IMG/VR virus record: IMGVR_UViG_3300045996_002259 | Location: 1 to 38,331 of that record | Length of the DNA stretch: 38,331 nt | DNA from: a virus | Strand: one strand, 5' to 3' | Part shown: positions 1 through 38,331 of the stretch, piece by piece | Layout of the letters: every line of letters begins with the position of its first letter | Position numbering within the stretch: position 1 is the first letter of the stretch | Position numbers and translations under genes: made by a program | The notes under the pieces: generated by a model | What the model was told of the DNA's origin: nothing | Seen by the model: the letters and a program-made list of their open reading frames with translations, nothing else | The model's database searches: none

Positions 1-31
1 GTGGTGGCAAAACTCGGAATCGAACCGAGGA
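1..31 (-). repeat. attL: tRNA 3'-end core
   Basis: This 31-base sequence is identical to 38301-38331. Read on the minus strand it is a tRNA 3' half. The T arm has a five-base-pair stem (13-17 with 25-29) around a TTCGATT loop, followed by the acceptor strand TTTTGCC, a discriminator A and an encoded CCA ending at base 2. The bases to the right do not continue as a tRNA, so this copy is the detached 3' end left by integration and not a working gene. Confidence 0.9.
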
Positions 32-106
32 TTCAACACTCCCGTAAAAAGTCTTTGGGTTTGGCCTGACTCAGCGAGGGAAACGCTTGATTCCATTTGG
101 TTCGTC

Positions 107-124
107 TGCTGCCAGTTGCTGCCA
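107..124. promoter_or_regulatory. Candidate integrase arm-type sites (left)
   Basis: TGCTGCCA occurs twice, at 107-114 and 117-124, one helical turn apart, immediately before the integrase ATG. The same octamer occurs as a close pair at 38266-38284, just inside the other att site. Paired short repeats flanking the core on both sides are what tyrosine integrase arm sites look like. The role is inferred from position. Occupancy here would also cover the integrase start and could autoregulate it. Confidence 0.5.
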
Positions 125-126
125 CG

Positions 127-1215
127 ATGAAAGATACTTCCGTCTACGCGCGCAGCGGCCGCCCCATGTGGTATGTCTCCTACTGGTGCGTGAAGAACAT
201 GAAGCGAACCCACGAGGCTACCCCGTGGCGCATCGATGATCCCGCCGGCAAAAAGCACGCGTTGCGCTACGCCGCCGCAAAATCCCAAGAGGCCAGCGCG
301 TTTCGCGGCGTTCGCAAGCTCGAGGTCTGGAACGTCTGGGTTGAGAAACACCTGGCCGATAAATTCCGTAAACAGCCGCTCACCCTCAAACGCTACCTTA
401 ACGCATGGGACCAGCTGCGCGTCTATCTTGACGAAAAGAAGGTAGCCGTGCCCGCGGCCGTCAGCTACCAGCATTGCATAGATTACGTGACTTGGCGCCT
501 GTCCAAGACCGAGCGCCACTGCGGGCGTCCCGTCAGCCGAAACACCGCGATTTTTGAGGTAAAAGTGCTTTCCGGCATCCTGGCCGAAGCCGTGCGCCGT
601 GGATTTATCGCCGTCAACCCCGCCACGAAGCTCGGACTGCGACGGGATCCGGCTAAGGAAAAGGCCGAGATGACCGACACGGAGATTGCCACCATTCGCC
701 AGGAGATCGCTAAACGTGAGGGCGCCCTGCCCCTGCTCGGACGCTGGATGACGATCACGTTTGAGATCGCCGTGCACCAGGGCTGCAGATTGACCGAGAC
801 CCAGCTTCCGCTCACCTCCGTCGATCTGCGGGCGAATACGATTCGCTTCACGGGCAAGGGCCGCAATGGCGTCCCGAAGGTGTTCACCACAGCTCTCCAC
901 CCGGGCTTGCGGCCGCTGATGCTGCAGCTGGTCGACGCCGGCGCCGTCGTGACGTGCACCCACCCCAAGATGTCCAGTGTTCACTGGTTCAAGTTCTTGA
1001 ATGAAATCGGGCTTGGTCATCTGTGTTTTCATTGCACGCGAGTGACGGTGATCACGCGGCTAGCGCGGGCGGGTGTGCCGATCCAGCAGGCGATGCGGTT
1101 CGTGGGGCACTCTTCCGAGCAGGTGCACGCGATTTACCAGAAGCTGAAGAGCGACGACCTTTCGGCGTGCACGTCGGCTCTGGCTTCCCTGACTGCTCCT
1201 CCTTCTCCTTCTTAG
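127..1215 (+). CDS. int: Tyrosine recombinase integrase
   Basis: A 362-residue site-specific recombinase that would integrate and excise the phage at the tRNA 3' end. The N-terminal half (about 1-175) looks like the arm-binding and core-binding region. The C-terminal catalytic domain carries the expected set: Arg221 in GCRLTE, Lys244 in TGKGRN, His302 and Arg305 in HCTR, His328 in GHSS, and the nucleophile Tyr337 in HAIYQKL. I chose the ATG at 127. A TTG at 97 is in frame but would translate through the paired TGCTGCCA repeats. The gene lies 95 bp from attL and reads into the phage. Its 3' end is overlapped by a gene on the other strand. Confidence 0.95.
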   Translation: MKDTSVYARSGRPMWYVSYWCVKNMKRTHEATPWRIDDPAGKKHALRYAAAKSQEASAFRGVRKLEVWNVWVEKHLADKFRKQPLTLKRYLNAWDQLRVYLDEKKVAVPAAVSYQHCIDYVTWRLSKTERHCGRPVSRNTAIFEVKVLSGILAEAVRRGFIAVNPATKLGLRRDPAKEKAEMTDTEIATIRQEIAKREGALPLLGRWMTITFEIAVHQGCRLTETQLPLTSVDLRANTIRFTGKGRNGVPKVFTTALHPGLRPLMLQLVDAGAVVTCTHPKMSSVHWFKFLNEIGLGHLCFHCTRVTVITRLARAGVPIQQAMRFVGHSSEQVHAIYQKLKSDDLSACTSALASLTAPPSPS

Positions 1216-1411
1216 GGTATTGGTGAGAGGCCACGAACTCGGAGTGACGATCGATCCAGTCGCGCATTTTCTTGCGGGTGGTGTAGCGGCCGGACCAGGC
1301 GGAGTCGCCGCAATGAATGCCGGCTTTCTTCATCGCCGCGATCGCGAATTCAGAAAGGCCCATCGCCTCGGCGGCTTTAGCCACGGTGGGGAGTAGGTCG
1401 TTGTCATTCAT
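1052..1411 (-). CDS. Possible excisionase-type DNA-binding protein
   Basis: A 119-residue protein. Residues 8-55 contain a likely helix-turn-helix (VAKAAEAMGLSEFAIAAMKK) followed by a basic wing-like stretch with ARG/TRP/TYR residues (SGRYTTRKKMRDW), as in small excisionases and MerR-like recombination directionality factors. Residues 66-119 are a Lys, Arg, Ser and Pro-rich tail. That tail is encoded antisense to the last 164 bases of the integrase, so the two transcripts converge and overlap. It is the last gene of the leftward unit starting at 2265. Excisionase is inferred from the fold-like pattern and position next to int. The extended tail could be a by-product of the antisense frame. 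Confidence 0.55.
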   Translation of the reverse strand: MNDNDLLPTVAKAAEAMGLSEFAIAAMKKAGIHCGDSAWSGRYTTRKKMRDWIDRHSEFVASHQYPKKEKEEQSGKPEPTCTPKGRRSSASGKSRAPARKSAPRTASPAGSAHPPALAA

Positions 1412-1457
1412 GGGTCGGATTTCTGTAGTTATTTTACTGATACGCCCCCACCTAAAA

Positions 1458-1487
1458 AGCCCTAGAGGCGCGAAGAAAAAAAGGGCT
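1458..1487 (-). terminator. Possible intrinsic terminator (leftward)
   Basis: On the minus strand AGCCCT (1487-1482) pairs with AGGGCT (1463-1458), followed by TTTTT. The loop is long (18 nt) and T-rich, so this is a weak terminator or attenuator. It lies between the 188-residue gene and the possible excisionase and could lower excisionase expression. Confidence 0.4.
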
Positions 1488-1492
1488 CTCCC

Positions 1493-2059
1493 TCAGGACA
1501 GCTTCACGAGGGTGCCGTCCGTTGCCTTCACCCAGAAGGTGAGGTCCTCTCGGCGGTATTGATTGCCGTTGCCGTGGAAGCCGTAGCTGTCGCGGCTATC
1601 GACGAATCGGACAAGCCATGGGCTAGGCTTGCCGGTGGCGCGGGCGTGGTCCTGGCCGTAGTATTTGGACGACTTCTTGATGGTCGCATAGAGATCGACC
1701 GGCACCGAAGTCACCGACGCTACCGTCTTCGGAATGGCCGGTTGCGCGCCAACGGCGGGCCCGGGGATGCGCAGCTCCCAACAAGATCCATGCGCGGCCT
1801 CTTCGTCGTCGCCTGCGTAGCGAATCAGCTTCGCATCCTCGAGCTCGGACAGCGCCTCGAGCAGTTCGGAGCGCGTGTCGGTGATGGATGCCATCATCCA
1901 CTGCATGTCGCACGTGGTGAAGCCGCCGCAGGGATGGGGCGTATTATTCCGTGTGAGCGCCTGCAGGGCCTTGAGTAGTTTTTCGGCGAGTGGCGAGAAA
2001 GCGGGCGCGGCCGCGTTGATCGCGTCTTGGGGGTGCTGCGCTTCAGTTTGTGTGCTCAT
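1493..2059 (-). CDS. Unknown protein, possible winged-helix N terminus
   Basis: A 188-residue protein I do not recognise. Residues 24-90 have the spacing of a winged-helix DNA-binding fold (SELLEALSELEDAKLIRY resembles a recognition helix leading into a wing). A Pro/Ala linker follows, then a C-terminal part rich in aromatic and basic residues (PSPWLVRFVDSRDSYGF). The ATG at 2059 lies 5 bases beyond the stop of the upstream 66-residue gene. The first codons contain the minus-strand copy of the operator word CACAAACTG (2044-2052), which could let the repressor bind here as well. Its place opposite the repressor suggests an early regulatory role, by position only. Confidence 0.6.
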   Translation of the reverse strand: MSTQTEAQHPQDAINAAAPAFSPLAEKLLKALQALTRNNTPHPCGGFTTCDMQWMMASITDTRSELLEALSELEDAKLIRYAGDDEEAAHGSCWELRIPGPAVGAQPAIPKTVASVTSVPVDLYATIKKSSKYYGQDHARATGKPSPWLVRFVDSRDSYGFHGNGNQYRREDLTFWVKATDGTLVKLS

Positions 2060-2064
2060 GGCGA

Positions 2065-2265
2065 TCAGGCGGCGTGGGGGTGGGCGGTGTGTTCGGGGGT
2101 GGCGGCCTGCTCGGGAGCGGGCTCCGGGGGGAATGCCTTGGCTTCTTTGGCTTCGAGTTTCTTGATCTCTGCGAGCCACCAAGCGGCCCGCTCTTCATCA
2201 GCGGCGGAGTCGCTGTGGCGCTTCGCCCATTGGAGCTGTTTCCGGAGGAAGGGTGCGTATTCCAT
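2065..2265 (-). CDS. Small charged protein, first gene of leftward control operon
   Basis: A 66-residue protein. Residues 1-40 are a charged, probably helical segment with several Trp and Lys/Glu residues (WWLAEIKKLEAKEAKA). The last 25 residues are Pro/Ala/Glu-rich and probably disordered. I do not recognise it. The start at 2265 sits only 3 bases from the nearest operator half-site and about one base downstream of the start point predicted from the weak promoter at 2273-2300, so its mRNA may be leaderless. By position it would be the Cro-side gene of the switch, but no helix-turn-helix is evident. Confidence 0.55.
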   Translation of the reverse strand: MEYAPFLRKQLQWAKRHSDSAADEERAAWWLAEIKKLEAKEAKAFPPEPAPEQAATPEHTAHPHAA

Positions 2266-2267
2266 GT

Positions 2268-2294
2268 CACAAACTGTAATTCTTTCAGTTTGTG
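2268..2294. promoter_or_regulatory. Operator: inverted repeat CACAAACTG-N9-CAGTTTGTG
   Basis: Bases 2268-2276 and 2286-2294 are perfect inverted 9-mers separated by 9 bases. A further CAGTTTGTG lies at 2331-2339, and another at 2044-2052 inside the downstream gene. They sit in the short AT-rich space between the divergent repressor and the leftward operon, the expected place for a phage repressor operator. Binding by the 2344 gene product is inferred. Confidence 0.7.
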
Positions 2295-2300
2295 CTTCAA
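2273..2300 (-). promoter_or_regulatory. Possible leftward promoter overlapping the operator
   Basis: On the minus strand TTGAAG (2300-2295) and TACAGT (2278-2273) are separated by 16 bases, each matching four of six positions of the sigma-70 consensus. The predicted start point would be near 2266, at the ATG of the 66-residue gene. The operator inverted repeat lies in the spacer and -10 region, so a bound repressor would block it. Confidence 0.35.
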
Positions 2301-2330
2301 GTTAATTATTGCCTTATCTGAATTTAATTT

Positions 2331-2339
2331 CAGTTTGTG
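2331..2339 (+). promoter_or_regulatory. Operator half-site before the repressor start
   Basis: CAGTTTGTG here ends 4 bases before the repressor ATG and repeats the word found in the main operator. It is a candidate for autoregulation of the repressor at transcription start or early elongation. Confidence 0.5.
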
Positions 2340-2343
2340 AAAT

Positions 2344-2769
2344 ATGCCTAAGAAAAACCACTTAGCGGCCGCGCTCGCGGCCTTTCTTCCCCTCCAGAAG
2401 ACGACCGGTGGGGATTACGCGCGAACAATTGGTCTATCGGCTGCGACGATCTCGCGCCTTCTATCGGGAGATCGTCCAGCCGTGGACACACTCCACACAA
2501 TGAGCACGAAGTGGCCTGACTCCCGCGCCTCCCTTGGCCTCTTGGTTGCCCATCTCCGGGACGAGATAGACCGAGCCGGCCGCAACCAGGCGGAAATCGA
2601 GGTCACCGCGTCAACGATCGACGAAACCGACGACATCCATCTGCTCGCCCGCGAAGCCCGGCATGACCCTGAATTGGCTGCCATCCTTCACGATTTCGCC
2701 AAGATGATCCGAGCGCACAAAAAACGCTATCCCGAGGCGAATGAATCCGATCTCCGAGCGGCAGAATAA
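2344..2769 (+). CDS. Cro/CI-type repressor, HTH family
   Basis: A 141-residue DNA-binding protein. Residues 22-50 form a clear HTH of the XRE/Cro-CI type (DYARTIGLSAATISRLLSGD). The rest is helical and charged, with no S24 (LexA-like) peptidase motif, so it does not look like a self-cleaving CI. Release from lysogeny would need another route. It is transcribed away from the leftward control operon across an operator-bearing intergenic space and is followed after 3 bases by a second gene, giving a two-gene lysogeny transcript. It is the likely immunity repressor, by family and position. Confidence 0.75.
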   Translation: MPKKNHLAAALAAFLPLQKTTGGDYARTIGLSAATISRLLSGDRPAVDTLHTMSTKWPDSRASLGLLVAHLRDEIDRAGRNQAEIEVTASTIDETDDIHLLAREARHDPELAAILHDFAKMIRAHKKRYPEANESDLRAAE

Positions 2770-2772
2770 AAA

Positions 2773-3174
2773 ATGCGAAGAATGAATATAAAACTGAAAT
2801 TAACAAAGCCGAGCCCAGGAGATAAAAGACTCGTCATAACCGAAGAGGACGCAGGCCATTGGGGCGCTCTCCAAATCTTCGTCGCCTACGATGACGTGGA
2901 CCATGACCGCGTTCTTCAGGCGACCAAAGAGATGATAAGAAGGGTCAATGCGCCCACACTGGACACGAAACCCAACTGGAAACCTGCCGATGAACCACCA
3001 CCGGGCACTCCTGGGCACTGGACGCGGCGCGTGATCGTTGTGACCAACCTGGGGAATGTTAAAGTGCTCGCATATTTTTGGGGCGATCGCGAAGACGCTG
3101 GGGCCGGCGTATGGCAGCGAGAAAAAGGCACTCAGAAGGATGAGCATCCCAAATGGTGGATCGACAAACCCTGA
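2773..3174 (+). CDS. DUF551-like protein co-transcribed with the repressor
   Basis: A 133-residue protein of unknown function. The C-terminal 65 residues resemble DUF551: a WKPADEPPPG opening, a strand of the type VIVVTNLGNVKVLAYFW, and a closing PKWWIDKP. The N-terminal half is short beta and helix with no motif I know. An ATG at 2782 in the same frame is an alternative start. It lies 3 bases after the repressor and ends just before the bidirectional terminator, so it should be expressed in the lysogen. Genes in that position are often immunity or host-altering accessory genes, but nothing in the sequence proves it. Confidence 0.65.
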   Translation: MRRMNIKLKLTKPSPGDKRLVITEEDAGHWGALQIFVAYDDVDHDRVLQATKEMIRRVNAPTLDTKPNWKPADEPPPGTPGHWTRRVIVVTNLGNVKVLAYFWGDREDAGAGVWQREKGTQKDEHPKWWIDKP

Positions 3175-3188
3175 CGCGACTTCAGAAC

Positions 3189-3223
3189 AAAAAAGCCCCG
3201 ACCGAAATGGTCGGGGCTTTTTT
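3189..3223. terminator. Strong bidirectional terminator
   Basis: A perfect inverted repeat: GCCCCGACC, loop GAAAT, GGTCGGGGC, flanked by six A on the left and six T on the right. It works in either direction, ending the rightward repressor transcript and the leftward late operon, whose last gene stops at 3231. Confidence 0.95.
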
Positions 3224-3230
3224 GGTTAGC

Positions 3231-3401
3231 TCAGTGCTTCCCGAGCCACCAGACGAAGACTGCCATCCCCACGGCGAACATGCCGGAGATGGCCCCACCA
3301 GCCAGCCAGAGCACCAGGCGGCTCATAGCCCGGATGACGGCCATCTCTTCGGCCATCGCGTTGAGCTTGTCGTAAATATCTTTGATGTCGTTCTGGGACA
3401 T
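3231..3401 (-). CDS. Small membrane protein, holin-like
   Basis: A 56-residue protein. Residues 1-26 are polar and helical with a heptad-like pattern (IKDIYDKLNAMAEEM). Residues 28-53 form one hydrophobic segment (LVLWLAGGAISGMFAVGMAV). This coil-then-anchor layout matches the XhlA type of holin-associated proteins. It is the last gene of the late operon, 15 bases after the two-membrane-segment gene and right before the terminator, a usual place for lysis genes. Holin function is inferred from size, topology and position. Confidence 0.65.
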   Translation of the reverse strand: MSQNDIKDIYDKLNAMAEEMAVIRAMSRLVLWLAGGAISGMFAVGMAVFVWWLGKH

Positions 3402-3416
3402 GGAGGCGGAGTGAGG

Positions 3417-4178
3417 TTACGATATTTCGGTCGCGAGCTTGGCGGCTCGTTGCACGGAGCGGTGCAAGCGGGGGGCGAGGTGGGTATCTATCGCCTGAAT
3501 GCCCGGCATGCCGGCGCGGATGTCGGCGGCGATGTTACCGAGAGTTGCAGGGCCAATGCCGTAGATCTTGGCGTAGAGCCAGCCGCCACCGAGGACCACC
3601 ACGGCGATCGTAAGGCCGGCCCATTGCAGGCGACTGCGGCGCTCGAGGGCGAGGTTGGCCGCCGCCGCTTCGCTGATCTTGCGATCGGCGGTTTCCCTGG
3701 CGAGTTGTGCGACGTCTCGCGCGGCCTCGGCCTGGCTGGCACGTGCGAGGAGCATGGCGCGTTCTTTGTCCGCGGTGGCGTAGAGACGTTGGGCTTCGTC
3801 AAGGCGGCCTTCCATCACGGCAATGCGACGGCGTTCGGCAGCGAGGAGGGCGCGAGCATCGGGTGCGGGGAGGAGCGGTGAGAGCCAGGTGACTTCGCGG
3901 CCAATGTAGTCGGTTGCCGAGTTGGCCGGCGCGGCGGCCGCCGCAACGCCGATCTGCTGCACGCTGGCGGCCACGGTAGCGGCTTTGGCATCAGCGGCCG
4001 CGAGTTCGGCCTTGTGCGCTGCCTGGAGGGCCGCGGTGGCCTCAAGGGACGCATCAGCCCGGCGGCTTTCACCGTCGAGTTTTCGGGGCTTGGCGAGCCA
4101 CACCAGGGCGCCACCGACGCAGGCCATGACAAGGATGGTGGCGAGGGTGATTTCGCCACGCTGGGAGGTTGTTTTCAT
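3417..4178 (-). CDS. Two-membrane-segment coiled-coil protein
   Basis: A 253-residue protein starting at the ATG overlapping the stop of the upstream gene (ATGA). There is a membrane segment at about 10-29 and a second at about 185-207. Between them is an Ala-, Glu- and Arg-rich helical region that should be coiled coil (RLDEAQRLYATADKERAM). The last 45 residues are amphipathic. If both segments span the membrane, the long coil would lie in the periplasm. I do not recognise a family. Given its position between fibre genes and the holin-like gene, a spanin-like or lysis-timing role is possible but unproven. Confidence 0.6.
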   Translation of the reverse strand: MKTTSQRGEITLATILVMACVGGALVWLAKPRKLDGESRRADASLEATAALQAAHKAELAAADAKAATVAASVQQIGVAAAAAPANSATDYIGREVTWLSPLLPAPDARALLAAERRRIAVMEGRLDEAQRLYATADKERAMLLARASQAEAARDVAQLARETADRKISEAAAANLALERRSRLQWAGLTIAVVVLGGGWLYAKIYGIGPATLGNIAADIRAGMPGIQAIDTHLAPRLHRSVQRAAKLATEIS

Positions 4179-4720
4179 AGGGCGAATGTTTCGATGATTG
4201 GCTGTAGCGCATTGAGCGCGGCGAGGTCGGCGGCGGCATCGATCGCCGCGTGCAACTCTTCCTCGCGAGCGAAGCAAGCGTTGACGTGCTCAAAAACGGC
4301 GTCGGCGATGGCGATGATGGTGGCGGCGTTGACCTCCGCCCAGGTGCCGTCCTCTCCCTTCCACCTGGTGGAAAATCCCGAATCGCGACGAGCCTTGCGA
4401 TCGGCGCCGGTGAGCAGGGTCTTGGCGCGGTCGTCGGTTGCCACCTGCACGCCGCCGACCGAGATGCCGGCGGTTTCCACCTGCCAGCGCCTCTCGGTGG
4501 CGCTGGCTTTGAGGCGGACGCGGATCGCGGGGAGGTTTGGCTGAGACGCGGCGATGATGTCGGCTTCTATATTTTCAACGCTCGGCTCGCCGACGGCTGG
4601 CAATCCGATCAGTTCGCCAGCGTTCGTGTTGATCAGGTAGCTGTTGCCGGAATAGCCGATCACCATGCCAAGCGGGCACGGGTAGGACTCGAACTCAGGA
4701 GGTGTGATTTCTTCACTCAT
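4175..4720 (-). CDS. DUF4376-type tail accessory protein
   Basis: A 181-residue protein. The C-terminal 110 residues look like DUF4376, a domain common in phage genes next to tail fibres: RRWQVETAGISVGGVQVATD at about 77, then a TRWKGEDGTWAEVNA strand-turn and a final helical part. The first 60 residues are a separate small domain with a GMVIGYSGNSYLI strand. It follows the 532-residue fibre by 2 bases and overlaps the next gene by ATGA. It is likely a fibre chaperone or fibre-associated protein. Confidence 0.65.
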   Translation of the reverse strand: MSEEITPPEFESYPCPLGMVIGYSGNSYLINTNAGELIGLPAVGEPSVENIEADIIAASQPNLPAIRVRLKASATERRWQVETAGISVGGVQVATDDRAKTLLTGADRKARRDSGFSTRWKGEDGTWAEVNAATIIAIADAVFEHVNACFAREEELHAAIDAAADLAALNALQPIIETFAL

Positions 4721-4722
4721 GT

Positions 4723-6321
4723 TCAGTTGGTTCGATGGCCGGTAATGGTGGTGCGGACGGTGTCAGTCGTGCTGGACGCAACCCACACCTGGTTCCCTGC
4801 GAGCTTACGCGTGACGAGGGTCGTGGGGTTGATGCCGGCAACCAGAGCGGCGCTGGCCTTGTAGGTCGTGAGAGAACCCGTGAGATGGCCGACGCTGACC
4901 GTTGGCGTGCCCGTCGTGGATTGCTCCATCGTGTCTATCACGTCCCTGGTCGAGTCGAGGATGTCACCACCGAGGAGGGCGACGCCGCCGGCCGCACTGC
5001 TCGCCGTGTCTGCGCTGATTCTAAAATAGCGATTATCCGTCACCGGAGTCATTCCGACGAGGCGGGCGGCGTTGCCACCGAGGCCAGTCCAGTCATCGAT
5101 GACTGGGATGGGCTGCACGCCAGGGAGGGAGAGTGCCCCCATCAGATTTACCCGAACGTTTTTGAAATATGCCTTGTCGCCTGTGCCCAAGGCGCCGCCC
5201 GTAGTCGCGCCAATTGCTAGCCGAAATTGGAGGGCCGATGTCGAATTCGACATAGGCAAGACAACGTCGTAAGATGTCCATGTGTCGGCCACGGGGACGA
5301 AATCCAACGTAGGCGTCAGCAAACCCGAACCACCGTCTCGAATATTGATGTGAGTGCCGGTCGTATTGGCAGACGGACGATACACATCGAAGCGAAGGCG
5401 GATCGTTCGTCCAACCAAGTTGCCCAATCCAATATCACGGCTCGTCGCTGCGCCGGTGCCGCCGGCGGTATTCAATTCCAGCACATTGTCCACGCCACCG
5501 ATTCCATCGACGTTGCCCACGACCGCACCTTGAGCCGCGCCAAAGCCATCCACACCGGCCGAGAAGTCCGAAGAGATTGCGAGTGCCTGGCTCCCGCCCG
5601 CTGCTACCCAATAAGGAGCGTTGCCCGTCGCTCGCCAATATTCACGGTCGGCAGTCGTGAGTGCCCCGTTGATCCAGCACCCGAGGGGAGCGGGACCGGC
5701 GGGCCAGTTGTAGCCGGTCAGCTGGAAGGTGCCGACCAGCGTCGGATCCAACCATGGCGGAGGCGTGCCAATATTGGCCGATGAAAATGCGCTAGAAATA
5801 TCGACGTCATTCCAACGCACCACGACCGCCGAAGGCGTGATATATACCTCAAGAATTCCCGTCTGCCCTGAGTAGGTGGCACGAAACGCCGGGTAAATTA
5901 TCTTATTGATATGAGTGTTTACTGGCGTCCCCTGTTGCTCGATCGAGATCGCACCCGTGGTGCCAATAAAACAACACAAGCTGAATATGCCTCCTAGGAC
6001 GGTCGCCGACGATTGGACTGCGAACAATCCGAGGGTGGTTACTGGGTTGCTTGTCGGCACCGTAACCAGCCCCCTCCACGTTGCTGATACCCCGCCCGCA
6101 AGATTTCCACGCGCACCGGGAGTTTGTATCAGCGCACGATTCGTCGTGGCACCGTCGCTGATTACCTGGCCGGAGCCGACGCGCTGAGCGAATTCCGCGG
6201 CGTATTTAAGACGCGTGAGGATCTTGCGGCTGCCGTTTGTAGCGCCGTCCATCTCGTCGTAGTCATCGGCGGCGGGAGACAGCGCGGTGGTCGTAAGGTC
6301 TTTTATGCGGATATCGGCCAT
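4723..6321 (-). CDS. Tail fibre or receptor-binding protein with carbohydrate-binding-like domain
   Basis: A 532-residue protein. Residues 1-40 (MADIRIKDLTTT, then ADDYDEMDGATNGSRKI) match the N-terminal attachment segment found on many tail appendages. Residues 50-245 are beta-rich with conserved aromatic residues. Residues 250-395 resemble a CBM4/9-type jelly roll (SRDIGLGNLVGRTIRLRF, later ADTWTSYDVVLP). The C terminus has a repeated Thr/Gly-rich beta region. It would bind surface glycans of the host. It is the largest of a group of fibre-type genes at 4.7-7.6 kb. Domain calls are by pattern only. Confidence 0.7.
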   Translation of the reverse strand: MADIRIKDLTTTALSPAADDYDEMDGATNGSRKILTRLKYAAEFAQRVGSGQVISDGATTNRALIQTPGARGNLAGGVSATWRGLVTVPTSNPVTTLGLFAVQSSATVLGGIFSLCCFIGTTGAISIEQQGTPVNTHINKIIYPAFRATYSGQTGILEVYITPSAVVVRWNDVDISSAFSSANIGTPPPWLDPTLVGTFQLTGYNWPAGPAPLGCWINGALTTADREYWRATGNAPYWVAAGGSQALAISSDFSAGVDGFGAAQGAVVGNVDGIGGVDNVLELNTAGGTGAATSRDIGLGNLVGRTIRLRFDVYRPSANTTGTHINIRDGGSGLLTPTLDFVPVADTWTSYDVVLPMSNSTSALQFRLAIGATTGGALGTGDKAYFKNVRVNLMGALSLPGVQPIPVIDDWTGLGGNAARLVGMTPVTDNRYFRISADTASSAAGGVALLGGDILDSTRDVIDTMEQSTTGTPTVSVGHLTGSLTTYKASAALVAGINPTTLVTRKLAGNQVWVASSTTDTVRTTITGHRTN

Positions 6322-6327
6322 GGAAAA

Positions 6328-6786
6328 TTAAGCAGTGAGTTGCACAACGACGCGCACGTCGCCCGTGCTGGTTACGCGGCGATCGCCGCTCGAGGTGACA
6401 CGAGTATAGCCCGTGCGCTGAAGTCGAATGCGCAGCGACGTTGTGCCGGCAGTCGCCAGCGTGTGTGTAGTTGATTTCACGATACTCGCCGAAAGCTCGG
6501 AAGTCGCGGCGATCGTCGCAGTCCCGGCGGTGGCTTTGGCGACTTGGGCGGAAAGTGTGGCGCGAGCGCTCAGGGGCGCCGCGACTTCCCGCCGAAGGGC
6601 GACGGCCGCGGCGAGCGTGGCAGCGGCCTCAAGCGGAGCCGCGGTGGCAATGGCCTTGCGGATGGACGCCACCAGGCTGGCGCTGACTGCGAAGGCCGCC
6701 GAGCCGAGCGATTGGAGGCGCACGCCGCCGACGTCAAAGACGGCGGTAACGCGTTGCACGGCGAGGCTCAGGAGCGGGCGGGCCAC
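6328..6786 (-). CDS. Ala-rich tail-associated protein
   Basis: A 152-residue protein beginning with GTG, the codon lying 2 bases after the stop of the upstream gene. Residues 20-115 are strongly Ala, Ser and Thr-rich with alternating hydrophobic residues, probably a fibrous beta or helical shaft. The C terminus is TGYTRVTSSGDRRVTSTGDV, two near-identical RVTSxGD units that suggest short beta-strand repeats. I do not recognise a family. Its location between fibre genes suggests a fibre part or adaptor. Confidence 0.55.
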   Translation of the reverse strand: MARPLLSLAVQRVTAVFDVGGVRLQSLGSAAFAVSASLVASIRKAIATAAPLEAAATLAAAVALRREVAAPLSARATLSAQVAKATAGTATIAATSELSASIVKSTTHTLATAGTTSLRIRLQRTGYTRVTSSGDRRVTSTGDVRVVVQLTA

Positions 6787-6790
6787 GGGG

Positions 6791-7198
6791 TCAGACGTTG
6801 GCGAGCGTGAGGGTGAGGTTGCCGGCCGGGATGCTCACCGTGATGCCAGTGGCGTCGACGGTGGCGGCCGGGGTGAGGAGCGCGCCGGCGATCAGGTTGC
6901 CACCGCTCGCCGCGTCGTAGAGGCGGACGGCGTTGACCGTGCCCCAGGCGGCCGTCGACGTAGGCCAGGTGAGGGGCGTGGCGCTCGTGACGACACCCGC
7001 GGCGGGTGCCGGGAAGTTCGTCGTGTTGTTGGTCACCGAGGCGCGGGCATAACTGCCACCCGTGGCTTCGGTGCCGCCGGTGAGGGCATCGACTGCGCCG
7101 ATAATGAGGGCGGCGTAAAGGGTCGCGGGGGCGGTGTAGGCGGTGCGACCGAGGAGGGAGCCGGCGAGGCTGTTGAGAGTAGCGGTATTGAGGCTCAT
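6791..7198 (-). CDS. Phage tail fibre protein, small
   Basis: A 135-residue protein of a common tail-associated type. It has LYAALIIGAV near the start, then GGTEATGGSYARASVT, later WGTVNAVRLYDA and a closing SIPAGNLTLTL. These proteins form a compact beta fold, usually next to baseplate or tail-tip genes. The ATG at 7198 follows the upstream stop by 10 bases with T-rich sequence and no Shine-Dalgarno. Confidence 0.7.
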   Translation of the reverse strand: MSLNTATLNSLAGSLLGRTAYTAPATLYAALIIGAVDALTGGTEATGGSYARASVTNNTTNFPAPAAGVVTSATPLTWPTSTAAWGTVNAVRLYDAASGGNLIAGALLTPAATVDATGITVSIPAGNLTLTLANV

Positions 7199-7208
7199 GG
7201 GTGAAAAA

Positions 7209-7574
7209 TCAGAGGGTTTCGATGTAACCGGTGGCAGCGGTGATGATGGCGCCGGCCGCATCGGTGAGGATGCAGCGGGCGGTGTAAGTCTTGCCGGCGG
7301 TGAGTGCCTGGCTCTGCGCAAGCGTGGGCGTGATCATAGCCGTGCCGCCGGACAGACTCAGGATGGCGATGCCGCTTCCGATCGTCATATCCCAGAGACG
7401 GGCGGTCGGATCGGTCGCCGTCGGATCGGTAAGGAAGAATGCCAGGCCGCAATCGGTGAGAGGATAAGGTGCATCCGCGGGATCGGTGATCGTGGCTTTG
7501 ATGCCGACGGTATCGCCCGCGAAGTAATCGAGGGTGAAGGGCAGCAGGGCGTTAATCGTGCAGGCGCAGGACAT
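7209..7574 (-). CDS. BppU-like Ig-fold tail protein
   Basis: A 121-residue protein. The pattern FAGDTVGIKATITDPADAPY, then a two-strand hairpin with TIGSGIAI and a final YTARCILTDAAGAIITAATG, matches the N-terminal Ig-like domain of baseplate upper proteins. It would form part of the tail tip or support fibres. The start at 7574 sits 2 bases from the foot of an 11-bp hairpin (7577-7607) that could control its translation. Confidence 0.6.
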   Translation of the reverse strand: MSCACTINALLPFTLDYFAGDTVGIKATITDPADAPYPLTDCGLAFFLTDPTATDPTARLWDMTIGSGIAILSLSGGTAMITPTLAQSQALTAGKTYTARCILTDAAGAIITAATGYIETL

Positions 7575-7576
7575 CA

Positions 7577-7607
7577 CCAAACCCGCGTGTCAAACGCGCG
7601 GGTTTGG
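7577..7607 (-). promoter_or_regulatory. Hairpin abutting the start of the 121-residue tail gene
   Basis: CCAAACCCGCG (7577-7587) pairs perfectly with CGCGGGTTTGG (7597-7607) around a 9-base loop that contains TGTCAAA. There is no T tract on the minus side, so it is a poor terminator. It ends 2 bases from the ATG at 7574, which would place the start codon at the foot of the stem and could limit ribosome access. Confidence 0.6.
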
Positions 7608-7621
7608 AATGATTGATGGGA

Positions 7622-8647
7622 CTACTCGGCGCGCCAGGGCAGCTGCTTGACCCGGAGATGGCCTTGGCACTCGCCGAGCTGCTCGTGATAGACGTGGTGG
7701 AGCGTGTAGACGCCGTCCGCCCCACCCTTCTTCTTTTCCCAGATGACGTGATCGGCCGGACAATGCGGAAGGACTGCCATGCGCAGGCCCGCCGGAATCC
7801 ACCGGTGCCAGCCGATGAAGAGATCTTCCGTCCCCTGCCCTTCATAACCTTCGAAGTGCGCGAGGGCGAGCGCCTGGCGATTCATGAGCGTGCAGCCAAA
7901 GCCCACCCAATCGGTCGGGACCATCGAACCATGCCCGATGCCGGGATACGCACTGTCGAGCCAGCCACGCCGACGCCAGCCGTGCTTGCCGTTTACCTGG
8001 AAAACATTCCCGTCAGGCGGACAGGCTTTGATCTGTTTCTGCAGCTCGTCGCGGATCGCCAGCAAATCGGCGGGGCGCTCTTTGGCCGTCCATGCCTTTA
8101 GCGCGGCATCATTCTCTTCCCACGTCTTTTTCAAATCATCGGGCAACACCCTTTCATAAGGCAGGAAGTCTTCGGCGATCGGATTTTGCGGCGTGCCAAA
8201 GCCCCCAAGGAAAGCGGTGTTGGGATACGGACACATCGCCACCGAATAAAAGCCGCCATCGAAACGGCACGTGTCCAGGAGCGTGCGGAGAGCGTTGGGT
8301 TGCGGGAGGGTGTCGCTGTCCAGGGACCAGCACCAGTCGGCATCGGCACGGCGGGCGGCGGCGTGCGCGGCCGTGCGCATGTCGGCAATGAGGAGCTGCG
8401 CGCCGGCCTTGTAATTCTCGCTGGTGCCTTCGACGAAACGCTTGTCGGCGATCAGATCGATCTCACAACCCAATTCTGCTTTCCAGTAGGCTGCTACGGC
8501 GGCGAGTTCATTGGAGGTGTCGCCGACGATCGCAACGTGTGCCTTGTCAATGCCGGCGAGGCGGAGGGCGCTGGCTACGCGGCGCGCCTGGGCGCGCATC
8601 GCGTAGGTGTAGGACTTGGTGGCGCAAACGATGATGGAGAGTTTCAT
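7622..8647 (-). CDS. GT-A-type glycosyltransferase-like protein
   Basis: A 341-residue protein with a GT-A nucleotide-sugar fold pattern: MKLSIIVCAT at the N terminus, AHVAIVGDTSN as the second strand, and WCWSLDSDTLP with a DSD metal-binding motif at residues 110-112. Later come an SMVPTDWVGFGCTLM segment and EGYEGQGTEDLFIGWH, typical of acceptor-side and catalytic regions. It has no signal peptide or membrane segment, so it acts in the cytoplasm. It is cotranscribed with tail genes, which favours glycosylation of a tail protein, perhaps the Ser/Thr-rich 741-residue protein encoded immediately upstream. The donor sugar cannot be told. Confidence 0.75.
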   Translation of the reverse strand: MKLSIIVCATKSYTYAMRAQARRVASALRLAGIDKAHVAIVGDTSNELAAVAAYWKAELGCEIDLIADKRFVEGTSENYKAGAQLLIADMRTAAHAAARRADADWCWSLDSDTLPQPNALRTLLDTCRFDGGFYSVAMCPYPNTAFLGGFGTPQNPIAEDFLPYERVLPDDLKKTWEENDAALKAWTAKERPADLLAIRDELQKQIKACPPDGNVFQVNGKHGWRRRGWLDSAYPGIGHGSMVPTDWVGFGCTLMNRQALALAHFEGYEGQGTEDLFIGWHRWIPAGLRMAVLPHCPADHVIWEKKKGGADGVYTLHHVYHEQLGECQGHLRVKQLPWRAE

Positions 8648-8649
8648 GG

Positions 8650-10875
8650 TCAGGATTCGGGATCAAAAGAGGAAACGACGAGCAGCGCCTTGGCGCCCGG
8701 GCCGGCGGCCGTGAGGGAGTTGGAAACCAGTGCAACACCGGGCTCGATCGCCACAGCCGTATTGGCGTAGGCAGCAGTGGTCCCGGGCAAAGCCACGGTC
8801 GTCGCGGCCGTGGTGCTCGCCCCGGCAGAGTCCAGACCGGTTGCCAAGTAGGCGCCTGGCGCGAACGAGACGAATGTCGACTCGCCGGAGAACCGCGAAT
8901 AACCCGCAGCGATCCCGGTAAAGGAGGCCCCGGAAACACCCAAGGCGCCGGCAGAGCCACACGTGAATTGATCACCGCCGCCCGCCAACCCCAGACTGAG
9001 GGTGAACGCTTCCGATGCAGTCTGAGCCGTGTAAGTGGCGGTGCCGGCCGTGAGTGTCGTGCGCTTGGCGGTGGTCACATGCCACGAGCCGGCGGTGCCT
9101 ACATAGGCACTGATCGTCGTGTCGCTCGTTACCGTGGAGGCATGGTAATTTTGCTCCTGCAGGCAGGTGGGCGAAGCCGCGGCGAAGGCGGCGACGATGC
9201 CGCCCAGGAAGACCGTGCGATCGGCAGTGATCTGCGTGCCCATCGAATCGGCCGGGCCGGCGGAGATACCGGCCTGCCAGCCGTGCGCCCGCGCAATCGT
9301 CTGATACGGGGTGCCGGCCGGGGTAGACGATGCAGTAGAGCCGAAACGGCGATTGGCCGTCTGCAATGAGGTGCTGCCCACCGTCCGCCCGTTGTTTCCT
9401 GAGAGTCCGAAGGCTGTAAGGCTTGTAGCGGTGCTGAACGTGGTCCAGGCGGAGGTGATCCCCGCCGAGGCTTGATAGCTTTCCCGGGTGTAGGTGGAGG
9501 CCACCTGCACGGGCTCAGCAAAGGCGACGGATCCCCCGGTCGCGTTGTGGACGATGGCTGCCCGCGTGGTGAGCGGCGAATAGGCGAGAGTCACCGTAAG
9601 CGTCTGGAGGTTACCGGCAGGGGCGTAGGTGACCGTTCCCGAAGTGGTAACGGGCACAAAGCTCACAGCCGTCGTGGTGGTCGCGAGCGCCCGGAAAGCG
9701 GTGTGCGTGGCCATCGGGAAGCCCCCCGACCATGAGGCGGCCGTGCTGGTGACATTGGAGAGCGTGCTGCGGGTGACCGTGCTAGCGGCATTGACGAAGC
9801 CGGTGGTCGTCTTGGTGACCGTCGCAGTGTTGGTGACCTCGCGCAGCGTATGGGTGATCGTGGAGTCGGCACGGGCGGAACTGGTCGTCAGGTCAAAGGC
9901 ATCAGCCACCGCGGTGAGTGCCGACACGCCAGCCCACAGACTGCCGTAGATGAACAGCCACTCGGCGGGGCTGGTGCGGGAGATCACCGTATTTACATGC
10001 TGGCTGGCCGGATCGTAGGTGGTGGTCTGCGCAGAGAGTGTCGTGCCAACCGCCGTCACCACGGTATGCACAGTGAGAGTTGCGGTAACCTCCGTGTATT
10101 GTGTTTCCCAATACGATCCGGTGACGGTTCCTGCCGTAGTGGTGACCTGGACGGCCGTGACTTGTTCGGACGTTTCGGTGACCGTCGTGCTCGTCTCCAC
10201 GAAACCAACTCCAGAAGTCGTCGTGCCCCACCCCGTCGTTGCGGTGGAGCGTGGAGCGGAATAAGTGATCGAGCTCGACGAAGACGTCGTCGTCGTGCCC
10301 CCGTCAGTCATGCCGGTGGTGACGATGGTAACGCCAAGATCCGTCGCAGCCATCCCGGTGCGCTGCGTGTCGGTGAACCCGTTCGCGGTGCCATACGCGT
10401 AGGTCACGAAATCGGTCCACGAAATCCCAGAGGCGCCGGTTTCGTATGTCCTGGAAGTGATCTGCTGCGTCATCGAGGACCACGAGCCGTGCCCGCCTAC
10501 TGCAACCCCATCAGAATCCACCAGATTGTTCGTATATCCCCCGACCAGTGAATCTCCTTCGCTGAAGTAATTCATGGAGGCATTAACCGAGGCGGACGAT
10601 TTGCCCGTCCAAGAGGCGGAGCTCTGACCTGTATTTCCGAAGGCGTAGGTGTCGGAAGCCGAACGGGTGTTGGAGGTTTCATCGTGCATGGTCCACGAAG
10701 TCCCCGCATCCCACGTCGAGCCGGCATACGCTGTTGAGGAAATAAACCGCTCTGCGAAATTCGCCCCTGCGCTCGTTTGCTCCTGAAAGCCGGTCCACGA
10801 TTCCGCAGACGTGGAGCGGACGCTTTCCCAAAGGCTCGCGCCCCCGGCAGCCAAGTTGTGCCACGTGAGGGGCAT
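8650..10875 (-). CDS. Very large Ser/Thr-rich tail-tip or fibre protein
   Basis: A 741-residue protein, overlapping the preceding stop as TGATG. It is dominated by Thr, Ser, Ala and Gly. Residues 1-115 have aromatic repeats (SWTGFQEQTSAG, SSASWTGKSSASVNAS). Residues 190-400 are long runs of alternating Thr and hydrophobic residues (TVTGSYWETQYTEVTATLTV), the mark of beta-solenoid or beta-sheet stalks. The C-terminal 250 residues include a compact part with AFTLSLGLAGGGDQFTCG. There is no family I recognise. Its position after the tape measure and two tip proteins suggests a central fibre. The neighbouring glycosyltransferase makes it a candidate glycoprotein. Confidence 0.65.
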   Translation of the reverse strand: MPLTWHNLAAGGASLWESVRSTSAESWTGFQEQTSAGANFAERFISSTAYAGSTWDAGTSWTMHDETSNTRSASDTYAFGNTGQSSASWTGKSSASVNASMNYFSEGDSLVGGYTNNLVDSDGVAVGGHGSWSSMTQQITSRTYETGASGISWTDFVTYAYGTANGFTDTQRTGMAATDLGVTIVTTGMTDGGTTTTSSSSSITYSAPRSTATTGWGTTTSGVGFVETSTTVTETSEQVTAVQVTTTAGTVTGSYWETQYTEVTATLTVHTVVTAVGTTLSAQTTTYDPASQHVNTVISRTSPAEWLFIYGSLWAGVSALTAVADAFDLTTSSARADSTITHTLREVTNTATVTKTTTGFVNAASTVTRSTLSNVTSTAASWSGGFPMATHTAFRALATTTTAVSFVPVTTSGTVTYAPAGNLQTLTVTLAYSPLTTRAAIVHNATGGSVAFAEPVQVASTYTRESYQASAGITSAWTTFSTATSLTAFGLSGNNGRTVGSTSLQTANRRFGSTASSTPAGTPYQTIARAHGWQAGISAGPADSMGTQITADRTVFLGGIVAAFAAASPTCLQEQNYHASTVTSDTTISAYVGTAGSWHVTTAKRTTLTAGTATYTAQTASEAFTLSLGLAGGGDQFTCGSAGALGVSGASFTGIAAGYSRFSGESTFVSFAPGAYLATGLDSAGASTTAATTVALPGTTAAYANTAVAIEPGVALVSNSLTAAGPGAKALLVVSSFDPES

Positions 10876-11495
10876 CAGCCGGAATCCACCTCGTAGGTGT
10901 AATAAGAGTTGAAGGTGCGTTGCCCTGGGCCGGTCGTCGTCTTCGCCGTCCGAAACGATTCCACGACCGTCGCAGTGATACTGGTGGGACCGATCACCCG
11001 GAAGACAATGCCGTCGGCAATAACATGCGTGAGGATCGGCAGTGTGTTCGGGGGAAGGTCGATCTGCACCGGGTAGCCGGCCGGCGCGCTCGCTGCGGTG
11101 GTGAACACACAGGAGGTGGGCTGCCCGTTGTTCATCGTGCCAGTCAGGACCACAAAAACGACGCCGGTTTTCGCGATGCCCGGGAGCGCGTTGTAATTCG
11201 AAGGGAGCTTGCCGTTGAGCGTGCCAGGACGGAAGACACCGGTAAAGGTAGCGCCGGCATCGGTAAGCGAAAGATCGAGCGGATACGTCGTGGTGGTGCG
11301 AACGCGCCCTCCCCCCGTGGCAGGGTTTCGGATCGTGAGAAGCGTGCCTTCAACCGTGACCAGGGGATCAATATCCAGGCTCCGCTGGACACGTAGAGCA
11401 TCAAGGGCGGCCAGGATCTGGTTGATCACCTTCACGAGGCCCGGAGGGCCGATCGTGAGGAAAAGGATGCCAAAGCTGTTGCGCGTCTTGGCCAT
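10875..11495 (-). CDS. Unknown tail-tip protein
   Basis: A 206-residue protein. Residues 1-35 form a hydrophobic helix (LTIGPPGLVKVINQILAALD) and the rest is beta-rich (TYPLDLSLTDAGATFTGVF; VQIDLPPNTLPILTHVIADG). I do not recognise the family. It lies between a 269-residue gene and the long Ser/Thr-rich gene, with a 1-base overlap to the latter, so it is probably a structural part of the tail tip. Confidence 0.6.
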   Translation of the reverse strand: MAKTRNSFGILFLTIGPPGLVKVINQILAALDALRVQRSLDIDPLVTVEGTLLTIRNPATGGGRVRTTTTYPLDLSLTDAGATFTGVFRPGTLNGKLPSNYNALPGIAKTGVVFVVLTGTMNNGQPTSCVFTTAASAPAGYPVQIDLPPNTLPILTHVIADGIVFRVIGPTSITATVVESFRTAKTTTGPGQRTFNSYYTYEVDSG

Positions 11496-11498
11496 GAC

Positions 11499-12308
11499 TT
11501 AGACCGCGGGGTAGATGACCGGGTTCCAGCGGCCGGCCTGGTAGCCCTCTGTAATCCGATAGATAAAGCCGAGCTTGCGGTAGCCGATGCGCATAAAGAG
11601 CCAGATAAAACCCGTGGCCAGCGTCGGGGCTCCGGTCGGGGCGGTGGACATGGCCTTGCCCACATTCGCCAGGGAAGGCTTTACGGTATCGGAATAGCTG
11701 CGGGCATAAGTGCCGCGGGGGACAAAGTAGCGCTCGAGGCCGGTGGCGGAAACGCCGCCGAGCTGAAAGCCTGGCGCGAAATAGAGGAACTTGCCCACGT
11801 CGGGGTTATAGTCGACCGCGGTCTGGACCTTGTTCTGGCCGAAACGATCAAAGATCGCGCCATCGCGCGGCGTGCCGGCGAAGTATCCCGTCGCAGGATC
11901 CACGGTCACACCAAGGGGAAACGTGCCAGCAATACCGGGACCACCACCCACGGCGGTGAGAAACTCCGGGTGCGAGGTAATCGGCTCCTCGCCGACAACG
12001 CTGTCGGCCTCCTCTTCCTGAACGGAAGCCACGTTGAGACTCAGAAAATCCACCTGGAGAAACACCAGCTCTTTGCTGACGCGGTCGTGATGCCTCCAGC
12101 GATAGCGAAAGGCTTTCCATGACGAACCGAAGAGCGGATGAGAGTCACCTGTCGGGCCGACGTTGGGAAAGCTCGAGATGAGCCCGGCCGCCGTGACGGC
12201 ATACAGGACGGAGGCCACTTGCGTTCCATCCAAGCTGTATTCGCCATCCAAATACTTGACTAGCTTCTTGGTCGCGAGGCTAAGTCCTCGGCTGGTGGTG
12301 ATAGCCAT
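11499..12308 (-). CDS. Unknown tail protein downstream of tape measure
   Basis: A 269-residue protein with a mixed alpha-beta composition. The first 40 residues contain LATKKLVKYLDGEYSLDG, and there are many Tyr, Trp and Arg residues around 60-90 (WKAFRYRWRHHDR). In phages with this order the gene after the tape measure encodes the distal tail protein, and the length fits, but I see no diagnostic motif. It begins 2 bases after the tape-measure stop, so translation is likely coupled. Confidence 0.6.
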   Translation of the reverse strand: MAITTSRGLSLATKKLVKYLDGEYSLDGTQVASVLYAVTAAGLISSFPNVGPTGDSHPLFGSSWKAFRYRWRHHDRVSKELVFLQVDFLSLNVASVQEEEADSVVGEEPITSHPEFLTAVGGGPGIAGTFPLGVTVDPATGYFAGTPRDGAIFDRFGQNKVQTAVDYNPDVGKFLYFAPGFQLGGVSATGLERYFVPRGTYARSYSDTVKPSLANVGKAMSTAPTGAPTLATGFIWLFMRIGYRKLGFIYRITEGYQAGRWNPVIYPAV

Positions 12309-12310
12309 GG

Positions 12311-13291
12311 TTATTTTACGTCAAGGGTGATGGAGTTACGGGCGGCGATCTTGCCATCAATGGAGCGAAGCAAGCGGGTCTGCTCGCGAAGCTGGGTGAC
12401 CCCCTCGCCTTCGCGGCCGCCGAAGACGTTCACGTTGCCTCCGCCGCCGAGCTGAGCCAGCGAACTGGCGGCGAGCTGGGGCAGCACGCCCTGGACACGA
12501 TCTTTCTCAAACGCGACGCGCGCGATCTCGGCCACATCCTGGGCCTGCCTCAATGCGTTCATGGCTGCATCAGCCTCGACGCCGGCACCGCGAATACTCC
12601 GGATCTCGCCATGCTCTGCAGCAGCACGCATCGCGGCATTCTCCGCCGCCTGGACACCACTCATTTCGCCACGGCGCACGCGGCGCTGATCCAGGATGGC
12701 GTCTCGGTCGTAGCCCACACGCCGCTGAGACTGCTCAAGCTCGCGAGTCGTGTTGATAATTTCATTGCCGAGCTGGGTGAGTTCCGCAGCGAGCTGGTTG
12801 CGCTCCTCAGTCAACGAATCGAAGCGATTTTTTTGAAAGGCTACCGAACCAGGCACACCCGAAAGGCCCATCGTCTCGGAGACCTTTGCCATGGCCTGCG
12901 CGTAACCGCTGTTGGCAAAATCAGGCATGCCCTCCAGCTCTCTCGTCACGCGCCCGAATTGGGTGGTGCGATCGCGCTGCATCTTCTGGAGAATGGGAAT
13001 ATTCCGCTCCGTGGAGTTGCGGGATATGAAGCCGCGCGCCTGGACATCGGCGAGGTTGCGACTGGCGGCCGCCATCTTCTCCAGGTAGGCGAGCCCTTCC
13101 TTGAGCGGGTTGACGAGGATCTCGGCAACCTTGAGACCGGCGAAGGCGCCAAAGAAGGATTTGCCCATCGAGGTAATCGAAAAGCTTTTGTCCAGTTCGG
13201 CTCCGACGCGCTTCGCCTGGCCGGAGACTCGCTCGAGTCCGGTCTGAACGGCTTTGCCGTCGAAGAGGGCCTTGATACTGATGAAACCCAT
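12311..13291 (-). CDS. Short tape-measure-like tail protein
   Basis: A 326-residue, mostly helical protein. Residues 30-75 hold a hydrophobic segment (SITSMGKSFFGAFAGLKVAE) of the kind seen in tape measures. Long heptad-like stretches follow (RFDSLTEERNQLAAELTQLG) and a C terminus with LAQLGGGGNVNVFGG. Coiled coil is likely over 140-200. Tape measures set tail length at about 0.15 nm per residue, so a protein this short would give a tail near 50 nm, very short for a siphovirus. It follows the chaperone-like gene by 3 bases. It could instead be only a tail-tip assembly protein, but no longer candidate exists. Confidence 0.6.
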   Translation of the reverse strand: MGFISIKALFDGKAVQTGLERVSGQAKRVGAELDKSFSITSMGKSFFGAFAGLKVAEILVNPLKEGLAYLEKMAAASRNLADVQARGFISRNSTERNIPILQKMQRDRTTQFGRVTRELEGMPDFANSGYAQAMAKVSETMGLSGVPGSVAFQKNRFDSLTEERNQLAAELTQLGNEIINTTRELEQSQRRVGYDRDAILDQRRVRRGEMSGVQAAENAAMRAAAEHGEIRSIRGAGVEADAAMNALRQAQDVAEIARVAFEKDRVQGVLPQLAASSLAQLGGGGNVNVFGGREGEGVTQLREQTRLLRSIDGKIAARNSITLDVK

Positions 13292-13294
13292 GGC

Positions 13295-14086
13295 TCAGGT
13301 GCCGTCCGGTCCGAAGACACTGGCGTTAATCCGGGTCGGAGCGCCCTTGGTGTTGAGCGCCTCAGGTTGAAGCTCGGGAGGCAGCGGCATCTCGCCGCTC
13401 TGCAGCTTACGAATGATCTCCATCAGATCGCCCTCTTCCTCATCCAGCAGGGAGACTCCGGACTGGTCTTGTTCGAGGGCGGCGGCGTAAGTCCAGAGCG
13501 CCTTCCCGATCGGCATCATCCAGACGCGCTCCTCGGGCAGACCGCACACCCGCATGAGGTAGACGGCGCGAGCAAGCATGATCGGAGCGGTGAGTTCCCT
13601 ACCCTCGTTCTCAAAAAAGAGATCGGGATTGGACTGGTAGTCGTTTTGGTAGGCGCGGAATGCGGCGGCCTCACGGGCAAAGGTGGTGCCGAACCGGCCG
13701 CGGGATAGCCACCAGAGGAAACGACGCGAGGTGACATACCACGCCAGGCGGATATCGGACGGGAAGCGCGGGAGCTTCTCAAACGGGGCACGGCATACGG
13801 CGATCGCGCGGAAGAGATCCGCCCAGCCGATCAGCTCGGCACCGACGACAAAGGGGTTCTTCAGCAGCTGAAGGGTGAGCGCGTATTGGAAGCAATACGG
13901 TCGCAGACGCTGGCCACAGGAGCGGTGGTCGTCACGATTGAGCCACGCCTCGAGAAAGCGGCGATCAAGATCAGCACGGCGCTCCTCGCCGGCAGGCGGA
14001 GACGAAGCCGCCCCGGGAGCGTCCGGGGCGGTATTGGCCGGGGCTCCGGCAGAGGGAACGGAGGGCGTGGGTTGCGCGTCAGACAT
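13295..14086 (-). CDS. Tail assembly chaperone-like protein
   Basis: A 263-residue protein. The first 45 residues are a Pro/Ala-rich linker, then a helical domain (FLEAWLNRDDHRSCGQRL, AFRAYQNDYQSNPDLF) with an acidic C-terminal part (LLDEEEGDLMEIIRKLQSGE). The order tube, small protein, this protein, tape measure is the usual place for tail chaperones (gpG and GT in lambda). The start is the ATG at 14086, which overlaps the upstream stop by 8 bases. I looked for a slippery site that would fuse it to the small upstream gene and saw none. Confidence 0.6.
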   Translation of the reverse strand: MSDAQPTPSVPSAGAPANTAPDAPGAASSPPAGEERRADLDRRFLEAWLNRDDHRSCGQRLRPYCFQYALTLQLLKNPFVVGAELIGWADLFRAIAVCRAPFEKLPRFPSDIRLAWYVTSRRFLWWLSRGRFGTTFAREAAAFRAYQNDYQSNPDLFFENEGRELTAPIMLARAVYLMRVCGLPEERVWMMPIGKALWTYAAALEQDQSGVSLLDEEEGDLMEIIRKLQSGEMPLPPELQPEALNTKGAPTRINASVFGPDGT

Positions 14087-14249
14087 CGCCAGGGGCGGGA
14101 GCGACGGGCGGAGTTGCAGGAGCGGGAGCCTCACAGCGGCCAAGCTTTGACCATTCGGCGACGGCCTCCGGGGTGAGGCGGATGACACTGCCTTTGAGGT
14201 AGGTCATTCCGCCCTCCTGAAACGTTTTGAGAATTGTGACGTTTTGCAT
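14079..14249 (-). CDS. Small DUF7210-like tail-region protein
   Basis: A 56-residue protein beginning at the ATG in bases 14249-14247. The first 40 residues (NVTILKTFQEGGMTYLKGSV, then IRLTPEAVAEWSKLG) have the compact beta-hairpin plus helix pattern of DUF7210-type small phage proteins. The last 17 residues are a Pro/Ala tail. Its stop TGA overlaps the next gene's ATG by 8 bases, and it follows the 114-residue gene by 6 bases, so it is translationally coupled on both sides. Its exact role is unknown. Confidence 0.6.
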   Translation of the reverse strand: MQNVTILKTFQEGGMTYLKGSVIRLTPEAVAEWSKLGRCEAPAPATPPVAPAPGDV

Positions 14250-14255
14250 GGGAAA

Positions 14256-14600
14256 TTACGCGGCGTAGGTGATGCCGGGGATGAAATCGATGACCATGCG
14301 CCATGCCTCCACCTGGCGCCGGACGTTGACCTTGTTGAGCGAGAGCAACACTCCGGCCTGGCCGTTGTAGCTGATGACCGTGTCGATCTCGGGAGCCACC
14401 GCGGCTGCCAACGGAATAACGGTGATAGTATGCTGCCCCTCGAGACCGAAGCCGGAGATGTGGGTGACGTTCTGGCCGCTCTCGTCATCAACGAGCGTTT
14501 TCTGGCCGGAGATACCGGTGTCGCTGTCGCTGACAATACGAGAGGCGATGGTGTAGGTGCCAAACTTGAGGATCGCGGTGCCGCGCGTGGTCGTTGCCAT
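14256..14600 (-). CDS. Possible tail tube protein
   Basis: A 114-residue beta-rich protein (TILKF-like strands around ILKFGTYTIASRIVSDSDTG; HTITVIPLAAAVAPEIDTVI; a C-terminal VEAWRMVIDFIPGITYAA). It is small for a tail tube, but its position after the tail completion gene and before the chaperones is that of the tube gene. The ATG at 14600 is preceded by the shared 16-bp element at 14616-14631 and a terminator, so it may be controlled separately from upstream genes. A connector or decoration role cannot be excluded. Confidence 0.55.
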   Translation of the reverse strand: MATTTRGTAILKFGTYTIASRIVSDSDTGISGQKTLVDDESGQNVTHISGFGLEGQHTITVIPLAAAVAPEIDTVISYNGQAGVLLSLNKVNVRRQVEAWRMVIDFIPGITYAA

Positions 14601-14615
14601 ATAGGCAGCGACCGG

Positions 14616-14631
14616 TGTCAAAACACGGACA
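14616..14631 (-). promoter_or_regulatory. Shared 16-bp element TGTC-N8-GACA (copy 1)
   Basis: On the minus strand TGTCCGTGTTTTGACA, lying between the terminator of the secreted-protein gene and the ATG at 14600. The same layout, with half-sites TGTC and GACA 8 bases apart, occurs at 19719-19734 and 23163-23178. Confidence 0.6.
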
Positions 14632-14633
14632 CG

Positions 14634-14663
14634 AAAAAGCCCCGAGCGGGGCGGCTCGGGGCT
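14634..14663 (-). terminator. Intrinsic terminator after the 106-residue gene
   Basis: AGCCCCGAGC (14638-14647) pairs with GCTCGGGGCT (14654-14663), loop of six, and the minus strand continues with TTTTT. It lies 15 bases after the upstream stop and would cut transcription before the possible tube gene. Confidence 0.9.
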
Positions 14664-14678
14664 GGGCGACGGCGGCGG

Positions 14679-14999
14679 TTATCGCCGGTAATCGTTTTTG
14701 GATTTCTCCTTGAACTGGTATTTCTGAACCGTGCGCGTGACACCAGCGGTATCGGTGTATTGATAGCGGCCGGCCTCAGTGGCCCAGATGAGAATTTCGG
14801 CATTATCAACAAGCGCGGCCTGGTCAGGGTGACCAGTTACCAGGCATTGCATGGAGTTCGTCTTGGCCTGAACCAACAAGCCTTCCGGCAGCACCTGGGC
14901 AACGGTCCCCCACAGCTCGATCGGCTTGATTGGGGGCGCTTCAGGAGCGGCAGCAAACAGGGCCAACGGCAGCAGCAGAAAGGCGAGGAACTTTTTCAT
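14679..14999 (-). CDS. Secreted protein encoded inside the tail operon
   Basis: A 106-residue protein with a classic signal peptide: MKKF, a hydrophobic core LAFLLLPLALF, and a likely cleavage near AAA-PEAPP at residue 18. No lipobox Cys is present. The mature part is small and beta-rich (IELWGTVAQVLPEGLLVQA; ILIWATEAGRYQYTD), reminiscent of an OB-like fold. It lies between the tail completion and tube genes and is directly followed by a strong terminator, so it behaves like an inserted cargo gene. A role in superinfection exclusion or host envelope change is possible but there is no direct sign. Confidence 0.7.
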   Translation of the reverse strand: MKKFLAFLLLPLALFAAAPEAPPIKPIELWGTVAQVLPEGLLVQAKTNSMQCLVTGHPDQAALVDNAEILIWATEAGRYQYTDTAGVTRTVQKYQFKEKSKNDYRR

Positions 15000-15019
15000 G
15001 CCGATCTGCTAGCAAAGCA

Positions 15020-15670
15020 TCACTCGTCACGCAAGGCTGCGACGACGCTGTAGGTGAACTGGTCGAACCAGTTGCGCTCCGTCTGCTCGCCAATCTCTTC
15101 TTCCACGAAGAGATCATAAACGGCGATGCCCGGGACGGGGACGGGGTTGCCGCGCTTCACCGTGCCGGTCCCCTGCCCTGTCGCCGTTGCGGTGAAGATC
15201 GTCCCGACCGTGTTGGCGGCCGCGCCGATCGCAGTGAAGTCGGTGGTCCCGATGGTGACGATCTCGTAGATCATGCCGGCAGCGATATCGGGAGCGGAAA
15301 CAAAATCGGTAAGTGAAAGCGTGCAGAAGTGAACGAAGGCTTTTTTATAGCCGTAGCCGAAACTTTCGGCAATCCAACCGGAGCGCTGGGTGTGCGCAAC
15401 CTGGGGCGTGCTACCCGTCACGACTTCGTCGGCCGAGGTGCCGAGGTAAATACCCAGCTCCACCCGATACAGGGCGTCCACCGCTTCATCCTCGGGAGCG
15501 CGGGCCGCGTCGAAAACGACACGGGGGTATTTACGGTTGGTCTGTTCTTTGCGGCGCTTGAATTCGACGGGATCCCAAACGAGGTCGACAGGCTTTCGAA
15601 AGGTGAGCCACGCCAGGGCGCAGGCTTCGGATTTATCGCGGATTGCCAGTGAAGTGGTTGTTTCAGACAT
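15020..15670 (-). CDS. Tail completion or terminator-type protein with embedded GTTDFTAIG domain
   Basis: A 216-residue protein at the position of the tail terminator. The first 120 residues and last 40 are alpha-beta. Between them residues 128-171 (IAAGMIYEIVTIGTTDFTAI and following Thr/Gly-rich strands) match a small beta module that occurs as an insert in many unrelated phage structural proteins. That module would decorate the tail. The start is the ATG at 15670, which is followed by TTTS residues and preceded by about 36 bases after the micropeptide stop. Confidence 0.6.
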   Translation of the reverse strand: MSETTTSLAIRDKSEACALAWLTFRKPVDLVWDPVEFKRRKEQTNRKYPRVVFDAARAPEDEAVDALYRVELGIYLGTSADEVVTGSTPQVAHTQRSGWIAESFGYGYKKAFVHFCTLSLTDFVSAPDIAAGMIYEIVTIGTTDFTAIGAAANTVGTIFTATATGQGTGTVKRGNPVPVPGIAVYDLFVEEEIGEQTERNWFDQFTYSVVAALRDE

Positions 15671-15706
15671 GGGAAGGTGGAAAAGTAGTGGGTAGTTAAT
15701 AGGTGA

Positions 15707-15793
15707 TCAGCGATCCGCACGGCGCCGACCGAGTTCGTAGGCCCAAAGCGCGCTACAAAAACAAAAGGCCAGGAAGATGAAAAAAAGGGCCAT
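15707..15793 (-). CDS. 28-residue membrane micropeptide
   Basis: The ATG at 15793 lies 4 bases beyond the TAA of the upstream gene. The product is M-A followed by a 17-residue hydrophobic segment (LFFIFLAFCFCSALWAY) and a short basic tail (GRRRADR), a single-pass topology with the tail in the cytoplasm. It has no Shine-Dalgarno but sits so close to the upstream stop that coupled translation is plausible. I do not recognise it. It may be a lysis or tail-membrane peptide, or chance. Confidence 0.45.
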   Translation of the reverse strand: MALFFIFLAFCFCSALWAYELGRRRADR

Positions 15794-15797
15794 ACAA

Positions 15798-16499
15798 TTA
15801 CTGGCGGGTTTCGAAGCCTGACTGTCCGGCGGCCTTCAGGATCATGGCTTCCATCTCGCGCTCGAGGGAGGCGGCCGCGTAGCGCTCGGCGTAGGCGATG
15901 CGACGGATCATCTCCGCACGGACGTCTTCAGGGACGTCGGTCGCTGCCATCTCGAAATGGTATTTGAGCAGACCGAACACGATGCGATGGCGGCCGTCGG
16001 CTGAACCGTGGCGCGCCACCCAGCCAGGCGAACGGATGCCAAGGGCCTCGACGCCGGAATTCCATTGGCCGGCAAGGCGTCCGACTTTGCGACGGAGATC
16101 CCTATAGACTTTTTCCAGATCGGCGACATTGGCCGAGTAGCGGTTGCCCTCGGACAAATCGGAACGGAGGGGCTTGCCGGGTTTCTTGTTGGCAAGAAAG
16201 AGGCGGCGGTGAATGCCGGCGAGATCCCGCGCGCCGCCCTCGAGCACGGGTTCAAAGATATAGCCGAGGTCGCGGGCCAGGGCGTTCTCGCCGCGGGCTT
16301 TGTCGGCCGTCGTGATGGCGCCGCCCGGGCCACGGCCGGAAGCGCTATTGGCCGGCGGGGTGATACCGACCACGCGACGGGCCAGACCGCGCAGGCCGCG
16401 GAGCCAGGCGTATTCCAGCGTGGTGTTGGCCACGCCTGAGAATCGCGCGGCGCTGCGCACCAAGGCGCTTGTGTCGATTTCTAGCGCGAGGCCGGACAT
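15798..16499 (-). CDS. HK97 gp10-like minor tail or tail completion protein
   Basis: A 233-residue protein, mainly helical with a basic middle (RDLRRKVGRLAGQWNSGVE). The start SGLALEIDTSALVRSAARFS is the type seen in HK97 gp10-like tail proteins and minor tail proteins of the Z type. Residues 50-80 have a Gly-rich loop. It is preceded by a head-tail adaptor gene with a gap of 3 bases. The assignment rests on position and general pattern only. Confidence 0.55.
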   Translation of the reverse strand: MSGLALEIDTSALVRSAARFSGVANTTLEYAWLRGLRGLARRVVGITPPANSASGRGPGGAITTADKARGENALARDLGYIFEPVLEGGARDLAGIHRRLFLANKKPGKPLRSDLSEGNRYSANVADLEKVYRDLRRKVGRLAGQWNSGVEALGIRSPGWVARHGSADGRHRIVFGLLKYHFEMAATDVPEDVRAEMIRRIAYAERYAAASLEREMEAMILKAAGQSGFETRQ

Positions 16500-16502
16500 G
16501 GC

Positions 16503-16832
16503 TCAGGCTTCCAACGCGGACAGGCCGATGACCCATTCGGGCGCGCGGGGGTTGTCGCGGATTTCGGTGATGCGGTAACTGACGCCGGTCTCGGTGAGGG
16601 TGAGCGGCTTGCCATCGACAGGGATGAAGCCGGGATAGGCGCAACGGGCGACACGCACCGTGCAGTTCACATCCGCATGCCAACCGCCGCGCTCCTGGTC
16701 ACGCGTCGTCGTGATGGCGGAGAAAGAGCCGCAGTAGGACTTGCCGTCATACGTGAAGGGACTGCCGGAGATTTCCTGACGGAAGGCGGCGCCTTGGGTT
16801 GCGAGTGCGTTGGCTTGTGAGCGGAGCGACAT
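16503..16832 (-). CDS. Head-tail adaptor-like protein
   Basis: A 109-residue beta-rich protein. The strands GKPLTLTETGVSYRITEIRD and EWVIGLSALEA are the type found in head-tail joining proteins (gpFII-like). The true start is the ATG at 16832. The longer open frame upstream runs through a terminator and a perfect palindrome. The gene sits between the 189-residue head protein and the gp10-like gene, consistent with a connector. Confidence 0.6.
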   Translation of the reverse strand: MSLRSQANALATQGAAFRQEISGSPFTYDGKSYCGSFSAITTTRDQERGGWHADVNCTVRVARCAYPGFIPVDGKPLTLTETGVSYRITEIRDNPRAPEWVIGLSALEA

Positions 16833-16857
16833 GGGAGGAATGCGAGGGGGAACGGTG

Positions 16858-16877
16858 CTGTGGTCACGTGACCACAG
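16858..16877. promoter_or_regulatory. 20-bp perfect palindrome (copy 1)
   Basis: CTGTGGTCACGTGACCACAG is fully self-complementary and lies 25 bases before the ATG at 16832 in a non-coding gap, directly after the terminator at 16888-16909. The inner 18 bases recur exactly at 25879-25896 and 36667-36684. A DNA-binding dimer site is the simplest reading. Confidence 0.6.
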
Positions 16878-16880
16878 AAA

Positions 16881-16909
16881 CAAAACAGGCCGCCCGGTGA
16901 GGGGCGGCC
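16881..16909 (-). terminator. Intrinsic terminator
   Basis: GGCCGCCC (16888-16895) pairs with GGGCGGCC (16902-16909), loop GGTGAG. On the minus strand it is followed by TGTTTTGTTT. It is located after the 189-residue head protein gene. Confidence 0.8.
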
Positions 16910-16915
16910 CGGGGA

Positions 16916-17485
16916 TCACTTCGGCTTGGCCGCTTTCGGCGGCTTGGCGTCGGCCGCCGGCGCTGCAGCGGGCGGCGCGGCCGGTGCCGGCGCATCGGAC
17001 GTGAGGGCCAGCGGGGCGGGCTCAGGCGTAAGGACCGGCGCCGGCGTGACGACAACGGGCGGGACGGCGATCTGGGATTCAGCGGCGGCGAGCGCGTCGG
17101 TGAGTTCCTGGCGGCCTTTTTCGGAAAGCGCCAAGGCGTCAGTCAGCTCTTTGATACGCGCCTCGAGGGCGGCGACCTGCTCGGTGTAATGCTTCGCCGC
17201 GGCGTTGCCGCCGTTAGTGTAGGCGGTCTGCAGATCAGATTCGGCCTGCGTGGTGATCTCTTTTTCCTCGGAGGATTGGAGAGCACGGAGCGTGTCGATA
17301 TCGACGACGCCAGGCGTCGGGTTTTCGCGGCGATGACCGATGGGGTCGCGGAGGACCAGGAAGCGCGGGTGCGGGCTCGCCTTGCGGGTTTTCTCCGCAA
17401 CGACGCCGTCGAGGCCCATGTAGAGAAGATCCGGCGTGGATTCGCGGTAAGGACCGGAGAAACCGAGGACAATATGAAGTGACAT
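16916..17485 (-). CDS. Head protein with Pro/Ala/Lys-rich tail
   Basis: A 189-residue protein. Residues 1-60 are a small beta-alpha domain (LHIVLGFSGPYRESTPDLLY). Residues 70-130 are helical coiled coil (VAALEARIKELTDALALSEK). Residues 135-189 are Pro/Ala-rich ending in KPPKAAKPK. It follows the major capsid gene after a terminator. It may be a head completion or decoration protein. I do not recognise the family. Confidence 0.55.
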   Translation of the reverse strand: MSLHIVLGFSGPYRESTPDLLYMGLDGVVAEKTRKASPHPRFLVLRDPIGHRRENPTPGVVDIDTLRALQSSEEKEITTQAESDLQTAYTNGGNAAAKHYTEQVAALEARIKELTDALALSEKGRQELTDALAAAESQIAVPPVVVTPAPVLTPEPAPLALTSDAPAPAAPPAAAPAADAKPPKAAKPK

Positions 17486-17515
17486 GGTGAAAAGTGAGTA
17501 GGTGAAAACGAGAAA

Positions 17516-17541
17516 GGCCCGCGCCGGTAAAGGCGCGGGCC
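17516..17541 (-). terminator. Intrinsic terminator after the major capsid gene
   Basis: GGCCCGCGCC (17516-17525) and GGCGCGGGCC (17532-17541) form a 10-bp stem with a six-base loop. On the minus strand the sequence continues CTTTCTCGTTTTC. Such a stem after the capsid gene would stabilise the capsid mRNA and reduce downstream reading. Confidence 0.8.
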
Positions 17542-17549
17542 GGAGGGCC

Positions 17550-18938
17550 TTAGAGCAGGCCGGAAATCACCGCGACCGCACTAGCCGGACCTTCGTAGGA
17601 ACCGCCGGCGGGCTTGGTGAGGATCACCGTGGGCACCGAGGTGTAACCGGTGCCGGCGTTGGTGATGGTGATGCCGGTGACCGCGCCGACCGCATCGATC
17701 GCGGCCGTGGCGGCGAGGCTCGCGCCGGCGCCACCGCTGAAGGATACCGTGGGGGCCGCATAGGCGCCCGTGCTGTCGCGGTAGCCGTAGCCCGGGTTGG
17801 TGACCTTGATCGCGCTGGCGACACCCGCGGTGCCGGCGACCACGCCGGAAACGAGGCGCACCAGGTTGTTCGGGTTGCCGACCGCAAGGCCGTCCATCCA
17901 GGCAAGGCGGGTGTGGCAGCTGAGGTTGGTTTCGATCCACTGCTGGACCATCACCGAGAAGCCGGAGTTCGGATCGGTGACGATGCCATAGACGAAATTG
18001 ACGCGGGAGGCGGCGCCGGCAAACACCTCGTCAGGGGTGCGGGGAGCGCGGGCGATATACATCAGCGCGTCCGGCGTGCCGGCGAAGCCGAGCAAGTTGC
18101 CATCGGGATTCGGCATGCCGACATATTTGCCGTAGCGCAGGCCCGACGTGATCTCCGGCAGCTTGCCGGTCGCGATGGCATTCGCGTTCATCGGATTGTT
18201 GATGCCGGCGACGATCAGGGGATCGTCGAGGAGCGACTGGTTGACCGTGCCGCGGGCGAGGAAGTAGCGCTTGCCGTTGTCGGGCACGCCGCGTTCGTCG
18301 AGAGCGCCCATGAGGGGCAGGAGCGTGTTGGCATAGCCCCAGTCGCTGGCGACGGTAACCGTGGGGAGCTGACCGTTGACCGTGGTGCCGAAGTTGGCAC
18401 GGGACACGAGGCTGGCGAGGTTGTCCACGATGGCCTTGGCGAGCGAGACGGCCATGGGATAGGCGGCCTCGTCGATCAGGGCGCGGTTGGTGGCGTTGAT
18501 CTCGCCCACCGTGAACTTGTGATAGATCTGGCGGAAGTTCGACAGGATGCCCGGGACGTCCGTCGTCGAGTAGCTGGTGGCGGCCGTGTCGAAGTTGCTC
18601 ACCGTAGAGAGCGCCTGGATACGCGACACGACAGGTTGGCCGAGAAGCGCGCCGGCGGCCATGGGATCGACGTCTTTGAAGCCGAGGCCGAACTGTTTCA
18701 GCTCAGGGAAGAGCGTGAACGTCAGCTCGAGCGCGCGCTGGAGGACCAGCGTGCCGGCGAGTGTGCCGGGGCTGTTGACGGCGCAAAGCACAAGCGGCGA
18801 CAGAAGGCCAAGCTGCGCGCCGGCCTGATAGACGCGCAGACCGAAGTCGGCGGCAGACATGGCGGAGGCGCAACCGAGGAAAACGCCGAGGAAAAACACG
18901 GCGGACATGATCAGGCGGAGAGAGCGAATAATTTTCAT
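17550..18938 (-). CDS. Major capsid protein with signal-like N terminus and beta C-terminal repeats
   Basis: A 462-residue protein at the coat-protein position, between scaffold and head connector genes. The body (about 27-380; ALELTFTLFPELKQFGLGFK, VGEINATNRALIDEAAYP) looks like a P22-type or N4-gp56-type coat fold. The C-terminal 70 residues carry two beta units, NPGYGYRD and NAGTGYTSVPTV, of the kind displayed on virion surfaces. Residues 1-26 look like a signal peptide (basic start, hydrophobic core, then CASA), with an AXA site just before Met27. Either the real start is ATG Met27 or the coat carries this unusual leader. Neither ATG has a Shine-Dalgarno. Confidence 0.75.
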   Translation of the reverse strand: MKIIRSLRLIMSAVFFLGVFLGCASAMSAADFGLRVYQAGAQLGLLSPLVLCAVNSPGTLAGTLVLQRALELTFTLFPELKQFGLGFKDVDPMAAGALLGQPVVSRIQALSTVSNFDTAATSYSTTDVPGILSNFRQIYHKFTVGEINATNRALIDEAAYPMAVSLAKAIVDNLASLVSRANFGTTVNGQLPTVTVASDWGYANTLLPLMGALDERGVPDNGKRYFLARGTVNQSLLDDPLIVAGINNPMNANAIATGKLPEITSGLRYGKYVGMPNPDGNLLGFAGTPDALMYIARAPRTPDEVFAGAASRVNFVYGIVTDPNSGFSVMVQQWIETNLSCHTRLAWMDGLAVGNPNNLVRLVSGVVAGTAGVASAIKVTNPGYGYRDSTGAYAAPTVSFSGGAGASLAATAAIDAVGAVTGITITNAGTGYTSVPTVILTKPAGGSYEGPASAVAVISGLL

Positions 18939-18986
18939 TTTTTTGTAGCGGAGAGCGGCGGGTTAAAACTTTGCGTGGGTGTCAAA

Positions 18987-19697
18987 TCACCCGAGCAGCT
19001 GGGCGGAGTGTTTGGCGTAGAAGGCTGCGCGTTTGTTCGGATCGGTGATGGCGTTGAACTGGCGGTGCAGATCTTCCTTGGAGTCGGCCTTGTCGCTGCC
19101 CGTGGAGGGCGGCAGTTCAGCGGCGGGGAAGCCGAGTGTGCCGAGCTGCTCGGTCACGAGGCCGTTGACGGCGGTGCCGATCAGGCCGGTGACGGCTTCG
19201 GCGTCCTTGCCGGCGAAGGCTTTGGCGTCGAGTCCCAGGTAACCGGTGATAAGCGACAGCTGTTCGTTGGCGGTCTTGAGGCCGGACTGGGCGGTGGCCA
19301 GATCGGTGCGGGCCTGGTCACGTTCACCGGTGACGGTGGCGAGATTCTTGTTGGCCTCGGCGAGACTGACGGCGGTGCCGGTGCCGGCCTTGGCGGAGGC
19401 GAACGCGGCGCCGATCACGGCGGCCAAGGTCGTCTTGGTCTTGGCCTTCGACTTGTCCTTGTCGTCGTCCTTCTTGTCGTCGTCGTTTTTCTTTTCGCCG
19501 TCGTCGTCTTTGCCGTCTCCGTCCTTCTTCTTTTTGTCGTCGCCTTCGCCGGTGTCGTCTTCGTCGGTCGCGGCGTTGGGATGCTGGGAGGCCAGCTTCG
19601 AGAGTTCGTTGAGTTCGGTCTGCTCGGCGGCAGTGAGCTCACCCTTGGACTGCTTTTGGATGAGAGCGTAGAAACGGAGACGTTTTGATTTTTTCAT
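18987..19697 (-). CDS. Scaffold-type protein with low-complexity charged region
   Basis: A 236-residue protein. Residues 40-80 are almost only Asp, Lys, Gly and Glu (DDKKKKDGDGKDDDGEKK). Then comes an Ala-rich and helical coiled-coil section (TGERDQARTDLATAQSGL) and a conserved-looking end (EDLHRQFNAITDPNKRAAFY). This charged, helical make-up and its place directly before the capsid gene are those of capsid scaffolds. The start ATG is at 19697. The longer open frame begins further upstream, but its extra 9 residues run into the 16-bp element and its surroundings. Confidence 0.7.
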   Translation of the reverse strand: MKKSKRLRFYALIQKQSKGELTAAEQTELNELSKLASQHPNAATDEDDTGEGDDKKKKDGDGKDDDGEKKNDDDKKDDDKDKSKAKTKTTLAAVIGAAFASAKAGTGTAVSLAEANKNLATVTGERDQARTDLATAQSGLKTANEQLSLITGYLGLDAKAFAGKDAEAVTGLIGTAVNGLVTEQLGTLGFPAAELPPSTGSDKADSKEDLHRQFNAITDPNKRAAFYAKHSAQLLG

Positions 19698-19718
19698 GGG
19701 CGAATGCGTTTCGCGCCA

Positions 19719-19734
19719 TGTCAAACGGTGGACA
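19719..19734 (-). promoter_or_regulatory. Shared 16-bp element TGTC-N8-GACA (copy 2)
   Basis: On the minus strand TGTCCACCGTTTGACA, between the terminator at 19736-19766 and the scaffold ATG at 19697. It has the same 8-base gap between TGTC and GACA as the other copies. TTTGACA here is 21 bases before the ATG. Confidence 0.6.
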
Positions 19735-19735
19735 T

Positions 19736-19766
19736 GAAAAAGCCCGCAGCGGTGAAGCTGCGGGCT
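19736..19766 (-). terminator. Intrinsic terminator before the scaffold gene
   Basis: AGCCCGCAGC (19741-19750), loop of six, GCTGCGGGCT (19757-19766), followed on the minus strand by TTTTT. It lies 32 bases after the stop of the 154-residue gene. Confidence 0.9.
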
Positions 19767-19798
19767 GTGAAATAATGACTAAGGTTTTTGCCGATCGA

Positions 19799-20263
19799 TC
19801 AGGCGGCCGCGGGCGTGAAGTCCACATAGAACTTCTGTCCAGGGACGTGTTTGCCAACCAGTGCGGGATTCTGAATGTTGATGGTCAAATCCGCCGACGG
19901 TGAAAACTTCGCGTAGGTGTTGTCCTCGTCGGCGCCGGATTCGGGATAGCCTTCGTTTTTTGCGACGGCGTGGAATTTCACGATCTCGCCGTCACCGCAT
20001 GGGGTGACGGACGCAACTTGCAGTTTTGCTCTCATGTTTTTTATGGGTTCGTTTTCCGCGTGATTGCGAAAGTGTTTGGGCTTCGAAAACGTGACGCTGA
20101 TCCAGTCGCCCCGTTTTTCGAATGCGGCGATCTCGCCGGACATGACACGCTCGGTCGCGTGCTTGATCATGATTTCCTTGGCGATGTGATCGACCAGCTC
20201 GCCGGCCCGCGCCAATTCGTATTGTTCGCGGATCGATGCTTCGACTTCGGCGCGAGTGCTCAC
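19799..20263 (-). CDS. Fused decoration-like head protein
   Basis: A 154-residue protein starting with GTG that overlaps the protease stop (GTGA). Residues 78-154, from MRAKLQVASVTPCGDG to GQKFYVDFTPA, match a small head-region beta protein that elsewhere is encoded alone and begins at this Met. Residues 1-77 are a separate helical domain (YELARAGELVDHIAKEIMIK) with a tail of basic residues. So two modules appear joined. A second start at the internal ATG near 20032 could also give the C-terminal module alone. Confidence 0.65.
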   Translation of the reverse strand: MSTRAEVEASIREQYELARAGELVDHIAKEIMIKHATERVMSGEIAAFEKRGDWISVTFSKPKHFRNHAENEPIKNMRAKLQVASVTPCGDGEIVKFHAVAKNEGYPESGADEDNTYAKFSPSADLTINIQNPALVGKHVPGQKFYVDFTPAAA

Positions 20264-21168
20264 GTCTCGACAGACTTGGCCGCGATGATTTCGCGGAGGA
20301 CTTCGGGCAGGCCGGTGACAATACGATCGACCAGGAGCAACTCGGCGGCCTGCTCGCCGTCGAACCATTGGCCTTGCATGGTGGAATCGGCGACGGCACC
20401 GCGGCGGCCTTTCACGAAGCCGGTGAAGCTGGCATTCGTCCGGCCGGTGCTGTCGTCGAGGAACGTGCGTTCTTCGTCGGTGAGCGGCTTGCCCATCAGG
20501 CCGAGGCCTTTATAGATGCCCTGGCGGAAGAGTTCCAACTTGATGCCCCACTCTTCCAGCATCGCCGTGTAATCATACAGGGCGATGTAGGTGCCGATGC
20601 TGCCGACGCACGCGCTCTTCGTGGCGAAGATGCTCGAGCAGCCGGCGGCGATCCAGTAGCCGGCGCTCGCAAAGGTGTCGGACGAAAAGGCGAACACGGG
20701 GCGGCGGCTCTGCATCTCCACCAGCTGGTCACCGAGTTCGGGGATGCCGATGGCCATGCCTCCGGGAGTCTTGAGCAGGAGGATGACGGTGTGGACATCG
20801 GTGCGCAGATCGATCTCGGCAAGCTCGCGCGAGATGCGATCGGTCGACGCCAGGCGCCAATACCAGCACGTGATATCGTCGTAACCTTTCACCAGCGGGC
20901 CGGAGATCTGCATGAAGGCAATCCCCTCCTGGACGGTGTAGAGCGGGATTTCCCAGGGCCATTGCTGCTCGGCGCCGGCCTGCGCCGAGGCGGCGGCGGC
21001 CACCATCGACTGCAGCGTGGCAGGGTTGGCCTCGGCGGTTTTCATGCGGCCGTGGAAATCGCGGATGATCGCCAAGTGGGCATCGCCTTTCATCGCGACC
21101 GGCGAACACACGAAGTCGGAGAACAGTTGCGCGGGCGAGGCGATGGAGGGAAGTGCGTGGAGGGACAT
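20260..21168 (-). CDS. S49-family capsid maturation protease
   Basis: A 302-residue SppA-like serine protease, the lambda gpC-type protein that processes capsid parts. The nucleophile should be Ser168 in ASAGYWIA, in the segment FSSDTFASAGYW, and the general base Lys220 in IYKGLG. The conserved oxyanion region TPGGMAIGI is at 134-142. The ATG at 21168 follows the portal stop by 3 bases. A TTG at 21177 is in frame and overlaps it. It sits between the portal and a decoration-type gene, the standard head order. Confidence 0.9.
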   Translation of the reverse strand: MSLHALPSIASPAQLFSDFVCSPVAMKGDAHLAIIRDFHGRMKTAEANPATLQSMVAAAASAQAGAEQQWPWEIPLYTVQEGIAFMQISGPLVKGYDDITCWYWRLASTDRISRELAEIDLRTDVHTVILLLKTPGGMAIGIPELGDQLVEMQSRRPVFAFSSDTFASAGYWIAAGCSSIFATKSACVGSIGTYIALYDYTAMLEEWGIKLELFRQGIYKGLGLMGKPLTDEERTFLDDSTGRTNASFTGFVKGRRGAVADSTMQGQWFDGEQAAELLLVDRIVTGLPEVLREIIAAKSVET

Positions 21169-21173
21169 AAAGA

Positions 21174-22853
21174 TCAACCGGCGTTGGCGGACATGCGGCG
21201 CATGAAGGCGGCCGCGGCTTCGGGGTTCTTGGCGAGACGGCCGAGGAAGGCGGAGGCTTCGTCGGGATTGGTGGGCAGACCGTCGTCACCGGTGTTTTCG
21301 GAATCGCTCCCCTGCCCTTTCTCTTCGGGATTCTGCGGGGCATTGTTGCGGGTCTTGAGCGCGAGGTAATCGGCCAGCGACACTTCGCGGTCCTTGAGGC
21401 CTTTGAGGATGAAGGCGGATTCGTCGAGGTCTTGGGTAACCTCGGGTTTCCAGTCGAGACCCTGCCAGCCGTAGAGACGTTTGTAGGTGAGCGCGCCGGC
21501 CTTGAGCTGCTCGAGGTGCATCTTGCCGTCGCGGCCGAAATCGACGGTGAGACGGGGCGGCGGGATCCAGACGTGTTTCCACCACTGCGGATCTTTGCAG
21601 GGGCGCAGGCGCTTGGTGGCGAGTCCGCACGCGATGGCGTGAATGTAGGAGCGGCCGCAATACGTGTTCACCAGCTCCTGTTGCTGCGCTTCGATCCAGC
21701 CCTGGGCGTCGGCAAGGACGAAGCGGGTGTTGGCGCCACCGAGGGCGGCGATGTTCCACAGGATATCGGGGGCCAGGTCGCAGCCCCAGGCGATGTCGCG
21801 GATCATGTAATCCAGGAGCTGGATATTGTTCGGGTGCGGACGGGAGTCGGAGAGGAACTTGATGCGCTTGCCCGGTCCGAGTTCGGGGATCACGCCGCCG
21901 CCGTGGACTTGCTCGAGGGTGATTTTCTTGCCACCGCCGACGTCAACCTGACGGGTCTGGCCGCCGGCACGGCCGGCACCGGTCGGCGAACCGCCACCGG
22001 GAAGCGGTTCGTCTTCGATGACGTAGCCGAACTGGTTGGCCAGCTTCACGCCGGCTTTGATGAAGCCGAGGATCTCCGTGCCATCGAGCAGATGCGGGAT
22101 GGCGTGGTGTAGCATCGAGAGGCCGCGCACGGCGCCGCCGCGGTCGTAATCGCAATTGAGGATGAAGGCGGACGCGGGGATATCGACGGGCTCGCCATCG
22201 AAGCCGAGGATGCGGTAGGCGATCGCGCGGTTGTGACGGTCCGGCAAAACGCCGTCGCGCCAGTCGGTGTTGTCGGTGCCGGCGAGCGTGCCGTTGCCGA
22301 TCTGGTGGCCTTCGTAGTAGGCCTGCATGGCCTGGCCGGTGGGGCTGGTGGTGAGCGCGTTGCCGGCATCACCGTCGCGGAAACGCCAGCGGGTGTTCGC
22401 CAGCTGGCCCTTGTCGAAGGTGTAGCGGCCGCCGACATCCCAGGACACGGGGGAATTTGCGCGGGAGTAAAAATAGGACTCGGCGAGTTCGTTCCACGCG
22501 GTGTCCGTCGTGGAGGCGTGAACGGTGAGGCCGGTGCCGACCACCATGCGCGAGCAACCGTTGACGATGCGTTTCGGGAGGCCGTGGTTGGCGTAAAGGA
22601 AACGGACTTTGCGCAGGATCTCCGTGCGCGTGTAGCTGGTGACGTCGAAGCGGGTATCCAGCTCGGGGAAATAAACCATGCCCCGGAGGCGCGAGAAATC
22701 GGCGCCCTGGTAGCCGTTGCTCATGAAGCCACCGCCTCCGCCGCCGATGCCGGAGCCGTAGCCGAAATATGATTCGGCGGACAAGGGAGCGGCGCCGGCG
22801 GAGGTCGGGGCCTCCGTGCGTGACTGGGACATGCGACGGTTGCGGCGGCTCAT
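21174..22853 (-). CDS. Portal protein, lambda family
   Basis: A 559-residue protein forming the head-vertex dodecamer through which DNA enters. Family marks include TRTEILRKVRFLYANHGLPK and RIVNGCSRMVVGTG in the N-terminal third, a WRDGVLPDRHNRAIAYRILG stretch around 200-220, and an IKAGVKLANQFGYVIED region. The ends are glycine-rich and disordered. The ATG at 22853 overlaps the upstream stop (ATGA). Followed by protease and scaffold genes, it completes the head packaging module. Confidence 0.9.
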   Translation of the reverse strand: MSRRNRRMSQSRTEAPTSAGAAPLSAESYFGYGSGIGGGGGGFMSNGYQGADFSRLRGMVYFPELDTRFDVTSYTRTEILRKVRFLYANHGLPKRIVNGCSRMVVGTGLTVHASTTDTAWNELAESYFYSRANSPVSWDVGGRYTFDKGQLANTRWRFRDGDAGNALTTSPTGQAMQAYYEGHQIGNGTLAGTDNTDWRDGVLPDRHNRAIAYRILGFDGEPVDIPASAFILNCDYDRGGAVRGLSMLHHAIPHLLDGTEILGFIKAGVKLANQFGYVIEDEPLPGGGSPTGAGRAGGQTRQVDVGGGKKITLEQVHGGGVIPELGPGKRIKFLSDSRPHPNNIQLLDYMIRDIAWGCDLAPDILWNIAALGGANTRFVLADAQGWIEAQQQELVNTYCGRSYIHAIACGLATKRLRPCKDPQWWKHVWIPPPRLTVDFGRDGKMHLEQLKAGALTYKRLYGWQGLDWKPEVTQDLDESAFILKGLKDREVSLADYLALKTRNNAPQNPEEKGQGSDSENTGDDGLPTNPDEASAFLGRLAKNPEAAAAFMRRMSANAG

Positions 22854-23149
22854 ACTTGGACCCAGTTGCTGCCGAAGTCGGCGTAACGGAAACAGGAGGG
22901 ACCGGTCGGCAAGGTCGGATCCATCTCACGCATGACATCCTGAATCGCGCTGAGCAGGGCGATGCGGGGGAACACGAGTTCGCCACCGTGCGAGCCGCCT
23001 TCAAAGGACTGGTTGGTGAGGACCACCTGATCGAGCGCGGAGGCGGCAACTTCCTGCCACTTCGCGCGCAGACCGGTGGGGTTGTTCGCGTAGAAGATGC
23101 GCAGGAAGTCCCGCGCGATATCCATGCTGACGGTTGTGTCGATGCCCAT
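22850..23149 (-). CDS. Small head protein at the gpW position
   Basis: A 99-residue protein of alpha-helical character, with WQEVAASALDQVVLTNQSF and a C-terminal ADFGSNW. In lambda the gene between terminase and portal encodes gpW, the head-tail joining plug, but no gpW sequence match is clear and this one is longer. It is preceded by a shared 16-bp element and a terminator and overlaps the portal start by 4 bases. Assigned by position. Confidence 0.55.
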   Translation of the reverse strand: MGIDTTVSMDIARDFLRIFYANNPTGLRAKWQEVAASALDQVVLTNQSFEGGSHGGELVFPRIALLSAIQDVMREMDPTLPTGPSCFRYADFGSNWVQV

Positions 23150-23162
23150 GCGGGGGGGCGCA

Positions 23163-23178
23163 TGTCAAAAGGCGGACA
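23163..23178 (-). promoter_or_regulatory. Shared 16-bp element TGTC-N8-GACA (copy 3)
   Basis: On the minus strand TGTCCGCCTTTTGACA, between the terminator at 23183-23214 and the ATG at 23149. TTTGACA is 13 bases before the start codon. Confidence 0.6.
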
Positions 23179-23182
23179 ACAA

Positions 23183-23214
23183 AAGGCCGGCCCCCAAGCG
23201 TAAGGGCCGGCCTT
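23183..23214 (-). terminator. Intrinsic terminator after terminase
   Basis: AAGGCCGGCCC (23183-23193) and GGGCCGGCCTT (23204-23214) form an 11-bp stem, followed on the minus strand by TTTTG. It lies in the 144-base gap between the terminase and the gpW-position gene, which also holds about 80 bases of unassigned sequence. Confidence 0.85.
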
Positions 23215-23293
23215 CGTTCCAGCATTCCAGGCTTCATCTAACAACCGTGTGAGAACTCCTAACGCTGTGTGCGGAGTGTCAAACGCGGGCGCG

Positions 23294-25348
23294 TCACGCC
23301 TCGGATCCGGCAAGCGCCTCGGCGGATTCATCATCGCCCGGGCGAGTTATGCGGCCGTCTTCATCCATCTCGGGGCCGGCGGGTTCGTCGGGCGGATCCT
23401 CCGGGACGGGCGTAGGCGCGCCGCCGCCGTATTGAGATTTGATGACATGCCACAGGACCAGACAGCCCTTGGTGCCGTCGCCGTAGTCGTTGGGGCCTTT
23501 CGGCTCCAACCAGCGCATGACTTTCTTTCCCTTAAACTTTATCTCACTGCGCTTTTCCTGACTGAGTTCATCGATGAAATCCTGTTCGGGATAGGCCGGC
23601 AGATGAAGGCGCGGTGTGGCGGATGTGCCGGCAACGATCTTGTCGAACTCGCCGATGCGGCCGACGTAAAGCTCCCGCTTCATATCCTCGTCGGAGAAAT
23701 GATAGACCGTGATCGGGACGCCATCGACGAAGAAGCGGTTCAGCTTTTCATCGACCATGTCGCGGACGTTGGCGCGCGCCACGCCCTTCGTCGGATAGAA
23801 GCGCGGGAATCCCTTGGCGTCCGTCGTGGAGAGACAGAAGGCGCGGACGCCCTGGGTGTCTTCACCGCGGCCCTCATCCACGCCGCCGATCGCGATGTCA
23901 TCATACCACTCACCCGGGAAGCGTTTGCGGAGAACGTCGGCGAGGCGCTGGTTGGTGGTGATCGCCTCGGCGCCGGCCAGCGTCATTTCCCGTTCGTCGG
24001 GGAACTTCATGCCGATGAACACGGGGCGCTCGGCGATGATGTTCAGTTCCTCGTAAGTGGCGCAGGAGCCGTAATCGATCACGAAGCATTCGCCGCCGGC
24101 GGTGAAACCGGCCTTCACCCATTTCTTTTCCTTCAGCTGGACGTCAGCCATCAGGACGATCGCGGGCAGGCCGGAGATGGGATTGACCGCGGGCGCGATC
24201 GGCATGCAGCCGTGATCATAACCGCCGGCGAGGCGGGCCACGTCTTCCTTCTTCGTCTCCATGGCGGTCTCACGGCGCGGGAGACCGAGGATGGAGTTGA
24301 AGAAATTGAGGATCTTCGAAGGCGATTTGAGCGAGCCGATCCACTTCACCGCGAGATTGCCCCACGAATTTTTCGGGCGCTGGGAATAGAGATCGTTGAT
24401 CCAGATCGAGACGCGGCCGGGGAACGGCTTGTGTTCGTCCTGGCCGGTATTCATCACGCGCCAGCAACTGCGACGGAGCGCGGCGGCCTTGTGTTCTTCG
24501 CGGATCGGCTGGGCACATTCCTTGTTGGCGCACTCGAGGTAAGTTTCGTTGCGGAGACGCTTGTAGTCCCAGTTGCCTTTTTCATCTTTGCAGTGGTTGA
24601 ACCGCATCTGCTCCCAATGGATCGGCTGGAAGTGATCGCAGTGCGGGCACGGGAGGTGGAGTTCTTCACGGGTTCCGGAGAGGAAGTTCTGATTCGTCTC
24701 GCCGTCCCACTCGACCGGAGTGCCACCAGCCACCAGCTTGCCGTCCTGGACTTCCTTCAAGCGCTCGCGCGCGAGGTCAATGGTGTTGGCCTCGCCGCCG
24801 GGCGCGGGCTTGTGCTTGTCGAGTTCGTCAAGGATCGCGAAGCCGATCGACTTGTTGCCGAACTGACCCGCGCTGCCCGAGCCGATCATGTAGATGATCA
24901 TGCCGCGCAGGCGGACCATCAGGCTCGTCACGTCTTCGTCGGCGCCGGTGAACGCCTCCGCCGTGGCGAGACAGTTTTTAAGCATCGGCTGCAGGCGGTT
25001 CGTGCAGATGCGGCGGGCCTCGATAATCGAGTCCATCGCATAGAGCACGTGCGTCTGGCGTGTCGCGGCGAGGTAGGCGATGATGATGATGTAGGCCAGG
25101 GTGAAGCCGAGCTGCGCGCTTTTGCGGATGATGAATTCCGTTTCGTCCGGCGTCGTGACGAACTCCATCAGGCGGCGCACGTAGATGGTCAGCGACGTGT
25201 CGTATTTGCCGTGGTTGTCGCGGGATTCCTCGGGAGTCAGAAAGATGTTTTCTTCTGCCCACTCCCAACAGTTCAGCTCGCAGCCTGGCGCATAAACCCC
25301 AGAGAGAGCCCCGGCCAGTTCGTGCCGGATCTGAGCATAGGACGTCAT
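23294..25348 (-). CDS. terL: Terminase large subunit, GpA family
   Basis: A 684-residue packaging motor and nuclease. The ATPase part has the GpA-type deviant Walker A, KSAQLGFT at 76-83, with its Lys at the front, and a Walker B AILDELD at 171-177. A likely zinc site follows (CPHC at 234-237 with Cys273 and Cys278). The nuclease region has MADVQ with Asp402 and a later GGVDEGRGEDTQGV. The lambda-like type usually cuts at cos. The ATG overlaps the small-subunit stop by 4 bases. Confidence 0.92.
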   Translation of the reverse strand: MTSYAQIRHELAGALSGVYAPGCELNCWEWAEENIFLTPEESRDNHGKYDTSLTIYVRRLMEFVTTPDETEFIIRKSAQLGFTLAYIIIIAYLAATRQTHVLYAMDSIIEARRICTNRLQPMLKNCLATAEAFTGADEDVTSLMVRLRGMIIYMIGSGSAGQFGNKSIGFAILDELDKHKPAPGGEANTIDLARERLKEVQDGKLVAGGTPVEWDGETNQNFLSGTREELHLPCPHCDHFQPIHWEQMRFNHCKDEKGNWDYKRLRNETYLECANKECAQPIREEHKAAALRRSCWRVMNTGQDEHKPFPGRVSIWINDLYSQRPKNSWGNLAVKWIGSLKSPSKILNFFNSILGLPRRETAMETKKEDVARLAGGYDHGCMPIAPAVNPISGLPAIVLMADVQLKEKKWVKAGFTAGGECFVIDYGSCATYEELNIIAERPVFIGMKFPDEREMTLAGAEAITTNQRLADVLRKRFPGEWYDDIAIGGVDEGRGEDTQGVRAFCLSTTDAKGFPRFYPTKGVARANVRDMVDEKLNRFFVDGVPITVYHFSDEDMKRELYVGRIGEFDKIVAGTSATPRLHLPAYPEQDFIDELSQEKRSEIKFKGKKVMRWLEPKGPNDYGDGTKGCLVLWHVIKSQYGGGAPTPVPEDPPDEPAGPEMDEDGRITRPGDDESAEALAGSEA

Positions 25349-26238
25349 GCCGCGGCTGCCGTCTCCGCAGGATTTTCAACGGCCGGAGAGGTGAACGCCG
25401 TCGCACGCAGGCGGGAAAACAGGCCGTCCACTTCTTTCCCCCACAATCGATCCGACTCTGCATCCGTAAGGCCGACCAGCTTCGGGCGCACGCGACGGAT
25501 CAAACCGCGCAGGCCGTCGCGGATCGCCAGGTGAATCTCGGTGTTGGCCTTGATAACGTCGGACTTCAGCCACAGCTCGCCCGAGGCGCGCAGCACCTGC
25601 TCGGAATCCTTTTCGAAGGCGCGCAACTCCTTGACGATGTTCGACCACGCACGGCGGGCCTGCTCGGCTTCGGACTGTTTATCGGGATCCTGGGCGAGTT
25701 CGACATATCGGGCACCGGCAACCTGCTCGGCGTTGCGCAGACGCTGCAGGGTGGCGACGTAGCCCAATTGGTCGGCATGCGCCGGCACCGCCGGCGGCCG
25801 CGGCGTGCTCGAGGTGGAAGACTTTGCGGCCGCCGCGAAAAGTGGTCCAGTGGTCGGATCGATGGGAGCGGCGGCCGGTGTGGTCACGTGACCACAAGCC
25901 CCCCCGCCCCCCGTTGACTTTGTAGATTCGGAAGCCGAAGCCTTCACCTTTGCAGCGAGAGCAACAAGGTGATCCGGCACCCGGTTCTTCATGCGCCGCG
26001 CATACCAGTTGGCCATCAGCTCCGGATTATCTAGCGGAGGGAGGTCCGCCGGTTGCACTTCGCGTCCCGCCCCAACCCAGTTTTTCAGCGTCCGCAGAGA
26101 GCAACGAAAAATCGGCAGGTAGTGCTCATACGGGAAATCGTATCGCGCCGGTCCATGCCGAGGCGCCGCCGCCTCCTGCTCACTTTGCGCAGACGCGGAC
26201 GGCGGCGACTCCAAAACAATTTCGCCAGCATCGGCCAT
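25345..26238 (-). CDS. Terminase small subunit-like protein
   Basis: A 297-residue protein in the Nu1 position. Residues 35-60 include an HTH-like part (YLPIFRCSLRTLKNWVGAGR), typical of small terminase DNA binding. Residues 95-145 are a low-complexity linker which contains the CGHVTT coded by palindrome copy 2. Residues 150-280 are helical (YVATLQRLRNAEQVAGARYV; LLKSDVIKANTEIHL-like), probably the oligomerisation part. It is first of the late operon and overlaps the large subunit by 4 bases. Confidence 0.7.
   Translation of the reverse strand: MADAGEIVLESPPSASAQSEQEAAAPRHGPARYDFPYEHYLPIFRCSLRTLKNWVGAGREVQPADLPPLDNPELMANWYARRMKNRVPDHLVALAAKVKASASESTKSTGGGGACGHVTTPAAAPIDPTTGPLFAAAAKSSTSSTPRPPAVPAHADQLGYVATLQRLRNAEQVAGARYVELAQDPDKQSEAEQARRAWSNIVKELRAFEKDSEQVLRASGELWLKSDVIKANTEIHLAIRDGLRGLIRRVRPKLVGLTDAESDRLWGKEVDGLFSRLRATAFTSPAVENPAETAAAA
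25879..25896. promoter_or_regulatory. 18-bp palindrome (copy 2), inside the small terminase gene
   Basis: TGTGGTCACGTGACCACA, perfectly self-complementary and identical to the core at 16858-16877 and 36667-36684. It encodes Cys-Gly-His-Val-Thr-Thr in the linker of the protein, where it can be tolerated. A role in packaging-site recognition by the terminase is conceivable. Confidence 0.6.
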
Positions 26239-26306
26239 CCCACTGCCGCCGTGTCAAAAGTGCAGGGAGTGCAGCAAAAGATTTAGACCGCGTGCATAAA
26301 AACACG

Positions 26307-26324
26307 GTTGGGGACGACCCCAAC
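26307..26324. repeat. Hairpin in the intergenic region
   Basis: GTTGGGG (26307-26313), loop ACGA, CCCCAAC (26318-26324): a perfect 7-bp stem with no T tract on either side, so not a terminator. Confidence 0.7.
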
Positions 26325-26580
26325 GCCTCTTTGATCCCATAAGGGAAGGAGACTCCTTAAGGGAGGGGGTGCGAGGGTAAGCACGGGGCAAACCCTGTGC
26401 AGAAAATCGGCGTTCCGCTGTCTGAAAGTGTAAATACCCCTGTTTACCTATGCACCTATGCTAATTAATCAAAAGACTCTGATGGCCAACAAAAAGCCGA
26501 TGCACGGGTAATTACAGGGGTTGCATAGGTCACGCGCTTTTAAAAGGAAAAGGGGGAAAGGGGAAGGGGCCGAGGCCGGA

Positions 26581-26613
26581 GATGCCGGCGGAAGCGGCCG
26601 TTCCGCCGGCATC
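26581..26613. repeat. 13-bp perfect hairpin in the intergenic region
   Basis: GATGCCGGCGGAA (26581-26593), loop GCGGCCG, TTCCGCCGGCATC (26601-26613). The stem is perfect and GC-rich without T tracts. It may be a protein-binding or primase-start structure of the candidate origin. Confidence 0.75.
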
Positions 26614-26797
26614 AAGGCAGGGAAGGTGCAACAGCGGCCGACCCATGCACGGGTTAACGTCAAGGGTCGGGGGCGGACCCGTGCAGTTATTCGCGGCCGC
26701 TGATCGGGATTGGATTGGCCATGGGGGCAGCCGCGCAGGGCCTGCCCTCCCCTCACCTGGCTAATGGTCACATGACCGCAGTGCGGTCGACGTCTGC

Positions 26798-28531
26798 CTA
26801 CGCTGCGGCCGCTGCCGGCACGCCGAGCAACTCGACCCAGTAACGCTTGGCCCTGCCCTCGCCTCGTTTGATGAACCGCACGCGCCGGCCGTCCTCGATC
26901 ACGAAGATGCGGCCGATCTTGCCCGACATCTCATCCGTGAACATGCGCCCCATCTTCGAAGCGCACTTCATGGACACCTCGAAACTCATTCGATCCCCGC
27001 TCCCGTCCGTCGGCTTCAGCTTACCCTCGAGCAGCCAGGACATCAGTTCGCTCTCATGGCAGCAGTCGACCAGCTCCTGGAAGGTGTATTCGATCGACGG
27101 CTTTTCGGCCGTCAGCGTCTGCGCCAGGATCTCCACCAGCTTCCGTTGATGCGGAGTCTTTTGGTCGGCCAACTGATCCTCCGCCGGCTTTACCAGCGGA
27201 TTGCCGTAGCCGGCCGCCTGGACAGCGCCGCCGAAGATATCCGACCATTCCTTGAACGTCGCGACTCGATACGGCTTCTCACGCGTGCCCGCCGGCGGCC
27301 GCCCGATCGCATACCAGTTTCTCACCAGCGCCCACAACGCGCTCAGGAACTCCCCGCGCACTTCCGGCCGCACCATCACCACCGGGTTCAGATCCCTCCG
27401 GTGCTGTTTCTCCTGCAGGTCAAAATTCTCCACGTGCAAATCGCACTGCAACAAACGCCGCTGCAAGTCCGGGCTCACCGAAAGATTGTTGCCCGTGATG
27501 ATCAGCATCGTGCTCTTCGACGCCTCAAATGACAGCTGCGTGCCCATCACGCGGCCGCCCCACACCGGCGACGTCATGAAACCCTCGAGCAACGCGCTCT
27601 CCAGGTGATTCTTCAAATTGTCGAAGAAGAGATAGGACGCCCCCTGCATCGCGGCCGTGTCCAGGACCTTCCTCAATTCCTCTTCGCCGGCGCGCGGCGT
27701 GTTCTTCGGCAAGCCGAACGGCGCCGCGATCGCCATCTGCGCCACCAGCGACTTGCCGCCACCCTGCGTGTTAGCGCGGACCATGCAACCCATGCGCGCG
27801 TCCTCGATTGGCTGCAGACCGATGCCAAACAACGCCAGCGCCATCGTGATTGCCACCGCCTTCGACCGGCTCAGGCCCGTCGCCGAGTCCAAATCCGCCC
27901 AGGGAAATTCCGAATAGTAGTCGTCCAAGATCCCCTTCGCCGTCACCAGGTCCATCTTTTCATCGATCGGGATCCGGCTCGTCATCGTGAACACCTGGGA
28001 CTCGTCGTCGTAACCCTCCGGCAACAGCTCCGGCCGCCCATCCTTGCGAAACACCGGCAACCGCACCGAGTTCACACGCGCGATCTTCCGCACCTGGTAG
28101 TAGAACGCATCCGACGCCAGGCACCCGCGCGCGGTGGTCAGCGGCATCGTCCGCCCGATCTTCTCGTCACGCGCCGCCTTCCCCTTCCCCACCGTGACCC
28201 AGTCATAGAGCAACGTATAATCTTCCACCCACGACAGGAACCGCTCCGCCGTCATCGGTTTCAGCATCCCGTTTTCGTGGTCGACGGTTACGATGATATT
28301 TTCCCGCCGGAAGAGAGGCGTAGACTTGAGACAAGCGCCCATGTCGCGTGCGAAGTCGACCAGCTTACGCTCATTGCGGCCGGGCAACTCCACCTCGAGC
28401 CGCTTGTCCTCATCCCTGCCCCGTTCGGCATCGGTGAGCACGGAAACCCCCGTTGACGCCGCGGCCTCGTCAGCCGCCGCGCCCATGTGTTTTCGCGCCA
28501 TCGCATTCAGTGCATCGCTTTGTTCGCTCAC
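26798..28531 (-). CDS. SF3-like AAA+ replicative helicase
   Basis: A 577-residue protein. The AAA+ core lies at about 245-370. The Walker A region is RANTQGGGKSL (P-loop with Asn at the first conserved position), then Walker B YLFFDN at 300-305, sensor 1 TMLIITGNN at 341-349 and an arginine-finger candidate in LQRRLLQCD. This matches phage DNA helicases paired with primases. The N-terminal 240 residues are a separate alpha-beta region that may contact the primase. The start is GTG overlapping the primase stop (GTGA), and the candidate origin lies just downstream. Confidence 0.75.
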   Translation of the reverse strand: MSEQSDALNAMARKHMGAAADEAAASTGVSVLTDAERGRDEDKRLEVELPGRNERKLVDFARDMGACLKSTPLFRRENIIVTVDHENGMLKPMTAERFLSWVEDYTLLYDWVTVGKGKAARDEKIGRTMPLTTARGCLASDAFYYQVRKIARVNSVRLPVFRKDGRPELLPEGYDDESQVFTMTSRIPIDEKMDLVTAKGILDDYYSEFPWADLDSATGLSRSKAVAITMALALFGIGLQPIEDARMGCMVRANTQGGGKSLVAQMAIAAPFGLPKNTPRAGEEELRKVLDTAAMQGASYLFFDNLKNHLESALLEGFMTSPVWGGRVMGTQLSFEASKSTMLIITGNNLSVSPDLQRRLLQCDLHVENFDLQEKQHRRDLNPVVMVRPEVRGEFLSALWALVRNWYAIGRPPAGTREKPYRVATFKEWSDIFGGAVQAAGYGNPLVKPAEDQLADQKTPHQRKLVEILAQTLTAEKPSIEYTFQELVDCCHESELMSWLLEGKLKPTDGSGDRMSFEVSMKCASKMGRMFTDEMSGKIGRIFVIEDGRRVRFIKRGEGRAKRYWVELLGVPAAAAA

Positions 28532-29832
28532 CAGCCGGTCCTTTCTTCCTCTGTCAAACGTAGCTCCATTTCATCACTCGCCGTGCGGATTGCCTCGCTC
28601 CCCTTCGTGTAGAAGTGCAAGCCCCGTCGCACCAGGGCAACGGACTCGTCACCGCCTGCGAGACTGCACGTGCGCGCCAGGTCTTTCCATGTCGCCTCGA
28701 CGTTCCGCACCGCCGCGAGTTCGCAGATCGGCCGCATCGGTGCGTTCGGCCGCAGATAGAGGAGTTTCTGTTCACCTGGAGGCTTGAATTGCATGTATTT
28801 TTTCTGGCCCGTCTTGTTCCCGTCCCCGTCCCGCTCTTCCACCAGTTTGCCACGACGCAGACAGCCCGGCAGCCGGGACAACCGCACCGCCGACCACGTC
28901 CCCCGATCGGCGCCGCACATCAGGCCCGCCATCAGGAACGGCATCATGCGCCGTTTCTCCTCATCCCAGGACTCCTTGGTCGGACAATCCACACGCACCA
29001 GGGCGTGCACGGATCTCGAGCCCGAAGTATAGAGCGCCTCGATCCGCGCCGGGATCTGCACGATGAAACCCAGCCAGTCACGCAACGGCGCCGAATCGCT
29101 TTCGATCACGAAGTAGCGGAAATCCGTCACGCACCGCCACGTCCTCCGCGACACCGGCACCCCGCCATCCGCCCGGGCCTTCCCCTCCGGGTTCGGCCTA
29201 TACTCACCGCACACCGGCTGCGGGAGAAACCAGATGCCATAGCTGCCATCCGTCACCGGCTGCTCATCCGGCCACATCTGATCGCCCTGGCTGTATTCAT
29301 TTTCAAAGCACAGGATTTTTTCCCCGTTCGGATACATCAGGCGCAGGAAGTCGGCCGCCGTCACCGTCGCCGGATCCACCGCCGACCGGTTCGCCAACCA
29401 CGGACCGGTGACGATGTCACGCCACGGCGCCGCGATCGCCTTCAGCTTGTCGATTTCGAATTCCACCTTCTTCCGCACCTCCGCCTCGGTCGGGATCCCG
29501 AAATCCTTTCTCTCCTGGGCGCTCGGCTTCCAATCATTCTCACGGCGCAGATATCCCTTTTCCGATCGCGACGGCTGCGCGTCGACGGATCGCAGCTTGT
29601 GCGTGATCTCCGCCTGCGTCCAAGGCAGGTCGCTGCGCGACAGGAATTCTTCGAAGAACGGCCGCGCCTCATGCGGCGTGAAGCCGAAACCATGCAGCAA
29701 CACCCGCGCGGCGTTGAAGACGACCGTGTGCGAGTCCTGCGGATCGGCCGGATCCCGGCGAGGCGCTTCCATCGCCAGGAGATAACGGCGCACCCGTTCC
29801 TCGAGGCTGATTTTTTGGGGGTAAGCAGGCAT
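28528..29832 (-). CDS. Archaeo-eukaryotic-type primase
   Basis: A 434-residue protein. The N-terminal 95 residues resemble a PriCT-type helical module (EARPFFEEFLSRSDLPWTQA). The catalytic region has the three AEP motifs: FVIESDS (242-247) for the metal-binding acidic pair, SGSRSVHALV with His276, and RLSRLPG (317-323). Such PrimPol-type enzymes make primers and are usually adjacent to an SF3-type helicase, which is next here. It overlaps the J-domain stop by one base (TGATG). Confidence 0.75.
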   Translation of the reverse strand: MPAYPQKISLEERVRRYLLAMEAPRRDPADPQDSHTVVFNAARVLLHGFGFTPHEARPFFEEFLSRSDLPWTQAEITHKLRSVDAQPSRSEKGYLRRENDWKPSAQERKDFGIPTEAEVRKKVEFEIDKLKAIAAPWRDIVTGPWLANRSAVDPATVTAADFLRLMYPNGEKILCFENEYSQGDQMWPDEQPVTDGSYGIWFLPQPVCGEYRPNPEGKARADGGVPVSRRTWRCVTDFRYFVIESDSAPLRDWLGFIVQIPARIEALYTSGSRSVHALVRVDCPTKESWDEEKRRMMPFLMAGLMCGADRGTWSAVRLSRLPGCLRRGKLVEERDGDGNKTGQKKYMQFKPPGEQKLLYLRPNAPMRPICELAAVRNVEATWKDLARTCSLAGGDESVALVRRGLHFYTKGSEAIRTASDEMELRLTEEERTGW

Positions 29833-30503
29833 CAGGAGGTAACGAAGCGAAACGGGGACGCGGGATACATTTTATCGGCCCAGCCGACCAAATCGTCCTG
29901 CGGTGGTTTATCCGCCCGATAGCTCCAATGCCCCAGCTCTCCGATGCATTCGCACAAATGCGCCACCTTCTCTTCACACTCCGTTTCCTTGGCCTTCATC
30001 ACCACCAGGCTCTCCGCGATATCCTGCTCGATCACGTTTTCGACATCACCCATGCGACGAAAACGCCCCTGCAGCGTGTCCAGCTCCTGAACGATTTTTT
30101 GAACCTTCGCCAGCTCCCGCCGGACGTTGTTCAGCTCGGCCTCAAGCTCCGCACGCATCGCGTCAACCATATCGGCCTGACGGTAATTCGTGACCGTGCC
30201 GAGTGCGTTTCGGAACGCCGCCAGCAAGGCAATCTCCACCTTGCTCTTCGGCCTCTCGGCGCGCTGGTCCTTCGTATAGCCGTGCTTATCAAAGTAGGCA
30301 CGCTGCTCAGCATCCGAAAGGATATCATGCGCCCAGGTCGCGCGGCGAAACTGCTGCGCATAGGCATTCTGTTCTTCCGGGCTTTTGCGGTGATGGACGT
30401 CCGGATGATTCAACCGAGCCTGCTTACGATAAGCCGCCTTGATCTGCGCGGCCGTCGCATCCGGCTTAATGCCGAGGACGTGATAGGGATTTTCTTCGTT
30501 CAT
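29832..30503 (-). CDS. J-domain co-chaperone-like protein
   Basis: A 223-residue protein starting at the ATG at 30503. Residues 6-68 are a J-domain with the HPD tripeptide at 33-35 (RLNHPDVHH) and the flanking helices II and III. The rest is not DnaJ-like: no Gly/Phe region and no Cys-rich zinc domain. It is helical and probably coiled coil (ELEAELNNVRRELAKVQKIV). A J-domain alone recruits and stimulates host DnaK. Sitting directly before the primase, it may load or unload the replication complex, comparable in role to lambda P with host DnaK and DnaJ, though not related to P in sequence. Confidence 0.8.
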   Translation of the reverse strand: MNEENPYHVLGIKPDATAAQIKAAYRKQARLNHPDVHHRKSPEEQNAYAQQFRRATWAHDILSDAEQRAYFDKHGYTKDQRAERPKSKVEIALLAAFRNALGTVTNYRQADMVDAMRAELEAELNNVRRELAKVQKIVQELDTLQGRFRRMGDVENVIEQDIAESLVVMKAKETECEEKVAHLCECIGELGHWSYRADKPPQDDLVGWADKMYPASPFRFVTS

Positions 30504-30517
30504 GGAATGATGGGGCG

Positions 30518-30763
30518 TTACGCTGCTTTCTGGACTGGGTTTTTGATCGAGTGACACGCCGGCGGACGACCGGGCTTCCCGGGCTGCCATGGCTGGCAGC
30601 CCGTCCGCTTACGAACGGCGGCCGTCACCTTGGCCTGGCATGGGTCGCATCGGTCCCAACAATTCCCGCGCGGCTTACCACACAGGATGCACCGACCCGA
30701 CGCCTTCATGCGCAGTTGCCACGCCCTCTGCCTCGAGACGGGTTTCGGAGTCGGTTCGCTCAT
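30518..30763 (-). CDS. Small zinc-ribbon-like protein
   Basis: An 81-residue protein. Cys residues are arranged as CxxC (GRCILCGKPRG) and CxxC (DRCDPCQAKV), a zinc knuckle pair, surrounded by basic residues and Pro. The ATG at 30763 overlaps the preceding stop by 4 bases (ATGA). It may be a DNA- or RNA-binding adaptor. The family is not recognised. Confidence 0.65.
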   Translation of the reverse strand: MSEPTPKPVSRQRAWQLRMKASGRCILCGKPRGNCWDRCDPCQAKVTAAVRKRTGCQPWQPGKPGRPPACHSIKNPVQKAA

Positions 30764-31101
30764 TTCGCCTCCTTTTCCAGCAGCCCGTGTTCGGTTTCCC
30801 ACTCGATTTGCTTCGCAAGCTCAAGGGCACGCTCGAGAGGTTTGCCACAGAGATCGATGTGCTGACCGCGCTCGCCGATCCGCTCCACCCGGATCACACG
30901 CACGCCAAATTGACGAGCTGTTGCCTCGAGCCGCTTCCGGTCTTGGTCAAACAGATGCGCGATCTGTTTACGCCCCTTGAAACACGCCGGCGTGCGCGCC
31001 TGGCCGTAGGCAAAGGCCCCCGACATCAGATGTAGCGCCTGTTCGCCGGCGGCCGCGTATTCGTATGCCGCAAGGAGTTCGTTTTGCCTGAACGTCTTCA
31101 T
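30760..31101 (-). CDS. Unknown early protein
   Basis: A 113-residue alpha-beta protein. A conserved-looking C-terminal part (FGVRVIRVERIGERGQHIDL, then CGKPLERALELAKQIEW) is preceded by a helical AYEYAAAGEQALHLM. I do not recognise it. It overlaps its neighbours by ATGA at both ends, so it is part of the tight early block. Confidence 0.55.
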   Translation of the reverse strand: MKTFRQNELLAAYEYAAAGEQALHLMSGAFAYGQARTPACFKGRKQIAHLFDQDRKRLEATARQFGVRVIRVERIGERGQHIDLCGKPLERALELAKQIEWETEHGLLEKEAK

Positions 31102-31394
31102 GCCTTTTCCTCCGTGAAATGGATTCGGATGAATTCGCCGGCCCAGCCGGGAATCGGGCACGGCCCCATGTCGATTTTAGCCACAGCGAAGCGCTGAGTG
31201 GTTGGCGTCATGCCGCGCGAGAACGTGACGGTTTTGATCTGATGGCGTTTCTGCCAAATCTGATGGATCCACTTCGACGGCCGCTCCCGCAGTGTCCCTT
31301 TATCGACGATCGTCTTCGACCGATACTCGACCCGCTTTCGGCCGGCCGCCGTCTCGTCATACCAGTGATTTGTCAGAACGAGATGAAGGTTCAC
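31098..31394 (-). CDS. ASCH-domain-like protein
   Basis: A 98-residue protein. LHLVLTNHWYDETAAGRKRV and the VEYRSKT that follows, then a KTVTFSRGM strand and a closing IDMGPCPIPGW, are the layout of the PUA-like ASCH domain, which binds RNA or nucleotides. The start is GTG at 31394 with a good Shine-Dalgarno (GGAGGG) and overlaps the previous stop (GTGA). An ATG-like longer frame start further upstream is less likely. In phages such genes are accessory and of unknown target. Confidence 0.65.
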   Translation of the reverse strand: MNLHLVLTNHWYDETAAGRKRVEYRSKTIVDKGTLRERPSKWIHQIWQKRHQIKTVTFSRGMTPTTQRFAVAKIDMGPCPIPGWAGEFIRIHFTEEKA

Positions 31395-31819
31395 GACTTC
31401 CCCTCCGCGAAGAGTGCCCACAGTTCGAACTTCGCCTCACCCAGCACCTGCGCTTCAGTGATGTCGATGGCTTTCCCCTTCCGCTCCAGCCAGCCCGTCA
31501 CCGCCTCACAGACGTCCGGGAATCGCATCGATCCCGGCAAAACGATTAACGGCAGATCCGTAAGACGCCCGCGCACGTCACGCTCCGACAGGACACGTCG
31601 GACCTGGGATAAATCAATTTTACAGCTGCGGCAAAACAACCGCAGCTGGGCATCATTGCGCGCCGCGACCAATAACCGCCGACCGTGCAATTGTTCGCTC
31701 ATCCAGTGCTTTTGCTCGACAGCATACGCCATCGACCGAAGCGCATCTTCGCCCTGCGTTGCGATAATCTGACGAGTGAGCGCCTGCAGTTCCAATGCGT
31801 CTTTTTTTGTCCACACCAT
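31391..31819 (-). CDS. Unknown early protein
   Basis: A 142-residue protein with a helical N-terminal part (KDALELQALTRQIIATQGED) and a central region with one CxxC (LFCRSCKIDL). I do not recognise the family. The ATG at 31819 has a clear Shine-Dalgarno (GGAGGAG), one of the few in this genome, and lies two bases after the upstream stop. Confidence 0.55.
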   Translation of the reverse strand: MVWTKKDALELQALTRQIIATQGEDALRSMAYAVEQKHWMSEQLHGRRLLVAARNDAQLRLFCRSCKIDLSQVRRVLSERDVRGRLTDLPLIVLPGSMRFPDVCEAVTGWLERKGKAIDITEAQVLGEAKFELWALFAEGKS

Positions 31820-31821
31820 AG

Positions 31822-32118
31822 TCACTCTCCTCCTTTCTCGATCACCTCGTCATCCGGCCGGTCGGGATATTCGGTCCCACGCGTGCCGTTCGCCGGGTTG
31901 ATCGGCTTGCCAGGCGTGTAGAGCTTCATGGTCTCCAGCATGTGGGCCACGAGCTTCGTCTCCGTCTGCCCCTTGACGACGATCACCGCGAATTGCGCAT
32001 CTTCCTTCCCGTTCGTCCCGAAAAACAAAATGGAGACCGGATCGGTGTCGGCATTCGCGTCCTTCAGCAGTTGGCTGAGTTTGGGGATATTCCAGTCGCT
32101 GAGGTTGATCGGGTTCAC
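31822..32118 (-). CDS. Unknown early protein
   Basis: A 98-residue alpha-beta protein (NLSDWNIPKLSQLLKDANAD, then AVIVVKGQTETKLVAHMLET). It begins with GTG overlapping the ATPase-exonuclease stop (GTGA). No family is recognised. Its position between a nuclease fusion and small accessory genes suggests an early function only. Confidence 0.55.
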   Translation of the reverse strand: MNPINLSDWNIPKLSQLLKDANADTDPVSILFFGTNGKEDAQFAVIVVKGQTETKLVAHMLETMKLYTPGKPINPANGTRGTEYPDRPDDEVIEKGGE

Positions 32119-33458
32119 GACTTCACCTCCATCATCGGATGCTGCAGTTTTTCTTTCTCGGCCCAGATGCGCGTGATCTTTTTCGCCTGGCCGATCGCAT
32201 CGTCCAGGGCGTTGTGCGCCACGCCTTCGGCCTCATCCTTCACCGACGGGAATTCCGCCTCGAGCGTGCGCAGGTCACGCCCATGCCAGTAATCCCACGG
32301 CAGACGGATCCCCGTCGCCGCGTAGGCATCGCCGAGACGGCCGCCATCAAAGTCCCACCCGTTGCCCCACACGTTGATTTCCTTGCCGTTGCCATCGCAT
32401 AGCCACCACGCGAACGCCTCGAGCACGCAGCGCAACGAAGCGCCGGCCTTGCACACCTCGCGCCGGGCCTCGTCGTCCTGCCCCATCCACCACACCATCG
32501 TGTCCGCATCCAGCGTCAGGCCGGCCGCGATACACGACTTGATGTCGATCCGCATGTAGAACGGACGCCCCACGATCACGCCCAGGGCGTTGAACTTCAC
32601 CGCGCCGATCGCACTCACCGCCGACCGCGCGGCCGTGCCCCACGTCTCGATGTCCACGCTCGCGTTGATCACCGGCGCCGGCCGCAGTTCTTTTTCCTGC
32701 GCCTTGCTCCACTTCAGCAACGCCTTCGCCGCCGCATGCGTCATGCCAGCGTTGGTGATCACGTCACCCTCGGGGCTGATCTGAATCGGGATCACGCCAG
32801 GCGCGGGCGCCGGCACCGCTGGCCATGGGTCTAGTTCATCGAGCATCCGCACCGGAATCCCGGGTATCGCGCGGAGAGGACCTTGCTCGCTGCGCCACTT
32901 CTTTTTCAACTCCTCGAGATGCTCAGCCCAAGCTACCGGATCATGGAACGGCCGGCCCGAATGGAAGGCAGCCCAAGCGGCCACCGACTGGGCCAGCCGG
33001 ATCACCAAAGCCACGCGCTCCAGCTCAGGCGCGATCCAGTTGCCGTCATGCCCGTTGATCACAACAAAGCACCGCGGCGTCAGAATAGACAACGGCACCT
33101 TTCCACCCGTCGGCGTCCACGTGAAGGCACCACCCCGGGCCAACTCAATCAACGCATTGCGGACACCCTTGCGGAGCCGCGACACGTTGTCGAAATGCAC
33201 GAAGCCGGCCTTCAGGAATGCGACAGCCTGCGCGGTGAAGCTGTTGCGATCCTCCGGCATCGGGGTGATCATCTTCACGGCCTCATCGGTGCCACCGGCG
33301 GCCGCGATCAGTTCCCGCCCCAACGTGGTTTTCCCCGAGCCGGACGGGCCGATGATGATGACGACCTGGACGCGCTTGCGGATGCCCGCGGACAGCGAGA
33401 GCGCCCGCCGATAATTTACGGCAGATGCGTCATCCGCGAAATAATAGGTGTGTTTCAT
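32115..33458 (-). CDS. P-loop ATPase fused to a DEDDh 3'-5' exonuclease
   Basis: A 447-residue two-domain protein. Residues 1-205 are a P-loop domain: Walker A GPSGSGKT (37-44), Walker B FVHFDN (86-91), a sensor-like FVVINGHD (131-138), then RVALVIRL. A Pro-rich linker follows at about 205-265. Residues 266-447 are a DEDDh exonuclease of the Rv2179c-like or DUF5051 type: SVDIET with Asp269 and Glu271, GNGWDFDGG around 366-373, and HNALDD with His415 and Asp420. The expected order of the four acidic residues and the His is kept. The frame is continuous. Likely an ATP-driven nucleic acid trimming or recombination enzyme; the partner gene is the large ParB-like one just upstream. Confidence 0.75.
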   Translation of the reverse strand: MKHTYYFADDASAVNYRRALSLSAGIRKRVQVVIIIGPSGSGKTTLGRELIAAAGGTDEAVKMITPMPEDRNSFTAQAVAFLKAGFVHFDNVSRLRKGVRNALIELARGGAFTWTPTGGKVPLSILTPRCFVVINGHDGNWIAPELERVALVIRLAQSVAAWAAFHSGRPFHDPVAWAEHLEELKKKWRSEQGPLRAIPGIPVRMLDELDPWPAVPAPAPGVIPIQISPEGDVITNAGMTHAAAKALLKWSKAQEKELRPAPVINASVDIETWGTAARSAVSAIGAVKFNALGVIVGRPFYMRIDIKSCIAAGLTLDADTMVWWMGQDDEARREVCKAGASLRCVLEAFAWWLCDGNGKEINVWGNGWDFDGGRLGDAYAATGIRLPWDYWHGRDLRTLEAEFPSVKDEAEGVAHNALDDAIGQAKKITRIWAEKEKLQHPMMEVKS

Positions 33459-33476
33459 GGTTGTGCGCGTTGAGGG

Positions 33477-36149
33477 TTAAGCGGCCGAATCGACGCCCCG
33501 GGATTCTTCAGCCGCGTCGTGTTTCATCTGACCGCGCAGGATGATGACTTCGGCCAGCGTCAGGCCGGAGGCCGCCGCGATTTCATGCGTAGTCTTGCCG
33601 GCGTTGATCATGTCGATCGCCGTGTGTTTGTTGGCAGGCAGACCCGCGTAGCGCTCATCCTCCGCCGCCGGCACCACGCCGACCGGAGTGAGTTCCAACG
33701 GGGCCTGCGCCGGCGGTTCCGCAGCTGCTGCAGGCTCCGTGACCGTCACGCGGGGCTTAATTAGCCCAAACTCTTTTTTGATGTTTTGAACGCTCGGCAG
33801 GGAAATCGACAACTCCTTCGCGATCTCCGCACCCGAGCAACCCGCGCCATGCATGCGACACACACGGTGCTTCAACTCGACAGTGATCTCAGCCCGCTTC
33901 GTTTTTTTCGACTGCGGTGCCGATTCCTTACCTGCCAAGGCTCCCTCGACGTCGGCCAAGGGGACACCATAGGACCTAGCGATCTCCTCGGCCGGCATGC
34001 CGCCCGCGGCGGCCTTCACCCATTCCGCGAGGATCTTCGGATCCGTCGTCACCGGCGCAGCGACCATGTCTTTTTCAATGGCTGCGACGACCAGAGGATC
34101 AGCCTCGAGGGCGAGCACCTTGAATGCCACAGGATCGTCCTTGAAGAAGGGAAGCGCCTCGGTGCACGCCCCCACAATGGCATCCGCTTCCGTCGCGAAC
34201 TTCTTTCCGGACAACGACGGGGAATAACTAAAACCAGCCTTCCCCTCGGTGCGGGAACGGATATCCAGGCCGCACCGCCACGTCCCTTCGGAATCGAGGG
34301 CGATCCGCACTTCGCAATTGGCCCCGTCCGGCATGCCAAGGACCGACGATTTGAACGGCCTTTCCGCCACGCCGTTTTTGTTCCACTTGTAGGCAGCCGA
34401 GGCATCGCCCTTCACCTTCGCCGGTTTCGGGGCCTTGGGTGCTTTCGCAGCCTTCGCCGCCGGCTTGGCCTTTTCCTTCGCGGCCGTCTTCTTCGCCACC
34501 TTCTCATCCTTGAGGCGCTGGGTGACGTCTTTCTTGATCTGATCCAGGTCAACCGCCACGCCTTCGGCCAGGTCCCAGAAGACGCCATCCGCCTTCACGC
34601 CGCTCCATTTGAGCGACTGGCTCACTAGCAGCAACGGCACCAGCGCCTGGCGTTCCGCCGGCGTCAGAGTCTTCGCCCAGGTGCGGATGGTCTTTTCCTT
34701 GTCGGTGCCGTGGTCGCCGAATTTCAGGTTCTTCCACTTGCCGATGATCCACAGACCGTCGGCGCCTGCGTGACTGAGGCCGGCGTCAAAGATCGCATCC
34801 CACACCGGATCCAGCGTCCAATTGCTGGCGAGTTCGCGGTGCACGGCCGTCAACGCTTCGCACGTCACCGCCAGCTGTTTCTTCGACTCCGCCAACGCCT
34901 TCTTCCGCTCGAGGGCCAAGGCGTTGCTGCCGGCGACGGCACTGCCACCCATGATGCGGCTGGCAAAGATCGGTTCGCCCGCCTTCTCGATCGCTGCGAT
35001 CGCCAATTTACGGTCGACGACTTCACGCGGCGCACCGGCCTGATCCTTGGCGATCACGCGCGGCACTTTCGCGCCCGTCTTCTTCTCGGCTTCCTCGATC
35101 AGCTTCCGCCACGTGCCCACCTTCCCCACCTCAGGCTTCAGCAAGCTGGATTGCGGCTGATCACGAATCTCGACGTAGTTCGTGTCCCAGTCCATTTCGC
35201 CAGCTCCGCGCCATGACGGATAGATTTCCCGGCTCGCTTTCTCGCCGAGCACCGTGGCGCCTGCCTCTTCAGCCGTGGCAGCCTGGCGCTTGAAAAGCGC
35301 GTCGAGTTTCAGGCGGAAGCAGGTCGGGTCACAGCACACCTTCTTTTTGAGCAACTCCGCATCGGCCTTTTCCTGGCCGAAGAGATGGGCGCAGTTGTCC
35401 GTCATCTTCGGGCAGGCCGCGCACGCGCCGGCCGCCGGCAACAACTCGGCGTCATCCAATTTGAACGGCGCACCCTTCAGACCCTGCATAAATTCCTCCG
35501 CGATCAGCTCGGAGGCCGCGATGAACGTCAGCGGTTCCTTGGAGTGCTGTGGCTTCACGATCTTCATGGCCGCCTTTTCGCGCAGCTCGGGATCCGGAAT
35601 GCGCGCAATCAGAACCGCCACGCGCGCCGGCAACACATTATTTTCAAGCGCCTCTCGCGCCGTCTTCGGCAGCTCGAGTAACTTTAGGCGGCGATATATA
35701 AACGACCGTTCCACACTGAAACGCTCCGCCAGTTGGGGCACCGAATAGAGCGGTTTTCCATCCTCTCCGTTAATCTTCAGCATGCCGTCATACGACTCGG
35801 CTTCCTCAAGTTCAGTGAGGTCGCTGCGCTGCAGGTTCTCTACGATCTGGATTTCGCGGGCGACCGCATCGGACAACTCACGCACCACGCATGGCACCGT
35901 GGCGACATCGGCGCGCAGCGAGGCCCGCAGACGACGCGCGCCGGCGACGAGTTCAAACATGGGCAGGCGCTGGTTGTTGCCGACCAGCACTTGACCGGTG
36001 AGCGGACGCACCAGCAGCGGCTCGAGCACGCCCTGGGCTTTGATGCTCTCCGCGAGTTCCTCGATCTTGCGGAAAATCTTGCGGGGATTGGTGAGGGACT
36101 CCCGGATTTGTGCCGGGGCCAGGTGCTGGTATTCGATTAGTGTGCTCAT
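33477..36149 (-). CDS. Very large ParB-like protein with Cys cluster and HTH tail
   Basis: An 890-residue protein. Residues 10-120 are a ParB N-terminal domain: NPRK at 21-24, LVAGARRLR at 67-75, ENLQRSDLTELE at 104-115. The usual GERR is AGARR here, so the Glu known in ParB to be needed for CTP turnover is Ala. The central HTH is at about 136-161. A Cys cluster (243, 246, 253, 272, 273, 277) resembles the zinc-like region of PRTRC and phage ParB proteins. The middle is alpha-beta with Lys/Ala linkers. The last 180 residues hold three HTH-like segments near 708-738, 754-801 and 840-872. It may spread on and organise phage DNA or regulate genes. The ATG overlaps nothing; the stop is TAA. Confidence 0.8.
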   Translation of the reverse strand: MSTLIEYQHLAPAQIRESLTNPRKIFRKIEELAESIKAQGVLEPLLVRPLTGQVLVGNNQRLPMFELVAGARRLRASLRADVATVPCVVRELSDAVAREIQIVENLQRSDLTELEEAESYDGMLKINGEDGKPLYSVPQLAERFSVERSFIYRRLKLLELPKTAREALENNVLPARVAVLIARIPDPELREKAAMKIVKPQHSKEPLTFIAASELIAEEFMQGLKGAPFKLDDAELLPAAGACAACPKMTDNCAHLFGQEKADAELLKKKVCCDPTCFRLKLDALFKRQAATAEEAGATVLGEKASREIYPSWRGAGEMDWDTNYVEIRDQPQSSLLKPEVGKVGTWRKLIEEAEKKTGAKVPRVIAKDQAGAPREVVDRKLAIAAIEKAGEPIFASRIMGGSAVAGSNALALERKKALAESKKQLAVTCEALTAVHRELASNWTLDPVWDAIFDAGLSHAGADGLWIIGKWKNLKFGDHGTDKEKTIRTWAKTLTPAERQALVPLLLVSQSLKWSGVKADGVFWDLAEGVAVDLDQIKKDVTQRLKDEKVAKKTAAKEKAKPAAKAAKAPKAPKPAKVKGDASAAYKWNKNGVAERPFKSSVLGMPDGANCEVRIALDSEGTWRCGLDIRSRTEGKAGFSYSPSLSGKKFATEADAIVGACTEALPFFKDDPVAFKVLALEADPLVVAAIEKDMVAAPVTTDPKILAEWVKAAAGGMPAEEIARSYGVPLADVEGALAGKESAPQSKKTKRAEITVELKHRVCRMHGAGCSGAEIAKELSISLPSVQNIKKEFGLIKPRVTVTEPAAAAEPPAQAPLELTPVGVVPAAEDERYAGLPANKHTAIDMINAGKTTHEIAAASGLTLAEVIILRGQMKHDAAEESRGVDSAA

Positions 36150-36151
36150 GA

Positions 36152-36652
36152 TCAGGCTGCTTTTTTGTGTTGGTTGTCGCCGCGTTTTTTTCCGAGTCGC
36201 ACACGGCGATAGGACTCGACGGCCGTTTCCGACTTCTGGAAACGCGCCTTGAAACCACCGGCTCCCTGCTTGCGCATGTAGCCGCTGAAAATCTGTTTTA
36301 CCCGCCAGCTGTGGGCCTGCTTGGTCTCGCCAAACAGCTTCCCGTATTCCTCGCAGGTGAGATCCCGCAACGCCTCCGGACGGAGCGCGTGCACGATCGC
36401 ATAAAAATTCCGCATCACCGCCCCCGGATGGGCGCCATCCTGGACGCAGAAATCAATAAACCGGTTGAACACCTCCATGCGCGCACGCATCAGTTCCTCA
36501 TCATCCTCGCCGTCTTCGGCCGCCAGCAGCGCGGAGAGCGGCGTATAATTGGTCACATCGCCCTTCTTTCCACGATACAGCCCGCGCAGTTCCTCCTTGT
36601 CGGTAACGCTGCGCAGCACGCCGGCGATCCGCTCTTCATGATTGCTGCTCAT
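36152..36652 (-). CDS. Unknown early DNA-binding-like protein
   Basis: A 166-residue basic protein. The C-terminal third has an HTH-like stretch (LTCEEYGKLFGETKQAHSWR) and a positive tail (VRLGKKRGDNQHKK). The ATG at 36652 has a purine-rich start context, overlaps the upstream stop (ATGA), and lies 15 bases after palindrome copy 3. No family is recognised. It is probably an early DNA-binding or regulatory protein. Confidence 0.6.
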   Translation of the reverse strand: MSSNHEERIAGVLRSVTDKEELRGLYRGKKGDVTNYTPLSALLAAEDGEDDEELMRARMEVFNRFIDFCVQDGAHPGAVMRNFYAIVHALRPEALRDLTCEEYGKLFGETKQAHSWRVKQIFSGYMRKQGAGGFKARFQKSETAVESYRRVRLGKKRGDNQHKKAA

Positions 36653-36918
36653 TCCGGCCTCCCTTCTGTGGTCACGTGACCACACTGGGCGCCGCCGAAC
36701 GTCTTCAGGAAATGCTCGGCAAGCGCCGGCGTGGCGAAGATCCCAAACGATTCCGGCCGCCCGTCGACGGGATGGATCCGCGACACGGTCGGCTGCCCGC
36801 ATGCCGACACGCCGATCTGCAGACCGTCCAACGAACGCGCCAGGGGCGAGACGACAACCGGCGCGGAAAAATCAAGGGCGGGAACCATGCGCCCGCTGGG
36901 TTCGACGATGTGATTCAA
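36649..36918 (-). CDS. Small early protein carrying palindrome copy 3
   Basis: An 89-residue protein if it starts with TTG at 36918, which overlaps the upstream stop (TTGA) as in the other couplings of this operon. The ATG at 36888 is an alternative. The C-terminal half is compact (HPVDGRPESFGIFATPALAE) and the very end, QCGHVTTEGRPE, is encoded by the palindrome. The family is unknown. Confidence 0.5.
   Translation of the reverse strand: MNHIVEPSGRMVPALDFSAPVVVSPLARSLDGLQIGVSACGQPTVSRIHPVDGRPESFGIFATPALAEHFLKTFGGAQCGHVTTEGRPE
36667..36684. promoter_or_regulatory. 18-bp palindrome (copy 3) before an early gene
   Basis: TGTGGTCACGTGACCACA, identical to copies 1 and 2. It ends 14 bases before the ATG at 36652 and codes for CGHVTT at the end of the upstream protein. 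The identical placement in front of a start fits a shared regulatory protein. Confidence 0.6.
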
Positions 36919-37172
36919 GCGACTTTGGGGGAGTGGAGAGTTGCGGGCTGGAACCCGTTGCAGCCCTGCCCGCCGGGCCAGGTGCTGGAGACTTGAGAGG
37001 AGCGGCCGAACCGTCCGCACGTTGCGCGGATGGGACACGAAGCATTGGTGCACGCGGAAACGGCGAGCGCCCGGAGCGCTGCCGCTCCGGCCTGGCGGCC
37101 ACGGGCAACCCCAAGGTGACCTTTCCAAATGTCACCCGTCAGCGTGCAGAATTCACCAGGGGCAAGGATCAT
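36915..37172 (-). CDS. Small Cys-rich protein
   Basis: An 85-residue protein. Cys residues CTNASCPIRATCGRF are spaced as in small zinc-binding phage proteins, with another Cys at C66. The rest is Gly/Arg/Ser-rich. The ATG at 37172 overlaps the upstream stop (ATGA). Its role is unknown. Confidence 0.55.
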   Translation of the reverse strand: MILAPGEFCTLTGDIWKGHLGVARGRQAGAAALRALAVSACTNASCPIRATCGRFGRSSQVSSTWPGGQGCNGFQPATLHSPKVA

Positions 37173-37579
37173 GCGGAGACCCCCTCTTTTTTAGGAACGT
37201 ATCCGGCATCCCCTTCGAACGCCTTTAGCTCACGCTCAACACGCTTCCCGTCGGGGAGCGTAACGGTGAGTGGGATTGGCGGATGCGGCTGGTTGTCTTG
37301 CCTGAAGCGGAACGGCGCGCTCAAATTCGCGTAGCCGTCTTTCCATGCATCCCCCATCGATTCGCCCTGACCAAGGAAGGTAGTGGCCTCCTTCGTGCGC
37401 GTGTTGAGCACGGTGAATTCAAACATCTTCAGGCTCATGCCGCCGCGTCCTCCTGGCGCGCTCAAATTCGCGTAGCCGTCTTTCCATGCATCCCCCATCG
37501 ATTCGCCCCGACCAAGGAAGGTAGTGGCCTCCTTCGTGCGCGTGTTGAGCACGGTAAATTCAAACATCTTCAGGCTCAT
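37169..37579 (-). CDS. Protein with a fresh 47-residue duplication
   Basis: A 136-residue protein. Residues 1-47 and 48-94 are nearly the same: MSLKMFEFTVLNTRTKEATT starts both. The 141-bp DNA repeat is identical except for two bases, one changing Arg to Gln. The ancestral protein would be 89 residues from the second Met (37438), which also keeps a start context. The last 45 residues are unique (PHPPIPLTVTLPDGKRVERE). The family is unknown. The ATG overlaps the upstream stop (ATGA). Confidence 0.7.
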   Translation of the reverse strand: MSLKMFEFTVLNTRTKEATTFLGRGESMGDAWKDGYANLSAPGGRGGMSLKMFEFTVLNTRTKEATTFLGQGESMGDAWKDGYANLSAPFRFRQDNQPHPPIPLTVTLPDGKRVERELKAFEGDAGYVPKKEGVSA

Positions 37580-37595
37580 GCCGCCGCGTCCTCCT
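37314..37595. repeat. Tandem 141-bp duplication
   Basis: Unit 37314-37454 is repeated at 37455-37595. Both begin with the shared short word GGCGCGCT, which recurs once more at 37596-37603, the typical mark of a duplication through microhomology. Two differing bases were found on direct comparison. The copies keep frame (47 codons). Confidence 0.95.
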
Positions 37596-37932
37596 GGCGC
37601 GCTTCAACGTCCGCCATCCAGTTCCCCCGCACGTTGCAGCCGCGCGGAGCCACGGGAGGTGGTGGCGGCGTGCGCAACTCATCTAAGGCAGCACGGAGCA
37701 TCGTAGCCTCCGCCTTGCAGCCATCGGCAAAAAGTATCTCCACCAAGCGGCTCAGACCCGCGACCGTGTAGAACCAGCCGCCTCCTGCCCCCGACTGATA
37801 GAGAAAGTGACCCGGCGAACCCATGTCCGAGGTGTGCAGCCGATCCAACTTCAACTCAGAGAGGCCGGTGATTTCTGCCACCTTCCTCGCAAAAAGGCCG
37901 GCCACTGCCGGCGATGTGGTTGCGGTATTCAT
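37576..37932 (-). CDS. Unknown early protein
   Basis: A 118-residue protein. The central part (GSPGHFLYQSGAGGGWFYTV) and the helical AEATMLRAALDELR are followed by a Pro-rich section (TPPPPPVAPRG). I do not recognise it. The ATG at 37932 overlaps the upstream stop, and its own stop overlaps the duplicated gene's ATG. Confidence 0.55.
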   Translation of the reverse strand: MNTATTSPAVAGLFARKVAEITGLSELKLDRLHTSDMGSPGHFLYQSGAGGGWFYTVAGLSRLVEILFADGCKAEATMLRAALDELRTPPPPPVAPRGCNVRGNWMADVEARQEDAAA

Positions 37933-38264
37933 GGGGAAAGCTGACGGACGTCCGCAGCCAGGGCTTTGCTGGCATTGTTATATGGAACCGCATCAGCCGC
38001 CCCGCGCGGGGCCTGCTGGGGGGTTGCCGCCTGGCCGGTGTGTGCCGGGCGGACGTCCGAAAGATTGTAGGCGGCGATCTCCGCCCGCAGCTCCGCCATC
38101 ACCCGCTCATGGCAGGTCGGGCAGTAGCCATGAGACTCCTGGCCGTCCTGCTCAGGCAGGCATGGCTTCGTCCCGTAAACGACGTGGCAAGTCAGACAAA
38201 CCGACTTGATATGGGGAGCCGCCGGCGTGGCGCTCTCCCCTTCCCTACGGTCTGCAGCGGCATT
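37929..38264 (-). CDS. Cys-rich protein, first early gene; start not found
   Basis: The reading frame is convincing: SVCLTCHVVYGTKPC and later GYCPTCHERVMAEL form a zinc-type double CxxC pair, followed by a Gln/Ala-rich C terminus. Its stop overlaps the next ATG (ATGA) as in its neighbours. But no in-frame ATG, GTG or TTG lies between attR and the Cys motifs. The nearest ATG (38263) is in the next frame. Either a rare start codon or a frameshift is needed, or the gene was truncated. The coordinate given is the first codon after the arm-type repeats and is only a guess. Confidence 0.45.
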   Translation of the reverse strand, partial: NAAADRREGESATPAAPHIKSVCLTCHVVYGTKPCLPEQDGQESHGYCPTCHERVMAELRAEIAAYNLSDVRPAHTGQAATPQQAPRGAADAVPYNNASKALAADVRQLSP

Positions 38265-38265
38265 T

Positions 38266-38284
38266 TGCTGCCATTCTGCTGCCA
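38266..38284. promoter_or_regulatory. Candidate integrase arm-type sites (right)
   Basis: TGCTGCCA at 38266-38273 and 38277-38284, the same octamer as on the left but 11 bases apart, close to attR and upstream of the early operon. Together they would form the attachment complex with the core. Confidence 0.5.
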
Positions 38285-38300
38285 GACCTACGTTTTGAGA

Positions 38301-38331
38301 GTGGTGGCAAAACTCGGAATCGAACCGAGGA
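38301..38331 (-). repeat. attR: tRNA 3'-end core
   Basis: Identical to 1-31. On the minus strand its 5' side continues beyond the window, so this copy should be part of the intact tRNA gene, rebuilt by the phage-derived 3' end. The 5' acceptor strand should read GGCAAAA. The amino acid cannot be told from the part seen. Confidence 0.9.
38302..38331 (-). tRNA. Partial tRNA (T arm, acceptor 3' strand and CCA)
   Basis: A T stem of CTCGG with CCGAG, loop TTCGATT, then TTTTGCC, A, CCA on the minus strand. The anticodon and D arms lie outside the window. Confidence 0.75.

Follow-up and report, generated by a model that had tools for sequence, protein, structure and literature searches.

The stretch of DNA analysed here (the window, a virus record of 38331 bases) encodes an AAA+ ATPase joined to a DEDDh exonuclease in one protein. 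This fusion is a genuine, rare domain join found in a single lineage, and it is an unusual version of a known enzyme, not a new kind of system. We give about an even chance to the reading in which an ordinary phage exonuclease of the DexA/Rv2179c type, standing in its usual slot, gained an N-terminal AAA+ ATPase that delivers it to phage 3' ends. No other pairing of an AAA+ domain with a DexA-type nuclease was found in the public collections searched here.

The fusion gene is one continuous coding frame

The gene and the linker between its two domains lie at the following positions.

32115..33458, minus strand: AAA+ ATPase / DEDDh exonuclease fusion gene, 447 aa (open reading frame, Pfam, codon G+C)
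32688..32738, minus strand: linker helix, residues 241-257, ahead of the exonuclease (predicted model m60d6ed5f18a1)

The first-pass annotation of this DNA had described a continuous frame of 447 codons in which a P-loop ATPase and a DEDDh exonuclease both keep their motifs, and this description was borne out. The frame runs from ATG to TGA over 447 codons with zero internal stops; its Walker A lysine is K43, and the first of the DEDDh acids is D269. The codon-position G+C of the whole frame (0.63/0.48/0.81) is what the genes around it typically show, and so is that of each half and of the junction; third-position G+C stays at 0.72-0.94 in each 50-codon block examined, linker included. Since this gene-typical signal continues across the junction, we conclude that the linker is coding. 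The stop codon of the fusion gene overlaps the start of ORF 31822-32118, within a tightly packed run of minus-strand genes which extends to the putative terminase genes, thus the fusion gene is probably part of an operon.

Codon 233 (around 32760, minus strand) is a possible internal GTG start with GAGG just upstream, from which the gene could also yield the exonuclease on its own, with about 215 aa, although such an arrangement may also occur by chance.

The window is a prophage present in a second assembly

The window looks like a complete prophage with a direct repeat at its ends.

1..31, with an identical copy at 38301-38331, strand not given: att repeat of 31 bp (integration in tRNA-Phe in the MAG)

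The same prophage is carried on a MAG contig of Rariglobus (Opitutaceae, Verrucomicrobiota), where other DNA adjoins one of its ends, with the boundary inside a tRNA-Phe gene. The 31-bp repeats are likely the attachment sites and, together with the junction inside the tRNA-Phe gene, they identify the window as an integrated prophage. The fusion protein encoded by the MAG contig is 100% identical to the window copy, and over the 17 kb compared, two mismatches and an indel distinguish the two sequences. They also differ in a 153-bp tandem repeat, which is shorter by one copy in the MAG; in the window this tandem duplication (37314-37607, within ORF 37169-37579, minus strand) doubles part of a small protein.

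The C-terminal half is a predicted DexA-type exonuclease

32163..32663, minus strand: DEDDh exonuclease domain, residues 266-432, PF16473, DexA fold (Pfam, alignment, predicted model)

PF16473 matches residues 266-432 with an E value of 4e-41 (141.1 bits against a cut-off of 27). The set of exonuclease acids begins with D269, within the motif DIET; in our alignment D269 and E271 are kept in 73 of 74 exonuclease relatives, and D371, H415 and D420 in all 74. Loss of the active site in most homologues, which had been named as a finding that would speak against the annotation, was thus not seen. The predicted model of this half is confident (pLDDT mostly at least 90), and its best match among solved structures is T4 DexA (8ken/8kel, E=5e-10), followed by 3'hExo and RNase T. 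By alignment and predicted fold, residues 266-432 are an Rv2179c/T4 DexA-type DEDDh 3'-5' exonuclease, with predicted activity.

The fusion has its fold, all catalytic residues and the phage setting in common with T4 DexA and the Rv2179c-like exonucleases (PF16473, PHROG 255). However, DexA and the 91 exonuclease ORFs that we collected are stand-alone or without a P-loop, whereas the fusion protein adds an N-terminal AAA+ domain. Reported roles of T4 DexA are host-DNA scavenging and intron homing (PMC12153337), and EcD, a bacterial DexA homologue, defends E. coli against T4 (HREX) (PMC12153337).

The N-terminal half is a predicted AAA+ core

32955..33437, minus strand: AAA+ core, residues 8-168, predicted (model m44bdacff41c2, PDB matches)
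33327..33350, minus strand: Walker A GPSGSGKT, residues 37-44 (sequence, alignment)
33129..33203, minus strand: Walker B FVHFDN (86-91) and motif DN-x17-GG (90-110), common to PrimPol-helicase ATPases
33051..33068, minus strand: sensor-1-like strand FVVING, residues 131-136, with N135 (alignment, predicted model)

Family libraries returned weak P-loop matches only for this half, and the Pfam AAA matches were all sub-threshold (best E=1e-4). Within Walker A, G37, G40 and K43 are invariant in alignment A4. The model m44bdacff41c2, built with relatives, has a mean pLDDT of 60, with most core blocks at 70-82, and in it a beta-hairpin separates the Walker B helix from the sensor-1 strand. In this model of mean pLDDT 60, residues 8-168 align with AAA+ structures over about 140-150 residues with Z up to 12.6; PDB matches include RuvB, MCM and papillomavirus E1, and phage DNA primases and parvoviral NS1 proteins are among the viral structural matches. 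We predict that residues from about 8 to 168 form an AAA+ core. No canonical helical lid was recognised after this core in the predicted model. In Walker B, D90 is present and N91 stands where the catalytic Glu is usual, and an Arg invariant in relatives, the likely arginine finger, aligns with V149, which R148 adjoins. Because of V149 in the Arg column and the Asn in place of the Walker B Glu, ATP hydrolysis by this half may be weak or absent.

The ATPase is probably of the PrimPol-helicase type

In order to find relatives of the ATPase half, we employed a DNA pattern drawn from the Walker B region of the fusion and loosened after phage primase-helicase ATPases; the motif was preselected. The pattern DN[LVI]S-x7-[DN]AL-xx-LA-x-GG occurs at six places only in IMG/VR, and all six encode P-loop ATPases with Walker A, a DN-type Walker B and DN-x17-GG in the same order, five of them also with the NG strand. 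The match at L115 carries Prim-Pol and PriCT_2, that at L120 is joined to a family-A DNA polymerase, and the one annotated phage relative is named DNA helicase/primase. A tblastn search with the N-terminal domain confirmed three of the six (4e-6 to 2e-4 among the candidates). A profile of this ATPase family scores the fused domain at 27.6 bits, against at most 2.0 for shuffles and at most 13.8 for AAA controls. With the preselected 21-residue motif masked, the score drops to 3.7 bits, less than some generic AAA controls reach, and for this reason it is probable, not proven, that the ATPase half belongs to the PrimPol-helicase type (SF3/D5-like).

By sequence, ATPases of this type are the nearest relatives of the N-terminal half, mostly through that one motif. 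They include those of L115 and the primase/helicase of Microbacterium phage Zeta1847, and they share with the fusion Walker A and the DN-type Walker B (the DN form is standard among them in the alignment), and also the DN-x17-GG motif and the NG sensor-1 strand at matching spacing. The fusion differs from them in that it has no primase part, the Arg of 'DRA' is replaced, the C-terminal part is shorter and sequence similarity is weak outside the motif. The family libraries recognised only the P-loop and PF16473 regions of the fusion protein, and no primase or PrimPol domain.

The domain pair was found in one lineage

The first-pass annotation knew no described phage enzyme with this domain pair, and our searches of phage, plasmid, IMG/VR and Verrucomicrobiota sequences, with the scopes given here, agree with it. 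Neither the 50,697 phage records nor the 72,556 plasmids contained a match covering at least 80% of the query, and the matches listed from both collections are all to the exonuclease half. There was no second fusion among the best 80 of the IMG/VR exonuclease relatives listed, and no ATPase fusion among the 91 collected exonuclease ORFs (a few of them duplicates), the longest of which has 309 aa. Relatives in which a frameshift splits the two domains, a further finding named against the annotation, were not seen; the relatives are without the ATPase altogether. Scans of IMG/VR with full-length and N-terminal 8-mer patterns gave no fused relative, their sole N-terminal match being one of 18 residues to Walker A. 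In draws of 384 Opitutia, 252 Opitutaceae and 388 Verrucomicrobiota genomes, which overlap, the fusion occurs in the source MAG alone, and the other matches are exonuclease-only frames of 186-252 aa. A search of 286 Opitutia genomes with the N-terminal domain returned generic AAA-type matches only, e.g., ClpC-like ORFs. A query with the ParB neighbour returned nothing. A looser DNA pattern gave six matches of another kind, which we judged to be due to chance. No published account of such a fusion was found in the literature searched, a scope that leaves out most subscription journals.

The exonuclease occupies a conserved phage slot

33477..36149, minus strand: ParB-like protein, 890 aa (ParB_N + HTH_ParB), conserved upstream neighbour (Pfam, BLAST)
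36152..36802, minus strand: 216-aa ORF, whose homologue adjoins the ParB gene in L090 (BLAST)
28528..29832, minus strand: primase-like protein with a weak match to PHROG 2597; its place downstream of the exonuclease is conserved (BLAST)
26798..28531, minus strand: separate P-loop helicase-like protein of the phage (0.2 bits against the ATPase family profile)

To compare gene order, we searched the collected loci by BLAST with the genes of the window. In L066 and L092 the ParB-like, exonuclease, primase, helicase and both putative terminase genes are present with their order kept, while L090 keeps the 216-aa gene, the ParB-like gene, the exonuclease and the primase. L074 keeps the primase, helicase and packaging genes, and its exonuclease lies further on, after the terminase gene. 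The exonuclease of L066, L090 and L092 is a stand-alone protein of 168-178 aa, encoded directly after ParB in L066 and L092; an ORF with the ATPase signature was looked for next to it in these three loci and none was found. In L091/G186 a DnaC-like P-loop gene (by inspection) lies near the exonuclease and is unmatched by the ATPase profile. A weak profile match adjoining the ParB gene in L047 was rejected, as it has no P-loop. A copy of the phage's own helicase was rejected as the origin of the fused ATPase: at 0.2 bits, the family profile detects no relation between the two.

It had been suggested that the fusion, the giant ParB-like protein and several small early genes may form one system. 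Our comparison does not support such a ParB-ATPase-nuclease system, as ParB and the exonuclease adjoin in phages without the ATPase; moreover, the small genes that separate exonuclease and primase vary among related phages and are thus not conserved. The ParB-like protein has 645-762 aa in relatives, and since it is long in all related phages its size is not peculiar.

The early gene run also contains a J-domain protein (DnaJ, PF00226, E=7e-16) at 29832-30590 on the minus strand, adjoining the primase gene, and L029 has a similar ORF.

Possible mode of action and alternative explanations

The N-terminal gain would consist of an AAA+ core of about 170 residues, probably of the PrimPol-helicase type, and a helical linker. 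In our preferred reading the ATPase half would oligomerise on phage DNA and, by ATP-dependent DNA binding or short-range movement, would deliver and tether the exonuclease to 3' ends that come from replication or recombination. Such tethering would raise the local concentration or the processivity of the exonuclease, which would probably do its ordinary DexA-type work, i.e., 3'-end trimming and DNA recycling; the ATPase would contribute targeting or regulation, and not new chemistry. DNA replication or recombination is a more economical context for the protein than ATP-driven loading, protection or degradation of host DNA. ATP-driven movement is possible but unproven, because the evidence on the arginine finger and the lid is incomplete. 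We propose only tentatively a single-chain ATP-driven 3'-5' exonuclease, in which a PrimPol-helicase-type AAA+ ring motor would bear DexA-type nuclease heads.

The same features may be explained by a degenerate or regulatory ATPase domain, an appendage that binds ATP (or only DNA) and switches or positions the exonuclease without movement driven by hydrolysis. V149 at the arginine-finger column, the Asn for the Walker B glutamate and the lack of a recognised lid are consistent with it, and there is no second copy to show selection on the fusion: with a single virus lineage, conservation cannot show it. However, Walker A, N135 and the aspartate of Walker B have all been retained, and PrimPol-helicase relatives have DN as their standard form of Walker B. 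We hold this explanation to be possible, though on the doubtful side.

By analogy with EcD (HREX), the fusion might instead be a prophage-borne nuclease of defence or superinfection exclusion, as bacterial DexA homologues can act in defence (PMC12153337) and PADLOC gave weak matches to MADS P-loop proteins. These are short P-loop matches only, and the gene sits in a run of replication genes, at the syntenic position where related phages have an ordinary exonuclease, which makes such a role unlikely. Still less likely is that the fusion arose in assembly, or is a recent join of genes by chance and without function: although the fusion is seen in one lineage and the window and MAG records could come from related samples, the two assemblies are 100% alike across the junction while differing elsewhere, and the coding signal is unbroken through the linker.

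If the ATPase half works, the protein would be a natural one-chain helicase-nuclease made from parts that are usually separate in phages. Its fusion partner would point to replication or recombination forks, and it would offer a way to ask about the role of the widespread, poorly understood phage exonucleases of the DexA/Rv2179c type. If the ATPase half does not work, the domain fusion is an isolated case, of local interest.

The locus L120 (2-3040, plus strand) contains another combination, a single frame of 1012 aa with a PrimPol-helicase-type ATPase, a proofreading exonuclease and a family-A DNA polymerase, apparently a one-polypeptide helicase-polymerase. Like the fusion, it has the same ATPase type and a 3'-5' exonuclease in a single reading frame, but the exonuclease there belongs to another family (PF01612) and serves as the proofreading domain within a family-A polymerase.
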